DNA from: Spirochaetia bacterium
GTDB taxonomy: Bacteria; Spirochaetota; Spirochaetia; Sphaerochaetales; Sphaerochaetaceae
Length of the DNA: 64,000 nt
Assembly: GCA_022482625.1 (NCBI GenBank)
Contig: JAKVOU010000001.1
Span: 2,218,784-2,282,783, forward strand
Reading direction: 5' to 3'
Made by a program: the position numbers and the translations under genes. Under the pieces are notes generated by a model. It worked only from the letters and a program-made list of their open reading frames with translations. It made no database searches and was not told the DNA's origin. Below, one piece after another: positions 1 to 64,000 of the stretch; position 1 is the stretch's first letter; each line of letters starts with the position of its first letter.

Positions 1-1569
<1,569 letters not shown>

Positions 1570-1648
1570 ATATTGTCGTTGCGGTCCCCCGCAGGGCCAA
1601 GGCCGGGTGTACCAGGGACTCTCCTGGTGCCCCTGGGCGTTGGCCGGG

Positions 1649-1758
<110 letters not shown>

Positions 1759-1780
1759 CCCCTTTCTTTTTCCTTTCCAT

Positions 1781-1802
1781 GGCCCTTCGGGTCTTTTTTT
1801 TT
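1781..1802 (+). terminator. Terminator of rRNA operon 1
   Basis: A short GC hairpin (GGCCC, loop TTC, GGGTC) is followed directly by a run of ten T, just after the 5S gene. A second weak CCC/GGG hairpin follows at about 1804-1813. This region is unlike the same place after operon 2, because identity between the copies ends at 1773. Confidence 0.8.
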
Positions 1803-2313
1803 GCCCTTTCGGGTATACCTGTTGGTTGTAAATAAAAAATTACTGAGCTGTATCCTACTCTGAAATGCAACGATTTTACAGGCAGTTCATCAATTTTGTT
1901 TGGTGTGCAGGATAATGTTATTGTAATATGGGTTGACCTTAGCTTTATACAGCTACATCTTTCAATATGGACAAAAAGACCTATGCTTTTATTGGTTCAA
2001 TTTTCGGGTCTGTATGATTTCTTTGTTCTGGCAAATAGCTTCCTTCCATTTCTTTCTGATAGGCTATTTTTGCATGACTATTCTCGAAAGATTTTCTCCT
2101 TTCTTCCTCAATCCAGTGTATAGTGAAATTGATGACAGAATATTCTTTAGAAAAACTGACTGTTTGCTTGTTGTAATTGTTTAAGGGACGTTGTGTTTGG
2201 GATGGTCTGGAAAGATTTCCTTTTCCATCATCAATCAGGGCTATTGGACATTCTGAAAATGCTGTTGCACCAGCATAGCTGGGCATAAGCCTATTCCATA
2301 TCAGAGGAATGAA
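1803..2313 (+). other. AT-rich intergenic region, no gene recognised
   Basis: About 510 bases between the rRNA terminator and the DUF1538 gene. Short open frames exist on both strands, but none has a convincing start, ribosome site or recognisable protein. A minus-strand frame (1981-2613) runs back into the DUF1538 gene and looks like chance. The region must hold the promoter of the downstream pair; I could not fix it confidently. Confidence 0.5.
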
Positions 2314-3840
2314 GTGAACCTGCTGACAAAACTTAAAGATACGGTGATTTCCGTTGTTCCCCTCATGATGATTGTATTGATTCTTCATTTTTTTGTATTT
2401 CCTTTGCCGAAAACCATACTTATGGACTTTCTCATCGGAGGTATCTTGCTGATTCTTGGTTTGTCTGTTTTTCTTCTTGGTGCCGAAATTGGAATGGTAC
2501 CCATTGGACAGAAAGTAGGTTCTTCCTTGACAAGGAAAAGGAATCTTCCTCTTATACTTGTCATTGGATTTGTTGTTGGTTTTGCCCTTTCCGTTGCGGA
2601 GCCAGATATCCAAGTCCTTGCATCCCAGGTCGCAGACGCCGATGCTTCCATTACTTGTACTTCTCTGATCATGATGATTTCTATCGGTGTGGGATTGTTT
2701 GTCTCGATGGCTTTTGCAAGAACTATTTTTCAGGTTCCGCTTAAATGGTTGTTTTCTGTTTTTTATGGTATTGTCTTTATCTTGACGGCAGTAGTGCGTC
2801 CTGAATTCGTGGGGATTGCCTTTGATGCCGGAGGTGCTACGACAGGTCCGATGACAGTTCCTTTTATCATGGCACTCGGACTTGGCGTAGCCTCTGTCAG
2901 GAGAAATGTATCTATTTCAAGCGTAGAGAATGATAGCTTCGGATTTGTAGGTGTTGCTTCTATCGGTCCAATTCTTGCCGTTTTGTTAATGGGACTGATT
3001 TCGGACGGTGCAGCGGGGACTACTTCGCAAGCCGTCTCTGTCGAGGCATTTTCCACAGGAACTATCATTCAACATTTTCTGGGGTTGTTGCCTGGTATAT
3101 CCAAAGAAGCACTGAAAGCATTGCTTCCGCTTTCCTTTATTCTCCTTGCGTTTCAAGTGACATTGCTCCATATGCCGAGGCACCAAGTGAAGAAGACCAT
3201 CCTTGGCTTATTCTATACGTTTGTTGGATTGGTAGTATTCCTTGTCGGAACCAATGGTGGGTTTATGCCTGCAGGGAAGGTCTTGGGAGCAGAAATCGGT
3301 AACTTGGGTGACGGATGGGCTCTTTTTCCCATTGGATTGTTGTTCGGTGCAGTAGTAGTATGCGCCGAACCGGCTGTCTGGGTCCTGACCGATCAGGTTG
3401 AAGAGGTATCTGGAGGACACATCCGACGTCCCCTGATGCTGATTGCACTTGCGATAGGAGTCGGTACAGCCGTTGCGCTTTCGATGTTGCGGGTCGTCGC
3501 CGGCATAAACCTTGTGTGGTTTTTGCTTGCGGGATATGGCATCGCCTTGATTATGACTTTTTTTTGTCCTCCTTTATTTACAGCTATTGCATTTGATTCT
3601 GGTGGTGTAGCTACAGGACCGCTGTCTTCGACCTTTATCCTGTCGTTCGCTCTAGGAGCGTCAGTAGCTTTTGATGGCAATCCGACAACCGATGCGTTCG
3701 GCATACTTGCAATGATTGCGATGACACCGTTGATTGCAATTCAGACGCTTGGTTTGATTTATAAGAAAAAGCAACATACAATGAAAAAGCTTAAGGACCG
3801 GCATAAGGCGCAAACAGCATCTGTGAGGGACAAAATATGA
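2314..3840 (+). CDS. DUF1538 membrane protein, fused double-domain form (UmpA/UmpB-like)
   Basis: Polytopic inner-membrane protein of 508 residues made of two homologous DUF1538 halves. The halves repeat the same motifs: an acidic AEP motif (95-97 and 351-353), FDAGG/FDSGG followed by TGP (170-179 and 427-436), and a GAEIG/GTNGG glycine segment (56-60 and 312-316). Many hydrophobic helices are visible. A two-protein DUF1538 system (UmpA/UmpB) has been described as a cation/proton antiporter in a halophile; whether this protein does the same is inference. The start is GTG, because an ATG five bases upstream meets a stop after two codons; AGAGGAA lies just upstream. It overlaps the PII-like gene by four bases, so the two are translationally coupled. 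Confidence 0.85.
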   Translation: MNLLTKLKDTVISVVPLMMIVLILHFFVFPLPKTILMDFLIGGILLILGLSVFLLGAEIGMVPIGQKVGSSLTRKRNLPLILVIGFVVGFALSVAEPDIQVLASQVADADASITCTSLIMMISIGVGLFVSMAFARTIFQVPLKWLFSVFYGIVFILTAVVRPEFVGIAFDAGGATTGPMTVPFIMALGLGVASVRRNVSISSVENDSFGFVGVASIGPILAVLLMGLISDGAAGTTSQAVSVEAFSTGTIIQHFLGLLPGISKEALKALLPLSFILLAFQVTLLHMPRHQVKKTILGLFYTFVGLVVFLVGTNGGFMPAGKVLGAEIGNLGDGWALFPIGLLFGAVVVCAEPAVWVLTDQVEEVSGGHIRRPLMLIALAIGVGTAVALSMLRVVAGINLVWFLLAGYGIALIMTFFCPPLFTAIAFDSGGVATGPLSSTFILSFALGASVAFDGNPTTDAFGILAMIAMTPLIAIQTLGLIYKKKQHTMKKLKDRHKAQTASVRDKI

Positions 3841-4532
3841 TAGACAGAAACGGAAATACAACTACGGTTTTTCGTCCTGGAAAACTATTGCTGACCATTA
3901 TCGGAAGGCATCAGGGGGAACGTTTAGTCAACGCAGGAAGGGCCGCAGGGGCAATGGGAGGAACAATTCTGCTTGGGCGTGGTACCGCTACCAATCGAGT
4001 GCTTGCGGCGTTGGGTATAGGTGATACGGCCAAAGATGTTTTGCTTACGCTTCTTGATGATGGCCAGACTGAAGCTGTCAAATCTGCGCATATTTCGGCT
4101 GCAAAAAAAGATACTAGACACTTGTCAGGCATAGGGATGTTGCTTGATGTCGCCGGAATTTTACGACAAAAGGAGTATGACGAAATGGAAAACCATGCCA
4201 ATGAAAGGATGGGGGGAACAATGGAAACAAAATGGAAATTGATATCCGTCATTGTCAACCAGGGATATGCAGATGAAGCAATGGTTGCGGCGCGTAAAGC
4301 AGGAGCTGAGGGCGGGACAATCCTTACCGGAAGGGGCACAGGAACAGAAAAGGATGTGAAATTCTTCGGTATCAGTCTGGTACCGGAGAAAGAGCTGCTG
4401 CTGATCCTTTCTCAAAGCGAGAAGGTGGAACGGATATTGAATGCGATGCGCTGTGAGACATGTTTGCAGGAACCTGGAAGCGGAATTGTATTCTGTATGG
4501 CTGTAGAAGATTTTTTCCCTTTGGGAAAATAA
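3837..4532 (+). CDS. Tandem PII-like regulatory protein
   Basis: Cytosolic protein of 231 residues with two PII-like domains, about 12-110 and 132-225. Each carries the same glycine-rich segment (GGTILLGRGT at 41-50, GGTILTGRGT at 159-168), which sits where the T-loop region of PII proteins lies. PII proteins bind nucleotides and small metabolites and control membrane transporters or enzymes by contact. The start ATG overlaps the stop of the DUF1538 gene (ATGA), and the duplicated architecture matches the duplicated transporter, so I infer that this protein gates or senses for that transporter. It is not GlnB/GlnK: the usual uridylylated-tyrosine T-loop sequence is not seen. The ligand is unknown. 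Confidence 0.8.
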   Translation: MIDRNGNTTTVFRPGKLLLTIIGRHQGERLVNAGRAAGAMGGTILLGRGTATNRVLAALGIGDTAKDVLLTLLDDGQTEAVKSAHISAAKKDTRHLSGIGMLLDVAGILRQKEYDEMENHANERMGGTMETKWKLISVIVNQGYADEAMVAARKAGAEGGTILTGRGTGTEKDVKFFGISLVPEKELLLILSQSEKVERILNAMRCETCLQEPGSGIVFCMAVEDFFPLGK

Positions 4533-4834
4533 TGTCCGGAACTTTTCTGATTGCAATTGTCTTGTTTCTTGACATTCATTTTGAATGGGGCACATTGAAA
4601 TTCATCTAAAAATATTGTAGCAATTGAACTTTTTGTTCTGGATGCAGTCAGAAGATCTGATACTGGGCTGATGTATGCAGGATAATGACGCTTTCTGTTT
4701 CGTTGACAAAAGATGTTCTGCTATCAGAGACAGAACAAAACGGGTGTTTTCTTGCCATGGTTCCATGGCTTGAGGTTATATCTGATTTTCTCTGGGGATT
4801 GCTGTTGTAAAATTTATATATAATATTGTCCGGC
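4533..4834 (+). other. Non-coding region with two inverted repeats
   Basis: No gene seen. Two symmetric elements stand out: TGTTCTG at 4714-4720 pairs with CAGAACA at 4731-4737, and GCCATGG at 4754-4760 pairs with CCATGGC at 4763-4769 (two-base centre). Neither is followed by a T run, so they are not typical terminators. They may be transcript 3' structures or binding sites. Confidence 0.45.
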
Positions 4835-4890
4835 TTGTTTATCATTGTAATTTTGTGGGATAATATATATAATCAGTTTAGATTATCCCA
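4835..4890 (+). promoter_or_regulatory. Promoter with overlapping operator-like dyad (ATPase gene)
   Basis: TTGTTT (4835-4840) and GATAAT (4859-4864) form a sigma-70-like pair with an 18-base spacer. A perfect inverted repeat, TGGGATAAT (4856-4864) and ATTATCCCA (4882-4890), covers the -10 and the likely start site. It ends 17 bases before the ATG and just before the AAGGAG ribosome site. The arrangement suggests a repressor site; the repressor is not identified. Confidence 0.55.
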
Positions 4891-4907
4891 TAATAAGGAG
4901 CACCAAT

Positions 4908-6134
4908 ATGCATTTTATCCCACGTCAGGCAGAACAGACTTTAAAAAGGCTTGCAAATTCATTTCCTGCTGTATTGGTTGTAGGTGCACGTCAGACAGGA
5001 AAAACGACGTTGATCAGGAACTCAGCAGTTGCTTTATCTGCGAACTATGTAACATTTGATGATATTAATGAAATACAATCCGTTGCGGCCGATGCCAAGA
5101 CATATCTCGAGTTCCATCGTTCCCCTGTTATCTTTGATGAGATACAGCATGTGCCGAATCTTTTTCCATACCTGAAAATGGAAATTGATGAAAACCGTCA
5201 TCCCGGGATGTTTTTCTTGACAGGCAGCCAGCGTTTTTCAATGATGAAACATGTTACAGAAAGCCTTGCCGGACGTATTGGCATTTTGCAATTGCCTGGT
5301 ATTTCTTTGAGAGAACGTTTGGCTGATACATGTACTGAACCCTTTGTACCGTCGAAACAATTCCTTGTTCGACGTACCGTTCCTGCCAGAATCGATTCGA
5401 TCGGAACTTTATGGACGATGATCCAGAAAGGTTCTTATCCTGAAATCGTTACAGGAAATGTTCTGCCGGAAGATTTCTATGGTTCCTATCTGCAGACGTA
5501 TATAGAACGGGATGTCCGACAGCTGACGCAGGTTGCTGATGAACTTCAGTTCAGTAACTTTGTCGTTGCTGTAGCTGCGCGGACTGGCCATTTGGTCAAT
5601 TATGCAGATTTGGCACGCGATATTGGCATCAGTGAAGTAACTGCCAAGAAATGGCTTTCAATTCTTGTTACTTCGGGATTGGTATATTTGCTTCAGCCAT
5701 ATTCGGCAAATGTAGAGAAGCGGGTCGTAAAGACTCCGAAACTTTATTTCATGGACACTGGTCTTGCTGCGTTTCTAACGAAATGGCGTACGTCTGAAGT
5801 CTTGATGACGGGTGCAATGGCAGGGACTTATTTTGAGACTTTCGTCGTGACCGAGATTATAAAAAGTTATTTGAATGCAGGACAGATACCGCCGGTTTAT
5901 TTCTATCGGGATAAGGATAAGATTGAAATAGATCTGCTTATAGAATCAGAAGGTACATTATACCCTGTGGAAATAAAAAAAACAGTAAGCCCTGCAAAAA
6001 AAGATATTGCTGCTTTTTCCATATTGTCACGTATCAGGAATGTGAACATAGGAACAGGAGCTGTTATCTGTCCCTGTACCAAGTTGGGTATCCTGAGCTC
6101 TGATGTGTATACGGTACCAGTTGATTATATCTGA
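4908..6134 (+). CDS. AAA-family ATPase with C-terminal DUF4143 domain
   Basis: A 408-residue protein of the widespread AAA_14/DUF4143 group. Walker A is at 26-33 (GARQTGKT), Walker B at 73-80 (PVIFDEIQ), and a sensor-like LTGSQ at 104-108. The C-terminal half (about 190-408) is DUF4143 and contains a segment reminiscent of PD-(D/E)xK nucleases (EIDLLIE, then YPVEIKK). Members are common as single genes in bacteria and archaea, and their cellular role is not settled. The start at 4908 has AAGGAG nine bases upstream. It stands alone, with its own promoter and dyad, unlike the housekeeping genes around it. Confidence 0.85.
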   Translation: MHFIPRQAEQTLKRLANSFPAVLVVGARQTGKTTLIRNSAVALSANYVTFDDINEIQSVAADAKTYLEFHRSPVIFDEIQHVPNLFPYLKMEIDENRHPGMFFLTGSQRFSMMKHVTESLAGRIGILQLPGISLRERLADTCTEPFVPSKQFLVRRTVPARIDSIGTLWTMIQKGSYPEIVTGNVLPEDFYGSYLQTYIERDVRQLTQVADELQFSNFVVAVAARTGHLVNYADLARDIGISEVTAKKWLSILVTSGLVYLLQPYSANVEKRVVKTPKLYFMDTGLAAFLTKWRTSEVLMTGAMAGTYFETFVVTEIIKSYLNAGQIPPVYFYRDKDKIEIDLLIESEGTLYPVEIKKTVSPAKKDIAAFSILSRIRNVNIGTGAVICPCTKLGILSSDVYTVPVDYI

Positions 6135-6331
6135 ATGCTGAGTATGTTTTTTTTGCAAGGATGCAATGTGAAAAGGTCTTTATTCTGTGAGCAGGTGTTC
6201 TGGTGCTTGGTGTAACGGGTGATAGATCTTATGCAATTGCAATGAAGTTCAATAAAAACAGATATTGCTTCTGAAATTTTTTCTTATTATGTTTATATCA
6301 TGGATTACATTTCTTTTTGAGGAGGGAAAAA

Positions 6332-6853
6332 ATGGATACGGTTCTTGAAAACATACTGACGAGAACGAGCGTCAGGAGCTATACAGAAAAGAAAATTGAT
6401 TCACAGACGCTTGAACTGTTGCTAAAAGCAGGAATGGCTGCTCCTTCTGCCATGAACAGGCAGCCCTGGCGCTTCATTTTAATTACGGAAAGGGCTGTCC
6501 TTGATTCTTTGGCAACCAGACTTCCATATGCAAAGATGGCAGCAGAAGCACAGGCGGGAATAGTAGTCTGTGGTGACATGGATGCAACAGGAGAGGGGGA
6601 AAAGGACCTTATGTGGGTTTCTGATTGTTCCGCAGCGACAGAGAACATCCTTCTGGCGGCACATGCTCTTGGACTGGGAGCTGTGTGGACAGCTGTATAT
6701 CCTGTGAGAGACCGGATGGAGACTGTTGTTGATGTATTGCATCTGCCCTCCAAGATAGTTCCTCTTTGTTTTGTTCCTGTCGGATATCCGGTGGGTACGG
6801 AACGCGTAAAAGAAAAATTCAAGAAAGACAACATTCATTTGAATCGATGGTAA
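6332..6853 (+). CDS. Nitroreductase family protein
   Basis: Predicted FMN-dependent oxidoreductase of 173 residues, reducing nitro compounds, quinones or related substrates with NAD(P)H. The N-terminus shows the family signature TRTSVRSY, then a helix and APSAMNRQPWRF, where the Ser and Asn-Arg-Gln residues contact FMN. The C-terminal part has LGLGAVW and PVGYP, also typical. The ATG at 6332 is chosen because GAGGAGGG lies just before it; an upstream TTG would bury that ribosome site. It is the last gene before the rRNA operon promoter. The true substrate cannot be told. Confidence 0.85.
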   Translation: MDTVLENILTRTSVRSYTEKKIDSQTLELLLKAGMAAPSAMNRQPWRFILITERAVLDSLATRLPYAKMAAEAQAGIVVCGDMDATGEGEKDLMWVSDCSAATENILLAAHALGLGAVWTAVYPVRDRMETVVDVLHLPSKIVPLCFVPVGYPVGTERVKEKFKKDNIHLNRW

Positions 6854-6958
6854 ACATCGTCTGAATGCCTTTTCTTTGCTGTTTAAGCACTAAAGTAGCA
6901 GTTGAAAAGTGATGATGGAGTCTGCAAAAAAAAGTTGTAATAAAATTTGTCTGAACTA

Positions 6959-6988
6959 TTGACTAGAGTAGGGCAAATCTGCTATGTT
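6959..6988 (+). promoter_or_regulatory. Promoter of rRNA operon 2
   Basis: TTGACT (6959-6964) and TATGTT (6983-6988) are separated by 18 bases. They lie about 270 bases before the mature 16S start, the usual distance for a leader with processing sites. The same TATGTT -10 occurs at the tRNA-Thr promoter further on. Confidence 0.6.
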
Positions 6989-7255
6989 GACCGAGCGCTT
7001 CGAGAGGAGCGCCTGAGAGCAGGAGGCCGGGGAGACCCGGGGACTGCAGGTCTTTTTTAGAAGAAGAGCGAAGGGGAGACGAGAAATGGAAGGAAGCCGA
7101 CCGGCCGGGCGCGAGCCCGGCCGGGGGGGGCTCCCGAGTCAATTCAAGGATGAGAGAACAGACAGATTGAAGAAGTCGGTCGTGAGTTCTTGGAGCGGCA
7201 GGAGAGGACGCCGGAAATGATATCGAGCAGCGCGGGCTTCGGCCCGCGCGATATG
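6989..7255 (+). other. rRNA operon leader with two strong hairpins
   Basis: No protein gene. Two perfect GC hairpins are visible: a 10-bp stem with GCGA loop (7101-7124) and an 8-bp stem with TTCG loop (7230-7249), the second ending just before 16S. Both loops are very stable tetraloop types. They probably serve leader folding, antitermination or processing of pre-16S. Confidence 0.65.
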
Positions 7256-8801
<1,546 letters not shown>

Positions 8802-8922
8802 GCAAAGAAAGGCAGGGGGCATGCCCCGCTCACAGGCGGCGTGCCCCGGAACATATGGTGGTCCTTTTCCAGGGGGTCCCCCGGGGCTTCCTTCCGTTTC
8901 CCGTCTTCCCTGAGGCAGAGCC

Positions 8923-8996
8923 GGGGGCATGGCTCAGCTGGCTAGAGCATCGGCTTTGCAAGCCGAGGGTCGGGGGTTCGAGTCCCCCTGCCTCCA
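8923..8996 (+). tRNA. tRNA-Ala (anticodon TGC), in the 16S-23S spacer
   Basis: 74 bases folding as a cloverleaf: acceptor GGGGGCA with TGCCTCC, anticodon loop CTTTGCAAG region with TGC, T-loop GTTCGAGTC, discriminator A. The CCA end is not encoded (followed by GTGG). A spacer tRNA-Ala co-transcribed with rRNA is common. Confidence 0.95.
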
Positions 8997-9030
8997 GTGG
9001 GATGAAGGTTTTTTTGACATAGAGAGCGAA

Positions 9031-9049
9031 GGGACAGCAAGGGCAATAT

Positions 9050-9057
<8 letters not shown>
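9031..9057 (+). other. 5' strand of the 23S processing stem
   Basis: The bases just before and at the 23S 5' end (GCAATATGGTCAAGC and flanks) can pair with the 3' flank at 11986-12013 (GCTTGACCATATTG and beyond), giving a long stem with few wobble pairs. This is the expected RNase III processing stem of pre-23S. The same 3' strand exists after the operon 1 copy at 1560-1587. Confidence 0.75.
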
Positions 9058-12199
<3,142 letters not shown>

Positions 12200-12235
12200 C
12201 TCCTTTTCGTAAGTTTTGGAGGGGCTTAGACCTGA

Positions 12236-12255
12236 TTTGACATAGCTATGTCAAA
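12236..12255 (+). repeat. Perfect 20-bp palindrome between the two 5S genes
   Basis: TTTGACATAGCTATGTCAAA is fully self-complementary. It sits 14 bases before the divergent 5S gene. It may be a processing hairpin, a binding site or a recombination scar; no T run follows it. A CCCTCC/GGAGGG stem precedes it at 12198-12223. Confidence 0.6.
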
Positions 12256-12269
12256 CATGGCGTAAGTTT

Positions 12270-12381
<112 letters not shown>

Positions 12382-12418
12382 TTTTTTTTGCTTTTCGCAG
12401 ACGCTTTCCGCATACTGC

Positions 12419-12447
12419 TTGTTCATTTCATGAAACTGCATTAAGAT
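12419..12447 (+). promoter_or_regulatory. Probable metNIQ promoter
   Basis: TTGTTC (12419-12424) and TAAGAT (12442-12447) with a 17-base spacer lie 29 bases before metN. No S-box (SAM) riboswitch or other long leader fits between this promoter and the start codon. Confidence 0.5.
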
Positions 12448-12476
12448 AGTAACCCGATAAACAACTAGGAGTTACC

Positions 12477-13469
12477 ATGCAGATATCCTTGCATAACCTG
12501 AAGCGAATTTATGGAGATTTACACGCTGTAGATGGTGTGTCTCTTGAAATTCCAAGCAACACGGTCTTTGGAATCATCGGGAAAAGTGGTGCCGGTAAAT
12601 CTACCTTGGTCCGATTGATAAGTATGCTGGAACGCCCTGATGAAGGTCAGGTATACTATGATGCAAGGCGTGTAGACGATTTACCTAAACAGCAACTGCT
12701 GTCCCAACGGCGTCATATCGGTATGATATTTCAGAATTTCAATTTATTTTCTTCACGGACGGCTGGTGGAAATATTGCCTATCCTATGGAAATCCAAGGA
12801 ATGGGCAAGGAAAGGATTCGTGCCCGAGTCAAGGAACTGTTGGAATTGGTTGAACTCTCAGGAAGGGAAGATGCACCGATAAGTACCCTTTCCGGCGGGC
12901 AAAAGCAGCGGATTGCCATTGCCAGGGCACTTTCCATAAATCCAGATATATTGTTTTGTGATGAGGCGACCAGTGCCCTTGACCCTCAGACTACCCATTC
13001 AATATTGCAGCTGATCAAGGACATACAGCAAAAAATGTCCCTTACTGTCGTGATGATTACCCATCAGATGGAAGTAGTACGGGATGCCTGTGAAAAAGTT
13101 GCTGTCCTGGACAATGGCAAAGTTGTGGAACTTGGAGACGTCGTTGATATTTTTTCCAATCCGAAAACCGAAGTTACTAAAGATTTCCTTGCCCATCTTT
13201 CCAACAATCAGCAAGATTTGATCCGATGGGGAGAAGGCGGAGCTTTTACGCTTCGTTTCCAAGGAAAACTTACAGATGAACCGGTACTTTCAAGAATAAC
13301 AAAAAAAGTTGATGTTGCATTCAATATACTTGCAGGTGGCGTACAGAATGTCGGCAGTAGCCATGTCGGCACCATGATCTGTGATATTGAGGGAAGTACG
13401 GAGAATGTCCACAAGGCTGTTGAAGCACTGCGGAAAGAAGGAATCATCGTAGAGGAGGAAAAGAAATGA
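12477..13469 (+). CDS. metN: Methionine-type ABC transporter ATPase MetN
   Basis: ATP-binding subunit of an importer for methionine or related compounds, 330 residues, acting on the cytoplasmic face of the MetI permease. Walker A GKSGAGKS is at 35-42, Q-loop near 86 (FQNFNL), signature LSGGQ at 138-142, Walker B ILFCDEATSALD at 158-169. The C-terminal region (about 255-330) is the NIL/ACT-like regulatory domain of MetN, which binds substrate to inhibit transport in homologues. A ribosome site AGGAG precedes the ATG. The stop overlaps the metI start by four bases (ATGA). Confidence 0.93.
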   Translation: MQISLHNLKRIYGDLHAVDGVSLEIPSNTVFGIIGKSGAGKSTLVRLISMLERPDEGQVYYDARRVDDLPKQQLLSQRRHIGMIFQNFNLFSSRTAGGNIAYPMEIQGMGKERIRARVKELLELVELSGREDAPISTLSGGQKQRIAIARALSINPDILFCDEATSALDPQTTHSILQLIKDIQQKMSLTVVMITHQMEVVRDACEKVAVLDNGKVVELGDVVDIFSNPKTEVTKDFLAHLSNNQQDLIRWGEGGAFTLRFQGKLTDEPVLSRITKKVDVAFNILAGGVQNVGSSHVGTMICDIEGSTENVHKAVEALRKEGIIVEEEKK

Positions 13470-14129
13470 GCGAACTATGGATGCTTGTATGGACAGCTAC
13501 ATGGGAAACCTTTGGTCATGGTTTTCTTTTCTACTCTTTTTTCTCTTGTGATTGGTCTTCCTTTGGGTGTCTTGCTTTGCATTACTGCTCCAGAGCAACA
13601 GGGAGGCATTATTCCGCATGCCATACTCAACAATGTATTGGGACGGATTGTAAATGTACTCCGTTCCTTTCCTTTCATAATATTGATGATTCTGCTTTTT
13701 CCTCTTTCCCGTCTTATTTTGGGGACTTCAATCGGGACAAGAGCTGCAATCGTACCTTTGAGCATTGCTGCTGCTCCTTTCGTTGCCCGTGTCATTGAGT
13801 CTGCCCTCAAAGAAGTTGACCCGGGCATGGTGCAGGCTGCAAAAGCCATGGGATCGACAAATATGCAGATTATTGTCAAGGTCTTGTTGCCTGAAGCAAT
13901 GCCGTCGTTGGTCGCCGGCATTACGCTTACCATTATCAATCTGATAGGCTATTCAGCTATGGCCGGAGCCATCGGGGCAGGCGGTTTGGGTGATTTGGCA
14001 ATCCGCTATGGCTACCAGCGGTTCCGTGCCGATGTCCTGTTGGTCTCGGTCATTGTCATTTTGGTGATGGTTGAAGCCTGCCAAGTAGTCGGAGATTATC
14101 TGGTAGCTCGGTTGATGGCGAAAAGATAG
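13466..14129 (+). pseudogene. metI: Methionine-type ABC transporter permease MetI, frameshifted as read
   Basis: Permease subunit with about five membrane helices. The first 15 codons from the ATG at 13466 read MSELWMLVWTATWET, typical of MetI. The frame then fails at TTT (13511-13513), and the rest (LVMVFFSTLFSLVIGLPLG onward) continues in the +1 frame to 14129. Removing one T gives a 220-residue protein of normal MetI length with the EAA-type loop (AKAMGSTNMQ near 130). A start at 13485 in the second frame would have no native N-terminus. Either an insertion error in the data or a real one-base mutation. Confidence 0.9.
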
Positions 14130-14568
14130 AATTTTTAGGTACCTTGCTGACATGTGCAGCAAGCGTACCAAGGATGATATCCATGTAAAAACAAGGCGAT
14201 TTAAAGAAAAGGGATACGTTACTTTGCCATTTCTTTTTGTCAGATGTGCTCGGAACGACAAAAGTTTGTAGCATTGAGGTCTTGCATATTATTACAAATC
14301 TCGCTAAATTCGAAATAACCTATTGGTAGAGGAGGACAGCTATGGTTTTCTATGTAGACGATACATTGATGTGCACCCTGTCTCTTCTTATGATGCCCGT
14401 TTGGGCATAAACTTATTCATATACCATAGGAATCAATTCTGTTCCAGATAAAAACAAAAATATTCACATGATGTGAGGAGGATGCCGGCAGAGCGGGTAG
14501 TACTGCCTTTTGTCGGTCTCGATACAACTGTTTCCCCTTGGGGAGAATCAACATGTTAGGAGAGAAAA
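14130..14568 (+). other. metI-metQ intergenic region with hairpin and possible leader peptide
   Basis: 440 bases, unusually long for a gap inside a transporter operon. A strong hairpin lies right after metI: GGTAC and CTTGCTG (14138-14149) pair with CAGCAAG and GTACC (14157-14169). It has no T run, so it may be an mRNA 3' stabiliser rather than a terminator. A very short frame with a strong ribosome site lies at 14342. No other gene is seen. Confidence 0.5.
14342..14410 (+). CDS. Possible 22-residue leader peptide or small protein
   Basis: ATG with AGAGGAGGA eight bases upstream, one of the best ribosome sites in the area, opens a frame of only 22 codons: MVFYVDDTL, then MCTLSLLMMPVWA. It contains four methionines, including an adjacent pair, and its end overlaps a GCCC/GGGC hairpin. 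Placed before metQ it could be a regulatory leader peptide or a tiny membrane peptide. This is a suggestion only; chance is possible. Confidence 0.3.
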   Translation: MVFYVDDTLMCTLSLLMMPVWA

Positions 14569-15400
14569 ATGAAGAAAAGTGTGGTTGCCATTGTAGTGGC
14601 ATTGTTTGCCAGTGCAGCCTTGTTTGCCAATGGTGCGGCAGAAACCAGCCCTTCTGCTGCTGGTGCAACGACTGGACCTACGGAGCTTAAGGTCGGTGCG
14701 ACGCCATTGCCGCATGCTGCATTGTTGAATTTGGTCAAGGACCAGCTGGCTCAGGAAGGAGTCAACCTGAAAGTCATTGAATTTACTGATTATGTTACGC
14801 CGAACGAAGCTTTGGCAAGTGGAGAGCTGGATGCAAATTATTTCCAGCATTTGCCGTATCTTGAGACTTATAACAGGGAACATGGGACAAACCTTGTCAG
14901 TGCAGGAGGTATTCATATTGAGCCGCTTGCTCTTTATTCGAAGAAATTCAAATCTCTTGATACCCTTCCTGACGGGGCAAGTATTGCAATTCCCAATGAT
15001 CCTACCAATGAAGGCAGGGCTTTGCTGCTTCTGCAGAGTGCCGGTTTGGTCAAGCTCAAGGACAACGCAGGATTGGAAGCAACTCCGTTTGATATAGCAA
15101 CTAATCCGAAGAAACTGAAATTTCAAGGAAATTGAAGCAGCTTCTTTACCCAGGGTATTGCCTGATGTCGATGCTGCAGTCATCAACGGAAATTATGCAA
15201 TTCCTGCAGGTTTGGTGGCAACCCGTGATGGTTTGTACGTAGAAGGTGCTGACAGTCCATATGTCAATGTTGTAGCCGTACAGAAAGGCCATGAAAAAGA
15301 CCCCGCCATCGTCAAGCTTGTAGCAGCGCTTCACAGCCAGATTGTAGTTGATTGGGTAGCCAAACAATATCCGAACGGTGAAGTCGTACTGGTCAAGTAG
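14569..15400 (+). pseudogene. metQ: Methionine-type substrate-binding protein MetQ, frameshifted as read
   Basis: Extracytoplasmic binding protein of the NlpA/MetQ family. The signal peptide (MKKSVVAIVVALFASAALFA, then NGAAE) is of the spirochaetal style. The mature part shows KVGATPLPHAALL, DYVTPNEAL, DANYFQH and IAIPNDPTNEGRAL. The frame stops at 15135 because of one extra base in TTT (15121-15123); after removing it the protein runs on as FKEIEAASLPRVLPDVDAAV and ends at 15400, giving a normal 276 residues. AGGAGA precedes the ATG. A T-run terminator follows. Confidence 0.9.
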
Positions 15401-15423
15401 CAAATCTGTCATGTTATGCGATT

Positions 15424-15452
15424 CCCCTGGTTGTACCGGGGGGATTTTTTTT
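15424..15452 (+). terminator. Terminator after metQ
   Basis: CCCCTGGT (15424-15431) pairs with ACCGGGGG (15435-15442) with one wobble, followed two bases later by eight T. Confidence 0.85.
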
Positions 15453-15471
15453 AGTTGTCCCAGATGGTATC

Positions 15472-16665
15472 ATGGATGGCATGGAAATCATGTCTGTTGT
15501 CTTTTTCTGTATCATATTGTTGATCTTGATCCTTGTGGTCCGGCTTTCTTTGCGCGGGAAGAGCCATGAAGAAATCCAGCTCCTTCTGAAGGAAAATTCC
15601 CAGACGAGGACAGAACTCCGTCAGATGCTTGAATCCCAACGTACAGCCCTTGCTACACAGGTAAGTGATTTGGAAAATCGTCTTTCTGGTACCCTTGTAC
15701 AGGTAGAAGGAAAGAATGACAAACTTGCTGATACTGTTGCCTTGCAGCTTGAAAAAATCCGCATTGACAACCAGACGCAATTGGATGAAATGCGCAGGAC
15801 TGTCGATGCCAGATTGACTACCACTCTTGATTCCCGGTTAGGTGAATCATTCAAGATCGTCAGTAACCAACTGGAAGTGGTCAACCGTTCCTTGAAAGAA
15901 ATGCAGAGCTTGGCCGATGGCGTGGGCGATCTGTCCCGGTTGCTCGGAAATATCAAAACCAGAGGTAGCTGGGGAGAACTCCAGGCACAGAATCTGCTTG
16001 ATGAGGTTTTTGTTTCTACGCAGTATGAAAAAAACGTAGAAACAAGGAAAGGCAGTGGGCAACGTGTTGAATTTGCCCTGAAACTTCCCGGAGAAAAGGA
16101 TATACCTGTTTATCTTCCTATTGATGCCAAATTTCCAAGGGAAGATTACGAAAGGCTACAGCAGTCGTTGGAAACAGGCGATCAGGAGGGTTGCCGTGTT
16201 GCCAGGGTCGCTCTTGCAAGACGTATGAAGGAAGAAGCGAAAAAAATCAACGGCAAATATCTTGACCCTCCTGCTACTACGGATTTTGCAATAATGTATC
16301 TACCTATAGAAGGCCTTTATGCCGAAGTGCTGAATATCCCGGGATTGGTTGATGACCTGCAGAGGGATTTCAAAGTCGTACCAAGTGGCCCTACTACTTT
16401 TCTGGCTCTGTTGAATAGCCTGCAGATGGGATTCCGTACCTTGGCCATAGAAAAACGCAGTGAAGAAGTCTGGAAGGTACTTTCTTCGGTCAAGAGTGAA
16501 TTCTCCAAGTTCGGAGAACAAGTTGAAAAAGTCCAGCAGAAACTTGTTGCAGCGTCCGGAAGTGTTGAACAGCTCGGTAGGAGAACAAGGGTCATGAACA
16601 GTAGGCTGAAGGATGTGGAGCTGCTGGATGAAGCTGGAGACAATGAACCTGCAGAGGTACAGTAA
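15472..16665 (+). CDS. rmuC: RmuC family protein
   Basis: Protein of 397 residues with an N-terminal membrane helix (about 7-24), a long coiled-coil stretch (about 30-150) and the conserved RmuC domain (about 155-360: SWGELQAQNLLDEVF, DAKFPREDYERL). E. coli RmuC limits inversion recombination at repeats; a nuclease-like fold has been proposed. A role in genome stability is therefore inferred. The start is uncertain: ATGs at 15472, 15481 and 15490 are all in frame, and no strong ribosome site separates them. Its promoter should lie close to the metQ terminator. Confidence 0.87.
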   Translation: MDGMEIMSVVFFCIILLILILVVRLSLRGKSHEEIQLLLKENSQTRTELRQMLESQRTALATQVSDLENRLSGTLVQVEGKNDKLADTVALQLEKIRIDNQTQLDEMRRTVDARLTTTLDSRLGESFKIVSNQLEVVNRSLKEMQSLADGVGDLSRLLGNIKTRGSWGELQAQNLLDEVFVSTQYEKNVETRKGSGQRVEFALKLPGEKDIPVYLPIDAKFPREDYERLQQSLETGDQEGCRVARVALARRMKEEAKKINGKYLDPPATTDFAIMYLPIEGLYAEVLNIPGLVDDLQRDFKVVPSGPTTFLALLNSLQMGFRTLAIEKRSEEVWKVLSSVKSEFSKFGEQVEKVQQKLVAASGSVEQLGRRTRVMNSRLKDVELLDEAGDNEPAEVQ

Positions 16666-16803
16666 CGGCTGGATATTGCACAGCCGCCGGTTTTCTGCTA
16701 GAAATATGGATATTGATACAGAGAAAGGAAATCTGATCTGCTAGTAGCTGGCATAGGCTGGCGGCAGGTTTGAACCTGTTCCTATCATATTTCAGAGGTA
16801 GCA

Positions 16804-17829
16804 ATGAATAATGAGATTTGTTTGAAAGGAAGGAGCTATTTGTCCCTGAAGGACTACACGACTGAAGAAATACTTTATCTTCTTGATTTGGCAAAAGAAC
16901 TGAAAGACAAGAAGAAAGGAAAGAAATTCGACAGCAGGTTGAAGGGAAAGCTTCTGAAGGGCAAGAATATCGTACTTATCTTTGACAAGACTTCTACCAG
17001 AACTCGCTGTTCCTTTGAAGTGGCTGCCTATGATGAAGGAGCCCACGTAACTTTTTTGACGAACAGCCAGATGGGCAAAAAAGAATCTATTGAAGATACT
17101 GCAAGGGTACTGGGAAGACTCTATGATGGTATTGAATACAGGGGGTACAGCATGGAGCTGGTCAAGAACCTGTATGTGTATAGCGGTATTCCTGTCTGGA
17201 ATGGCCTTACTGATGATGATCATCCGACCCAAGTCCTGGCGGATTTTCTGACGGCCCATGAACATTGTGGCAAAAAATACTCCAAGATGAAGATGGCCTA
17301 TGTCGGAGACGGAAGAAACAATGTGTCCAATGCTCTGATGATCGGTGCAGCAAAAGTAGGCATGGATTTCAGCATTGCGACTCCGAATGCTTTGCAACCT
17401 GATGCTAGTCTGCTTGCTGAGATGACCGAGGTGGCACAGAAAACCGGATCGACGATTTCGGTAACTGCAGATCCTATGGAAGCCGTCAAGGATGCGGATG
17501 TCATCTATACTGATATCTGGGTTTCAATGGGAGAAGAAGACAAGATGAAGGAAAGGATCAAATTGCTCAAGCCTTATCAAGTAACCATGAAGTTGCTTGA
17601 AGCCAGTGGGAATGAGAAAGTCCTTTTTGAGCATTGCTTGCCTTCTTTCCATGATACAAATACCCAAATTGGAAAAATGGTTGCAGACACGTATGGATTG
17701 AAGGAAATGGAAGTCACCGATGAAGTTTTCCGGTCAAGACATTCCGTAGTCTTTGATGAAGCAGAGAACCGTATGCATACCATCAAAGCTGTCATGGTTG
17801 CAACGATGAGTGACAAACTATACAGATAG
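16804..17829 (+). CDS. argF: Ornithine carbamoyltransferase
   Basis: Joins ornithine and carbamoyl phosphate to make citrulline in arginine synthesis, or runs in reverse in the arginine deiminase route (arcB). 341 residues. Carbamoyl-phosphate motif STRTR at 64-68, HPTQ at 140-143, ornithine-side motif TDIWVSMGE at 236-244 and the catalytic loop HCLPSFHD at 277-284 are all present. AGAGGTA precedes the ATG. No other arginine gene is adjacent, so the direction of use cannot be decided from context. Confidence 0.95.
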
Positions 17830-17840
17830 AAAATTGACTG

Positions 17841-17881
17841 AGGAGGAACGACGGCTTGATGCCGTCTGTTACTCCTGTTTT
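17841..17881. terminator. Convergent terminator between argF and the AraC gene
   Basis: A long interrupted stem: AGGAG, AAC and ACGGC (17841-17855) pair with GCCGT, GTT and CTCCT (17861-17876) around TTGAT. Four T follow on the plus strand. It overlaps the last codon of the converging AraC gene and may work in both directions. Confidence 0.65.
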
Positions 17882-18759
17882 GATAGGATCTGGCTGCTTA
17901 TTTCTCCGATAGGCGAACAATAGGGAGATATTTCTTTCTTTCTGATCTTTTCTTTATAGGTTGTCGGAGAAAAACCAGTGATTCTTTTGAATTCTTTTGC
18001 AAAATAATTGGGAGTTGCGTATCCGACCATCTGGGAGATTTCTTCCACTGAAAGGTTCCTTCCTTCCAGTAGGGATGCAGCTTTGTCCAGTCTGAAAAAA
18101 ATCAAATAATTTTTCGGCGGAATTGAGATGGCATGCTTGAAAATCAGATATAGATGTTTTCGGCTGATGCCGATATTGTCTGCAAGGTTTTCTATTGAGA
18201 CATTTGTTCTGTAGTATATTTCAATGTATTCCAATGCCTTGATGAAAAAATAATTGTCTGAGTATTTTTCCGGATACGTTGTTTTGTAACAGTTGTCAAG
18301 TAACAATGCAAAGATTGCATAAAGGTTTGAGACCATCGTGCAATATCGGTTTGCTGGTTTGTGAGCTGCTGCATTGATTTCCCCGAAATGCATCCTGATT
18401 TTGTGATCTGATGTATCATATGAAATGGGGTAAACAGGCGTTATGCCGCCGCGCAGCAGGTAATGTTCGATCATATAACCGGAAAAACCGACCCAAGAGA
18501 GAGAAAGTGGATTGTCGGCATCAGGAATGATGTTTGTTTCGGAGAGCGGAAAAACAATGAAGATGGTTTCTTCAGAAAGGGGAAAGGAAACTGTGTTTGT
18601 CTTGAGCATGCCCTTTCCCTTGTCTACCATATACAGACCATAATAAGAAAGATTTTTCTTCTGTTCAGTAGAGATGATTGAAGTCCCGCATGTATTCAGG
18701 TTCAGGACCAGATTTATGCGGTCAGGAGCGCTTCTGTAATTTATTTCTTTCCTATCCAT
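17869..18759 (-). CDS. AraC family transcriptional regulator
   Basis: DNA-binding regulator of about 296 residues. The N-terminal part is a cupin-like sensor region; the C-terminal 100 residues hold two helix-turn-helix motifs (NLADNIGISRKHLYLIFKH and VEEISQMVGYATPNYFAKEFKRITGFSPTTYK in pieces), the AraC signature. An upstream start at 18846 is open, but the extra 29 residues are Cys- and Trp-rich and unlike the family, so ATG 18759 is preferred. It lies downstream of the sugar-binding protein gene and probably controls this locus in response to a sugar or polyol. Confidence 0.85.
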   Translation of the reverse strand: MDRKEINYRSAPDRINLVLNLNTCGTSIISTEQKKNLSYYGLYMVDKGKGMLKTNTVSFPLSEETIFIVFPLSETNIIPDADNPLSLSWVGFSGYMIEHYLLRGGITPVYPISYDTSDHKIRMHFGEINAAAHKPANRYCTMVSNLYAIFALLLDNCYKTTYPEKYSDNYFFIKALEYIEIYYRTNVSIENLADNIGISRKHLYLIFKHAISIPPKNYLIFFRLDKAASLLEGRNLSVEEISQMVGYATPNYFAKEFKRITGFSPTTYKEKIRKKEISPYCSPIGEISSQILSKQE

Positions 18760-18922
18760 GGTCGTGCGGCTGTTTCTCCATATCGAAAAGAGGATGCATA
18801 TACAACAACCTGCCTTTCCCCTCATAGAAAGAAAGGCAGTATCCATATATCCAGCATATCACCGGATATCAAAGACTTGAACCGGTAGGTTTGGTTTTTT
18901 GTCCTGTTGTTGGATTATATTT

Positions 18923-19882
18923 CTATTTTGCTTTACTGATCAAAGTCTGTACATTGTTCTTTGTCAGTATATCGATGCCTGAATTGACAGTTTTATCGAC
19001 TGTTTGTCCATTAAGTAATTTGATTGCAGCTTCTACGGCAAGCGTTCCCATTTTATTTGCACGCTGTGCAACATCTGCATAAAGAGTTCCGTCTGCTACT
19101 GCCTGGATACCTTGTTTTTCTCCGTCAAAGCCCATGACCCTAGCTTTGCATCCGGCTTGGATGCAGGCCCTGGCAGCACCGAGTGCCATGTTGTCATTTG
19201 CGCAGAATACAATATCGACATCAGGGGTTTTTTCAAGGATATTCTGCATGGTGTTGAATGCCTTTTCCTTGTCAGAATATCCAGGTTGATACGCAACTAT
19301 CTTATAACCTTTTGCCGTATAGATAGTACTGGCTCCCTTGGCTCTGTCTCCACATGAAGGATTACCTGGTGTTCCTTCCATGATGACGACGTTGGCAGTA
19401 GGTTTGTTCCAATTGTCAATCATGAACTGCGCTCCCTTGCATCCCGCATCATAGTTTGCCGTACCGATGAACGTGTCGTAATCTTTGAAATCATCCGGCA
19501 TGGGTGTATCGATGATGATAACTGGGATGCCGCTTTTCTTTGCTTTCGAGATTACAGTCTTTGCTGTCTTCGGCTGTGATGGAGCGACGATCAAAGCATC
19601 AGGATGCGTGGCCAGTGAGTCTTCAACCATGTTGATCTGCTGTATGATATTGTCTTCCTGTGGTGGAGCGAGTATATCTACTTCTGCTCCTGCCTTTGCC
19701 GCAGCTTCCCTGCATCCGGCAGCTACCTTTTGCCAATGTTCCTCACTCAGTGTCTTCAGCACTACGGCAATGTGTATTTGCTTTTTTGTGTCTGTCTGCT
19801 TGCTTTCTGCTTCTCCGTTGGCAAAAGCAAAGGCAGAAGAGAGCAGTAGCAAAGGCAAAAGCAACCCTATAGTCCTTTTCAT
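18923..19882 (-). CDS. Sugar ABC transporter substrate-binding protein (ribose/PBP1 type)
   Basis: Exported binding protein of 319 residues, periplasmic-binding-protein type 1 (Peripla_BP_4). The signal peptide runs MKRTIGLLLPLLLLSSAFAFA followed by NGEAES. Typical family segments follow: VVLKTLSEEHWQKV, DALIVAPSQP, IPVIIIDTP, FIGTANYDAG, VMGFDG. Such proteins deliver ribose, inositol, xylose or similar to an RbsA/RbsC-type transporter. No ATPase or permease gene adjoins it; upstream sits the IS110 element. GGAGGA lies before the ATG, so it can be translated if transcribed, perhaps from a promoter in or after the IS. Confidence 0.92.
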   Translation of the reverse strand: MKRTIGLLLPLLLLSSAFAFANGEAESKQTDTKKQIHIAVVLKTLSEEHWQKVAAGCREAAAKAGAEVDILAPPQEDNIIQQINMVEDSLATHPDALIVAPSQPKTAKTVISKAKKSGIPVIIIDTPMPDDFKDYDTFIGTANYDAGCKGAQFMIDNWNKPTANVVIMEGTPGNPSCGDRAKGASTIYTAKGYKIVAYQPGYSDKEKAFNTMQNILEKTPDVDIVFCANDNMALGAARACIQAGCKARVMGFDGEKQGIQAVADGTLYADVAQRANKMGTLAVEAAIKLLNGQTVDKTVNSGIDILTKNNVQTLISKAK

Positions 19883-19893
19883 ATTTTCCTCCT

Positions 19894-19910
19894 ATAAAAA
19901 GTCAATAGTT
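19894..19910 (+). repeat. Left arm of a 17-bp inverted repeat flanking the IS110 element
   Basis: ATAAAAAGTCAATAGTT here matches the reverse complement of 21339-21355 at 16 of 17 positions. The left arm is followed by an overlapping small dyad, ATAGTTTC (19905-19912) and GAAACTAT (19917-19924). The repeats may be the halves of a palindromic target site or the element's own ends; I cannot decide. Confidence 0.5.
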
Positions 19911-19963
19911 TCTACGGAAACTATCAAGCTCCGTTTGTTTTCTCCTCATAGGAGACCTTACCT

Positions 19964-21109
19964 TTAGGCCCCTATGACCTCCTCCGCACTCAGTGACCCC
20001 CCGACTTCCCTTACCATCAGGGATTCGTCGAACGGCCTCCTGCTGTTCAGGATCGCAAAGATGACCCTCGCCAGCTTACGCGTCGTGGCTATGATGGACT
20101 TCCCCGACCCCTTCGTTTCCTTCATCCTTCGGTAAGCCACCATCAGCCGCCAGCTGCCCGTCTTCTTGGACAGCCGCAGCATCCCCATCGTCGCCTGTAC
20201 CAGCGCCGTGCGCAGCATCTGCGGCCCGTGCTTCGTTATCCTCCCCAGCAGGACCGTGTCGTTCGAGTTGTGTACCGACGGCACCAGCCCCGCATACGAG
20301 GCAAACTTCCTGAAGTCTCCCCCGAACCGTCCCTGCAGGTCACCCGCATAGGCCGCAATCGTCATCGCCGTGACCGCGCCGATCCCCGGCACCGTCCTGA
20401 GCAGCGCCACGTCCTCGTTCTCCCCGGCCGTCTCGGCCAGCTGCTTCTCCACTGCCTTGATTTGCTCCGCCAGGTCGTCTATAATGCCGAACAGAAGCTT
20501 GAGCGAAGCGGCGGCGGTCTGCGTGAATCCATGGTCTTCGAGATCTTTCAGCAGTCCCTGCCGCTTCCTCTTGCTCTGCAGCTGGCTGTGCCTCGTGTCG
20601 ACCCCGTAGCCGAGCATCATCCCGTGGACCTGGTTCTTCACCTTCACCTGCGTGCTCACCAGGATGCTCCTGGCCTTCAGCAGCCGCCTGGCCTCCTCGC
20701 TCTGCTGGTCGCACAGGTGGCTCTGCGGGAGCATGTCCTTGTACAGGTAGTAGGCCAGCGTCCTCGCGTCGTTCCTGTCGTTCTTGCTCGTGCTCTCGCT
20801 GATGACCTTGAACCTGTTCGTGTTCACCACCGTCACGGCAAAGCCTTCCTTCTCGAACCTGTTCTTGAAGTACCGGGCGTTGCCCGTCGTCTCCACGGCA
20901 AGCCGTACCGGGCAGCCGTATGCCTCCTGCAGGCCATGCAGCCTCGCTGCCAGCTGTCCCAGCCCGTCATGCCCCCTGGTGACGTATGCCTTCTCCTCCA
21001 CGGGCCTTTCCTCGTCTCCGTCCGCAAGGACGCATACCGTCACCTGCGTCTTGTGCAGGTCCACGCCTACGTCCAGCCTCTCCGTCCCTTCTTCCATGCC
21101 GTTTGCCAT
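19964..21109 (-). CDS. IS110 family transposase (bridge-RNA-guided recombinase type)
   Basis: 381 residues. The N-terminal RuvC-like domain carries the DEDD set: D17 (GVDLHK), E73 (AVETTGN), D111 and D114 (KNDRNDA). The C-terminal Transposase_20 domain begins near LLRTVPGIGAVTA and continues through FASYAGLVPS and GRITKHG, the region that holds the catalytic serine in this family. ATG 21109 is chosen since GAGGAGG lies seven bases upstream; an open extension of 28 residues is Arg-rich and lacks a ribosome site. No frameshift or stop is seen, so it looks intact and possibly active. Confidence 0.95.
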   Translation of the reverse strand: MANGMEEGTERLDVGVDLHKTQVTVCVLADGDEERPVEEKAYVTRGHDGLGQLAARLHGLQEAYGCPVRLAVETTGNARYFKNRFEKEGFAVTVVNTNRFKVISESTSKNDRNDARTLAYYLYKDMLPQSHLCDQQSEEARRLLKARSILVSTQVKVKNQVHGMMLGYGVDTRHSQLQSKRKRQGLLKDLEDHGFTQTAAASLKLLFGIIDDLAEQIKAVEKQLAETAGENEDVALLRTVPGIGAVTAMTIAAYAGDLQGRFGGDFRKFASYAGLVPSVHNSNDTVLLGRITKHGPQMLRTALVQATMGMLRLSKKTGSWRLMVAYRRMKETKGSGKSIIATTRKLARVIFAILNSRRPFDESLMVREVGGSLSAEEVIGA

Positions 21110-21338
21110 ATCAGGCCTCCTCGCTTCAGTTTCCGGGCAGGACGGCTTCCGTTCGGTGATTCCTTCCAATCTCCTATCCGGCCTCAGCCGCATCGCTGCG
21201 GCGGACCACTGAGTGATTCGATGTAAACCCTTCCATTCTCCTTTGCGACATCAAGTGCCATTAGATATGCCGGACTTGCATCTCAGCCTTCCTGCCTGTA
21301 CCTTCCAGTATAGACCCTCCAGCTCCTAGGTAATCACC
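21110..21338 (-). ncRNA. Candidate bridge RNA region of the IS110 element
   Basis: In IS110-group elements the non-coding end next to the transposase start encodes a structured RNA that pairs with donor and target DNA. This region has the right place and size. It contains a clear two-part stem: CTCAG and CCGCA pair with TGCGG and CTGAG around a GCGA tetraloop (21183-21213), with a seven-base bulge on one side only, the shape expected of a guide loop. Exact RNA limits and guide bases are not determined. Confidence 0.4.
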
Positions 21339-21355
21339 AACTATTTACTTTTTAT
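21339..21355 (-). repeat. Right arm of the inverted repeat flanking the IS110 element
   Basis: Reads ATAAAAAGTAAATAGTT on the minus strand, one mismatch from the left arm at 19894-19910. It lies between the candidate bridge RNA region and the end of the isomerase gene. Confidence 0.5.
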
Positions 21356-21444
21356 CACTCCTCCTTTTTGCAATACAAACCTTACCTGTTGCCTGAAAGG
21401 CAAGGTTGATATTATTTTATTTCCTTTTGTTGTCTATTGTTGTT

Positions 21445-22233
21445 TTAGCAGTATTTCATAATGGCCCGTACTGCAGATGCTGTGTCGGCCTTAGGGAAAA
21501 GCTCAAATCCCAACCGTCCTCGATAGCCGTTTGCCTCCAGCGTGCTGACTATCGCACCATAGTTGATTTCACCTGTCCCCGGTTCATGTCTGCCTGGGGC
21601 ATCCGCAATATGAATATGCCCGATGGTATCACAGTAGGTACTGATGGTGTCACACAGACAACCTTCATTCAACTGCATGTGGTAGACATCATAGAGAATA
21701 TGCAATTTGTTTGATCCTATAAGCCTGATGATTTCTGCTGCCATCTGAGTATGCTTGAGAAAATTACCAACATGATCGACTTTGACATTAAGGGCTTCTA
21801 GGTTCATTGATATGCCGGAACTTTCGGCAATTTCAGCACATTTCTCCAGCGTTCGGTACATTGAGCAAAGTTTGACGGTATCAGAGAGGTCATCGTAATG
21901 GTTGACCACAAATCCACCTTCTCCCAAAGCATTGGAATGTATAGTTACCGCACTAGCTTTACACTGACAGGCAAAATCGACTGATTGCCTGAGATATTCC
22001 AGGTATTTATCGAAATGTGTAGGATCGACCAAGGAATAGTCAGCATCTCCATTGAAGCCGTTGATTGCAACTCCGGCAGCTTCGGCCAGTTCCTTTAATT
22101 CCTGTGGATTCTTGTTTCTCCAATCCCAGAATTCAATGGCCGCAAATCCATCTTTTGCTGCTGCCGAGAACCTTTTTTCAAAGGGAATTTCCGTATAAAG
22201 GGTATCAATGCATGCACATTTTTCCAGACTCAT
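21445..22233 (-). CDS. Sugar phosphate isomerase/epimerase (hydroxypyruvate isomerase-like TIM barrel)
   Basis: Cytosolic TIM-barrel enzyme of 262 residues of the AP-endonuclease-2/xylose-isomerase-like superfamily. Segments that match the hydroxypyruvate isomerase branch are GFAAIEFWDWRNK, ALNVKVDH, LHILYDVYHMQLNEG, IGHIHIADAPGRHEPGTGEINY and LGFELFP. Glu, Asp and His residues in these segments form the metal site in relatives. Its start overlaps the dehydrogenase stop by four bases, so the two act in one pathway, likely breakdown of a sugar acid or polyol. The substrate is unknown. Confidence 0.85.
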   Translation of the reverse strand: MSLEKCACIDTLYTEIPFEKRFSAAAKDGFAAIEFWDWRNKNPQELKELAEAAGVAINGFNGDADYSLVDPTHFDKYLEYLRQSVDFACQCKASAVTIHSNALGEGGFVVNHYDDLSDTVKLCSMYRTLEKCAEIAESSGISMNLEALNVKVDHVGNFLKHTQMAAEIIRLIGSNKLHILYDVYHMQLNEGCLCDTISTYCDTIGHIHIADAPGRHEPGTGEINYGAIVSTLEANGYRGRLGFELFPKADTASAVRAIMKYC

Positions 22234-23249
22234 TCTTCAACCTCCGATATTTTCACAGGCCTGTGTTCTTTCAGAGACCTGTTTGCAGCTGTAGCCATCA
22301 GTATGGGATAAAGACCTTCTTCCCCTGGGACCGGAACTTCCGTACCATTGATAAGTGCAGTGGCAAAAGCTTTCATTTCTTCTACGAAAGCAGCTGCGTA
22401 ACGATCCCACATGACCGTATATGTATGCTCACACAGTGTCGCTTTTCCTTTGGACACAACTGCCGTATCGGGAAGGTCGTTCGTATCGTATGCCATGCCT
22501 TCCGATCCAAGTACTTCTACCCGTTGGTCATAACCATAGACAGCCTTCCTACTGTTGTCAATTATAGCGATTACGCCATTTTCAAATCTGACCATTGCGG
22601 CGGCAGTATCGACATCTCCCGCTTCTCCAATTGCGGAATCTATCAGTACAGCTCCGTCAGCATAGACTTCCTTTGCTTCGCTTCCTGCTAGGAAACGGGC
22701 CATGTCGAAATCATGGATCATCATATCATAAAAGATTCCTCCGGATGCTTTTACATATTCGATGGCAGGAGGTTCAGGATCCCTTGAGGTAATCCTTATG
22801 ACCTGTACCTTGCCTATCTGCCCTTTTTCCACGATGTCATGGACTGCCCTGTGGTTATGGTCAAATCTTCTGCAGAACCCTATCTGAAGTTTTACTTTTG
22901 CCTTCTCTGCCTCTGCAATGGCTTGCTTGACCTTTTCCAGATCATAGGCTATTGGCTTTTCGCAGAAAATGTTCTTTTTTGCCTTTGCAGCGTCAATAAT
23001 AAACTGTGCATGAGTATCGGTAGATGAACAGATCAGGACTGCATTTATTTCAGGATCATTGAATATGTCTTTAGGATCTTCGGAAATGTTTGGAATTCCG
23101 CATTGTTTGATGAAGCTGCGTGATGTATCAGTAATATATGGGTCTACAACAGTCTTTATGTGCATTGCTGGAATTGAAGATGTAATATTGTGTATATGCA
23201 CTTTTCCAATTCTTCCCGCACCGATTACTCCGATATTTATTTTATTCAT
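22230..23249 (-). CDS. Gfo/Idh/MocA family oxidoreductase (inositol 2-dehydrogenase-like)
   Basis: NAD(P)-dependent dehydrogenase of 339 residues. The Rossmann motif VIGAGRIGKVH is near 8-18, the catalytic-lysine motif CEKPIAYD near 95-102, and a C-terminal substrate domain includes GGIFYDMMIHDFDMARFL (typical of IolG-like enzymes). It oxidises a hydroxyl of a cyclitol or sugar. It is the first gene of the minus-strand set, followed by the isomerase with a four-base overlap. Divergently upstream is the TetR gene with its operator, 250 bases away, so TetR control of this operon is possible but not shown. Confidence 0.88.
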   Translation of the reverse strand: MNKINIGVIGAGRIGKVHIHNITSSIPAMHIKTVVDPYITDTSRSFIKQCGIPNISEDPKDIFNDPEINAVLICSSTDTHAQFIIDAAKAKKNIFCEKPIAYDLEKVKQAIAEAEKAKVKLQIGFCRRFDHNHRAVHDIVEKGQIGKVQVIRITSRDPEPPAIEYVKASGGIFYDMMIHDFDMARFLAGSEAKEVYADGAVLIDSAIGEAGDVDTAAAMVRFENGVIAIIDNSRKAVYGYDQRVEVLGSEGMAYDTNDLPDTAVVSKGKATLCEHTYTVMWDRYAAAFVEEMKAFATALINGTEVPVPGEEGLYPILMATAANRSLKEHRPVKISEVEE

Positions 23250-23489
23250 AAGTTCTTTTTCCTTAAATAATTATTTTTAAATATACTTACTTTGATGATT
23301 CTATGATACCTTAGGAAAACCCTGTTCACAATGCAAAAATGTAGAAATCTTCTTTATTATTTTTAGACAATGGCATGCTTTCTAGGATATTTTTACCTAT
23401 TAGGGAACATTTATATAAGATGATTTTTGGCAATAACCTAAGCAAATGTTTCTTTATGACAAGGAAAAACCGAAAATGATCTTTGGTTT

Positions 23490-23541
23490 TTGACACTTGG
23501 CTAGTAATATGTCATAATATTGACGGTCAATTCATGACATA
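23490..23541 (+). promoter_or_regulatory. tetR promoter and nested operator dyad
   Basis: TTGACA (23490-23495) and CATAAT (23513-23518) with a 17-base spacer form a strong promoter. Two nested inverted repeats share almost one centre: TATGTCAT (23508-23515) with ATGACATA (23534-23541), and ATTGAC (23519-23524) with GTCAAT (23526-23531). The dyad covers the -10 and start region, the classic position for a TetR-type repressor to block its own gene. Confidence 0.75.
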
Positions 23542-23557
23542 CAGCAAGGAGACGGTA

Positions 23558-24172
23558 ATGCCGAAGAAGATAGATCATGAAGAAAGAAAAGAAATGATCC
23601 TGGCAATGGCCCTGAAGGTTTTTGCAGAAGAGGGGTATAAAGATTCGAATCTTTCATTGATTGCGCAACGTTGTGGCATTTCACGTCCTACTATCTATCA
23701 GTATTTCAGGGACAAGAAAGAGATCTACTACTATGCAGTAAAGCTGGTAACCGGCCGTATGTTTGCAAAATATGTCGAACATGCCTGGGATAATACTGAC
23801 AATGTATTGGATAAGATCAACTGGATCTGCGGAGATATCATCGACACTGGTCTTGTACATAGTGCGGAATTGATTTCCTTGGTTGATGTCATGCTTGATA
23901 TGCGCAAGGAAGGGCAGGATTTCAATGCCATCATCCTTCGACGTACTGCAAAACTCAATATTCTGTTCAAGCGGCTTTTGAGGTATGGTATACAGAACGG
24001 AGATCTGAAACCTGATTGTGACATCAATATGGTTACTGACCATCTTGTCCTGCTCATTGAGTCTTTCTGTATTGAGCTTGCTTTTCTGGAGTTGCCGAAT
24101 GCTGATAAGAACAAAGAACTGATTCATACGTATCTTGAATTCTTCAAGAACACTGACCGTCACGGGAAATAA
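23558..24172 (+). CDS. TetR family transcriptional regulator
   Basis: 204 residues. The N-terminal helix-turn-helix is plain (ALKVFAEEGYKDSNLSLIAQ, then RCGISRPTIYQYFRDKKEI), with the rest a helical ligand domain of unknown ligand. ATG 23558 is chosen: CAAGGAGA lies just before it, whereas the open extension to 23483 would run through the promoter and operator. The nested dyad in its promoter points to self-repression. Candidate targets are itself, the divergent dehydrogenase operon or clpB downstream. Confidence 0.88.
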   Translation: MPKKIDHEERKEMILAMALKVFAEEGYKDSNLSLIAQRCGISRPTIYQYFRDKKEIYYYAVKLVTGRMFAKYVEHAWDNTDNVLDKINWICGDIIDTGLVHSAELISLVDVMLDMRKEGQDFNAIILRRTAKLNILFKRLLRYGIQNGDLKPDCDINMVTDHLVLLIESFCIELAFLELPNADKNKELIHTYLEFFKNTDRHGK

Positions 24173-24245
24173 CATTTTCTTGTCGATTTCTGGTTTTTTG
24201 AGTATCTTTTGCACTGCTCAGGGGTGAGTACCAAAGGATAGAACT

Positions 24246-26810
24246 ATGGATATGGAATCATTGACGATCAAGCTGAAGGAAGCAATCCAATCAGCTGGTT
24301 CGATTGCCCATGAGGCAGGTAATCCTGAGATTACCACCGAACATGTGCTGTTGGCGTTGCTGCAGCAGAAAGAAGGTCTGCTCGGGCCTTTGTTTGAAAA
24401 GATAGGCGTTGCGCCTTCTGCTGTCGAACAGGGGCTGCAGGATCTTGTTGACAAACTTCCCAAGGCATATGGGGGAAATGCCAACCTTTCCCTTTCTCAG
24501 GAATGTGGAAACATTCTCTATGATGCGGAAAAGGAAAGCAGCAAATTCAAGGACGAGTATATAAGTGCGGAGCATTTTTTACTGGCGGTATTGTCCAGTG
24601 ACGGAAATGCTGCCCATTTGCTGACTTCTCTTGGTGTCAGCAAAGCGAACCTCCTTGAGGCCTTGAAAGATATCAGAGGTGGGCAGAGGATTACCAGCAA
24701 TGATCCTGAGAGCCGTTACAAGAGCCTTGAGAAATACTGTGTTGACCTGACGAAGAAAGCCCGTAGCGGCAAACTTGACCCTGTGATCGGAAGGGATGAT
24801 GAAATCCGCCGTCTGATGCAGGTGCTTTCGAGAAGGACAAAAAACAATCCCGTACTCATCGGGGAGCCAGGGGTCGGTAAGACTGCCATTGTCGAGGGGC
24901 TTGCCCAAAGGATTGTTTCCGGTGATGTACCTGAATCGCTCCAAGGGAAGAAATTGCTTTCCCTTGATATGGGATCGTTGCTTGCCGGAGCAAAGTTCCG
25001 GGGTGAATTTGAAGAAAGATTCAAATCTGTCGTCAATGAAATTGTCCGCAGTGAAGGACAGATCATCCTTTTCATTGATGAATTGCATACTATCGTCGGT
25101 GCCGGCGCTGCAGAAGGTTCTACGGATGCTTCCAATATGATCAAGCCTGCGCTTGCAAGAGGTGAATTGCATGCAATCGGAGCTACGACATTGGATGAGT
25201 ACCGGAAGTACATCGAACCAGACAAGGCCCTGGAAAGAAGGTTCCAACCTGTATATACCAAGGAACCGACGGTAGAGGATACCATTGCCATTCTCCGTGG
25301 GCTCAAGGAAAAATATGAGGTGCACCATGGAGTGCGAATCAAGGATGAAGCCTTGGTAGCTGCTGCAGTACTCAGCAACAGGTACATTACCAACCGTTTC
25401 CTTCCCGACAAGGCTATTGATTTGGTCGATGAAGCTGCAAGCCAGCTGAAGATTGAGATTGAAAGTCAACCGGAAGAACTTGATAAGCTCAACCACAAGA
25501 TCCTGCAACTCAATATCGAGAAACAGGCTCTTTCCAAGGAAACTGATGAGGCCAGCATCCAGCGGCTGAAGAAAATTGAAAGTGAACTGTCTGGATTGAA
25601 AGGACGTCAGCAAGTGATGAATGCCCAGTGGCAGAATGAAAAATCTGCCATTGCTTTGCTCCGTGACCATAAGGCTGAACTTGAACAGCTGAAGACGGAA
25701 GAAGCTCAGGCTGAAAGAAACGGTGATTTTGAGCAGGCTGCTATGATCAAGCACGGAAAGATCCCAGAGGTCCAGAAGGCTATCGAGGAACAGTCGAAAG
25801 TGTTAGATTCCAAGTCAATGCTGAAAGAAGAAGTCGACGAAGAAGATATGGAAAGGATTGTATCCAATTGGACGGGTATTCCCGTTTCAAAGATGAAACA
25901 AAGCGAGATGCAAAAGTATCTGCATCTTGAGGATTCGCTTTCCAAGCAAGTCATTGGACAGGATCAGGCGATTGCTGCCATCAGTGATGCCATAAGAAGA
26001 AACAAGACTGGCATCAGTGATGCAAACAGGCCTTTGGGTTCTTTCCTGTTTGCCGGTCCTACGGGTGTAGGCAAGACGTTGCTTGCCAAGGTGTTGGCCC
26101 AATTTCTGTTTGATGATCCGAAGGCCTTGGAAAGGATAGATATGAGCGAGTATATGGAAAAATATTCCGTATCCAGGCTCATCGGGGCTCCTCCCGGGTA
26201 TGTGGGATATGACCAGGGAGGCCAGCTGACCGAAGTCGTACGCAGGCGGCCTTATTCTGTCATCCTGTTTGACGAGATAGAAAAGGCACACCCTGATGTC
26301 TTCAACATCCTTCTCCAGGTCCTTGATGACGGCCGCCTGACTGATGGACAAGGTAGGGTCGTGGATTTTACCAATACGGTAATCATCATGACAAGTAACC
26401 TCGGAGCACGGGAGCTTCTTGAAGCCCGCACTGAGGAAGAAGGGGATGCCCAGGTAAAGGAAATCATCAAGCATACCTTCAAGCCGGAGTTCATCAACCG
26501 TATCGATGAGATCGTTGTCTTCCATAAGCTTGGACAACCTCAGGTCAAACAGATAGTGACCTTGCAGCTCCAGGAGCTGGCAGATAGGTTGAAGATCCGC
26601 AGGCTGAAGCTTGAATGGGATCCTTCCGTCGTCGATGCAGTCTTTGCTGCAGGTTACAATGCTGATTTCGGAGCCCGGCCTATACGGAGGGCAATCCAAC
26701 GATTAGTGGAAAACCCGTTGGCCAAGATGATACTTGGAGGGCGTTTCCCCGAAGGATCTGTCATCAAACTGAGCTTTCAGCGGGGTGAACTTGTCGTCAA
26801 CAAGGAGTAA
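24246..26810 (+). CDS. clpB: ATP-dependent disaggregase ClpB
   Basis: Hexameric Hsp100 chaperone that, with DnaK, pulls proteins out of aggregates. 854 residues. An N-terminal Clp repeat domain (about 6-145), first AAA module with Walker A GEPGVGKT at 206-213, the ClpB-specific coiled-coil middle domain (about 400-530), second AAA module with Walker A GPTGVGKT at 604-611, and the C-terminal D2-small domain. No ClpP-binding tripeptide is apparent, in line with ClpB rather than ClpA/C. No CIRCE-type inverted repeat was seen upstream. Its 3' end overlaps a convergent gene by 34 bases. Confidence 0.96.
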
Positions 26811-27361
26811 GCCTGTGGTGTGTCGATATCGGTGATATAAGCAGTGTCGTCTGATATGAAGGTCTGGGTATCCCTTCCCCTGAGGAAGGAACCTAGACCT
26901 TTTTCCATGTCTGCCGGTTTCCATGATATGATAGAGTCCCGTAGTTTTCCGTCAAGCAGTACCGGATGCCCGAAAGTACCATTGACTTTCGGACGAACTG
27001 CTTCATGTCTTTCAAGCAAAGGAATCAAGGTCAGGTAGTGCCTGCCTCGAAGAAGCGGCAGGTCGCTGACGGTTATGAAAAAGGGTTCATCGTTTTCCAA
27101 CAGCGCGATACCGGCCTGGATGGAGGATAACTGTCCCTTTTGAAAATCAGGATTATAAACCAGAGAAACTGGCTTTTTCCATTTGCTGATGGTCTTTTCA
27201 ATATCCTGCCTGTGGGAACCTGTTACCACAATGGGGTCCAGCCCTGCTTCATTGCATGCCCGCAACGCGATTAGGATCAATGGAATGCCTTGGAAAGGAA
27301 GCAAAAGCTTTGTTGCTTTCATTCTGGAGGAGAGTCCAGCTGCCAACAAGATGGCTTTCAT
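26777..27361 (-). CDS. MobA/MocA-like nucleotidyltransferase
   Basis: 194 residues with the NTP_transf_3 signature LAAGLSSRMKATKLLLPFQG at the N-terminus, then VTGSHR and the metal-binding VSDLPLLRG. Relatives transfer CMP or GMP to molybdopterin (MocA, MobA) or modify other small molecules. No molybdenum gene is nearby, so the exact substrate is open. It converges on clpB, and its last 11 codons lie within the clpB 3' end; the DUF554 gene starts divergently, 132 bases away. Confidence 0.85.
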   Translation of the reverse strand: MKAILLAAGLSSRMKATKLLLPFQGIPLILIALRACNEAGLDPIVVTGSHRQDIEKTISKWKKPVSLVYNPDFQKGQLSSIQAGIALLENDEPFFITVSDLPLLRGRHYLTLIPLLERHEAVRPKVNGTFGHPVLLDGKLRDSIISWKPADMEKGLGSFLRGRDTQTFISDDTAYITDIDTPQAYSLLTTSSPR

Positions 27362-27493
27362 GAGACTTTCCTGTTTTTTTTCCTTACTGGGAATAATATG
27401 TTGTTGCTGGCTTTCATTTTCACTTCCTTTTGCTATAATAACTCAAAATCTCAATGTTTCAAGCATAAGACTTTGGGGAAAAGGAGCTTTTTT

Positions 27494-28214
27494 GTGTTTC
27501 CTACATTTGTAAACTGTCTTACTGTCATTATCGGTTCCTTGCTTGGGCTGTTGATAAAGAAAAGGCTTTCTTCTGGCTTTAAGTCCGTAGTGACGACCAG
27601 TGCAGGAATAGTGACATTGGTCATCGGGATGTCAATGGCCCTGAAAACGACCTCGTTTCTGATCATGCTGTTTTCGGTTGTCATCGGAGGACTGATAGGA
27701 TATGCGTTGCATCTTGAAGATCATATATTGCATCTTGGCAATTGGCTGGAGGCAAAAAGCCTGAAAGGCAAGGGTGAGGGATCCGCTACTTTTGCTGTCG
27801 GTTTTCTCAATGCTTCTATTCCTTTTCTGTTCCGGTGCAATGAGCATAGTAGGTTCCATCCAAGCAGGAACTTCCGGTGATTATCGGTTGATTTTGGTCA
27901 AATCTGTCCTTGATGGAAGTATGGCTATTGTCTTGGCTGCTGCCTATGGGGTAGGAGTCCTGTTCAGCAGCTTGTTCATATTGGTGTACCAAGGATTCTT
28001 TACATTGGCTGGAAGCTGGCTTGCGCCCCTCCTTGGCAAGACAGGAATCAACGAACTGTCAGCAGTCGGTGGTATCCTGATAATCATGATTGCCTTTTCT
28101 TTGTTGGATATAAAGCATTTCAAGACAGCAGATTATCTTCTTGGCATGTTCATAGCTCCGCTTTTGGTTGCTTTATCACCTTATATTGTTGCTTTGATAC
28201 CGGCACTGAACTGA
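27494..28214 (+). pseudogene. DUF554 family membrane protein (YqgA/YdfK-like), frameshifted as read
   Basis: Polytopic membrane protein of unknown function. The GTG at 27494 follows AAGGAG by seven bases and gives VFPTFVNCLTVIIGSLLGLL, the usual start of this family. The frame breaks at CC (27821-27822): one base removed changes the reading to NASILFCSGAMSIVGSIQ, the family's most conserved segment, and the protein continues to 28214, 239 residues in all, the normal length. As written, two overlapping partial frames result. Probably a sequence error or a recent mutation. Confidence 0.87.
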
Positions 28215-28239
28215 CCTTTTATGTTTCAGTCCCGATAAA

Positions 28240-28269
28240 CTGCCATTCCCTGTTTGCAAGGAATGGCAG
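28240..28269. terminator. Hairpin between the converging DUF554 and glgP genes
   Basis: A perfect 10-bp stem, CTGCCATTCC and GGAATGGCAG, with a ten-base loop lies between two converging 3' ends. It has no clear T run on either strand, so termination is inferred mainly from position. Confidence 0.6.
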
Positions 28270-28275
28270 TAGTGG

Positions 28276-30786
28276 TCAAAGTTTCTTTGCTGTTTCTATG
28301 GCTGTTTCGGCATCAGGAGCAGTTGATACCGGGCACTTCTTGACATGCCAGATATCCTTTGCGTATTCCATGATGGTTCTGTCAGAAGAGAATTTTGCGG
28401 AAGCCGCTATATTGAGGATTGCCCGTCGGTTCCATTCATCTTCATCTTTTTTATAAAGCATCATGGCTTCATTATGTGCTTTGTGGTACATCCCTAGATC
28501 TGCGAAGATGAAATAACGATCCCCTTCCTTGAGCAGGGAATGCATCAATGGATCAAAGATGTTTGGTTCGTCTACATTGAAATAGCCGCTGGAGACTAGC
28601 TGAACCATGTTCCGTATGGCTGGGTCATTAAGCACATAGTCATAGGGATTATAATGGCCCCGCAGTTCTTCTATCTGTTGCTCGGTATTTCCGAAAATAA
28701 ACAGATTTTCTTTTCCTGCACATTCTGCCATTTCAATATTTGCTCCGTCCATTGTACCGATGGTCAAGGCTCCGTTACACATGAACTTCATGTTGCCTGT
28801 TCCTGAAGCCTCGGTCCCGGCAGTGGAAATCTGCTGAGACAAATTGGTTGCAGGAATAATTGATTCTGCCATCGTAACTCTGTAGTTCGGCAGGAAATGA
28901 ATATTGATGATTTTGTTGACCGTGGGATCTGCATTTATTGTCGAAGCAATATTGTTGATGAACTTGATGATCAGCTTTGCATTGACGTAACCTGGCGCTG
29001 CCTTACCACCGAAAAAGAATGTGGTCGGAGGAAGGTCTTCTTTTTTGATTTCTCCGTTTTTCAACTTGGAATAGATCAACAGGATGTTCAAGGCATTGAG
29101 CAGCTGGCGTTTGTATTCATGTATTCGCTTGACCTGGGTATCGACCATGGTTTCGGGATCAAGGATGATGCCTGTATCTTTCTTCAGGAAACGTGCAGCT
29201 TCTTCCTTGCAGTGATGCTTGATTTTCTTGAAATCATCCCTGAATGCTGCGTCATCAGCCAAGGGAGCCAATTTCTTGATTTGGTCAAAATCTATAATCC
29301 ATCCGTCACCGATTGCTTCTGTTATCTTTGCCGCAAGAGCCGGATTGGCATCAAGCAACCAGCGCCTTTGGGTGATACCGTTTGTCTTGTTGTTGAACCT
29401 GTCGGGGAAAATCTGGTTGAATTCTGGGAACATTTCTGTCTTCAGCAGCTGGCTGTGCAGGGCTGCAACTCCATTTGTGCTATGGCTGCCGATGATGGCA
29501 AGGTTGGCCATCCGGACCATCTTTGGATTTGTTTCTTCAATGATGGAAATCTTGCCGAGCTTTTCGGGATGCATGGGAAAGAAAGAAACTGCCTGCTGCA
29601 GGAACCTGTGATTGATTTCAAATATGATCTGCATATGTCGGGGTAAGATTGAGCTGATCATCGGCAATGGCCATTTTTCGAGGGCTTCAGGCATCAGGGT
29701 GTGGTTGGTATATCCCATTGTCTTTGTCGTAATGTCCCATGCTTCATCCCAAGGCAGCTGTTCAATGTCAACGAGGAGCCTCATCAGCTCAGGAATAGCG
29801 AGACTCGGATGCGTATCATTCAGTTGAATGGCAGCACAGGAAGGGAATTCATCCCATCTGTGAGGTTTTTGCTTGAAACGTCTGATTATATCCTGCAAGG
29901 AGCAGGCAACAAAGAAATACTGCTGTTTCAGCCTCAGCTCTTTTCCCATGTACCGTGTGTCATTTGGATAGAGTACCTGTGAAAGGTTTTCGGCGGAAAT
30001 CTTTGCCCTTACTGCTTCCGTGTAATCGCCGTCGTTGAATTCCTTGAAGTTGAATTCTTCGGTTGCCTGTGCTGACCAAAGCCGCAGTGAGTTGATTGTC
30101 TTGCAACCATAACCGACAATCGGTACATCATAGGCCATGCCATTGACGATTTCACCTCCGACCCATTTGTAGTTGTCACGGTCATTTTCCCTGATGATCC
30201 TGACTTCCCCTCCGAAACGGACAGGAAATACCAGGTCTCTTCTTGGGATTTCCCAAGGGTTGCCGTTTTTGAGCCAGCTGTCGGGTACTTCGACTTGCCA
30301 GCCGTTCTTTATCTGTTGTCTGAATATGCCATAGTTATATCTGATGCCGTACCCATATGCTGGGATTTCCAATGTTGCCAAGGAATCGAGAAAACAGGCT
30401 GCCAGTCGGCCCAGGCCTCCGTTGCCTAATCCGGCATCAGGCTCCATGTCCTGCAGTTCTTCAAAGTTTTGCCCAATTTCCTTCATGGCTTTCAGCACTT
30501 CATCCTGTATACCGAGATTGATGATATTGTTGGTCATTGCCCGGCCCATCAGGAATTCAAGCGAAAGGTAATACACTCTTTTTGCATCTGATTTGCGTTG
30601 CTGGTCCCTGCTGGCATGCCATTGGTGTACGATACGGTCCATAATGGACCTTGCCAGGGCTTCATAGCGGCCTTCCTTTGTATTGTGATAGATATCAGCG
30701 TCGAGGCTGTACTTCAGATGTTCCGCATAATCTTCAACAATAGCCCGTGTATCGTGGCCGAAACGTGTCTTCTGTCTGTCTTGCAT
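28276..30786 (-). CDS. glgP: Glycogen/starch/alpha-glucan phosphorylase
   Basis: Releases glucose 1-phosphate from alpha-1,4-glucans. 836 residues, the usual length. N-terminal YYLSLEFLMGRAMTNN, GLGNGGLGRLAACFLDS, and the pyridoxal-phosphate motif EASGTGNMKF with the cofactor lysine at about 667 are all present. ATG 30786 is preferred since AAGGAGC lies upstream; the open extension to 30858 lacks a ribosome site. It stands alone, upstream of an IS1634-type insertion, whose left target duplication begins about 110 bases before its start codon. Confidence 0.96.
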   Translation of the reverse strand: MQDRQKTRFGHDTRAIVEDYAEHLKYSLDADIYHNTKEGRYEALARSIMDRIVHQWHASRDQQRKSDAKRVYYLSLEFLMGRAMTNNIINLGIQDEVLKAMKEIGQNFEELQDMEPDAGLGNGGLGRLAACFLDSLATLEIPAYGYGIRYNYGIFRQQIKNGWQVEVPDSWLKNGNPWEIPRRDLVFPVRFGGEVRIIRENDRDNYKWVGGEIVNGMAYDVPIVGYGCKTINSLRLWSAQATEEFNFKEFNDGDYTEAVRAKISAENLSQVLYPNDTRYMGKELRLKQQYFFVACSLQDIIRRFKQKPHRWDEFPSCAAIQLNDTHPSLAIPELMRLLVDIEQLPWDEAWDITTKTMGYTNHTLMPEALEKWPLPMISSILPRHMQIIFEINHRFLQQAVSFFPMHPEKLGKISIIEETNPKMVRMANLAIIGSHSTNGVAALHSQLLKTEMFPEFNQIFPDRFNNKTNGITQRRWLLDANPALAAKITEAIGDGWIIDFDQIKKLAPLADDAAFRDDFKKIKHHCKEEAARFLKKDTGIILDPETMVDTQVKRIHEYKRQLLNALNILLIYSKLKNGEIKKEDLPPTTFFFGGKAAPGYVNAKLIIKFINNIASTINADPTVNKIINIHFLPNYRVTMAESIIPATNLSQQISTAGTEASGTGNMKFMCNGALTIGTMDGANIEMAECAGKENLFIFGNTEQQIEELRGHYNPYDYVLNDPAIRNMVQLVSSGYFNVDEPNIFDPLMHSLLKEGDRYFIFADLGMYHKAHNEAMMLYKKDEDEWNRRAILNIAASAKFSSDRTIMEYAKDIWHVKKCPVSTAPDAETAIETAKKL

Positions 30787-30898
30787 ACTGTGCTCCTTGG
30801 AATATAATAAAGAGGTATATCCTTTGTATACTATATCGGCAGAAGAACCCCGATACAATATGAGGTCAGTGACAATATGCTGAAAATCGACGCCGGGA

Positions 30899-30932
30899 GA
30901 GATTTTAATGCTAAAATGCGAGGGAACAGTAT
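30899..30932 (+). repeat. Left copy of the 34-bp target duplication of the IS1634-type element
   Basis: Identical to 33083-33116 (starts GAGATTTTAATGC, ends GGAACAGTAT). IS1634-type elements are known for long target duplications, and the two copies lie directly outside imperfect terminal inverted repeats. Confidence 0.9.
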
Positions 30933-33082
30933 CCTGTCTTTAACAGCTACAGGGGCTTAAAGAAGGCTATAAATACTACTGCTGTAAGTATCTATAGCCA
31001 TTTTATAAATGTAGAAAAATTGTGGGCACTTTAACCCTTTTTCATCTTTCCTATGATATTTTTCAAGTCACCTTTTGTCATGTATTTTCGTTTGAATTGG
31101 GTCCCCAGCTTTTTATCAAATGCTTCCAGGATGTCATCATAATAATCAAAGACATACATGTTGTTTTCGAATTCAGTCCCTGAAGCCTTTTGAAGACTTT
31201 CAATGATTTGCAGTGTCGACCATCTTGATTCAACTGCCTGTTCAATCAGTCGTGTGATTACCAAAGACACAAAACACGAGAGGAAATGGGCCTCTATGCG
31301 CTCTTCCTTGCTATGGAAGACAGGCCTGAAATTCAAATAGCTCTTTGTTATCTTGAAAGTCTCTTCTATTTCCCATAAGCCCCGGTACATTTCAATGATA
31401 TCAAGGTCACTTACAGTCTTGTTCAACTGGAAGTAATTATCCTTTAAGAACCTGCTTTTCGCATTCAGCGGTCTGTCACCCGGATCCAGGCCGATTACAT
31501 TTGTGCAGATGACATAATACCCGTCAAGCATTTCATCTTCTTCCAGTTTCTGTTCGTTGAAGTAGGGTCTTATGCAATCTGCCTTTGAAAGGGATTCCCC
31601 GTCGGCTGCAACGATATCAGTCTTGATATACTTATTGCTGCCATAGTTGTTCATGACCGCAGTACTTCCGCTGTCAACGAATCTCATGGCCTTGTTTATC
31701 GCATCTTCCCTGTCCTTCTTCGCCTTGTCTGCAAATTTTTGACTATAATAGACGATCTGCCTTTCATTGATTGATACCTTGCTTGTTTTCCCGGTCTCCT
31801 TGTCCTTGACATTGATCCTTGCAGGATGAAACCTCGCCTTCATTTTTACCCGGGGAGTACTGCCTGTTCCCGGCGTTCTCCCTTTCCTTATCTTCTCATA
31901 CCGCTGTTCTTTCTCCGGGACATCAAGGCAGATGTAATCATCCTGGTCCTTTACCCAGCCTTTCATCTCTGCATCAGCACCCCTTACCGTATGGCTTATT
32001 ACATAGCCGTTATGATCAAGGAGGATGTTCCCCCTGTTGTCACCCGTCATCATGCCTTTGTCTGCAACGACGACAATGTCTTCCATTTGAAGGTCATCCC
32101 TGATCGTTTCCATATTGGGCTGGAGTGTCAGACAATCATTGGTATTCCCATCAAAGAGCCGGTAACTTACAGGAACGCCCATGTCATCCATGAAAAGGCC
32201 CATCTGGATTATCGGGCCGGGACGATGCTCCTTGGAGACGCCCCCTTGCTTCATCCCCTTGGGACCATCGATCTCAAAGTAGTAATTGGTGACATCATAG
32301 TACATCAACGTGGTATCCCTCTTGAACTGCTTCTTCATCTGATTGTTCAGATGCCTTACCAGGCCTGACCTCCACCGGAACAGATAATCCAAGGTCCTAT
32401 ACACATGCTGCAGTTCAAAATCCATCGGTTCGAAGAAGGTTTCCTTGCTGCTGAAGGTCCCCAGCTTGGAATCCGGGTTTATGATCCTTGCATAGATGAG
32501 CATCTGGAAGACCTTGTCCATATTGAATGTGATATCGGTTGACCTCTTTCTGCTGTTGATGAACCTGTCGAGTTTCAACTTGTGGTAGAAATGGGAAATG
32601 ATGATGTATCCCAGATTCTTTCTGTTGCTGAAGTCAGTTTTTTCTATTTGCTGTTTGCCAAGGAAATCATGGATCCTGATTTTGACTTCGACTTCTTCGT
32701 TCAGATAATTCTTCTCAGAGGTTTTCTTCCTTGCAATCTCCTTGAAGTGAGCTACCGGATCATCATACACATCCAGATAATCTTCAACGAACCCCAGATC
32801 TTCAACGATCCTTTTCTTTTGGACCCCATGCACCCGATACGATTCCCGTATGTACATCCGGTGTTTATTGGAACGTTTTTGTGGAATTACGGACAGATAC
32901 ATATAAAGCCCTTCCTTCTTGTCTGGTTTGGTACAACGGGAAGTATGGCAGATTCCCCATGTTTATGCAAGAGTCCCCTGTGTGTACAATTAATCTACAC
33001 CTAAAAAATATAAAAAAAGATATTATCACTTACTGAGAAAGAAAATGTTTCCTATTTTTGAAAAAGTAGCTGTCAAACAAGG
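30933..33082 (-). mobile_element. IS1634-type insertion sequence (IS4 superfamily)
   Basis: A 2150-bp element bounded by a 34-bp direct repeat. The ends form an imperfect inverted repeat that shares the block ACAGCTAC near both tips (CCTGTCTTTA before it on the left, CCTTGTTTG on the right, minus strand). It carries one intact transposase gene. Identical target copies imply a recent insertion. It landed between glgP and the promoter of the tRNA-Thr/nusG operon. Confidence 0.88.
31031..32902 (-). CDS. IS1634 family transposase
   Basis: 623-residue DDE transposase. Catalytic residues are readable: D203 (YYDVTNYYF), D281 (VVADKGMMT) and E513/E514 in the YREK-like signature (Y506, R507, E514, K517: YRGLWEIEETFKITKS). 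A long insertion separates the second D from the E, as usual for the IS4 superfamily. It is complete, with no stop or shift, so the element is potentially active. No passenger genes are present. Confidence 0.94.
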   Translation of the reverse strand: MYLSVIPQKRSNKHRMYIRESYRVHGVQKKRIVEDLGFVEDYLDVYDDPVAHFKEIARKKTSEKNYLNEEVEVKIRIHDFLGKQQIEKTDFSNRKNLGYIIISHFYHKLKLDRFINSRKRSTDITFNMDKVFQMLIYARIINPDSKLGTFSSKETFFEPMDFELQHVYRTLDYLFRWRSGLVRHLNNQMKKQFKRDTTLMYYDVTNYYFEIDGPKGMKQGGVSKEHRPGPIIQMGLFMDDMGVPVSYRLFDGNTNDCLTLQPNMETIRDDLQMEDIVVVADKGMMTGDNRGNILLDHNGYVISHTVRGADAEMKGWVKDQDDYICLDVPEKEQRYEKIRKGRTPGTGSTPRVKMKARFHPARINVKDKETGKTSKVSINERQIVYYSQKFADKAKKDREDAINKAMRFVDSGSTAVMNNYGSNKYIKTDIVAADGESLSKADCIRPYFNEQKLEEDEMLDGYYVICTNVIGLDPGDRPLNAKSRFLKDNYFQLNKTVSDLDIIEMYRGLWEIEETFKITKSYLNFRPVFHSKEERIEAHFLSCFVSLVITRLIEQAVESRWSTLQIIESLQKASGTEFENNMYVFDYYDDILEAFDKKLGTQFKRKYMTKGDLKNIIGKMKKG

Positions 33083-33116
33083 GAGATTTTAATGCTAAAA
33101 TGCGAGGGAACAGTAT
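33083..33116 (+). repeat. Right copy of the 34-bp target duplication
   Basis: Identical to 30899-30932. Its final T is the first base of the -35 hexamer of the following promoter, so the promoter is complete on this side but its core is absent beside the left copy. Confidence 0.9.
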
Positions 33117-33144
33117 TGACAAAAGAAAACCGAGTTGCTATGTT
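33116..33144 (+). promoter_or_regulatory. Promoter of tRNA-Thr, rpmG, tRNA-Trp, secE, nusG
   Basis: A consensus -35 TTGACA (33116-33121), a 17-base spacer and TATGTT (33139-33144) lie 37 bases before the tRNA-Thr gene. The -10 matches that of rRNA operon 2, which suits stable-RNA expression. Confidence 0.8.
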
Positions 33145-33181
33145 AATCCAGCATGTTGCAGAGAGAAGGCGCATGTAATAT

Positions 33182-33253
33182 GCCCTTATAGCTCAGCGGT
33201 AGAGCACCACCTTGGTAAGGTGGGGGTCAGCAGTTCAAATCTGCTTGAGGGCT
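33182..33253 (+). tRNA. tRNA-Thr (anticodon GGT)
   Basis: 72 bases; acceptor GCCCTTA with TGAGGGC (one wobble), anticodon loop CTTGGTAAG with GGT, T-arm AGCAG, TTCAAAT, CTGCT, discriminator T. CCA is not encoded. First gene of the secE-nusG transcript. Confidence 0.95.
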
Positions 33254-33288
33254 TTAAAATATAGGCATTTGTTGCCGAGGAGCATATC

Positions 33289-33465
33289 ATGGCAGGAAAA
33301 AAGAAAGGTCCCGTTGAAAAGATAGCATTGCAGTGCACGGAGTGCAAGAGGAAAAACTATACTACGGAAAAGAATCGCCGTAATACTCCGGGCAAACTTG
33401 AACTTAACAAATATTGCCCTTTTGACCACAAGCATACGCTGCATCGGGAAACTAAGATCAAGTAA
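33289..33465 (+). CDS. rpmG: 50S ribosomal protein L33
   Basis: 58 residues, a small large-subunit protein near the E site: [20 protein letters not shown], then [20 protein letters not shown] and [18 protein letters not shown]. The first zinc-knuckle pair C16/C19 is intact, but in the second pair only C42 is seen; the place of the fourth Cys is Asp (CPFD). Zinc binding may use a neighbouring His or be lost. CGAGGAG precedes the ATG. It sits between two tRNA genes, a common arrangement before secE. Confidence 0.93.
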
Positions 33466-33495
33466 GTAAGATTTGAGTATATTCGAGAAGCTTAT

Positions 33496-33569
33496 AGGTC
33501 AATAGCTCCAACGGCTAGAGCACTGGTCTCCAAAACCGGGTGTTGTAGGTTCGAATCCTACTTGACCTG
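33496..33569 (+). tRNA. tRNA-Trp (anticodon CCA)
   Basis: 74 bases; acceptor AGGTCAA with TTGACCT, anticodon stem CTGGT/ACCGG with loop CTCCAAA (CCA), T-loop TTCGAAT, discriminator G. CCA end not encoded. Lies between rpmG and secE. Confidence 0.95.
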
Positions 33570-33605
33570 TCAGCTTCTTGAATTTTTCCATCCAAGGAGC
33601 AGATA

Positions 33606-33785
33606 ATGAGCAAGATAGGTAGTTTTTTCAAGGAATCGCGTCAGGAACTTGCAAAAGTGATTTGGCCGACGAAGGAAGAAGTCTTGACTTCGACCAAGGT
33701 GGTAGTCATTTCCGTGATTATCTTTGCCCTAGGTCTTGGCTTGGTTGACTTTGTCTTGCTGAAATTGCTGTATCTGCTGTTCTAG
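33606..33785 (+). CDS. secE: Preprotein translocase subunit SecE
   Basis: 59-residue single-span membrane protein of the SecYEG channel. It has the amphipathic conserved helix (FFKESRQELAKVIWPTKEEV) and one membrane helix (about 31-56), the short form found in most bacteria. AAGGAG lies seven bases before the ATG. It is followed by nusG with an 18-base gap, the near-universal order. Confidence 0.95.
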   Translation: MSKIGSFFKESRQELAKVIWPTKEEVLTSTKVVVISVIIFALGLGLVDFVLLKLLYLLF

Positions 33786-33803
33786 GCTGCATAAGGAATA
33801 GTC

Positions 33804-34367
33804 ATGGCAAAAGGCTGGTATGTCGTAAATACTTACACTGGATATGAACAGAAGATTGAAAGGACCATCAATAAGATCCGGGAATCAAATCCCCGTTTTG
33901 CTGAGGTCTGTACCGCTGTGAAGGTACCTTTCGAGACTGTCGTCGAAATCAAGGAAAACAAGGAAAAAGAAGTCAAGAAGAAAATCCTTCCTGGCTATAT
34001 TCTTGTCGAATTGGATCTTCCTGACAGTACTTGGAAAGTCTGGTGCGGTGAAATCAAGCGTATCCAGGGCGTAACAGGTTTCCTGTCTACTTCTGAACAT
34101 GCCAAACCAAAACCGTTGACCGATGCTGAAGTGAAGAACATTTTCCAGCGGACGGGAGATGTCCCTGCCGATAAGGTGTTCAAGCCTAGACAGGTGTTCA
34201 GCGTAGGGGAAACGGTCCGGATCACTGAAGGTCCCTTTGACACTTTCACAGGAGTTGTCGACAAGGTCAGCTTGGAAAAAGGAAAGCTGTCAGTCTGTGT
34301 CGGTATCTTTGGCCGTTCTACACCTGTTGAAGTCGATTTCAACCAGGTCGAGAAGGTGGTACAGTAA
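33804..34367 (+). CDS. nusG: Transcription termination/antitermination protein NusG
   Basis: 187-residue elongation factor that binds the RNA polymerase clamp and links it to the ribosome or Rho. The NGN domain ([18 protein letters not shown] onward, with [13 protein letters not shown]) and the C-terminal KOW domain ([20 protein letters not shown]) are both clear. A short AGGAATA precedes the ATG. It is transcribed with secE. Confidence 0.96.
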
Positions 34368-34461
34368 CGGGGATTGATGGTCGCCTGTCACTGTATATTG
34401 TTTTTTTACAATTCCATCATCATTTTGTTAACACTCCTCTCTGGTACGTAGGTTCCGGAAA

Positions 34462-34544
34462 GGTGGGAGCCTGATCGTATGACAGGCGTTATTACCACGT
34501 GGAGGCCCGAAATTTTCGGTCAACTCAGACCAGGCCTGTCCACG
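34462..34544 (+). promoter_or_regulatory. rplK leader with L1-binding-site mimic
   Basis: GGTGGGAGCCTG (34462-34473) pairs with CAGGCGTTATTACCAC (34483-34498) around a nine-base loop, leaving an asymmetric internal loop. The same bases, AGGTGGGAG and ATACCACC, form the L1-binding site of the 23S rRNA in this window. L1 would thus repress rplK-rplA translation when in excess. A second hairpin, CGTGGAGGCC with GGCC and CCACG, follows (34498-34544) just before the AAGGAG ribosome site. Confidence 0.75.
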
Positions 34545-34557
34545 CAAGGAGAAAAAC

Positions 34558-34989
34558 ATGGCAAAGAAAAAGGTAACTGCAGTAATAAAATTGCAGTGTC
34601 CTGCCCAAAAAGCTACACCGGCGCCTCCGGTCGGACCTGCATTAGGTCCTCATGGTGTCAGTGCACCACAGTTTGTCCAGCAGTTCAATGACAAGACAAA
34701 ATCTTATGAACCGGGACTTATTCTTCCTGTCATCATTACCGTCTATTCTGACAGAAGCTTCACATTTATTCTGAAGACTCCGCCTGCTGCGGTACTTGTA
34801 AAGAAGGCTCTTGGCCTGCAGAAAGCCAGCGGGACTCCGAACAAGGCAAAGGTCGGAACGATTACAGATGCTCAATTGACTGAAATCGCAACTACCAAGA
34901 TGCCCGACTTGAATGCCAACGATATCGAAGCAGCAAAAAAGATTATCGCAGGAACATGCAGAAGCATGGGTGTAGAGGTAGGTAAGTAA
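34558..34989 (+). CDS. rplK: 50S ribosomal protein L11
   Basis: 143 residues. Binds the GTPase-associated centre of 23S rRNA and supports elongation-factor action and the stringent response. Typical features: [20 protein letters not shown] with the flexible Pro-rich N-domain, and the C-terminal RNA-binding domain ending [17 protein letters not shown] precedes the ATG. It is the first gene of the rplKAJL-rpoBC series and probably under L1 control through its leader. Confidence 0.96.
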
Positions 34990-34990
34990 G

Positions 34991-35671
34991 ATGAAGCATG
35001 GAAAAAAGTATACAGATGCTATCAAGAAGGTTGAAGCAGACAAGTTCTATACCTTTGACGAAGCTTCCCAGCTTATCAAGGAACTGTCTTATGCAAAGTT
35101 CGATGAATCAGTAGACTTGTCCGTGGCACTTTCTCTCAAGAAAAGCCAGACTGTCCGTGATACCGTTGTCCTGCCGAACCAGTTCGGAGCCCAGAAACGT
35201 ATCCTTGTTTTCTGTAAAGGTGACAAGGTCGATGAGGCAAAGGCTGCAGGAGCAATGTATGTCGGTGATACGGATTTGATTGACAAGATCCGTGGCGGCT
35301 GGATGGATTTTGACATTGCTGTTGCCACTCCTGATATGATGAAGGATGTAGGGCGTCTGGGACCGATATTGGGCAGACGTGGCTTGATGCCGAACCCGAA
35401 GACCCACACGGTTACCTTTGATTTGAAGGGTGCTCTTGCTGAACTTCAGCAGGGACGTACTGAATTCCGTTCTGACAAGACCGGTGTCGTGCATATTGCC
35501 GTCGGCAAGGTAAGCATGGAACCAACAAAGGTCAGCGAGAATGCAACTGTTGCACTCAAGGAAATCATCCGTAGGAAGCCTTCGGATGCAAAGGGTGACT
35601 TTATCATTTCGATTTCGATGTCTTCCACCATGGGTCCTGGTATCCATGTTGCGACTGCAGGTCTGCTGTAA
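34991..35671 (+). CDS. rplA: 50S ribosomal protein L1
   Basis: 226 residues; forms the L1 stalk that moves deacylated tRNA out of the E site, and represses its own mRNA. The signature segments [33 protein letters not shown] and the C-terminal [10 protein letters not shown] are present. One base separates it from rplK, so the two are translationally coupled. Confidence 0.96.
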
Positions 35672-35683
35672 GGAGAAGATGAG

Positions 35684-36217
35684 ATGGACTATAAGACTCG
35701 TATTACGCCAGCTAAAGAAGAGGCTGTCAAAGCTCTTCGTGATGAATTTACGCAGTACAGCGGCTATATCTTTACCGATTTCCGCGGCATGACCGTCAAG
35801 CAGATCACTGATCTTCGCAATGAATTGAGAAAGTGTGATGCAGCCTACCGTGTTGTGAAGAACCGGTTTGCACGGATTGCAATGAAAGACCTCGGTATCG
35901 AAGGTGTCGACAAGGAACTTACAGGTGCTACGGCAATTGCCCTTGCAAAGAAGGATACGGCAAATGAAGTCGCCAAGGCTCTGTATGCTGCAATTGACGA
36001 TGGTGACCCGCTGGTAGTCAAGAGTGCCTTGATTGACGGCAAACCCTATGATGCTACTGCTATCGAAGCCTATAGCAAGTTGCCAAGCAGGCTTGAACTG
36101 CTTGCTTCTTTGATGGGAACCATGAAGGCGCCTGTCCAGAAGTTGGCTGCAACTCTGTTGGCATACAAAGAGAAACTGGAAGCTGGAGCTGATGCTCCTG
36201 CTGCAACTGAAAACTGA
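35684..36217 (+). CDS. rplJ: 50S ribosomal protein L10
   Basis: 177 residues; base of the L7/L12 stalk. The N-terminal rRNA-binding domain (YIFTDFRGMTVKQITDLRNE, YRVVKNRFARIA) is followed by a C-terminal helix that carries L7/L12 dimers. AGGAGA lies before the ATG. The C-terminus ends in an Ala-rich tail. Confidence 0.95.
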   Translation: MDYKTRITPAKEEAVKALRDEFTQYSGYIFTDFRGMTVKQITDLRNELRKCDAAYRVVKNRFARIAMKDLGIEGVDKELTGATAIALAKKDTANEVAKALYAAIDDGDPLVVKSALIDGKPYDATAIEAYSKLPSRLELLASLMGTMKAPVQKLAATLLAYKEKLEAGADAPAATEN

Positions 36218-36297
36218 ACACAATCTTAGTCTTCAAGCGTAACCTGCTATTATTGTGTTGTAAAAATTAATTTATTTATTTTCAAGGAGAAGGTAAT

Positions 36298-36681
36298 ATG
36301 GCTACTAAAGAAGAAATTTTGGAATCCATTGCAAACATGTCTGTCCTAGAAGTTTCCGAACTTATTTCAATGATGGAAGAAAAGTTCGGCGTCACTGCTG
36401 CCGCTGCTGTTGCAGCCCCCGGTGCTGCTGCTGCAGCTGCACCTGAAGCAGAAGAGCCGACTGAGTTCAACGTCATCTTGAAGTCCGTTGATGCTGCCAA
36501 GAAAATTGCTGCTATCAAGGCTGTCCGTGCTATTACTGGTCTTGGGCTCAAAGAAGCAAAGACGATGTGTGAAGAAGGTGGTAAAGCAGTCAAGGAAGCT
36601 GTCAGCAAAGAAGAAGCTGCAGAACTCAAGAGCAAGCTTGAAGAAGCAGGCGCTACTGTTGAAGTCGTTGCTGCTGAATAA
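36298..36681 (+). CDS. rplL: 50S ribosomal protein L7/L12
   Basis: 127 residues; the multi-copy stalk protein that recruits translation GTPases. An N-terminal dimerisation helix (1-32), an Ala-rich hinge (about 39-55), then the C-terminal domain with [20 protein letters not shown] and [21 protein letters not shown] precedes the ATG after an 80-base gap from rplJ, which suits separate strong initiation. Confidence 0.96.
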
Positions 36682-36690
36682 CGATATTCA

Positions 36691-36768
36691 GGGCCATGTC
36701 CGGAGGGTCTGCCGCCTGGACATGGTCCCGCTTATGCGAAGAAGGACAGCCACCTCGGACAGGGTGGC
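36691..36768 (+). promoter_or_regulatory. Two hairpins in the rplL-rpoB gap
   Basis: GGGCCATGTCC (36691-36701) pairs with GGACATGGTCC (36718-36728) over 11 bp with one wobble; a second stem, GCCACC and GGTGGC, lies at 36749-36768. Neither has a T run. In other bacteria this gap holds an attenuator or RNase III site that sets lower rpoBC than rplL expression; these are candidates for the same job. Confidence 0.6.
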
Positions 36769-36865
36769 CTGACGTGTCTAGACATCCTCTGTTTTGCAGG
36801 GGACAGTATCAGGTGCTTGCACCAGACGGGACTGAACGGTTTCGATAATTTGAGTTGGAGGGTAC

Positions 36866-39800
36866 ATGATGGTTGCCAAAGGCAAATCCATAGAACGCAC
36901 GTACATTGGTTCTGAATTCTACGAAGTCTGTGAGCTGCCGAATCTTATCGGTGTCCAATTGGACTCTTATGAGAGATTCCTGCATTACAATAAGATCAAG
37001 GCTGAGTATGAGGCTCAGAAGAATGGTACTCCAGTACCAGCTGCACCGATTGACGGTGAAGCCGATGAACCCTCTGGATTGGAAGAAGTATTTCAGAATA
37101 CCTTCCCGATTGACAGTCCCAACGGTGAGATGAGGCTTAACTATCTCGGCCATGCGGTCGACGTGGAAAATATCAAGTTTTCGGAAGATGAATGCAAGAA
37201 GAAAGGCCGTTCCTATTGTGTTCCCGTCAAGGCAAAGATAAGCCTTGATCTTCCTGACGGAGAAATTCGCGAGAAGGAAATCTTCTTCGGAGATATCCCT
37301 ATCATGACAGAACGTGGTACCTTCATAATCAATGGTGCCGAGCGTGTCGTCGTTTCCCAGATCCACAGGTCTCCCGGTGTTATTTTTTCTCATGACAAGG
37401 ATGTATATTCTTCAAGAATCATCCCTTACCGTGGCTCGTGGCTTGAATTTGAAATTGATGAAAAGAAAGACCTTATCGGGGCAAAGATTGACCGTAAGAA
37501 GCGTATCTTGGGTACACTTTTCCTACGTGCCATCGGTATTGATACCCGAGAGAAAATCATAAATGCATTCTACAAAGTCGATGACCTTGAGATGGTTGAT
37601 GACCAGCAGTTCAAGGATGACCTTGATGGAAAATATCTGGCAAAGGATGTGTGGGTCAAGGATGAGGAAGGCCAGGACCGGCTGTTGTTTACGGCAGGTA
37701 TGCTGTTGCATCCTCATGAAATCAAGGAAATGTTTGACAATGATGTCAGACAGGTCAGCACTGTCCATTTTGACCTGGATGACAAGGATACGTTCAACAG
37801 CCCGATGATCCTTAACTGCCTGGAAGCTGAGAATGCTTCTTCCAAATTGACTTTTGACGAAAATGGCGAACCGACGAAAGAAAGTGTCCTTTCTGCTATC
37901 TATGCAGTCCTGATGCCAGGTGAGATGATTGCCGTTGAAAGAGCAGAGAAAGATCTGCCTGATATGTTTTTCTCATCCCGACGTTATGACTTGGGAGCAG
38001 TCGGCCGATATAAATTCAACAAGAAGTTCGGTGCAGACAATTATGACAGCGATGAAGAGCCGTCTACTGACTTGACCGTGCTTGAACCACAGGACATCGT
38101 CAATACGATGGCTTATCTTATCCGTGTGTACAACAGGGAGCGTCCGATAGATGATATCGACCACCTTGGTAATCGTCGTGTCCGTTCTGTCGGCGAATTG
38201 CTTCAGAATGCACTTAAGAGTTCCTTTGCTCGTATGGAAAGGATTGCAAAGGAAAGGATGAACCTTGAGTCTGAAAGCGTCAGGCCCCAGGATCTTATTT
38301 CCATCAAGCCGATAGTTGCAGCAATCAAGGAATTCTTCGGTTCAAGCCAGTTGTCCCAGTTCATGGACCAGGTCAATCCCTTGTCTGAACTTACCCACAA
38401 GAGAAGGCTCAATGCTTTGGGACCCGGTGGTCTGTCCAGGGACCGTGCAGGTTTTGAAGTACGTGATGTCCATTATACCCATTATGGACGGATGTGCCCC
38501 ATTGAAACGCCTGAAGGCCCGAACATCGGTCTTATCCTATCCCTTGCCACTTATACGAGGATCAACCGGTATGGTTTTCTGGAAACACCTTACCGAAAGG
38601 TCGTCGATGGTGTTGCAACCAAGAAATATCGTTACTTGGATGCAAATGACGAAGAGAAATACTATATTGCTCAGGCTTCTGCGAAAGTTGACAGGGATGG
38701 CAATTTCCAAGAGAAGGAAATTCCTGTCAGACATAACGGTGATTATTCTACAAGGACTGCCAAGGAAATCAAGTACATGGATGTCAGCCCTAAGCAGGTA
38801 ATATCCGTTGCAGCCTCCCTTATTCCGTTCCTTGAACATGATGATGCAAACAGAGCTCTGATGGGTTCCAACATGCAGCGTCAGGCTGTACCTCTGGTAT
38901 TTCCTGAGACACCGCGCGTAGGTACCGGCATGGAAGGAAAGACTGCCTATGATTCCGGTGTCCTCATCAAGGCAAGACGGGCGGGAACTGTTGAATATGT
39001 TTCTTCTGATCATATCATCGTCAAGCCTGACAATGCTCCTATTGAAGGTCTTGTTGATACTTACCATGTACAGAAGTTCCAACGGACCAACCAGGATACG
39101 TGCTTCAACCAGAAGCCGTTGGTAGGCAAGGGTGACCATGTTGAAGCTGGTGAAGTCCTTGCTGATGGTCCTGCTACCCAGCATGGTGAACTTGCCTTGG
39201 GCAGGAATATCCTGGTAGGGTTCGTTCCATGGAACGGATACAACTATGAGGATGCAGTCCTTATCAGTGAAAAAGTGGTGAGGGATGATATTTTCACTTC
39301 CATCCATATCAAGGAATATTCGACTGATGTAAGGGAAACCAAACTCGGCCCTGAGAAGTTGACTTGTGATATTCCGAATACCAGCGAAAAAATGCTGGAA
39401 CAGCTGGACAGTGAAGGAATCATCAAGATCGGTACGCATGTGCATCCTGGTTCTATCCTTGTCGGTAAGGTTACTCCGAAGAGTGAAAGTGATACGACTC
39501 CTGAATTCAAGTTGCTTAACTCAATCTTCGGTGAAAAGGCCAAGGATGTCAGGGATTCTTCCCTCAAGGTCCCCCATGGGACAACGGGTATCGTCATTGA
39601 TGTCCAGCGGTTGAAGCGGTCAAACAACGATGAGCTTCCTCCTGGTGTAGATGAAAGTGTCAAGGTGCTTATTGCAACCAAGAGAAAGCTACGGCAAGGT
39701 GATAAGATGGCTGGACGCCATGGAAACAAGGGTGTTGTTTCCAGGATTCTTCCGGAAGAGGATATGCCATATATGGAAGACGGTACACCGTTGGATGTCT

Positions 39801-40450
39801 GTCTCAATCCTCTTGGTGTTCCTTCACGAATGAACATCGGACAGCTTATGGAAACCCAGCTTGGTTGGGCTGCCGTTGCTCTTGACAAATGGTATTCGTC
39901 ACCTGTATTCCAGAGTGCTTCGATGGATCAGATTGAGGCTGAGATGGTCAAGGCTGGCTTGCCTAAGAACAGCAAGACGATGCTTAGGGATGGAAGGTCA
40001 GGCGAACAATTTGTCAATCCTGTATTCTGCGGATATATCTACTATCTCAAGTTGCATCACCTTGTAGATGATAAGATGCATGCCCGTTCAACCGGACCAT
40101 ATTCCCTTGTTACCCAGCAACCACTGGGAGGTAAGGCGCAGTTCGGCGGACAACGTTTCGGTGAAATGGAAGTATGGGCTCTGGAAGCTTATGGTGCTGC
40201 AAATACCTTACAGGAACTTCTTACCATCAAGAGTGATGATATGAATGGTCGTGTCAAGATCTATGAAAGCATTGTCAAGGGTGAACCTGCTACCGCAGCC
40301 GGTATGCCTGAGGCTTTCAATGTATTGGTCCAGGAAATCAGGGGATTGGCTTTGGATATGTCAGTCTATGATACAAACGGCAAACAGGTTCCTCTTACCG
40401 AAAGGGACGAAGAGCTTATCGCAAAGAAAGAGAAAACACCTCTTAACTAA
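36866..40450 (+). CDS. rpoB: DNA-directed RNA polymerase subunit beta
   Basis: 1194-residue catalytic subunit. Family blocks are readable in order: [17 protein letters not shown], the rifampicin-pocket region ([44 protein letters not shown], in pieces), [17 protein letters not shown], and the C-terminal [25 protein letters not shown]. In the rifampicin pocket the second serine of E. coli [21 protein letters not shown] is kept, and no typical resistance change stands out. Intact over its whole length. It is followed by rpoC after 15 bases. Confidence 0.97.
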
Positions 40451-40465
40451 GCAGGAGTAACACTG

Positions 40466-43400
40466 ATGAAAGAAATTCAGGATTTCGATAGCATAAGGAT
40501 TAAGTTGGCTTCTCCCGAGCAGATCAAGGCATGGTCCTATGGCGAAGTAAAAAAGCCGGAAACCATCAACTACAGGACGCTTCGGCCGGAGAGGGACGGA
40601 CTGTTCTGTGAAAAGATATTCGGAACTACCAAGGACTGGGAATGTTACTGCGGCAAGTTCAAGTCAATCCGGTACAAAGGTGTAATCTGTGACCGTTGCG
40701 GAGTCGAAGTTACCAATGTGAAGGTCCGTAGGGAACGTATGGGACATATTACCCTGGCATCTCCTGTAGCACATATCTGGTACTACCGTTCCGTACCTTC
40801 CAGGCTTGGCCTTTTGCTTGAGCTTTCCCGTTCTGCATTGCAGAGCGTCCTGTACTATGAAAAATATATTGTCATCAAGGCTGATGAATCTACCGGTCTG
40901 AAACCTAGGCAGATTCTTACTGAAGATGAATATCAGGAAGCTGTCGAGCAATTCGGCGATGCCGTACAGGCAGGCATGGGAGCGGAGGCCATTCGCCAGC
41001 TTCTGATGAACTTGGACTTGGACGATCTTGCTTTTGAGCTTCGCGAGGAAATGCGGAACAAGGAAGACAAGATTGACAAGCACCTGTTCAAGAGAATCGA
41101 GGTGTGTGAGGCTTTCCGTAATTCTGAAAACAAGCCTGAATGGATGATACTGACAGTTATTCCTGTCATTCCACCGGATCTCAGGCCTATGGTACAGCTG
41201 GATGGCGGAAGATTTGCTACCAGTGACCTCAACGACCTGTATCGCAGGCTTATCAACAGAAACAACCGACTTTCCCGCCTTATCCAACTTCATGCTCCTG
41301 ATATCATTATAAGGAATGAAAAGCGCATGTTGCAGGAAGCTGTCGATGCGCTGTTTGATAATTCAAAGAGGAAAAGGGTCGTCAAGGGTGCCAACAACAG
41401 GCCACTCAAGAGCCTTTCTGACATGCTCAAGGGCAAGCAGGGCCGTTTCAGACAGAACCTGCTGGGCAAACGTGTAGATTATTCCGGCCGTTCGGTAATC
41501 GTCGTAGGACCTGAACTTAGGATCCACCAATGTGGTTTGCCTTCCAAGATGGCCTTGGAATTGTTCAAGCCTTTCATTATGAAAAAATTGGTCCAAAAGG
41601 GTGTGGTATATAACATCAAGAAGGCAAAGAGCCTTGTTGAGCAGGAAACCGATGAAGTCTGGTCAATCTTGGATGATGTAGTACGCGAACATCCTGTCAT
41701 GCTCAACCGTGCACCTACGTTGCACCGTCTGGGTATTCAGGCTTTTGAACCGGTATTGGTCGATGGCAAGGCCATCAAGCTCCATCCTCTTGTATGTCAT
41801 GCTTTCAATGCTGACTTTGATGGTGACCAGATGGCAATCCACATTCCGTTGACGCATGCTGCGCAATTGGAATGCTGGACCATGATGCTCAGTGCTACGA
41901 ACTTGCTTGACCCTGCAAATGGCAAGCCGATTGTATTCCCTTCGCAGGATATGGTTCTTGGTATCTATTATTTGACCAAGGAAATGAAAGGTGCGCAGGG
42001 TACTGGACATTATTATGACAATCTCAGTGAGATTGAACTTGCAATTGACAGTAAGGCGCTTTCTTACAATGCATTGATCAGGTACAAGCTGTCTGATGGT
42101 AAGAAGATTGAAACCACACCGGGCCGTGTCATATTCAATGCCGTATTGCCGGAAGGAACAGAGTTCCAGAATTATTGTCTGGGTGACAAGGAACTCAAGA
42201 AGCTGATCGGCAAGACGATTACAGAACGGGAGAATTCCGTTGCAATCAAGATGCTGGATGCTGTCAAGGACATTGGTTTCAAGTATGCGACGGTCTTCGG
42301 TGCAACAATCGGACTTTCTGATATGATTATTCCGGATGCAAAGGCAGAGCTGATGGCTGATGCCTCAGCGAAGCAGTCGGAAATTCTGGAACAGTATCGT
42401 TCCGGACATATTACCCAGGATGAACGGTATAACCGTGTCATTGAGGTATGGACCAATGCCAACGATAAGCTGGCAGATGCTTTGATGGATGAACTCAAAA
42501 AGAGCCAGAATGGCTTTAATCCATTGTATCTGATGGCTGATTCTGGAGCCCGTGGTTCAAAGACGCAGATAAGGCAGTTGGGTGGCATGCGTGGCTTGAT
42601 GGCAAAGCCTTCCGGTGATGTCATTGAGTTCCCGATCAAATCGAACTTCAAGGAAGGACTTTCTATAATCGAGTTCTTCATTTCTACCAATGGTGCTCGT
42701 AAGGGTCTGTCAGATACTGCACTCAAGACTGCGGAAGCCGGTTATCTCACCCGCCGTCTGGTCGATATTTCACAGGATGTAGTTGTCAATGAGGATGACT
42801 GCCATACTATCAACGGTATTTGGCGTGGGCCTCTGATGGATGGTGATGATGTAGTTGAGTCATTGAGCGAACGTATCGTGGGACGTTGCCCTGTTGAGGA
42901 CGTACACCATCCGTTCACGGGAGCTCTTATTGCACCTGCCAATGTGGAAATTGACGAAAAGGTAGCGAAGGAAATTGAGGACGCAGGTATCGAGAAGGTA
43001 CTGCTGAGGACTGTTCTTACATGTGAAGCTGCCCATGGAGTCTGCCGTAAATGCTACGGCAGGAACCTGGCTACCAACAGACCTGTGGATATCGGTGAAG
43101 CGGTGGGAACCATAGCGGCACAGTCCATCGGACAACCTGGTACCCAGCTGACCTATGAGAACATTCCACGTCGGTGGTACTGCTTCGACCAGTGCAGAGG
43201 AAAATAAGCTTACTTTCAAGCAACCGATTGTCGTTGATGCACTTCAGGGGTCGATTGTCGTAAGGGAATCTGATGGTGTCAGAGTATTTACCAGAAAAGG
43301 ATCCCTGCCTGTATCGAGCCGTAGTTGATGAAATTGCTGTTACGGGTGATTCTGCTGTGGAATTGCTTGTTGCTGATGGTTCCCCTGTTGCAAAGGGTAT

Positions 43401-44796
43401 GCCGATTTATCGCAAGGATGGCAAGGATGTGCCTTCTTCTGTAAATGGATCTGTACTCAAGCTTGGAAAAAGGATGCTGATCGTAGGCAATCAGATGAAG
43501 TCTGTCATCAGGGCTGGTTCTGAGCTGGATAGGGAAATTGAAGAAGGCAAGTTGATCGAAATGGGAGATACCATCGTTACATTTGACCCGTTCAGTGAGC
43601 CGTTCATTGCAGAAAATGACGGTTATATTGCCTTCAAGGATATCAAGCTGGGATCTACGTTGATCAAGGAAGTAAATGCTGAGACTGGAAACGTGGAAAT
43701 GAAGATTACAGAACACAGTCTGGAATCCTTGCAGCCTACCATTCTTATTACAAGTGGACCGGATGGCAGCGGGGAGATACTCAGTACATATTTGCTACCT
43801 GGTGCTACGTTCTTGCTTTGTGAGAATGGTGCAAAGGTCGGGACAGGTGAGATTCTGGCCAAATTGCTCAAGAGTGGCACGAAGACAGCTGATATTACAG
43901 GTGGCTTGCCCCGTGTAGGTGAACTCTTTGAAGCGCGGAGGCCGAAGAATCCTGCCGTATTGGCACAGGTTTCAGGCAAAGTTGAGATTGCCAGTTCGAA
44001 TCCGAAGGAGAAGAGCAAGGAAAAGGCAATCTCGAAAGGCAAGAGAGTCGTCAAGGTCGTCGATGATTTCGGCAGAAGCTTCAAGCATTACGTACCACTT
44101 GGCAAACACTTGCTTGTCCGTGACGGAGATGAAGTCGAAGCAGCCGAACCACTTTGTGACGGAGCAATTGATCCCCATGATATCCTTGATATCCTGGGAG
44201 AGAATGCGCTCCAGTCGTTCCTGGTCAATGAAGTCCAGGAAGTGTACAGGATGCAGGGCGTAGATATCAACGACAAGCATCTGGGCATTATTGTGAGGCA
44301 AATGCTCCGGAAGGTCGAAGTCGTATCCGCAGGTGATACTACGTTGGTACATGGGCAGCAGGTTGAGAAGCATAAGTTCCATACGGAGAACAGGCGAGTG
44401 CAGAAGGCTGGTGGCCAACCTGCCGTTGCAAAACCCCTGTTGCTGGGAATTACCAGAGCCGCATTGGCTATTGATTCTTTCATTTCTGCAGCTTCCTTCC
44501 AGGAAACGACCAAGGTATTGACAGATTCTGCCATAGCTGGTAAAAAAGATGAGTTACGAGGGCTTAAGGAAAATGTTATCATCGGGCATCTTATTCCTGC
44601 TGGTACAGGGATGAAGTGCTATCGGAATATAAAGCTTGCCGATGAAGAACTGCTTCAGCGGTCAAGGCTTGCACAGGCCGAGGAAGTCGCCAAACGTCGT
44701 GAAAAGATGGTTGCCGACATGGGCTTGGAAGATAATGCAAATTTGAAGAGTGCAGTTGATGTCGTAGAACCGGATGATTCAGAGGATGAGGACTGA
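40466..44796 (+). CDS. rpoC: DNA-directed RNA polymerase subunit beta', frame broken twice as read
   Basis: Largest polymerase subunit; about 1442 residues after correction. First zinc site ([19 protein letters not shown], near 57-75), the active-site motif NADFDGDQM near 448-456, and the second zinc cluster near 850-865 ([11 protein letters not shown]) are all present. The reading frame ends early at 43207: one extra base near T43154 turns [12 protein letters not shown] into another frame. The original frame then runs to about 43310, where a second extra base (43311-43316, GTATCGAG) shifts again to the frame 43273-44796. Two +1 shifts in an essential gene suggest sequence errors. AGGAG precedes the ATG. 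Confidence 0.93.
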
Positions 44797-44891
44797 GGTA
44801 CTGAGCCTGTCGGTGAGACCTTGTCGGATTGGATCTGTCATTGTTGATGGGGCTTTTGACATACATGCTGGCTGTATTTTTCTCGATGGAG

Positions 44892-44913
44892 GCACTTTCC
44901 TTGCGGAAAGTGC
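44892..44913 (+). promoter_or_regulatory. Perfect hairpin in the rpoC-rpsL gap
   Basis: GCACTTTCC and GGAAAGTGC form a 9-bp stem with TTGC loop, 61 bases before rpsL. There is no T run after it. It could be an mRNA processing or stabilising site or a leader structure of the str operon. Confidence 0.5.
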
Positions 44914-44973
44914 AGATCCCCCGATTGTGAGTGAGGTGTGGATCAATAACAAGAAAGGGAGAGTATCGAAAAG

Positions 44974-45348
44974 ATGCCTACTATTAATCAGCTGATCAGA
45001 AAGGGTAGGAAGACCCAGTTGAACAAAACCAAGTCTCCGGCCCTTGATGGATGCCCGCAGAAGCGTGGGGTGTGCACCAGAGTCATGACCGTCACACCTA
45101 AGAAGCCTAACTCAGCTTTGAGGAAGGTCGCTCGTGTGAGGCTTTCAAATGGAATTGAAGTCACTGCTTATATTCCTGGTATTGGACATAACCTCCAGGA
45201 ACACTCTGTGGTTCTGCTTCGTGGAGGAAGGGTAAAGGACCTTCCCGGTGTCCGTTACCATATCATCCGTGGCGCGAAGGATACTCTTGGTGTTGCAGAT
45301 CGGAAGAGAAGCCGTTCCAAGTACGGTGCCAAGAAGCCAAAGGCTTGA
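44974..45348 (+). CDS. rpsL: 30S ribosomal protein S12
   Basis: 124 residues; lines the decoding centre. The conserved segments [33 protein letters not shown] and [20 protein letters not shown] are present. The lysine of TPKKPNS, the classical streptomycin-resistance site, is the wild-type lysine. GGGAGA is the ribosome site. First gene of the str cluster, 15 bases before rpsG. Confidence 0.97.
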
Positions 45349-45363
45349 TGAGGAGGGGAAGAA

Positions 45364-45834
45364 ATGTCTAGGAGAAAAACCGCAGCAAAGCGTCCTATTT
45401 TGCCCGATGCCATCTATGGAAGTACCGTGGTGGAAAAGTTCATCTGCCGTATGATGGTAGATGGGAAGAAATCCGTCAGTACACGGATTCTGTATGATGC
45501 CATGAAAGTCTTGGGAGAAAAAACCGGCGAGAAACCGTTGGATGTATTTCTTAAGGCGATTGACAATGTGAAACCTGTCGTTGAAGTAAAGAGCCGCCGT
45601 GTCGGTGGTTCGACCTACCAAGTACCGGTCGAAATCAATGCTACCCGTGGCGAGGCACTTGCCATGAGATGGTTGATTTCTGCTGCTCGTAACCGCAATG
45701 GTCATTCAATGGGAGAAAAGCTTTCAAGTGAACTTCTTGATGCTTATGCGAATACCGGATCTGCTTTCAAAAAGAAGGAAGATACGCACCGCATGGCAGA
45801 AGCAAACAAGGCTTTTTCACATTTCCGTTGGTAG
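45364..45834 (+). CDS. rpsG: 30S ribosomal protein S7
   Basis: 156 residues; organises the 30S head and contacts E-site tRNA. Typical segments: [51 protein letters not shown] and [15 protein letters not shown] at the end. GAGGGG AAG lies before the ATG. fusA, which usually follows, is missing here; a terminator comes instead. Confidence 0.96.
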
Positions 45835-45854
45835 AAATTCCTATATGCAATTAT

Positions 45855-45890
45855 GGCAGCCGTCCAGAAAAAGGATAGGCTGCCTTTTTT
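45855..45890 (+). terminator. Terminator after rpsG
   Basis: GGCAGCC (45855-45861) pairs exactly with GGCTGCC (45878-45884), followed at once by seven T. It closes the transcript that began upstream of rplK or secE and separates it from tuf. Confidence 0.85.
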
Positions 45891-45976
45891 TCGCCTTGCG
45901 GGCTTGTGTCCGTACTGTTTTTGCTTTAATAAATTTTTTTAGCTAAAAATATATCAGATTTCTACTTGCTTGTGAC

Positions 45977-46005
45977 TTGACATTCTGTTTTCTTTCCAAT
46001 ATATT
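45977..46005 (+). promoter_or_regulatory. Promoter of tuf and the S10 operon
   Basis: Consensus TTGACA (45977-45982), 17-base spacer, TATATT (46000-46005). It lies after the rpsG terminator and 284 bases before the tuf start codon, leaving a long untranslated leader with no gene apparent in it. Confidence 0.8.
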
Positions 46006-46212
46006 GGTCAAAGTTCGCGTAAAAGCCAGCTAATGCTTTTATGTGCGGAGACAAAGAGCCAAACGATTGACCGTAACACGGGTATTGTATGGTTCCAGAA
46101 TGCGAGTTTTTTTCAAACTTCTGCTAAGTCGTGCTGTGAAACATCGGTTTCGACCTCTGGATTCATTACTTTCCTTTTGTATGCGGTAGTTTGCCTCTTT
46201 GACCAGGCAATG

Positions 46213-46235
46213 TATAAAGGCTTTGGGCCTTTATA
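46213..46235 (+). promoter_or_regulatory. Hairpin in the tuf leader, possible attenuator
   Basis: TATAAAGGC and GCCTTTATA form a perfect 9-bp stem with a five-base loop; a T-rich stretch (ATATTTTATTTTTTTTG) follows six bases later. The ribosome site and ATG of tuf come about 50 bases after it. It resembles a weak or regulated terminator inside the leader. Confidence 0.5.
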
Positions 46236-46288
46236 ACCACATATTTTATTTTTTTTGTGACCGTAGGTACGGCACAAGGAGGAAAGAG

Positions 46289-47479
46289 ATGGCTAAAGAG
46301 AAGTATGTAAGAAACAAGCCGCATGTTAACGTCGGGACAATTGGTCACGTTGACCACGGTAAGACTACACTCACTGCCGCAATTACACAGCACTGCGCAA
46401 GACTGTTCGGTGACAAGGCCCTTGCTTATGATGCAATTGACAATGCACCCGAAGAGAAGGCACGTGGTATTACCATCAACACCCGTCACGTCGAATACCA
46501 GTCCAAGAACAGGCACTACGCTCACGTTGACTGCCCGGGACACGCTGACTATATCAAGAACATGATTACTGGTGCAGCTCAGATGGATGGAGCTATCATC
46601 GTAGTTGCTGCTACAGATGGCGCAATGGCTCAGACCAAGGAACATCTGCTTCTTGCTCGTCAGGTCGGTGTACCTGCAATTATCGTTTTTATCAACAAGA
46701 CTGACCAGGTCGATGATCCTGAACTGATTGACCTCGTTGAAGAGGAAATGAGAGACCTCCTCAAGGAAAATGGCTTTGACGGTGACAATTGTCCTGTCAT
46801 CCGCGGTTCAGCTTATGAAGCACTTGAGCATCCTGATGATCCTGAGAAGACAAAATGCATCGACGAACTGCTTGATGCAATGGATACTTATATTCCTCTT
46901 CCGGTCCGTGATCTTGACAAGCCTTTCCTTATGCCTATTGAAGATATCTTCTCTATTTCAGGACGTGGTACTGTTGTTACCGGCCGTGTCGAACGTGGTG
47001 AAGTGCGTATCAATGATCCCGTACAGATTGTTGGTATCAAGGATACACGTGACACCGTCGTTACCGGCGTTGAGATGTTCAACAAGACTCTTGATGAAGG
47101 TGAAGCAGGTGATAACATCGGTGCACTTCTTCGTGGTGTGGACAAGAAGGATGTTGTCCGTGGACAGGTACTTGCTGCCCCGAAGAGCATCACTCCTCAC
47201 AAGAAGTTCGTAGGAACCGTCTATGTACTTGACAAGGATGAAGGTGGCCGTCATAAGCCTTTCTTCACTGGCTATCGCCCGCAGTTCTACTTCAGGACTA
47301 CTGACATAACAGGTACTGTCGAGCTTCCTGCCGACAAGCAGATGGTGCTTCCTGGTGACAATACATCCTTTACTGTTGAGTTGATCCACCCGATTGCCAT
47401 GGACAAGGGTCTCCGCTTCGCTATCCGCGAAGGTGGTAGGACTGTTGCTTCTGGCCAGGTAACTGAGATCATCGAATAG
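46289..47479 (+). CDS. tuf: Translation elongation factor Tu
   Basis: 396-residue GTPase that brings aminoacyl-tRNA to the ribosome. GTP motifs GHVDHGKT (19-26), DCPGH (81-85) and NKTD (135-138; usually NKCD) are followed by the two beta-barrel domains. An open extension back to 46199 is rejected since AAGGAGG lies 12 bases before ATG 46289. It is followed by rpsJ, and no fusA precedes it. Confidence 0.97.
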
Positions 47480-47543
47480 TTTCTATCAGCGAATGTCTTG
47501 CCAGCGTGTCAATACCTGGCAAGGCCCGTTTTTTGGAGGAATA

Positions 47544-47852
47544 ATGGCTAAAGAAAGAATTCGGGTCAGATTGAGAGGATTTGATGTTGAGCTTGTAGAG
47601 CAAAGTTCAAAGGCAATCGTCCAGACAGTTGTTAAGGCCGGTGCAACCGTATCAGGTCCGGTACCTCTCCCGACTCGTATTAACAAATTTACTGTCCTGA
47701 AGTCGCCCCATGTCAATAAGAAAGCACGTGAACAGTTTGAAATGAGAACCCATAAGCGCTTGATTGACATTTTGGATCCCACGTCTAAGGTTATGGATGC
47801 CCTCATGAAGCTTGAGCTTCCCGCCGGAGTTGACGTAGAGATTAAACAGTAA
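47544..47852 (+). CDS. rpsJ: 30S ribosomal protein S10
   Basis: 102 residues; 30S head protein that also acts as NusE with NusB in rRNA antitermination. Signature [20 protein letters not shown] with the long loop is present. The ATG at 47544 is chosen because GGAGGA precedes it; the frame is open 17 codons further upstream. First gene of the S10 operon, co-transcribed with tuf. Confidence 0.96.
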
Positions 47853-47868
47853 AGAGGTGAGGTAAGAA

Positions 47869-48489
47869 ATGTTAGGGCTTATCGGCAAAAAAGTTGGAAT
47901 GACGCAGGTGTTTGATGCACAAGGCAGACTGACACCTGTGACGGTAATAAAGTTTGATGACAATGTAGTCGTCGACCAGAGGACCGAGGAGAAAAACGGC
48001 TATTCAGCCGCTGTCCTGGGTTCTGTTGACAGGAAAAAAAGTACCATCACCAAACCTTATGCGGGACAGTTCAAGGAAATCTGTGAACCCAAGCAGTACC
48101 TGATGGAGTTCCGTGGCTATGAGAAGGAAGTCAATGTCGGAGATGTGCTTGGTGTCGATGTTTTCAAGGATACGACTTTTGTTGACGTGACAGGCACTAC
48201 CAAAGGTAAAGGCTATGCCGGAGGTATGAAGCGCCATGGATTCAGCGGCGGCCGTGCAACCCACGGTTCAAAGTTCCATCGTGACATCGGTGGTACAGCA
48301 ATGTCTTCTACTCCATCTCGTACTTTCAAAGGCCATCATATGGCCGGAAGAATGGGTGGTGAAAAGAACACGGTTCAGAATCTAAGGGTCGTACGTGTGG
48401 ATGAAAAGATGCAGGTACTTATGGTCAAAGGTGCTATTCCTGGTCCCGCCCAAAGTGTTGTCATTGTGAAGAAAGCGATCAAAAAGTAG
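47869..48489 (+). CDS. rplC: 50S ribosomal protein L3
   Basis: 206 residues; an early assembly protein that reaches the peptidyl-transferase centre. It starts [20 protein letters not shown] and carries the L3 signature [16 protein letters not shown] and [25 protein letters not shown] lies before the ATG. The S10 operon order S10-L3-L4-L23-L2 is standard. Confidence 0.96.
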
Positions 48490-48502
48490 GGACGAGATAG
48501 AT

Positions 48503-49132
48503 ATGGAAACCAAAGTCTTTTCTACGGACGGTAGTGAAGTCAAGACCATCGAGCTGAACCCTTCAGTGTTCGACCGTGAAGTCTCTGATGGCTGCATCTA
48601 CTATGCCGTTAACAATGAGCTTGCAAATCGCCGTGTAGGTACAGCAAGTACAAAGACCCGTGCTGAGGTCAATTACAGCAATACTAAGCCTTTCAAGCAG
48701 AAGGGAACTGGTAATGCACGTTCTGGTGACAAGAAGTCTCCTGTACATGTCGGTGGAGGTACAATCTTCGGGCCTAGGCCTAGGGATTACAGTTACTCCA
48801 TCCCTAAGAAGATGAAACGTCTTGCAATGAAGAGTCTCCTCTCTATGGCAGTTAAAGAAGACCGCCTTGTAGTTGTTGAGAACTTTACCAGTGAGAACGG
48901 CAAGACCAAAGATCTGATTGCTATTTTGAAGAACTTCAAGTGTGACGAAAAGAGGACTGTCCTTATCATGAAGGACGATGACGCAATGTTGCGCAGAGCA
49001 GGAAGAAACATTCCTTATCTGCATATCCTTGCCTTCAACAGACTCTGTGCCAAGGAACTGCTTTACGCCCGCAAGATCTTGGTCCTGGAAGGTGCCGCAC
49101 TGAACTTGAATGACTTCTACGGTAACAAGTAA
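48503..49132 (+). CDS. rplD: 50S ribosomal protein L4
   Basis: 209 residues; its long loop (about 45-100, [20 protein letters not shown]) lines the exit tunnel. In E. coli free L4 represses the S10 operon; whether that holds here is unknown. The globular part continues [20 protein letters not shown] and ends NLNDFYGNK. Confidence 0.95.
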
Positions 49133-49143
49133 AGGGGACAGAA

Positions 49144-49446
49144 ATGAGAGCAGATGAAGTAATCATTGCACCTATCCTGAGTGAAAAGTCAAATTTGGCC
49201 CGTGAAAGTGCATGTAAGAAATACACTTTTGAAGTTGACCGCCGTGCCAACAAGCAGGATATCAAATCCGCAGTGGCCGAGCTCTTCAAGGTGCAAGTGA
49301 CAAAGTGTAATGTGATGAATGTCAAAGGCAAGCCTAAATATACCAGAGGCAAGGGTGGCAACACCAAGGGTGATACTGGTGCATGGAAAAAGGCTGTCGT
49401 AACCTTGGCTAAGGATGAATCCATCCAAGCCATCGAAGGCGTATAA
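49144..49446 (+). CDS. rplW: 50S ribosomal protein L23
   Basis: 100 residues; sits at the tunnel exit and is the docking point of trigger factor and SRP. It shows IIAPILSEKS, YTFEVDRRANKQDIKSAV and the basic loop KGKPKYTRGKGG. Ribosome site GGGGAC lies just before the ATG. Confidence 0.95.
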   Translation: MRADEVIIAPILSEKSNLARESACKKYTFEVDRRANKQDIKSAVAELFKVQVTKCNVMNVKGKPKYTRGKGGNTKGDTGAWKKAVVTLAKDESIQAIEGV

Positions 49447-49460
49447 GGAGAATGTGAAAA

Positions 49461-50285
49461 ATGGCATTAAAAACTTATAAGCCCAATACTCCAGGTCTTC
49501 GTCAGCGGGCTACTTTGTCCTTCGATGAATTGACTACGAATCGACCTGAGAAATCCCTTACTGTCAGTCTTAATAAGAAGGCTGGTCGTGATTCATTTGG
49601 TCGTATCAGTGTACGCCGTAGAGGCGGTGGCCATAAGCGTGCATATCGTATCATTGATTTCAGGCGCGACAAGTATGGAATCTCCGGGACAGTCAAGACT
49701 CTTGAATATGATCCGAACCGCAGTGCGAACATTGCCTTGGTGTTTTATGCAGATGGTGAGAAACGCTATATGCTTGCACCGAAGGGAATCTCTGTAGGTG
49801 ATAAGATCATAAGCGGACCAGATGTTCCTGTGTCTGTGGGCAATGCTCTTCCGTTGAAGAATATCCCGCTGGGCATGAGTGTTTTCAATATCGAACTGAA
49901 CCTTGGCCGTGGAGGTCAGCTTGTCCGCAGTGCCGGATTGAGTGCCTCGATTGTTGCAAAGTCAGGAGATTACGTAACGGTCAGATTGCCTTCCGGCGAA
50001 ATGCGTCTTGTCTTCGGCGAGTGCTACGCTACGATCGGGCAGCTTGGCAATGAGGATCACATGAATGTCAGCCTGGGCAAAGCCGGTGCAAGCCGCCATC
50101 TTGGGCGCAGACCGAAAGTCCGTGGTGTTGCCATGAATCCTGTCGACCATCCGCATGGTGGTGGTGAAGGTAAGACCAGTACTGGTCGTGCGCCTGTATC
50201 CCCGACCGGCAAGTTGGCCAAGGGTGGCAAGACTCGTGCCAAGAAGAAGCCTTCGAATAGATTTATCGTCAAGAAGCGGAAGTAG
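49461..50285 (+). CDS. rplB: 50S ribosomal protein L2
   Basis: 274 residues; needed for subunit joining and peptide-bond formation. The RNA-binding core and the C-terminal catalytic-loop region [16 protein letters not shown] with the conserved His are present, ending in a basic tail. AAGGAGA precedes the ATG. Confidence 0.97.
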
Positions 50286-50294
50286 GAGTATAAA

Positions 50295-50570
50295 GTGGCA
50301 AGATCAATTAAAAAAGGCCCTTTTGTTGAAGAAAAGCTCTTGAAAAGGGTAAATGCGGCTAAAAAGGCTGACAAGGGCGTAATGGTCAAGACGTACTCTC
50401 GTTCTTCGATGATTATCCCTGAGATGGTTGGATTGACGATTTCCGTATATAACGGAAAAACGTGGATTCCTGTGTATGTAACTGAAAATCTGGTCGGGCA
50501 TAAGCTCGGTGAATTCGCACCTACCAGGATTTTCCGTGGTCATACCGCTACCGATAAGAAAGGTAGGTAA
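50295..50570 (+). CDS. rpsS: 30S ribosomal protein S19
   Basis: 91 residues; 30S head protein partnered with S13. It starts with a rare GTG (AGGAGTATAAAGTG) giving [19 protein letters not shown], and carries the family signature [18 protein letters not shown] and [11 protein letters not shown]. Confidence 0.96.
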
Positions 50571-50573
50571 GAT

Positions 50574-50936
50574 ATGGAAAACAAACAAGGTTATAGAGCA
50601 GTCGCCAAGTATCTGCTGATTTCTCCCAGTAAGGTCCGTCCTGTTGCGAATCTTGTGAGGGGTAAGTCATACAAGGAGGCTGAGGGTATCCTGAGGGCAA
50701 TGCCTCAGAAAGGTGCCCGTTTGCTCCTTAAAGTGCTCAACAGTGCCGGAGCAAACGCCATGGATGTCAACAGCAAGCTCGGAGAGGAAGATTTATATGT
50801 CTCCACCGTCTTTATTGATGACGGTCCACGGATGAAGAGAGTTTGGCCCAGATCCCATGGAAGACGTGATATTCTTTTAAAGAGAATGTCTCATATTACT
50901 GTCGTCGTTGACGAAAAAGCAAGGTTGGGGGAATAA
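50574..50936 (+). CDS. rplV: 50S ribosomal protein L22
   Basis: 120 residues; its long beta-hairpin (about 80-105, DDGPRMKRVWPRSHGR) reaches the tunnel near the macrolide site. The core shows ISPSKVRPVANLVRGKSYKE. It begins three bases after rpsS and abuts rpsC directly. Confidence 0.96.
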   Translation: MENKQGYRAVAKYLLISPSKVRPVANLVRGKSYKEAEGILRAMPQKGARLLLKVLNSAGANAMDVNSKLGEEDLYVSTVFIDDGPRMKRVWPRSHGRRDILLKRMSHITVVVDEKARLGE

Positions 50937-51647
50937 ATGGGCCAGAAAGTTAATCCAATTGGACTCCGTCTTGGGGTCAATAAGACTTGGAAATCCAAGT
51001 GGTATGTGGATCCTCGCGATTATGTCGATACCCTCCATGAGGACCTTAAGCTGCGCAGGACTCTTCTGGGATGTCCTGAAGTCCAGGGCGCAGAGATTGC
51101 CGATGTGGAAATCATCAGGAAGCCTCAGCGGGTAACCATCGTGATTACTACCAGCAGACCGGGAATCATCATCGGCTCAAAAGGTGCTAACGTCGAAAAG
51201 CTGGGTGCACGGTTGCAGAAACTTTCTGAGAAAAAGGTCCAGATCAAGATTAAGGAAATCAAGAAACCTGAGGCCAATGCTCAGCTTATTGCTGCAAATG
51301 TTGCAAGACAGCTGGTTGCTCGTGGATCGTTCCGCCGGGCCATGAAGATGGCAGTTGCAAAAGCAATGCAGAGCGGAGCCCAGGGTGTGAAGATCAGGTG
51401 CTCAGGTCGTCTTGGCGGTGCTGAAATCGCAAGGACGGAATGGATGAAGGAAGGGCGCGTTCCTTTGCATACGCTTCGTTCTGACATTGACTATGGTTTC
51501 TGTGCAGCACACACTTCCTTCGGTGCCATTGGTGTCAAGGTGTGGGTTTTCAACGGTGAGATCTATGAGCATGCCAAGAAGGACGATGCAGGAGGGCTTG
51601 TTCGCAAACCTTCAAAGCGTGAATATGACGCTGAAGTAAGGAGTTAA
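50937..51647 (+). CDS. rpsC: 30S ribosomal protein S3
   Basis: 236 residues; part of the mRNA entry helicase. It starts [20 protein letters not shown], has the KH motif region [20 protein letters not shown] and the C-terminal signature [20 protein letters not shown]. No gap separates it from rplV (start at the base after the stop). Confidence 0.97.
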
Positions 51648-51649
51648 GT

Positions 51650-52066
51650 ATGCTTAGTCCGAAGAGAGTAATTCATAGAAAGAGACAAAGAGGCAAAAGG
51701 GACGGTGTTGCTCATCGCGGCAATACTCTTGCCTTCGGTGAATATGGCCTTATGGCTCTTGAACCGAGATGGATCACCAATCGTCAGATTGAGGCTTCCC
51801 GTATTGCCATGACACGTCACATCAAACGTGGCGGCAAGGTATGGATCAGGATCTTCCCCGATATGCCATATACCAAGAAGCCTGCTGAAACAAGACAGGG
51901 AAATGGTAAAGGTAATCCAGAAGGATGGGTGGCAGTCGTAAAGAAAGGTGCCATTATGTTTGAGATGGGTGGTGTCGAAGCAGATTTGGCCAAGGAAGCA
52001 TTGACGCTTGCAGCGGCTAAACTTCCGATCAAGACCAAGATCGTCGTCAGAAGGGAAATGGAGTAG
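51650..52066 (+). CDS. rplP: 50S ribosomal protein L16
   Basis: 138 residues; near the A-site tRNA elbow. It starts [20 protein letters not shown] and has [21 protein letters not shown]-type blocks and [20 protein letters not shown] with the usual modified-Arg/His surroundings. Two bases after rpsC. Confidence 0.96.
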
Positions 52067-52069
52067 ACA

Positions 52070-52276
52070 ATGAAAAATTCATTCAATGACCTTACTTTGG
52101 AAGAGATGATTGCAAAGCGTGACGAACTTCGACAGCAGTATTTGAAGATTCGCATGGATCGGGTTCTTGGTCATATTGACAATCCCCTTTCCATACGGAC
52201 GACGAAGAGGCAGATTGCTCGCCTCAATACGCTCATCCACGAATATGCCCTTGGCATTCGCAAGACGGCTAACTGA
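52070..52276 (+). CDS. rpmC: 50S ribosomal protein L29
   Basis: 68-residue two-helix protein at the tunnel exit next to L23. [20 protein letters not shown] and [20 protein letters not shown] are typical. Three bases after rplP. Confidence 0.94.
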
Positions 52277-52293
52277 GAGAGGCACGACGTAAG

Positions 52294-52545
52294 ATGGAAG
52301 TTAACAAGAAAGCTTTTACAGGAAAGGTTGTCAGTGACAAGATGGACAAGACTATCGTCGTAGCCATCAATACAAGAAGCTTGCATCCTTTGTATAAGAA
52401 GTATGTGACCAAAACCAAGAAGGTGAAGGCCCATGACGAACATAATGATGCCCATATCGGGGATACGGTCCGTGTCGTCGAATGCCGTCATTACAGCAAG
52501 GACAAGTGCTGGCGCCTCACCAAGATCGTCGAGCGCGCTCGGTAA
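52294..52545 (+). CDS. rpsQ: 30S ribosomal protein S17
   Basis: 83-residue primary 16S-binding protein of OB fold. [20 protein letters not shown] and [20 protein letters not shown] are the family segments; C-terminal [11 protein letters not shown] completes it. Confidence 0.95.
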
Positions 52546-52560
52546 GCAAGGAGAGACGTC

Positions 52561-52926
52561 ATGGTACAGATGCAGAGTTATTTGAACGTTGCTGACAACA
52601 GCGGCGCCAAACGTGTCCAGATCATCAAAGTTCTGGGCGGTAGCCATAGGTATGTTGCCAGTGTCGGTGATGTGGTTGTGGTTGCAGTGAAGACTGTCGT
52701 TCCGAACGGCGCCATTAAAAAAGGTGAAGTTCTCAAGGCAGTGATCGTGCGTACGAAAAAGGAATACCGAAGACCTGACGGTACCTATATCAGGTTCGAT
52801 GACAATGCTTGCGTTATCATTGATGCCAACAATAACCCGCGCGGCAAGCGTATCTTTGGGCCAGTTGCTCGTGAATTGAGAAGTGGCTATATGAAGATTG
52901 TTTCCCTCGCGCCGGAAGTGTTGTAG
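52561..52926 (+). CDS. rplN: 50S ribosomal protein L14
   Basis: 121 residues, at the subunit interface and target of RsfS. It starts [20 protein letters not shown] and has the conserved [20 protein letters not shown] and [21 protein letters not shown] precedes the ATG. Begins the spc portion. Confidence 0.97.
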
Positions 52927-52937
52927 GAGAAGAGGCT

Positions 52938-53240
52938 ATGAAGCTGAAAAAGAATGACACTGTGAAGGTCATTGCCGGGAAAGACAAGGGCTTTGTCGGG
53001 AAGATCATCAAAGTGGATCCCAAGAAGGAAAGGGTCATTGTCCAGGGTGCAAATATGGTCAAGAAGACCGTAAAAAAGCGCTCTCCGCAGGATCAAGGCG
53101 GGATTATTGACATTGAAGCTCCGATCCATGTTTCCAACGTTGCGCTTGTTTCCAACGGAAAGGTCAGCAGGATTGGTTATAAGTTCGACGAAAGCGGTAA
53201 GAAAATCCGTTATGCAAAGAAGACTGGGGAAGTGCTCTAA
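52938..53240 (+). CDS. rplX: 50S ribosomal protein L24
   Basis: 100 residues; assembly initiator near the tunnel exit. The KOW motif [20 protein letters not shown] opens it, and [10 protein letters not shown] is the second family block. It overlaps rplE by one base (TAATG), a coupled pair. Confidence 0.95.
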
Positions 53241-53794
53241 TGGAAGAAAAGTTTGTACCTAATTTCAAAAGGAAGTACGATGAGGAAGTAAAAGACCAGC
53301 TTTTCAAGCAATTCGGTTATTCCTCAGTCATGCAGATTCCAAAACTTGAAAAAATTACTGTCAGTGTTGGTGTCGGAGAGGCCGTTACAAACAAAAAACT
53401 GTTGGATGCAGCAGTCAAGGAACTTGAACAGATTACTGGTCAGCATGTACTCAAGACAAAGGCTAGGCAATCTATTGCGAATTTCAAGATTCGTGCCGGT
53501 CAGGAAATCGGAGCTATGGTTACGCTTCGTAATGACAATATGTGGTTTTTCTTGGAAAGATTGATTTGCATCGCACTGCCTCGTGTCAAGGATTTCAGAG
53601 GGGTCAAACCGCATGCCTTTGATGGTCATGGAAACTATTCCCTGGGCATTACCGAGCAGATTATTTTTCCTGAAATTGACTTCGATAAGATTGAACGTAT
53701 CAGTGGCCTGAACATTGCAATCGTCACGACGGCCAAGACCGATGAAGAAGGGTTTGCCTTGCTCAAGTTGCTTGGCATGCCGTTCGCAAAGTAA
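53240..53794 (+). CDS. rplE: 50S ribosomal protein L5
   Basis: 184 residues; binds 5S rRNA and contacts P-site tRNA. Segments [37 protein letters not shown] and [19 protein letters not shown] are typical. It must serve both the standard and the divergent 5S RNA of this genome. Confidence 0.96.
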
Positions 53795-53805
53795 GAGGAT
53801 ATAAG

Positions 53806-53991
53806 ATGGCTAAGAAATCATTGATTGTTAAGGCTAACAGAGACCCTAAGTTCAGTACGAGAAAAGTAAATCGTTGCAAGATTTGTGGAAGGCCTCATGG
53901 ATATATGCGCAAGTTCGGTATGTGCAGGATCTGCTTCCGTAATCTTGCCAGTGACGGCCAGATTCCTGGCGTGACGAAGTCAAGTTGGTAG
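53806..53991 (+). CDS. rpsZ: 30S ribosomal protein S14, zinc-binding type
   Basis: 61 residues with the four-cysteine zinc site CKICGRP and CRICFRNLA (C-x2-C, x12, C-x2-C), the short S14 type Z. It starts [20 protein letters not shown] and ends GVTKSSW. AGAGGA precedes the ATG. Confidence 0.96.
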
Positions 53992-54001
53992 GAGAAGTAA
54001 A

Positions 54002-54400
54002 ATGGCTGTAAGTGATCCAATTGCAGATATGCTGACTAAAATCAGGAATGCTAGTCGGGCTAAGCATGAGAAAGTAGATATCAGTACTTCCAAAATGAAG
54101 CTCCAGATTGTGAAAATCCTGAAGAATGAAGGCTATATAAAAAATTTCAAGAAAGTTTCCAAGGATGGTTTTTCCTTTGTACGTATCTTCTTGAAGTATG
54201 ATGAGAAACAGGGTCCTGTGTTGCATGATATCCAGCGTGTTTCTACGCCTGGGCGTCGTGTATACAGTGGATACCGCAGAATGCCAAGGGTCTTCAACGG
54301 CCATGGTGTGTTGGTCGTTTCGACCTCAGTCGGTGTCATTACAGGAAAGAGTGCCAGTGAACAGAAGGTCGGCGGTGAGCTGATCTGCACTGTATGGTAA
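54002..54400 (+). CDS. rpsH: 30S ribosomal protein S8
   Basis: 132 residues; central 16S binder and, in E. coli, repressor of the spc operon. [20 protein letters not shown] begins it, and [20 protein letters not shown] with CTVW at the end is the signature. Confidence 0.96.
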
Positions 54401-54411
54401 GGTGGTGAAGT

Positions 54412-54948
54412 ATGTCACGTATTGGTAAAATGCCTGTTGCCATTCCGGCAGGGGTTAAAGTAGCTGTGGCGGATGGCCTTGTGACTGTAGAGGGACCGAA
54501 AGGCAAGCTCTCACAGACCTATCGCCCTGAAGTCACCATTGAAGCCAAGGATAAGGAAGTTTTGGTAACATTTGATGGAGAATCAAAAGTAGCCAATAGC
54601 TACCAGGGACTTTATAGACAGTTGATCCATAATATGGTCATCGGTGTTTCCGAAGGTTTTTCCAAGACTTTGCTAATCAACGGCGTGGGTTACCGTGCCG
54701 AGGTAAAAGGAAAAGTCCTGACTCTTAATCTTGGATATTCGACTGTCATTGAGTTCATTATCCCACAGGGTATTACGATGGAATGTGAAAATCCTGGCAA
54801 GATAAAGGTTTCTGGAATTGACAAGCAGCTTGTGGGTCAGACAGCTGCTGAAATCCGTTCTCTCAGAAGTCCTGAACCCTACAAGGGCAAGGGCATCAAA
54901 TATGAGGATGAAGTCATTCGCAGAAAGGTCGGTAAGTCAGGTAAGTAA
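54412..54948 (+). CDS. rplF: 50S ribosomal protein L6
   Basis: 178 residues in two similar domains near the sarcin-ricin loop. [40 protein letters not shown] and the C-terminal [20 protein letters not shown] are typical. GGTGG precedes the ATG. Confidence 0.96.
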
Positions 54949-54964
54949 ACGGTAGGTATAAGAG

Positions 54965-55324
54965 ATGGATAAAGTAATTGATAAGAGAAGAAGGCATCTG
55001 AGAAGAAAACTTCATATCAGAAAACACCTCTCGGGTACTGCCAGCAGGCCGAGGTTGACTGTTTTTCGTAGCAATCGACACATGTATGTCCAAGTGATTG
55101 ATGATGTGGCAGGTGTTACCCTTGTTTCTGCAAACACTGTCGAGGCTGAGCTCAGTGAACTGAAGAACACTGTTGACGACGCTGCGAAGCTGGGAGAAGT
55201 CGCTGGTAAGAGGATGATCGAGAAAAACATTACGACATGTGTGTTTGATAGAAACGGCTACCTCTATCATGGCATCGTAAAGAGTATTGCTGATGGCGCT
55301 CGTAGCGCCGGCGTAAAATTCTAG
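54965..55324 (+). CDS. rplR: 50S ribosomal protein L18
   Basis: 119 residues; partner of L5 on 5S rRNA. A basic N-terminus (RRRHLRRKLHIRKHLSGTAS) precedes RPRLTVFRSNRHMYVQVIDD and the C-terminal FDRNGYLYHGIVKSIADGAR. Confidence 0.96.
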   Translation: MDKVIDKRRRHLRRKLHIRKHLSGTASRPRLTVFRSNRHMYVQVIDDVAGVTLVSANTVEAELSELKNTVDDAAKLGEVAGKRMIEKNITTCVFDRNGYLYHGIVKSIADGARSAGVKF

Positions 55325-55333
55325 GGGGATACC

Positions 55334-55840
55334 GTGGAAAGATCCAAAAAAGATGACAAGAACGATGGGTACGTCGAGAAGCTGATCAAGCTCAACCGTG
55401 TTGCCAAGGTAGTCAAAGGTGGTAGAAGGTATTCTTTTTCCGCATTGGTCGTCGTTGGTGACTCAAAGGGCAAGGTAGGCTATGGTTTCGGCAAGGCAAA
55501 TGATGTTTCAGATGCTATCCGCAAAGCGGTTGACCGAGCCAAGGGCAGTCTGATTGAGATTCCGATGAAGAATGGTACGGTTCCGCATGAGAGCCTAGGT
55601 AATTTCAAGAGCGCGAGCGTATTGATTAAGCCTGCAGTTCCTGGTACTGGTGTAATTGCCGGTGGCGCAGTCAGGGCTATTTGCGATGCAGCTGGTATTA
55701 CGGATATCCTTGGCAAGTCCTTGGGTTCAAAGAATACCATCAACACCGTAAAGGCTGCTTTTGATGCATTTGAACATTTGTTCAATGCCCGTGAAATAGC
55801 AAAGAACAGAGGTAAGTCTCTGAGTGAGATGTGGGGTTGA
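55334..55840 (+). CDS. rpsE: 30S ribosomal protein S5
   Basis: 168 residues; ribosomal accuracy protein. It starts with GTG (GGGGGATACCGTG). The S5 N-domain KLIKLNRVAKVVKGGRRYSF and the C-domain VPGTGVIAGGAVRAICDAAG are plain. Stop and rpmD start are two bases apart. Confidence 0.96.
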   Translation: MERSKKDDKNDGYVEKLIKLNRVAKVVKGGRRYSFSALVVVGDSKGKVGYGFGKANDVSDAIRKAVDRAKGSLIEIPMKNGTVPHESLGNFKSASVLIKPAVPGTGVIAGGAVRAICDAAGITDILGKSLGSKNTINTVKAAFDAFEHLFNAREIAKNRGKSLSEMWG

Positions 55841-55842
55841 GT

Positions 55843-56031
55843 ATGGCAGAAGCAAAGAAACTCAAGGTTACCTTGACTGGTGGACTTTCTGGTCGTATCC
55901 CAAACCAGCGCAAAACCGTCAAAGCTATTGGCCTTGGCAAGATTGGCAGTAGCGTAGTAATTGATGCTACTCCCGATATGTTGGGTATGGTACGTGTCAT
56001 TCAGCACCTTGTCAAAGTCGAGGAGATGTAA
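55843..56031 (+). CDS. rpmD: 50S ribosomal protein L30
   Basis: 62 residues: KLKVTLTGGLSGRIPNQRKT, then VKAIGLGKIGSSVVIDATPD and a final MVRVIQHLVKVEEM. ATG 55843 is chosen over an open frame four codons upstream inside rpsE, because it suits the family N-terminus and GGGGTTG lies before it. Confidence 0.94.
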   Translation: MAEAKKLKVTLTGGLSGRIPNQRKTVKAIGLGKIGSSVVIDATPDMLGMVRVIQHLVKVEEM

Positions 56032-56032
56032 G

Positions 56033-56464
56033 ATGGGACAGATTAAGGCACCTATCGGTGCAAATAAGAAAAAGACTATTGTCGGACGTGGGGCATCTTC
56101 CAAGGGCCGTACCTGTGGTAGGGGCAACAATGGACAGAATTCCCGTTCCGGCGGCGGTGTCCGTCCTGGCTTTGAGGGCGGTCAGATGCCCTTGTATCGT
56201 CGTGTTGCTACGAGAGGTTTTTCCAATGCGCCTTTTAAAAAGACCTATCAGCCTGTTGCCCTTAGTGCAATAGACAGGGTTTTTGAAGAAGGAGCAACGA
56301 TTAACCTTGATGCACTTAAGCAGGCAAAATTGGTCAAGGGACATGATGTCCAGGCTAAGATTCTTGCCAATGGCGAATTGACCAAGAAGGTAATTGTCGA
56401 GGGTCTGAAGGTGTCCGCTTCTGCAGCTGAGAAAATCAAAGCTGCCGGCGGAGAGATAAGATAA
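56033..56464 (+). CDS. rplO: 50S ribosomal protein L15
   Basis: 143 residues. The glycine-rich basic N-terminus (GRGASSKGRTCGRGNNGQNS, RSGGGVRPGFEGGQMPLYRR) and C-terminal VIVEGLKVSASAAEKIKAAG are typical. The ATG at 56033, one base after rpmD, follows GAGGAG; an open extension through rpmD is rejected. Confidence 0.95.
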   Translation: MGQIKAPIGANKKKTIVGRGASSKGRTCGRGNNGQNSRSGGGVRPGFEGGQMPLYRRVATRGFSNAPFKKTYQPVALSAIDRVFEEGATINLDALKQAKLVKGHDVQAKILANGELTKKVIVEGLKVSASAAEKIKAAGGEIR

Positions 56465-56485
56465 CATAAAAGAAGGTTGATCGCT

Positions 56486-57799
56486 ATGGCAAACTCCCTA
56501 GTAGACATGATGAGAATCAAGGAGTTGAGGCATAAATTCCTCATCACGTTCCTTCTGCTGCTTGTCAGCAGAGTGGGCGCGGTGATACCTATTCCAGGTA
56601 TTGACGTCAAGGTTCTCCAGCAATATTTCCTTTCCCAGAGCAGTTCGACGAATTTCGGTTTTACTGATTATCTGAACTTCTTTTCAGGTGGGGCATTTTC
56701 TAATTTTTCGCTTTTCATGTTGGGCGTCATGCCTTACATCAGTATGCAGATTATCCTGCAGTTGCTGATGGTTGTTGTTCCCAGCCTGAGGAAACTTGCG
56801 CAGGATCCCCATGGCGTAAAGAAAATACAAGAGTATACTCGTTACGGTACGATTGCAGTATGTTTGATTCAGTCCTATGTTATTACAATTTATGCTAATT
56901 CTATTCCGAACGTCATGACGATGAGTCGGTTGCCATTTACATTGATTGCAATGCTGTCGGTTACTGCAGGAAGTATGTTCCTTGTTTGGATAGGTGATAA
57001 GATTACTCAGTACGGGATAGGGAATGGCATCAGCCTGCTGATTTTTGCTGGTATTGTTGCCAGGATTCCTTCTGCTATCGTGACTCTGGTACAGAGTGTC
57101 AAGGCCGGAACCCTGAATGCTCTCGCACTGGTTGCCATATTTGTGATGTTTATCATCGTGGTTGGCTTGGTAGTATATGAGGAATCTGGTGAAAGAAAGA
57201 TTCCGGTGAACTATGCAAGGCGCGTGGTCGGTAGGAAAATGTATGGTGCTCAGAGTACTTACATTCCTATCAAGCTCAATCCAAGCAACGTCATTCCGGT
57301 TATCTTTGCATCAGCTTTGCTGTCTTTCCCTTTGCAGATTGCGGCAAATGCCGGAGCACAGGTAAAATGGCTGGCTACTTTTGCCAACTGGCTGAATCCT
57401 CAGGGCGCCCCCTACGCAATAATCTATGCCCTGTTGATCATTGGTTTTGCTTATTTCTATACACAGGTTACCTTGAATCCTGTTGACATGGCAAAGCAGA
57501 TTCGTGAGAATGGTGGGTCGGTCCCAGGCATCCGGAGCGAAAGGCTTGAAGAATACCTTACACGGGTAATCAACAGAGTCATACTTCCCGGTTCCCTGTT
57601 TTTGGCTTTCATTGCTCTGATACCTACTTTGTTGCAGAGATCACTTAACCTACCGGCATCAGTCTCGATGCTGTTCGGTGGTACTTCTCTGATCATCATG
57701 GTCGGTGTCGATCTTGATTTCATGAAGCAGGTCGAGGGTGTAATGAAAATGCATCACCAGGATGGTATATTTGGCCAGAGCAAGTCGAGAAAATATTAG
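56486..57799 (+). CDS. secY: Preprotein translocase subunit SecY
   Basis: 437-residue channel protein with ten membrane helices. Visible: plug-region segment after helix 1 (IPIPGIDV), the cytoplasmic loop EESGERKIPVNYARRVVGRK, and NPVDMAKQIRENGGSVPGIR. A TTG at 56477 is in frame, but the AGAAGG ribosome site abuts it, so ATG 56486 fits better. SecE is encoded earlier in the window. Confidence 0.96.
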   Translation: MANSLVDMMRIKELRHKFLITFLLLLVSRVGAVIPIPGIDVKVLQQYFLSQSSSTNFGFTDYLNFFSGGAFSNFSLFMLGVMPYISMQIILQLLMVVVPSLRKLAQDPHGVKKIQEYTRYGTIAVCLIQSYVITIYANSIPNVMTMSRLPFTLIAMLSVTAGSMFLVWIGDKITQYGIGNGISLLIFAGIVARIPSAIVTLVQSVKAGTLNALALVAIFVMFIIVVGLVVYEESGERKIPVNYARRVVGRKMYGAQSTYIPIKLNPSNVIPVIFASALLSFPLQIAANAGAQVKWLATFANWLNPQGAPYAIIYALLIIGFAYFYTQVTLNPVDMAKQIRENGGSVPGIRSERLEEYLTRVINRVILPGSLFLAFIALIPTLLQRSLNLPASVSMLFGGTSLIIMVGVDLDFMKQVEGVMKMHHQDGIFGQSKSRKY

Positions 57800-57808
57800 G
57801 AGCTTAGT

Positions 57809-57922
57809 ATGAAAGTAAGAGCAAGTGTCAAACCAATTTGTGACAAGTGCAAGGTAATCAAGAGACATGGCGTGGTTCGGATCATCTGTGAGAACCCGAA
57901 GCATAAGCAGAGACAGAAGTAA
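57809..57922 (+). CDS. rpmJ: 50S ribosomal protein L36
   Basis: 37 residues: [20 protein letters not shown], then [17 protein letters not shown]. The zinc ligands C11, C14, C27 and H32 are all kept. TAGGAG precedes the ATG. It follows secY directly; adk, map and infA, common here in other bacteria, are absent. Confidence 0.95.
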
Positions 57923-57971
57923 AGTTCGGTGAGAGCCGCTCTTCTATAGATAAGAATTCAGGAGGCCTTTA

Positions 57972-58337
57972 ATGGCAAGAATTGCAGGTGTTGACTTGCC
58001 GAACAAAGCTGTTAAGATTGCATTGACGTATATCTACGGCATCGGCAGTGTCTCGGCGATGGATATTTGCAAGAAGACAAATATCAATCCCGATGTAAGA
58101 ATTAATACCCTTGACTCCGATCAATTGGCAGATCTCCGCCATGTGATTGAGTCTGATTACAAAGTGGAAGGACGTCTTCGCACGGAAGTCGCCCTGAACA
58201 TCAAGCGCCTGATGGACATCGGTTGCTATCGTGGACTTCGACACAGGAAAGGTTTGCCTGTGCGAGGACAGAGAACAAAGACCAATGCCCGAACTCGTAA
58301 GGGTAAGAAGAAAACCGTCGCAGGAAAGAAGAAATAA
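57972..58337 (+). CDS. rpsM: 30S ribosomal protein S13
   Basis: 121 residues; bridges the subunits with S19. [20 protein letters not shown], a helix-two-turn-helix core, [20 protein letters not shown] and a Lys-rich tail. GGAGG is the ribosome site. First gene of the alpha operon. Confidence 0.96.
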
Positions 58338-58347
58338 GGAGTAGGTG

Positions 58348-58725
58348 ATGGCTAAAGCAAAAAGAAAAGTCAAGAAGACTGTCTATGATGGCAATGTCTA
58401 CATCCAGGCAACCTTCAACAATACTATTGTGACGATCACCGACCTTGAGGGCAATGCCATTTCGTGGGCGAGTGCCGGCGGGCTTGGTTTCCGCGGTGCA
58501 AAAAAATCCACTCCCTATGCTGCACAGACAACTTGTGAGACAGCAGCAAAGAAGGCTATGGATTCAGGCCTTCGCGAAGTAAACGTCTTCGTCAAAGGAC
58601 CGGGTGTCGGACGGGAAAGTGCAATCAGGGCCTTGGGTGTCCTTGGTTTGACTGTTCGTTCTATCCGCGATGTTACCCCGATCCCACACAATGGTTGTCG
58701 TCCGCGCAAGACTCGCAGGGTGTGA
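58348..58725 (+). CDS. rpsK: 30S ribosomal protein S11
   Basis: 125 residues; 30S platform protein. [40 protein letters not shown] and the C-terminal [20 protein letters not shown] 58348 follows AAGGAG; a GTG just before it is in frame but badly spaced. Confidence 0.96.
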
Positions 58726-58753
58726 TGAAGTATCACCTTTCTGTGGCGTCTGA

Positions 58754-58814
58754 CCATAGATGGTGTTGCAGGAATATAGGTAGGGCTCTGAAGGGGCCTT
58801 GCCTGTATCTATGG
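58754..58814 (+). promoter_or_regulatory. Long hairpin between rpsK and rpoA
   Basis: CCATAGAT (58754-58761) pairs with ATCTATGG (58807-58814), enclosing a second stem, AGGTAGGGCTC with GGGGCCTTGCCT (58778-58804). There is no T run. It fills the place where rpsD normally sits in the alpha operon and may control rpoA-rplQ expression or be an mRNA processing site. Confidence 0.55.
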
Positions 58815-58874
58815 AGCAACAGGAAACTCTGTTTTGCAGATTTGTTGTTGCATTCCAGATATTAAGGAGTAACC

Positions 58875-59927
58875 ATGGCACGTAAAAACCTCTTGAAAGG
58901 CTTCAAGAAACCAAAGGGGATTAGTTTCGAGCACAATGCGGTTGAACCGAATTATGGCAAGTTCATTGCCTATCCTTTTGAACGTGGCTTCGGTACCACT
59001 ATCGGGAATACGCTTCGAAGGATTCTTCTTTCCTCAATACAAGGTTATGCAGTTACTGCCGTGAAGTTCACAAGTTACAATGAGGAAGGTGTTCCCCATA
59101 TGATTACCAGTGAGTTTGATCAACTTCCTGGTGTCCGTGAGGATATTTCCGAAATCATTGCAGCTCTCAAGAAATTGCAGATTCATATGCCAGAAGATTC
59201 CGAGGGCGTTAATTTGCTTATCCCTTGCAAAGGCCCTGGTGTCATTACTGGTGCAAACTTTGAGAGAGATCAGGTTGAAATTACCAATAAGGATCTTGAA
59301 ATCTTCACGATGATGGATGATGCAAATATCGAGATGGAAGTACAGATTGACTTCGGTCGTGGATATGTGCCTTCTGAAATCAATGAGAAGTATATTGAAG
59401 AAGTCGGTACGATTCCCATCGATGCATTCTTTTCCCCTGTGACTCGCGTCAAGTATTCCATTGAACCGACACGTGTCGGTTATCGCAATGACTATGACAA
59501 GCTGATCCTTGAGATTTATACGGATGGGACTATTGCTCCCGTCAATGCTCTTGCAGAAGCTGCAAAGATTGCTAAGGAGCATTTTTCCGTATTTATCAAT
59601 TTTGATGAGGCTTTGATCAACAGTGAAGAGGAAATCGACGAAGAGGAAGAAAGAGTCAGAAAGATTCTTAATACTTCCGTTGAAGAACTTGAGTTGACTG
59701 TTCGTTCAAGCAATTGTTTGAAAAATGCAAATATCCGCACGATCGGAGATTTGACAAAGAAGACCGAAGATGAGATTGCAAAGACACGGAACTTCGGAAA
59801 GAAGTCCCTGTCTGAAATCAAGGAAAAGCTCAAAGAGTGGAACCTTAGTCTCGGTATGACTGATTACAGCGTACTGAAGAACGCTGTCAATGTACCTAGC
59901 AAGAAGGAACAAGAAGATGAAACATAG
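58875..59927 (+). CDS. rpoA: DNA-directed RNA polymerase subunit alpha
   Basis: 350 residues. The N-terminal assembly domain (about 1-235; [20 protein letters not shown]) is joined by an acidic linker ([11 protein letters not shown]) to the C-terminal DNA- and activator-binding domain (about 270-335; [33 protein letters not shown]). AAGGAG precedes the ATG. Its end overlaps rplQ by 11 bases. Confidence 0.97.
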
Positions 59928-60294
59928 GATAGGTTTTAACCAACTCAGCAGAACCACCGCGGAACGCAAGGCAATGCTGCGCAACATGGTGACCTCACTC
60001 TTCCGCTATGAGAAGATTGAGACTACCAAGGCAAAGGCTCTGGAAGCTAGAAGAATGGCTGAAAAGATGATTACACGTGCGAAGGTCGACAGTGTCCATA
60101 ATCGTCGTATGATCAACAGGGATATCAAGGACCAGGCTGTTCTCAATAAGCTTTTTACAGAAATCGCCCCTAAGAATGCAGATCGCAACGGTGGTTATAC
60201 TCGTATTCTCAAGACAAACTATCGCCTTGGTGATGCTGCAGAAATGGCCATTCTCGAACTGGTCGAAAAGAAGACCGAGACAAAAGAAGGCTAA
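59917..60294 (+). CDS. rplQ: 50S ribosomal protein L17
   Basis: 125 residues: [40 protein letters not shown] and the C-terminal [23 protein letters not shown] 59917 lies inside the rpoA end, with AAGAAGGAAC as ribosome site; the upstream in-frame extension is rpoA in another frame. Last gene of the ribosomal supercluster. Confidence 0.96.
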
Positions 60295-60380
60295 GCTGTC
60301 CTACCAGACAGCGTGTCCAGGACGGAGAGAAAAAAGCCTCCACCACCCTGAATGCACAATTCAAAGCTACTAAGCTGAAG

Positions 60381-60405
60381 CCGCTACTACCGTAGCGGTT
60401 TTTCT
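60381..60405 (+). terminator. Terminator of the alpha operon
   Basis: CCGCTAC (60381-60387) pairs exactly with GTAGCGG (60392-60398), followed by TTTTTCTTTT. Confidence 0.88.
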
Positions 60406-60496
60406 TTTGGTTTGATTCAGTTTGATTAATCTGTTTTCCAGTCAGTTGATATTTTTTCAACTTGTCTTTCTATCTCTTTGCTGTGCAACATTAAAC

Positions 60497-60525
60497 TTGA
60501 CAAACAAATTGATGTTGCATAGAAT
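60497..60525 (+). promoter_or_regulatory. Promoter of rny
   Basis: TTGACA (60497-60502), 17-base spacer and TAGAAT (60520-60525), 28 bases before the rny ATG and after the alpha-operon terminator. Confidence 0.8.
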
Positions 60526-60553
60526 TGATACAATTGCATTAAGGAGAAAGGAC

Positions 60554-62083
60554 ATGAATATATTGCTAAATCTCCTTCTTGTGGTACTTGGGATTATCAT
60601 CGGTTTTATTGTACGATGGATATTCTCTAAGTTTAAATTGACTTCCGTTGAACAGAAAGCTGAACGACTTGATAGAGAAGCAGCAAAAGAAGCTGAGGCG
60701 AAGAGCAAGGAGTTAATCCTGGAGGCACGAGACCGAATGTTGCAGGAGCAGCAGCAGGTCGAAAAGGAATCCAGGGAGCGACGTAATGAGATCCAACGAT
60801 CCGAGAAGCGAGTCCTGCAGAAGGAAGAGGCTCTCGAACAGAAGCAAGAAGAACTTGAGGTAGCCAAGGGCCATTTGGAGGATCAAAAGAAAGATCTGGA
60901 TGCGAGGGAAACCGAGCTTTCAGAAAGAGAGAAATCAATTCTTTCCGAATTGGAACACATCGCTCAGATGAGCAGTGAAGAAGCAAAACAACTTATTATT
61001 GAGAGGATGGAAGGCGAAGCAAAGCGAGACGGACAGTCTGTCATAAATAAAATAGAGACGGAAACCCAATTGCGGGCAGACAAAGTTGCAAGGGATATTA
61101 TCCTTACTTCAATTCAACGGATGGCAACCGAGGTCAGCGGAGATGCGACCATTGCTTCTGTCAGCTTGCCTAGTGATGAGATGAAAGGTCGTATCATTGG
61201 CCGTGAGGGGCGTAATATCAGGACTTTGGAAACCCTCACTGGGGTTGATGTCATTATTGATGATACTCCTGAGGCTGTTGTCATTTCCTGCTTCGATCCA
61301 GTGAGAAAGGAAATTGCCCGTGTTGCGCTTGAAAGGTTGGTACAGGATGGCAGGATTCATCCCTCACGAATAGAAGAAGTAGTCAATAAGGTTGCCAAGG
61401 AAGTTGACAGAACCATTGCTGATGAAGGTGAAAAAGTTGTCTTTGACCTAGGTATCCATAATATGAGCCAGGAAATGATCCGTGCACTCGGACGATTGTA
61501 CTTCAGGACCAGCTATGGACAGAATGTATTGGATCACAGTAGGGAAGTTGCAGTCCTTTCGGGTATGATAGCCAGTGAGGTCGGCGCTGACAGTGAAGTT
61601 GCAAAGCGTGCTGGCCTGCTCCATGATATCGGCAAAGGCACGGAAACGGAAAGCGAAGCTAACCATGCTGAGCTCGGTGCCGAACAAGCCAAGAGACTGG
61701 GAGAAGATCCTGTCATAGTCAATGCTATTCTTGCTCACCACAATGATGTTGAACCTCAGAGCAGTGAGGCTGTTATCGTGCAGATTGCCGATGCCATCAG
61801 TGCTGCCCGTCCTGGTGCCAGACGTGAAACGCTGGACAATTATATCAAGAGACTGGAAAGCCTTGAGAAAATTGCCGAAAGTTTTGCCGGAGTGGACAAA
61901 GCTTTTGCAGTCCAGGCCGGTAGGGAGTTGCGGATTCTCGTCAACAATGAAACCGTCAGTGACCAAGAAGCCAAGGAATTGGCAAAGAACATTGCCCAGA
62001 GAATCGAAGCTGAACTTCGTTATCCGGGTAGGATCAAGGTAACTATCATAAGAGAAACTCGAGTTATTGAATACGCTCGTTAG
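60554..62083 (+). CDS. rny: Ribonuclease Y
   Basis: Membrane-anchored endoribonuclease that starts mRNA decay. 509 residues: an N-terminal membrane helix (about 3-24), a long charged coiled coil (about 30-190), a KH domain with RIIGREGRNIRTLE near 213-226, and an HD hydrolase domain with the catalytic His-Asp near 357-358 (LLHDIGKG). ATG 60554 follows AAGGAGAAAGG; the upstream extension would cross the promoter. It is transcribed alone or with the ymdB-like gene. Confidence 0.96.
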   Translation: MNILLNLLLVVLGIIIGFIVRWIFSKFKLTSVEQKAERLDREAAKEAEAKSKELILEARDRMLQEQQQVEKESRERRNEIQRSEKRVLQKEEALEQKQEELEVAKGHLEDQKKDLDARETELSEREKSILSELEHIAQMSSEEAKQLIIERMEGEAKRDGQSVINKIETETQLRADKVARDIILTSIQRMATEVSGDATIASVSLPSDEMKGRIIGREGRNIRTLETLTGVDVIIDDTPEAVVISCFDPVRKEIARVALERLVQDGRIHPSRIEEVVNKVAKEVDRTIADEGEKVVFDLGIHNMSQEMIRALGRLYFRTSYGQNVLDHSREVAVLSGMIASEVGADSEVAKRAGLLHDIGKGTETESEANHAELGAEQAKRLGEDPVIVNAILAHHNDVEPQSSEAVIVQIADAISAARPGARRETLDNYIKRLESLEKIAESFAGVDKAFAVQAGRELRILVNNETVSDQEAKELAKNIAQRIEAELRYPGRIKVTIIRETRVIEYAR

Positions 62084-62100
62084 ACAATTTTCTCGGTAGC

Positions 62101-62138
62101 AGGGGAGGTGCCTTGAAAAGGCCCTCCCTATTGTTTTG
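62101..62138 (+). terminator. Probable terminator after rny
   Basis: Nested stems AGGGGAGG with CCTCCCT and GCCTT with AAGGC (loop GAA), followed by ATTGTTTTG. The tail is only partly T, so termination may be partial and the next gene may be read through. Confidence 0.5.
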
Positions 62139-62151
62139 TAAGGAAGGAAAG

Positions 62152-62952
62152 ATGGCGGAAGGAAACATCATAACTGCACTAGTGCTGGGCGATGTATGCG
62201 GACAACCGGGCATGCGGGCTCTGTTTATGGGGCTTGGACAGCTGATGAAGGATTATCATAGTGATGTAGTCGTAGTAAATGGAGAAAATGCGGCAGCTGG
62301 TTTTGGCCTTGCAGAAGAACAGAAAAGACAGCTTTTTTCCCTTGGCGTTGATGTCATTACAAGTGGCAATCACATATGGCAGCAGGAAGATCTGGTTGAA
62401 TCCTTGAAGAATGATCCCTATCTTCTGCGTCCTTTGAACTATCCGCCGAAGGTACTCGGTCATGGCAGTGCCATCGTGGAGCGGAAAGGTTACAAGATAG
62501 CTGTGCTGAATCTTCAGGGCCGGGTCAACATGCCTATAACAGATTGTCCTTTCCGTTGCGGTGCCGATGCTGTACGTAACCTGCAGAACACGGTCTCTGC
62601 CATTCTTATAGATTTCCATGCTGAAAGTCCTGAGGAGAAAAAAGCACTGGCTTTCCATCTCGATGGAAGTGTCAGTGCCGTACTCGGAACACATACACAT
62701 GTCCAAACGAATGATGAGATGATTTTGCCTAAAGGGACCGGGTTTATCACTGATCTCGGTATATGTGGGCCTAGTGAGAGCGTCATAGGTTCTGACCCTG
62801 CCCTTTCTATCCAAAAACAGATGACACAGATGCCCTTGCGTACACAGATTGCAGATACTGCACCGATGATCTGCGGAGTTTGCCTTAAGATTGACGGAAG
62901 CAACGGGCATACGCTCGCCATAGAACGAATCATGAGGAAGTTTACATTCTGA
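62152..62952 (+). CDS. YmdB-type metallophosphoesterase (TIGR00282 family)
   Basis: 266-residue calcineurin-like phosphoesterase. Metal-binding motifs in order: GDVCGQPG (near 12-19), NGENAAAG, SGNHIWQ and GTHTHVQT; the block LPKGTGFITDLGICGPSESV is specific to this family. In B. subtilis YmdB is a 2',3'-cAMP phosphodiesterase next to rny and affects RNase Y-related behaviour. The same neighbourhood here supports that family. ATG 62152 follows AAGGAAGG; a TTG at 62113 lies within the terminator-like stem and is rejected. Confidence 0.92.
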   Translation: MAEGNIITALVLGDVCGQPGMRALFMGLGQLMKDYHSDVVVVNGENAAAGFGLAEEQKRQLFSLGVDVITSGNHIWQQEDLVESLKNDPYLLRPLNYPPKVLGHGSAIVERKGYKIAVLNLQGRVNMPITDCPFRCGADAVRNLQNTVSAILIDFHAESPEEKKALAFHLDGSVSAVLGTHTHVQTNDEMILPKGTGFITDLGICGPSESVIGSDPALSIQKQMTQMPLRTQIADTAPMICGVCLKIDGSNGHTLAIERIMRKFTF

Positions 62953-62953
62953 G

Positions 62954-63727
62954 ATGATATCCAAGAAAACACCATTGCTGAAAAAACTCTGTCAGGACTT
63001 TCCGGAATTTTCAAAAGACCGGTTGCTTGCGTATGTAGTTTGTCGAAACGTGCTAGCCAATGGTGAGCTTGTCACAGATCCAAAGGCAAAAATAGATGAA
63101 GACAGTGACATATCATTTACTTTTGACCGATATGTATCGCGTGGCGGCCTGAAACTTGAGGCTGCGCTGAGTGCTTTTGATGTTTCTGTAAAAGGTCTTG
63201 TCGTGCTTGATGCCGGTGCCTCTACAGGAGGCTTTACCGATTGTCTTTTGCAGCATGAAGCCCGTCTTGTACATAGCGTGGATGTTGGCTACAACCAGCT
63301 GGATTGGAAATTACGTGCAGACAATAGGGTCTTGGTGCATGAAAAGACAAATATAATGGCAGTGGAAGCGCTTGATCCTGTTCCTGATGCAGCTGTCTGT
63401 GATCTTTCTTTTCGATCGATCAAAGGTGCTGCCTCTCATATTCTTTCGCTCTGCAATGATACGTTCCTGTTGGGATTGATAAAGCCACAGTTCGAAGTAC
63501 CAAGATGGGAGAAAGATTTTACGGGGGTCATCCATGATCCGTCCTTGTTGCAGGAAACCATGCTTCATGTGTGGGAAAACCTACAGGAAGATGAAGTCGA
63601 CATAGTAAAGATGATCAGCAGCCCGATAAAAGGAAGGAAAGGCAACGTTGAGTTCATGGCGTTGCTGAAAAAAGGAAGCGGGCAGGATTACAGAGATTTC
63701 CTTTCACTTTATGAATCCTGCCTATAG
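62954..63727 (+). CDS. tlyA: TlyA family rRNA (cytidine-2'-O)-methyltransferase
   Basis: 257 residues: an N-terminal S4 RNA-binding domain (about 3-62), the linker VSRGGLKLEAA, and an FtsJ-like Rossmann methyltransferase with SAM motif VLDAGASTGGFTDCLLQ at 84-100 and the catalytic-type lysine in LIKPQFEV. In mycobacteria TlyA methylates both 16S and 23S rRNA; shorter TlyA forms do only one. It starts one base after the phosphoesterase gene, so they are coupled. Formerly named hemolysin A. Confidence 0.93.
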   Translation: MISKKTPLLKKLCQDFPEFSKDRLLAYVVCRNVLANGELVTDPKAKIDEDSDISFTFDRYVSRGGLKLEAALSAFDVSVKGLVVLDAGASTGGFTDCLLQHEARLVHSVDVGYNQLDWKLRADNRVLVHEKTNIMAVEALDPVPDAAVCDLSFRSIKGAASHILSLCNDTFLLGLIKPQFEVPRWEKDFTGVIHDPSLLQETMLHVWENLQEDEVDIVKMISSPIKGRKGNVEFMALLKKGSGQDYRDFLSLYESCL

Positions 63728-64000
63728 GCTTTTCCATCAATGAGCAGTACAAAGGTATTCCCGGCTTTCAGCCCATTCGCTGTAGCCTTCAGCTGGTTGA
63801 TTGCTTTCGTCAGGTCGTTGCTGTCAAGCAGATCAGCGGAAAGATTGAGATATGTGATACCCTTTGCGACCGTTATGCCCAGCAACCTGGTCTTTTCAGG
63901 TATATAAGTCAGGGATAGGTCTTCAAGGACAGTTTTGTCTGGTCCTTTCAGAAGTACTTCGAATGTCCCGTGGTAGAGGTCATTGTTCTTGTCCAATGAC
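63709..64000 (-). CDS. Unidentified protein, C-terminal part (runs off the window)
   Basis: An open minus-strand frame enters from the window edge and ends in TAA at 63709-63711, overlapping the last 19 bases of tlyA on the opposite strand. At least 96 residues are visible, with alternating beta-type pattern: YHGTFEVLLKGPDKTVLEDL, RLLGITVAKGITYLNLSADL and NQLKATANGLKAGNTFVLLI. The last part (Asn-x-Phe-Val-Leu-Leu-Ile-Asp-Gly-Lys) resembles the end of GerMN-type domains found in sporulation and spirochaetal proteins; this is a tentative likeness. The true start lies outside. Confidence 0.7.
   Translation of the reverse strand, partial: SLDKNNDLYHGTFEVLLKGPDKTVLEDLSLTYIPEKTRLLGITVAKGITYLNLSADLLDSNDLTKAINQLKATANGLKAGNTFVLLIDGKAYRQDS

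Follow-up and report, generated by a model that had tools for sequence, protein, structure and literature searches.

Several PII-type proteins are known as partners of membrane transporters. In the AmtB-GlnK system, an ammonium channel is blocked by a PII trimer (PMC8395244), while in the SbtA-SbtB system a PII-like protein responsive to adenine nucleotides controls a bicarbonate transporter (PMC10117731). A distinct PII clade, PII-NG, is described as having genes that cluster with those of CzcABC-type cation/proton antiporters (Sant'Anna et al. 2009, as cited in PMC7726332). On the transporter side, separate DUF1538 halves are known as UmpA and UmpB, an Na+(Li+,K+)/H+ antiporter; UmpAB of Halomonas zhaodongensis makes E. 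coli KNabc tolerant of salt and alkali and gives it Na+(Li+,K+)/H+ exchange, but only when both subunits are expressed, as a heterodimer; none of the ORFs (ORF1 to ORF4) on the cloned fragment that was active in E. coli is a PII gene (PMC5484666). The DUF1538 family also appears among the genes that predict growth pH, beside MnhB, MrpF, TrkH and KdpA (PMC13255231).

Here we analysed a 64,000-nucleotide stretch of a Spirochaetia bacterium genome (contig JAKVOU010000001.1, positions 2,218,784 to 2,282,783; hereafter the window), in which a gene for a DUF1538 transporter overlaps a gene for a tandem PII-like protein.

The transporter and its overlapping PII-like gene

The pair and its neighbourhood contain the following features, in window coordinates.

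2303..2308, plus strand: Shine-Dalgarno-like AGAGGA 5' of the transporter GTG, read from the sequence
2314..3840, plus strand: transporter gene, a fused double-DUF1538 membrane protein (UmpA-UmpB-like) of 508 aa; ORF with GTG start, PF07556
2335..3030, plus strand: DUF1538 half 1, aa 8-239, UmpA-like, from BLASTP of the halves and NCBIfam UmpA
2596..2604, plus strand: AEP motif of half 1, aa 95-97; E96 and P97 invariant (76 rows)
2821..2850, plus strand: FDAGGATTGP motif of half 1, aa 170-179; F170, D171, G173, G174, T176, T177 and P179 invariant (76 rows)
3103..3789, plus strand: DUF1538 half 2, aa 264-492, UmpB-like, from BLASTP of the halves and NCBIfam UmpB
3364..3372, plus strand: AEP motif of half 2, aa 351-353; A351, E352 and P353 invariant (76 rows)
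3592..3621, plus strand: FDSGGVATGP motif of half 2, aa 427-436; F427, D428, S429, G431, V432, A433 and G435 invariant (76 rows)
3825..3830, plus strand: Shine-Dalgarno-like GAGGGA 5' of the PII-like gene, read from the sequence
3837..3840, plus strand: ATGA, the 4-base stop/start overlap of the transporter and PII-like genes, read from the sequence
3837..4532, plus strand: tandem PII-like gene, 231 aa; ORF with ATG start, P-II match, internal repeat, AlphaFold2 pLDDT 87
3882..4148, plus strand: PII-like domain 1, about aa 16-104, degenerate; homology to domain 2, GlnK profile alignment, model with alternating strands and helices
4227..4529, plus strand: PII-like domain 2, about aa 131-231, conserved; Pfam P-II at aa 134-226, structure match
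4908-6134, 3' of the PII gene: AAA_14/DUF4143 ATPase gene, in the duplicated unit
6317-6853, 3' of the PII gene: nitroreductase-family gene, in the duplicated unit
12271-12381: second 5S rRNA gene after the third rrn operon, ~84% identical to the other 5S copies

The transporter matches Pfam DUF1538 (PF07556) in two stretches (E 2e-133, 442.6 bits against a gathering cut-off of 22.6), and a BLASTP comparison of one half with the other gives 29% identity across 233 columns (E 4e-29), which confirms that two DUF1538 halves are fused, as an earlier interpretation of the locus made from the sequence alone (the sequence-only reading) had stated. That reading had also taken AEP and FDxGGxxTGP as the conserved core of both halves, and the 76-row alignment bears this out: both motifs are present in each half, in the most conserved columns, with E96, P97, F170, D171, E352, P353, F427 and D428 invariant, so that the motifs include four invariant acidic residues. 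What is transported, left open by the sequence-only reading, is answered in part by the split homologue UmpAB, which exchanges Na+, Li+ and K+ against H+ (PMC5484666). The halves reached neither the UmpA equivalog NF041627 (161.6 bits against a cut-off of 490; best stretch aa 3-229) nor the UmpB equivalog NF041628 (146.9 bits against 500; best stretch aa 265-484), and since both scores lie far below the cut-offs, the substrate may differ from that of UmpAB.

In the AlphaFold2 model of the transporter (pLDDT 92.8), short helices flank both motifs. Foldseek found no match of this model to the PDB with E below 0.001, and in a second structure search the best match (VIA Z 6.9) overlapped partially; as two PDB structure searches were unconvincing and a PDB sequence search gave no match, a named fold for DUF1538 was dropped. 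The net loop charge swaps between corresponding loops of the two halves, with positive loops at 70-80, 137-145 and 193-205 in half 1 and at 282-291, 365-374 and 481-489 in half 2, an acidic linker between the halves and a basic C-terminal tail. Under the positive-inside rule, this swap points to antiparallel halves with a cytoplasmic C-terminus, and the halves are thus most likely inserted in opposite orientations; PII domains fused to such a C-terminus would need to be cytoplasmic too.

The start of the PII-like gene overlaps the stop of the transporter gene, confirming the overlap that had been proposed. Its product matches Pfam P-II in its second half only (aa 134-226; 37.6 bits, cut-off 25, E 2.9e-9) and has no NCBIfam match. 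The first half is nonetheless a PII-like domain, homologous to the second (39% identity across 67 aa, E 2e-10) and aligned end to end by the family profile with the archaeal GlnK chains 3o8w and 3t9z, so the proposed tandem fusion holds. Domain 2 adopts the PII fold, its AlphaFold2 model superposing on 1hwu with Z 11.2 and rmsd 1.9 over 83 aligned residues; the structure matches listed for the PII-like model all lie on this domain, the likeness of domain 1 to GlnK being one of sequence profile. Domain 2 holds 10 of the 11 invariant columns and domain 1 holds one.

We compared both domains with a reference sequence of E. coli GlnB. In this alignment the GlnB residues Q39, K90, R101 and R103, which serve ATP/2-oxoglutarate, are not conserved in either domain or in relatives, Tyr51 is absent from both domains and the T-loop is ~6 residues shorter, and canonical ATP/2-oxoglutarate sensing is disfavoured by the missing residues. 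The family carries the signature GGTxxxxRGxG...FGxxxxPEKE...GxGIxFxxPV, found with small changes also in the single-domain forms of Alphaproteobacteria, and in domain 2 its GGTxxxxRGxG and PEKE elements make up a highly conserved patch where an effector would usually sit. Judged from these alignments, the classical effector site is changed and a conserved patch kept, and the effector is probably not the classical pair of ATP and 2-oxoglutarate. Our best guess is an adenine-type nucleotide; given a diadenylate cyclase domain encoded in the window's genome, c-di-AMP is a candidate, though no more than that.

The locus is itself duplicated. A unit of the DUF1538, PII, AAA/DUF4143 and nitroreductase genes and an rrn operon (2097-12199) is a tandem copy, 98.9% identical to a unit 10,428 bases upstream, with three rrn operons around and between the two copies, an arrangement consistent with unequal crossing-over between rrn operons. 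Between the copies, the DUF1538 gene (2314-3840) differs at 18 bases, corresponding to 11 non-synonymous and 7 synonymous codons, and the PII gene at 5 positions, while the AAA gene differs at 2 bases and the nitroreductase gene at 4, all synonymous. With 18 DUF1538 and 5 PII differences, the second copy is unlikely to be an assembly artefact.

Conservation and architectures of the DUF1538-PII pair

The DUF1538-PII pair is real and conserved. We classified DUF1538 loci with a script and deduplicated them on the transporter sequence, which left 216 that could be judged, from Spirochaetota, Bacillota, Desulfobacterota and plasmids of Alphaproteobacteria, a sample biased to relatives of the query and best-scoring matches; PII-like domains lie directly 3' of DUF1538 or are fused to its C-terminus in 211 of them, a conserved genetic linkage of the kind found in PII-controlled transporter pairs. 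The script found a PII ORF immediately 3' at 206 loci; a divergent triple-PII ORF, missed by the script and visible in the alignment, follows at two more that are counted within the 211 (L157 and L173), and five loci have no PII directly 3'. All 80 of the 80 loci from named genomes (Treponema and other spirochaetes, Desulfovibrio, Mailhella, Clostridia) have a fused DUF1538 gene with a tandem PII gene 3' of it, in the same orientation.

The two genes also occur together across genomes. Among 393 Spirochaetota genomes, 145 carry DUF1538 and 155 match the tandem-PII profile; by hand comparison 142 have both, 3 DUF1538 only and 13 the PII profile only, several of these 13 being weak matches. The three DUF1538-only cases are a sub-threshold match (G113), a fragment (G256) and a fetched locus that stops before the next gene (G062). 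DUF1538 is present in 101 of 299 sampled genomes from the phylum of Mordavella, and DUF1538 and tandem PII lie at separate places in three genomes (G024, G338 and G409). The sequence-only reading had suggested functional coupling, and had held that common separation of the two genes in relatives would speak against it; they are together in 211 of the 216 loci, and DUF1538 lacks a PII match in 3 of the 145 Spirochaetota genomes that carry it.

Three ORFs (L225, L226 and L227) join DUF1538 in frame to a C-terminal PII domain, with a tandem PII gene just 5' in two of them and a PII ORF fragment at the contig end in the third. Together with the 211 loci, these fusions support the proposed coupling; the pairing is far beyond chance, and the fusions are the best sign of direct contact between transporter and PII, which they suggest. 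Three further long ORFs (L073, L093 and L148) were rejected as transporter-PII fusions, the transporter lying in another frame. PII and DUF1538 tree distances correlate with r 0.93 over 76 pairs, a value inflated by shared species history, and, for PII as for DUF1538, the pairs from Desulfovibrionaceae are placed close to that of the window; both observations are consistent with transfer and inheritance of the pair as a unit.

The architecture of the pair varies. The halves had been described as often separate proteins; separate and fused halves are both common, split genes being frequent in the sampled Bacillota and Desulfobacterota and fusion the rule in the sampled Spirochaetota. Split umpA-umpB-like genes accompany one PII domain at 7 loci (Methylocystis and Chelativorans plasmids, three genomes from the phylum of Desulfovibrio and two from the phylum of Mordavella), two adjacent PII genes at 6 and one tandem PII gene at 14. 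Fused transporters mostly have a tandem PII gene 3', and once two separate PII genes (L265); an ORF of ~360-420 residues with three PII-like domains lies 3' of long transporters (~620-750 residues) and of some ordinary-length ones. In triple-PII ORFs of ~380-440 aa that adjoin DUF1538 (L164, L165, L168, L174-L176), a conserved stretch close to QIIxAIDxLxGxxxWR lies between the second and third domains.

Doubling on both sides had been read as a matched, fixed stoichiometry, which we reject, as transporter and PII change their fusion state independently of each other. Given the combinations listed above, transporter fusion and PII duplication are separate events. PII proteins are generally trimeric, so two PII domains per chain are not simply matched to two transporter halves.

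Tandem PII genes have other neighbours in a few genomes. In one, DUF1538 has no PII neighbour and the tandem PII lies ~60 nt 5' of an NhaC-type Na+/H+ antiporter gene (G338, locus L221; PF03553 E 4e-56), and two genomes that lack DUF1538 have a divergent tandem PII 3' of a gene for OadB (L214, L215; PF03977), the membrane subunit of Na+-pumping decarboxylases. Both alternative partners, in these few cases, are Na+ transporters. Tandem PII genes also occur without a transporter neighbour (L211, L212 and L216). In L211 and L212 (L212:1962-4184), from related spirochaete genomes without DUF1538, the tandem PII adjoins a nucleosidase-family gene, lying in L212 between that gene and a biotin protein ligase gene; in L216 it lies upstream of a ROK-like gene.

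Proposed mechanism and rival explanations

The pair probably works as a PII-controlled cation/proton antiporter. A fuller version of this reading, to which we give about even weight for and against, takes the unit as an UmpAB-type cation/H+ antiporter with antiparallel halves under cytoplasmic regulation by a dedicated, non-canonical PII-like protein. It builds on the observed domain content, duplication, overlap, adjacency, joint inheritance, fusion and altered PII residues, with antiport taken from the homologue and also favoured by the four invariant acidic residues of the motifs, by the family's place among the growth-pH genes and by the NhaC-type partner in G338. The two genes would form one transport-control unit, in which a single-chain version of UmpAB would exchange Na+/Li+/K+ for H+ via its two homologous halves, the AEP and FDxGGxxTGP segments of each half lining the ion path. 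Translational coupling would lead to a tandem PII-like sensor made together with the transporter, which would most likely dock at the cytoplasmic face near the basic C-terminal tail; a small effector on the conserved domain 2 would then alter transport, as GlnK acts on AmtB and SbtB on SbtA. Direct binding, the direction of control and the effector are what we infer here. With its short T-loop the protein is unlikely to plug the transporter exactly as GlnK does, and the genomes with DUF1538 and tandem PII at separate places, the tandem PII genes without a transporter neighbour and the low UmpA and UmpB scores also count against this reading. In a bolder alternative, which we regard as conceivable if somewhat unlikely, DUF1538 would represent a new antiporter fold of antiparallel halves, gated by a separate PII-like branch that moved towards covalent linkage, with one, two, three or two-plus-one PII domains in a unit, and that would sense a signal other than ATP/2-oxoglutarate, for example a cyclic dinucleotide.

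The rivals differ in what they change. A PII-regulated transporter could carry a substrate other than an alkali cation, for example as an Na+-coupled carrier of a carbon or nitrogen compound, with the PII protein reporting carbon, nitrogen or energy status. The UmpA and UmpB scores well below the equivalog cut-offs would allow this, one DUF1538 member has been assayed so far (PMC5484666), and the most familiar pairings of PII-type proteins are with an ammonium channel and with a bicarbonate carrier (PMC8395244, PMC10117731); yet the motifs and invariant acidic residues are common to both halves and family-wide, the 2-oxoglutarate and ATP residues are missing from the PII protein, and the other partners of tandem PII, NhaC-type and OadB, are Na+ transporters, leaving a non-cation substrate an unlikely account. 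We give similarly little credence to a PII-like protein that senses nothing and acts as a constitutive accessory subunit or assembly factor. A structural subunit would fit the translational overlap and the fusions, as well as a degenerate domain 1 and the loss of canonical effector residues from both domains, but not the conserved GGTxxxxRGxG and PEKE patch of domain 2 at the usual effector position; moreover, because UmpAB is active in E. coli from a fragment without a PII gene (PMC5484666), the PII partner is likely regulatory rather than required.

The remaining rivals question the partnership itself. Many targets are known for canonical PII proteins, and tandem PII genes without a transporter beside them occur (L212, L216), so that the PII-like protein might serve other targets and have only its operon in common with the transporter; the covalent DUF1538-PII fusions and the near-universal adjacency across several phyla and operon layouts make this quite improbable. 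Chance or hitch-hiking neighbours without a functional link would find nothing in their favour beyond a few loose, non-adjacent cases, against adjacency in 211 of 216 distinct loci across split, fused, long and PII-fused forms; we consider this barely credible, and the locus and genome surveys reject it.

Both the DUF1538 transporter family and the principle of PII control of transporters are already known. Adjacency is visible in public annotation, RefSeq labelling the neighbours 'DUF1538 domain-containing protein' and 'P-II family nitrogen regulator'. We found no discussion of the DUF1538-PII combination or of linked two- and three-domain PII forms in the open-access literature searched, and the text of the UmpAB paper contains none of 'PII', 'P-II' or 'nitrogen' (PMC5484666). 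Should the proposed mechanism hold, PII-type switching, known for ammonium and bicarbonate uptake, would extend to monovalent cation/proton exchange, in a family that has a single characterised pair and no PDB sequence match; what is learned from one operon would bear on numerous bacteria of the gut and mouth. Natural forms carrying one, two or three linked PII domains would allow study of how unequal, joined domains rebuild a sensor that is otherwise a trimer. Under the bolder alternative, spirochaetes and clostridia would have a direct link from cell signalling to their Na+/K+ and pH homeostasis.

Comparison with known transporters and PII-type partners

The transporter is most like UmpAB, which likewise consists of two homologous DUF1538 halves, half 1 here resembling UmpA and half 2 UmpB, and whose split umpA and umpB genes overlap as well. 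It differs in that its halves form one chain, score below the equivalog cut-offs and are followed by a tandem PII-like gene. The PG0541 family (NCBIfam NF045581) has a PII-like gene overlapping a transporter ORF, as also seen in the window's own genome, in which an ORF matching the second half of an RND efflux pump overlaps a 94-aa gene of this family (L008:1450-3233); there the PII-like protein is a single short domain and the transporter is of RND type. The PII-NG system, as it is cited in PMC7726332, pairs an RND heavy-metal pump with a single-domain PII, so that its likeness to the window's pair is one of gene clustering.

AmtB-GlnK likewise pairs a transporter gene with a PII-type gene (PMC8395244), but AmtB is unrelated to the window's transporter and its PII is single where this one is tandem. 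Compared with GlnK, the window's PII-like protein has a shorter T-loop, no Tyr51 and none of the canonical ATP/2-oxoglutarate residues. The window's genome also contains an Amt-PII fusion, a single 562-aa ORF (L005:1471-3159) that joins an ammonium transporter domain to a canonical P-II domain on its C-terminal side. SbtA-SbtB is the closest proposed functional analogue, a transporter under the control of a nucleotide-reading PII-like protein, although SbtA is unrelated to the window's transporter and SbtB is a single-domain trimer with an R-loop (PMC10117731).
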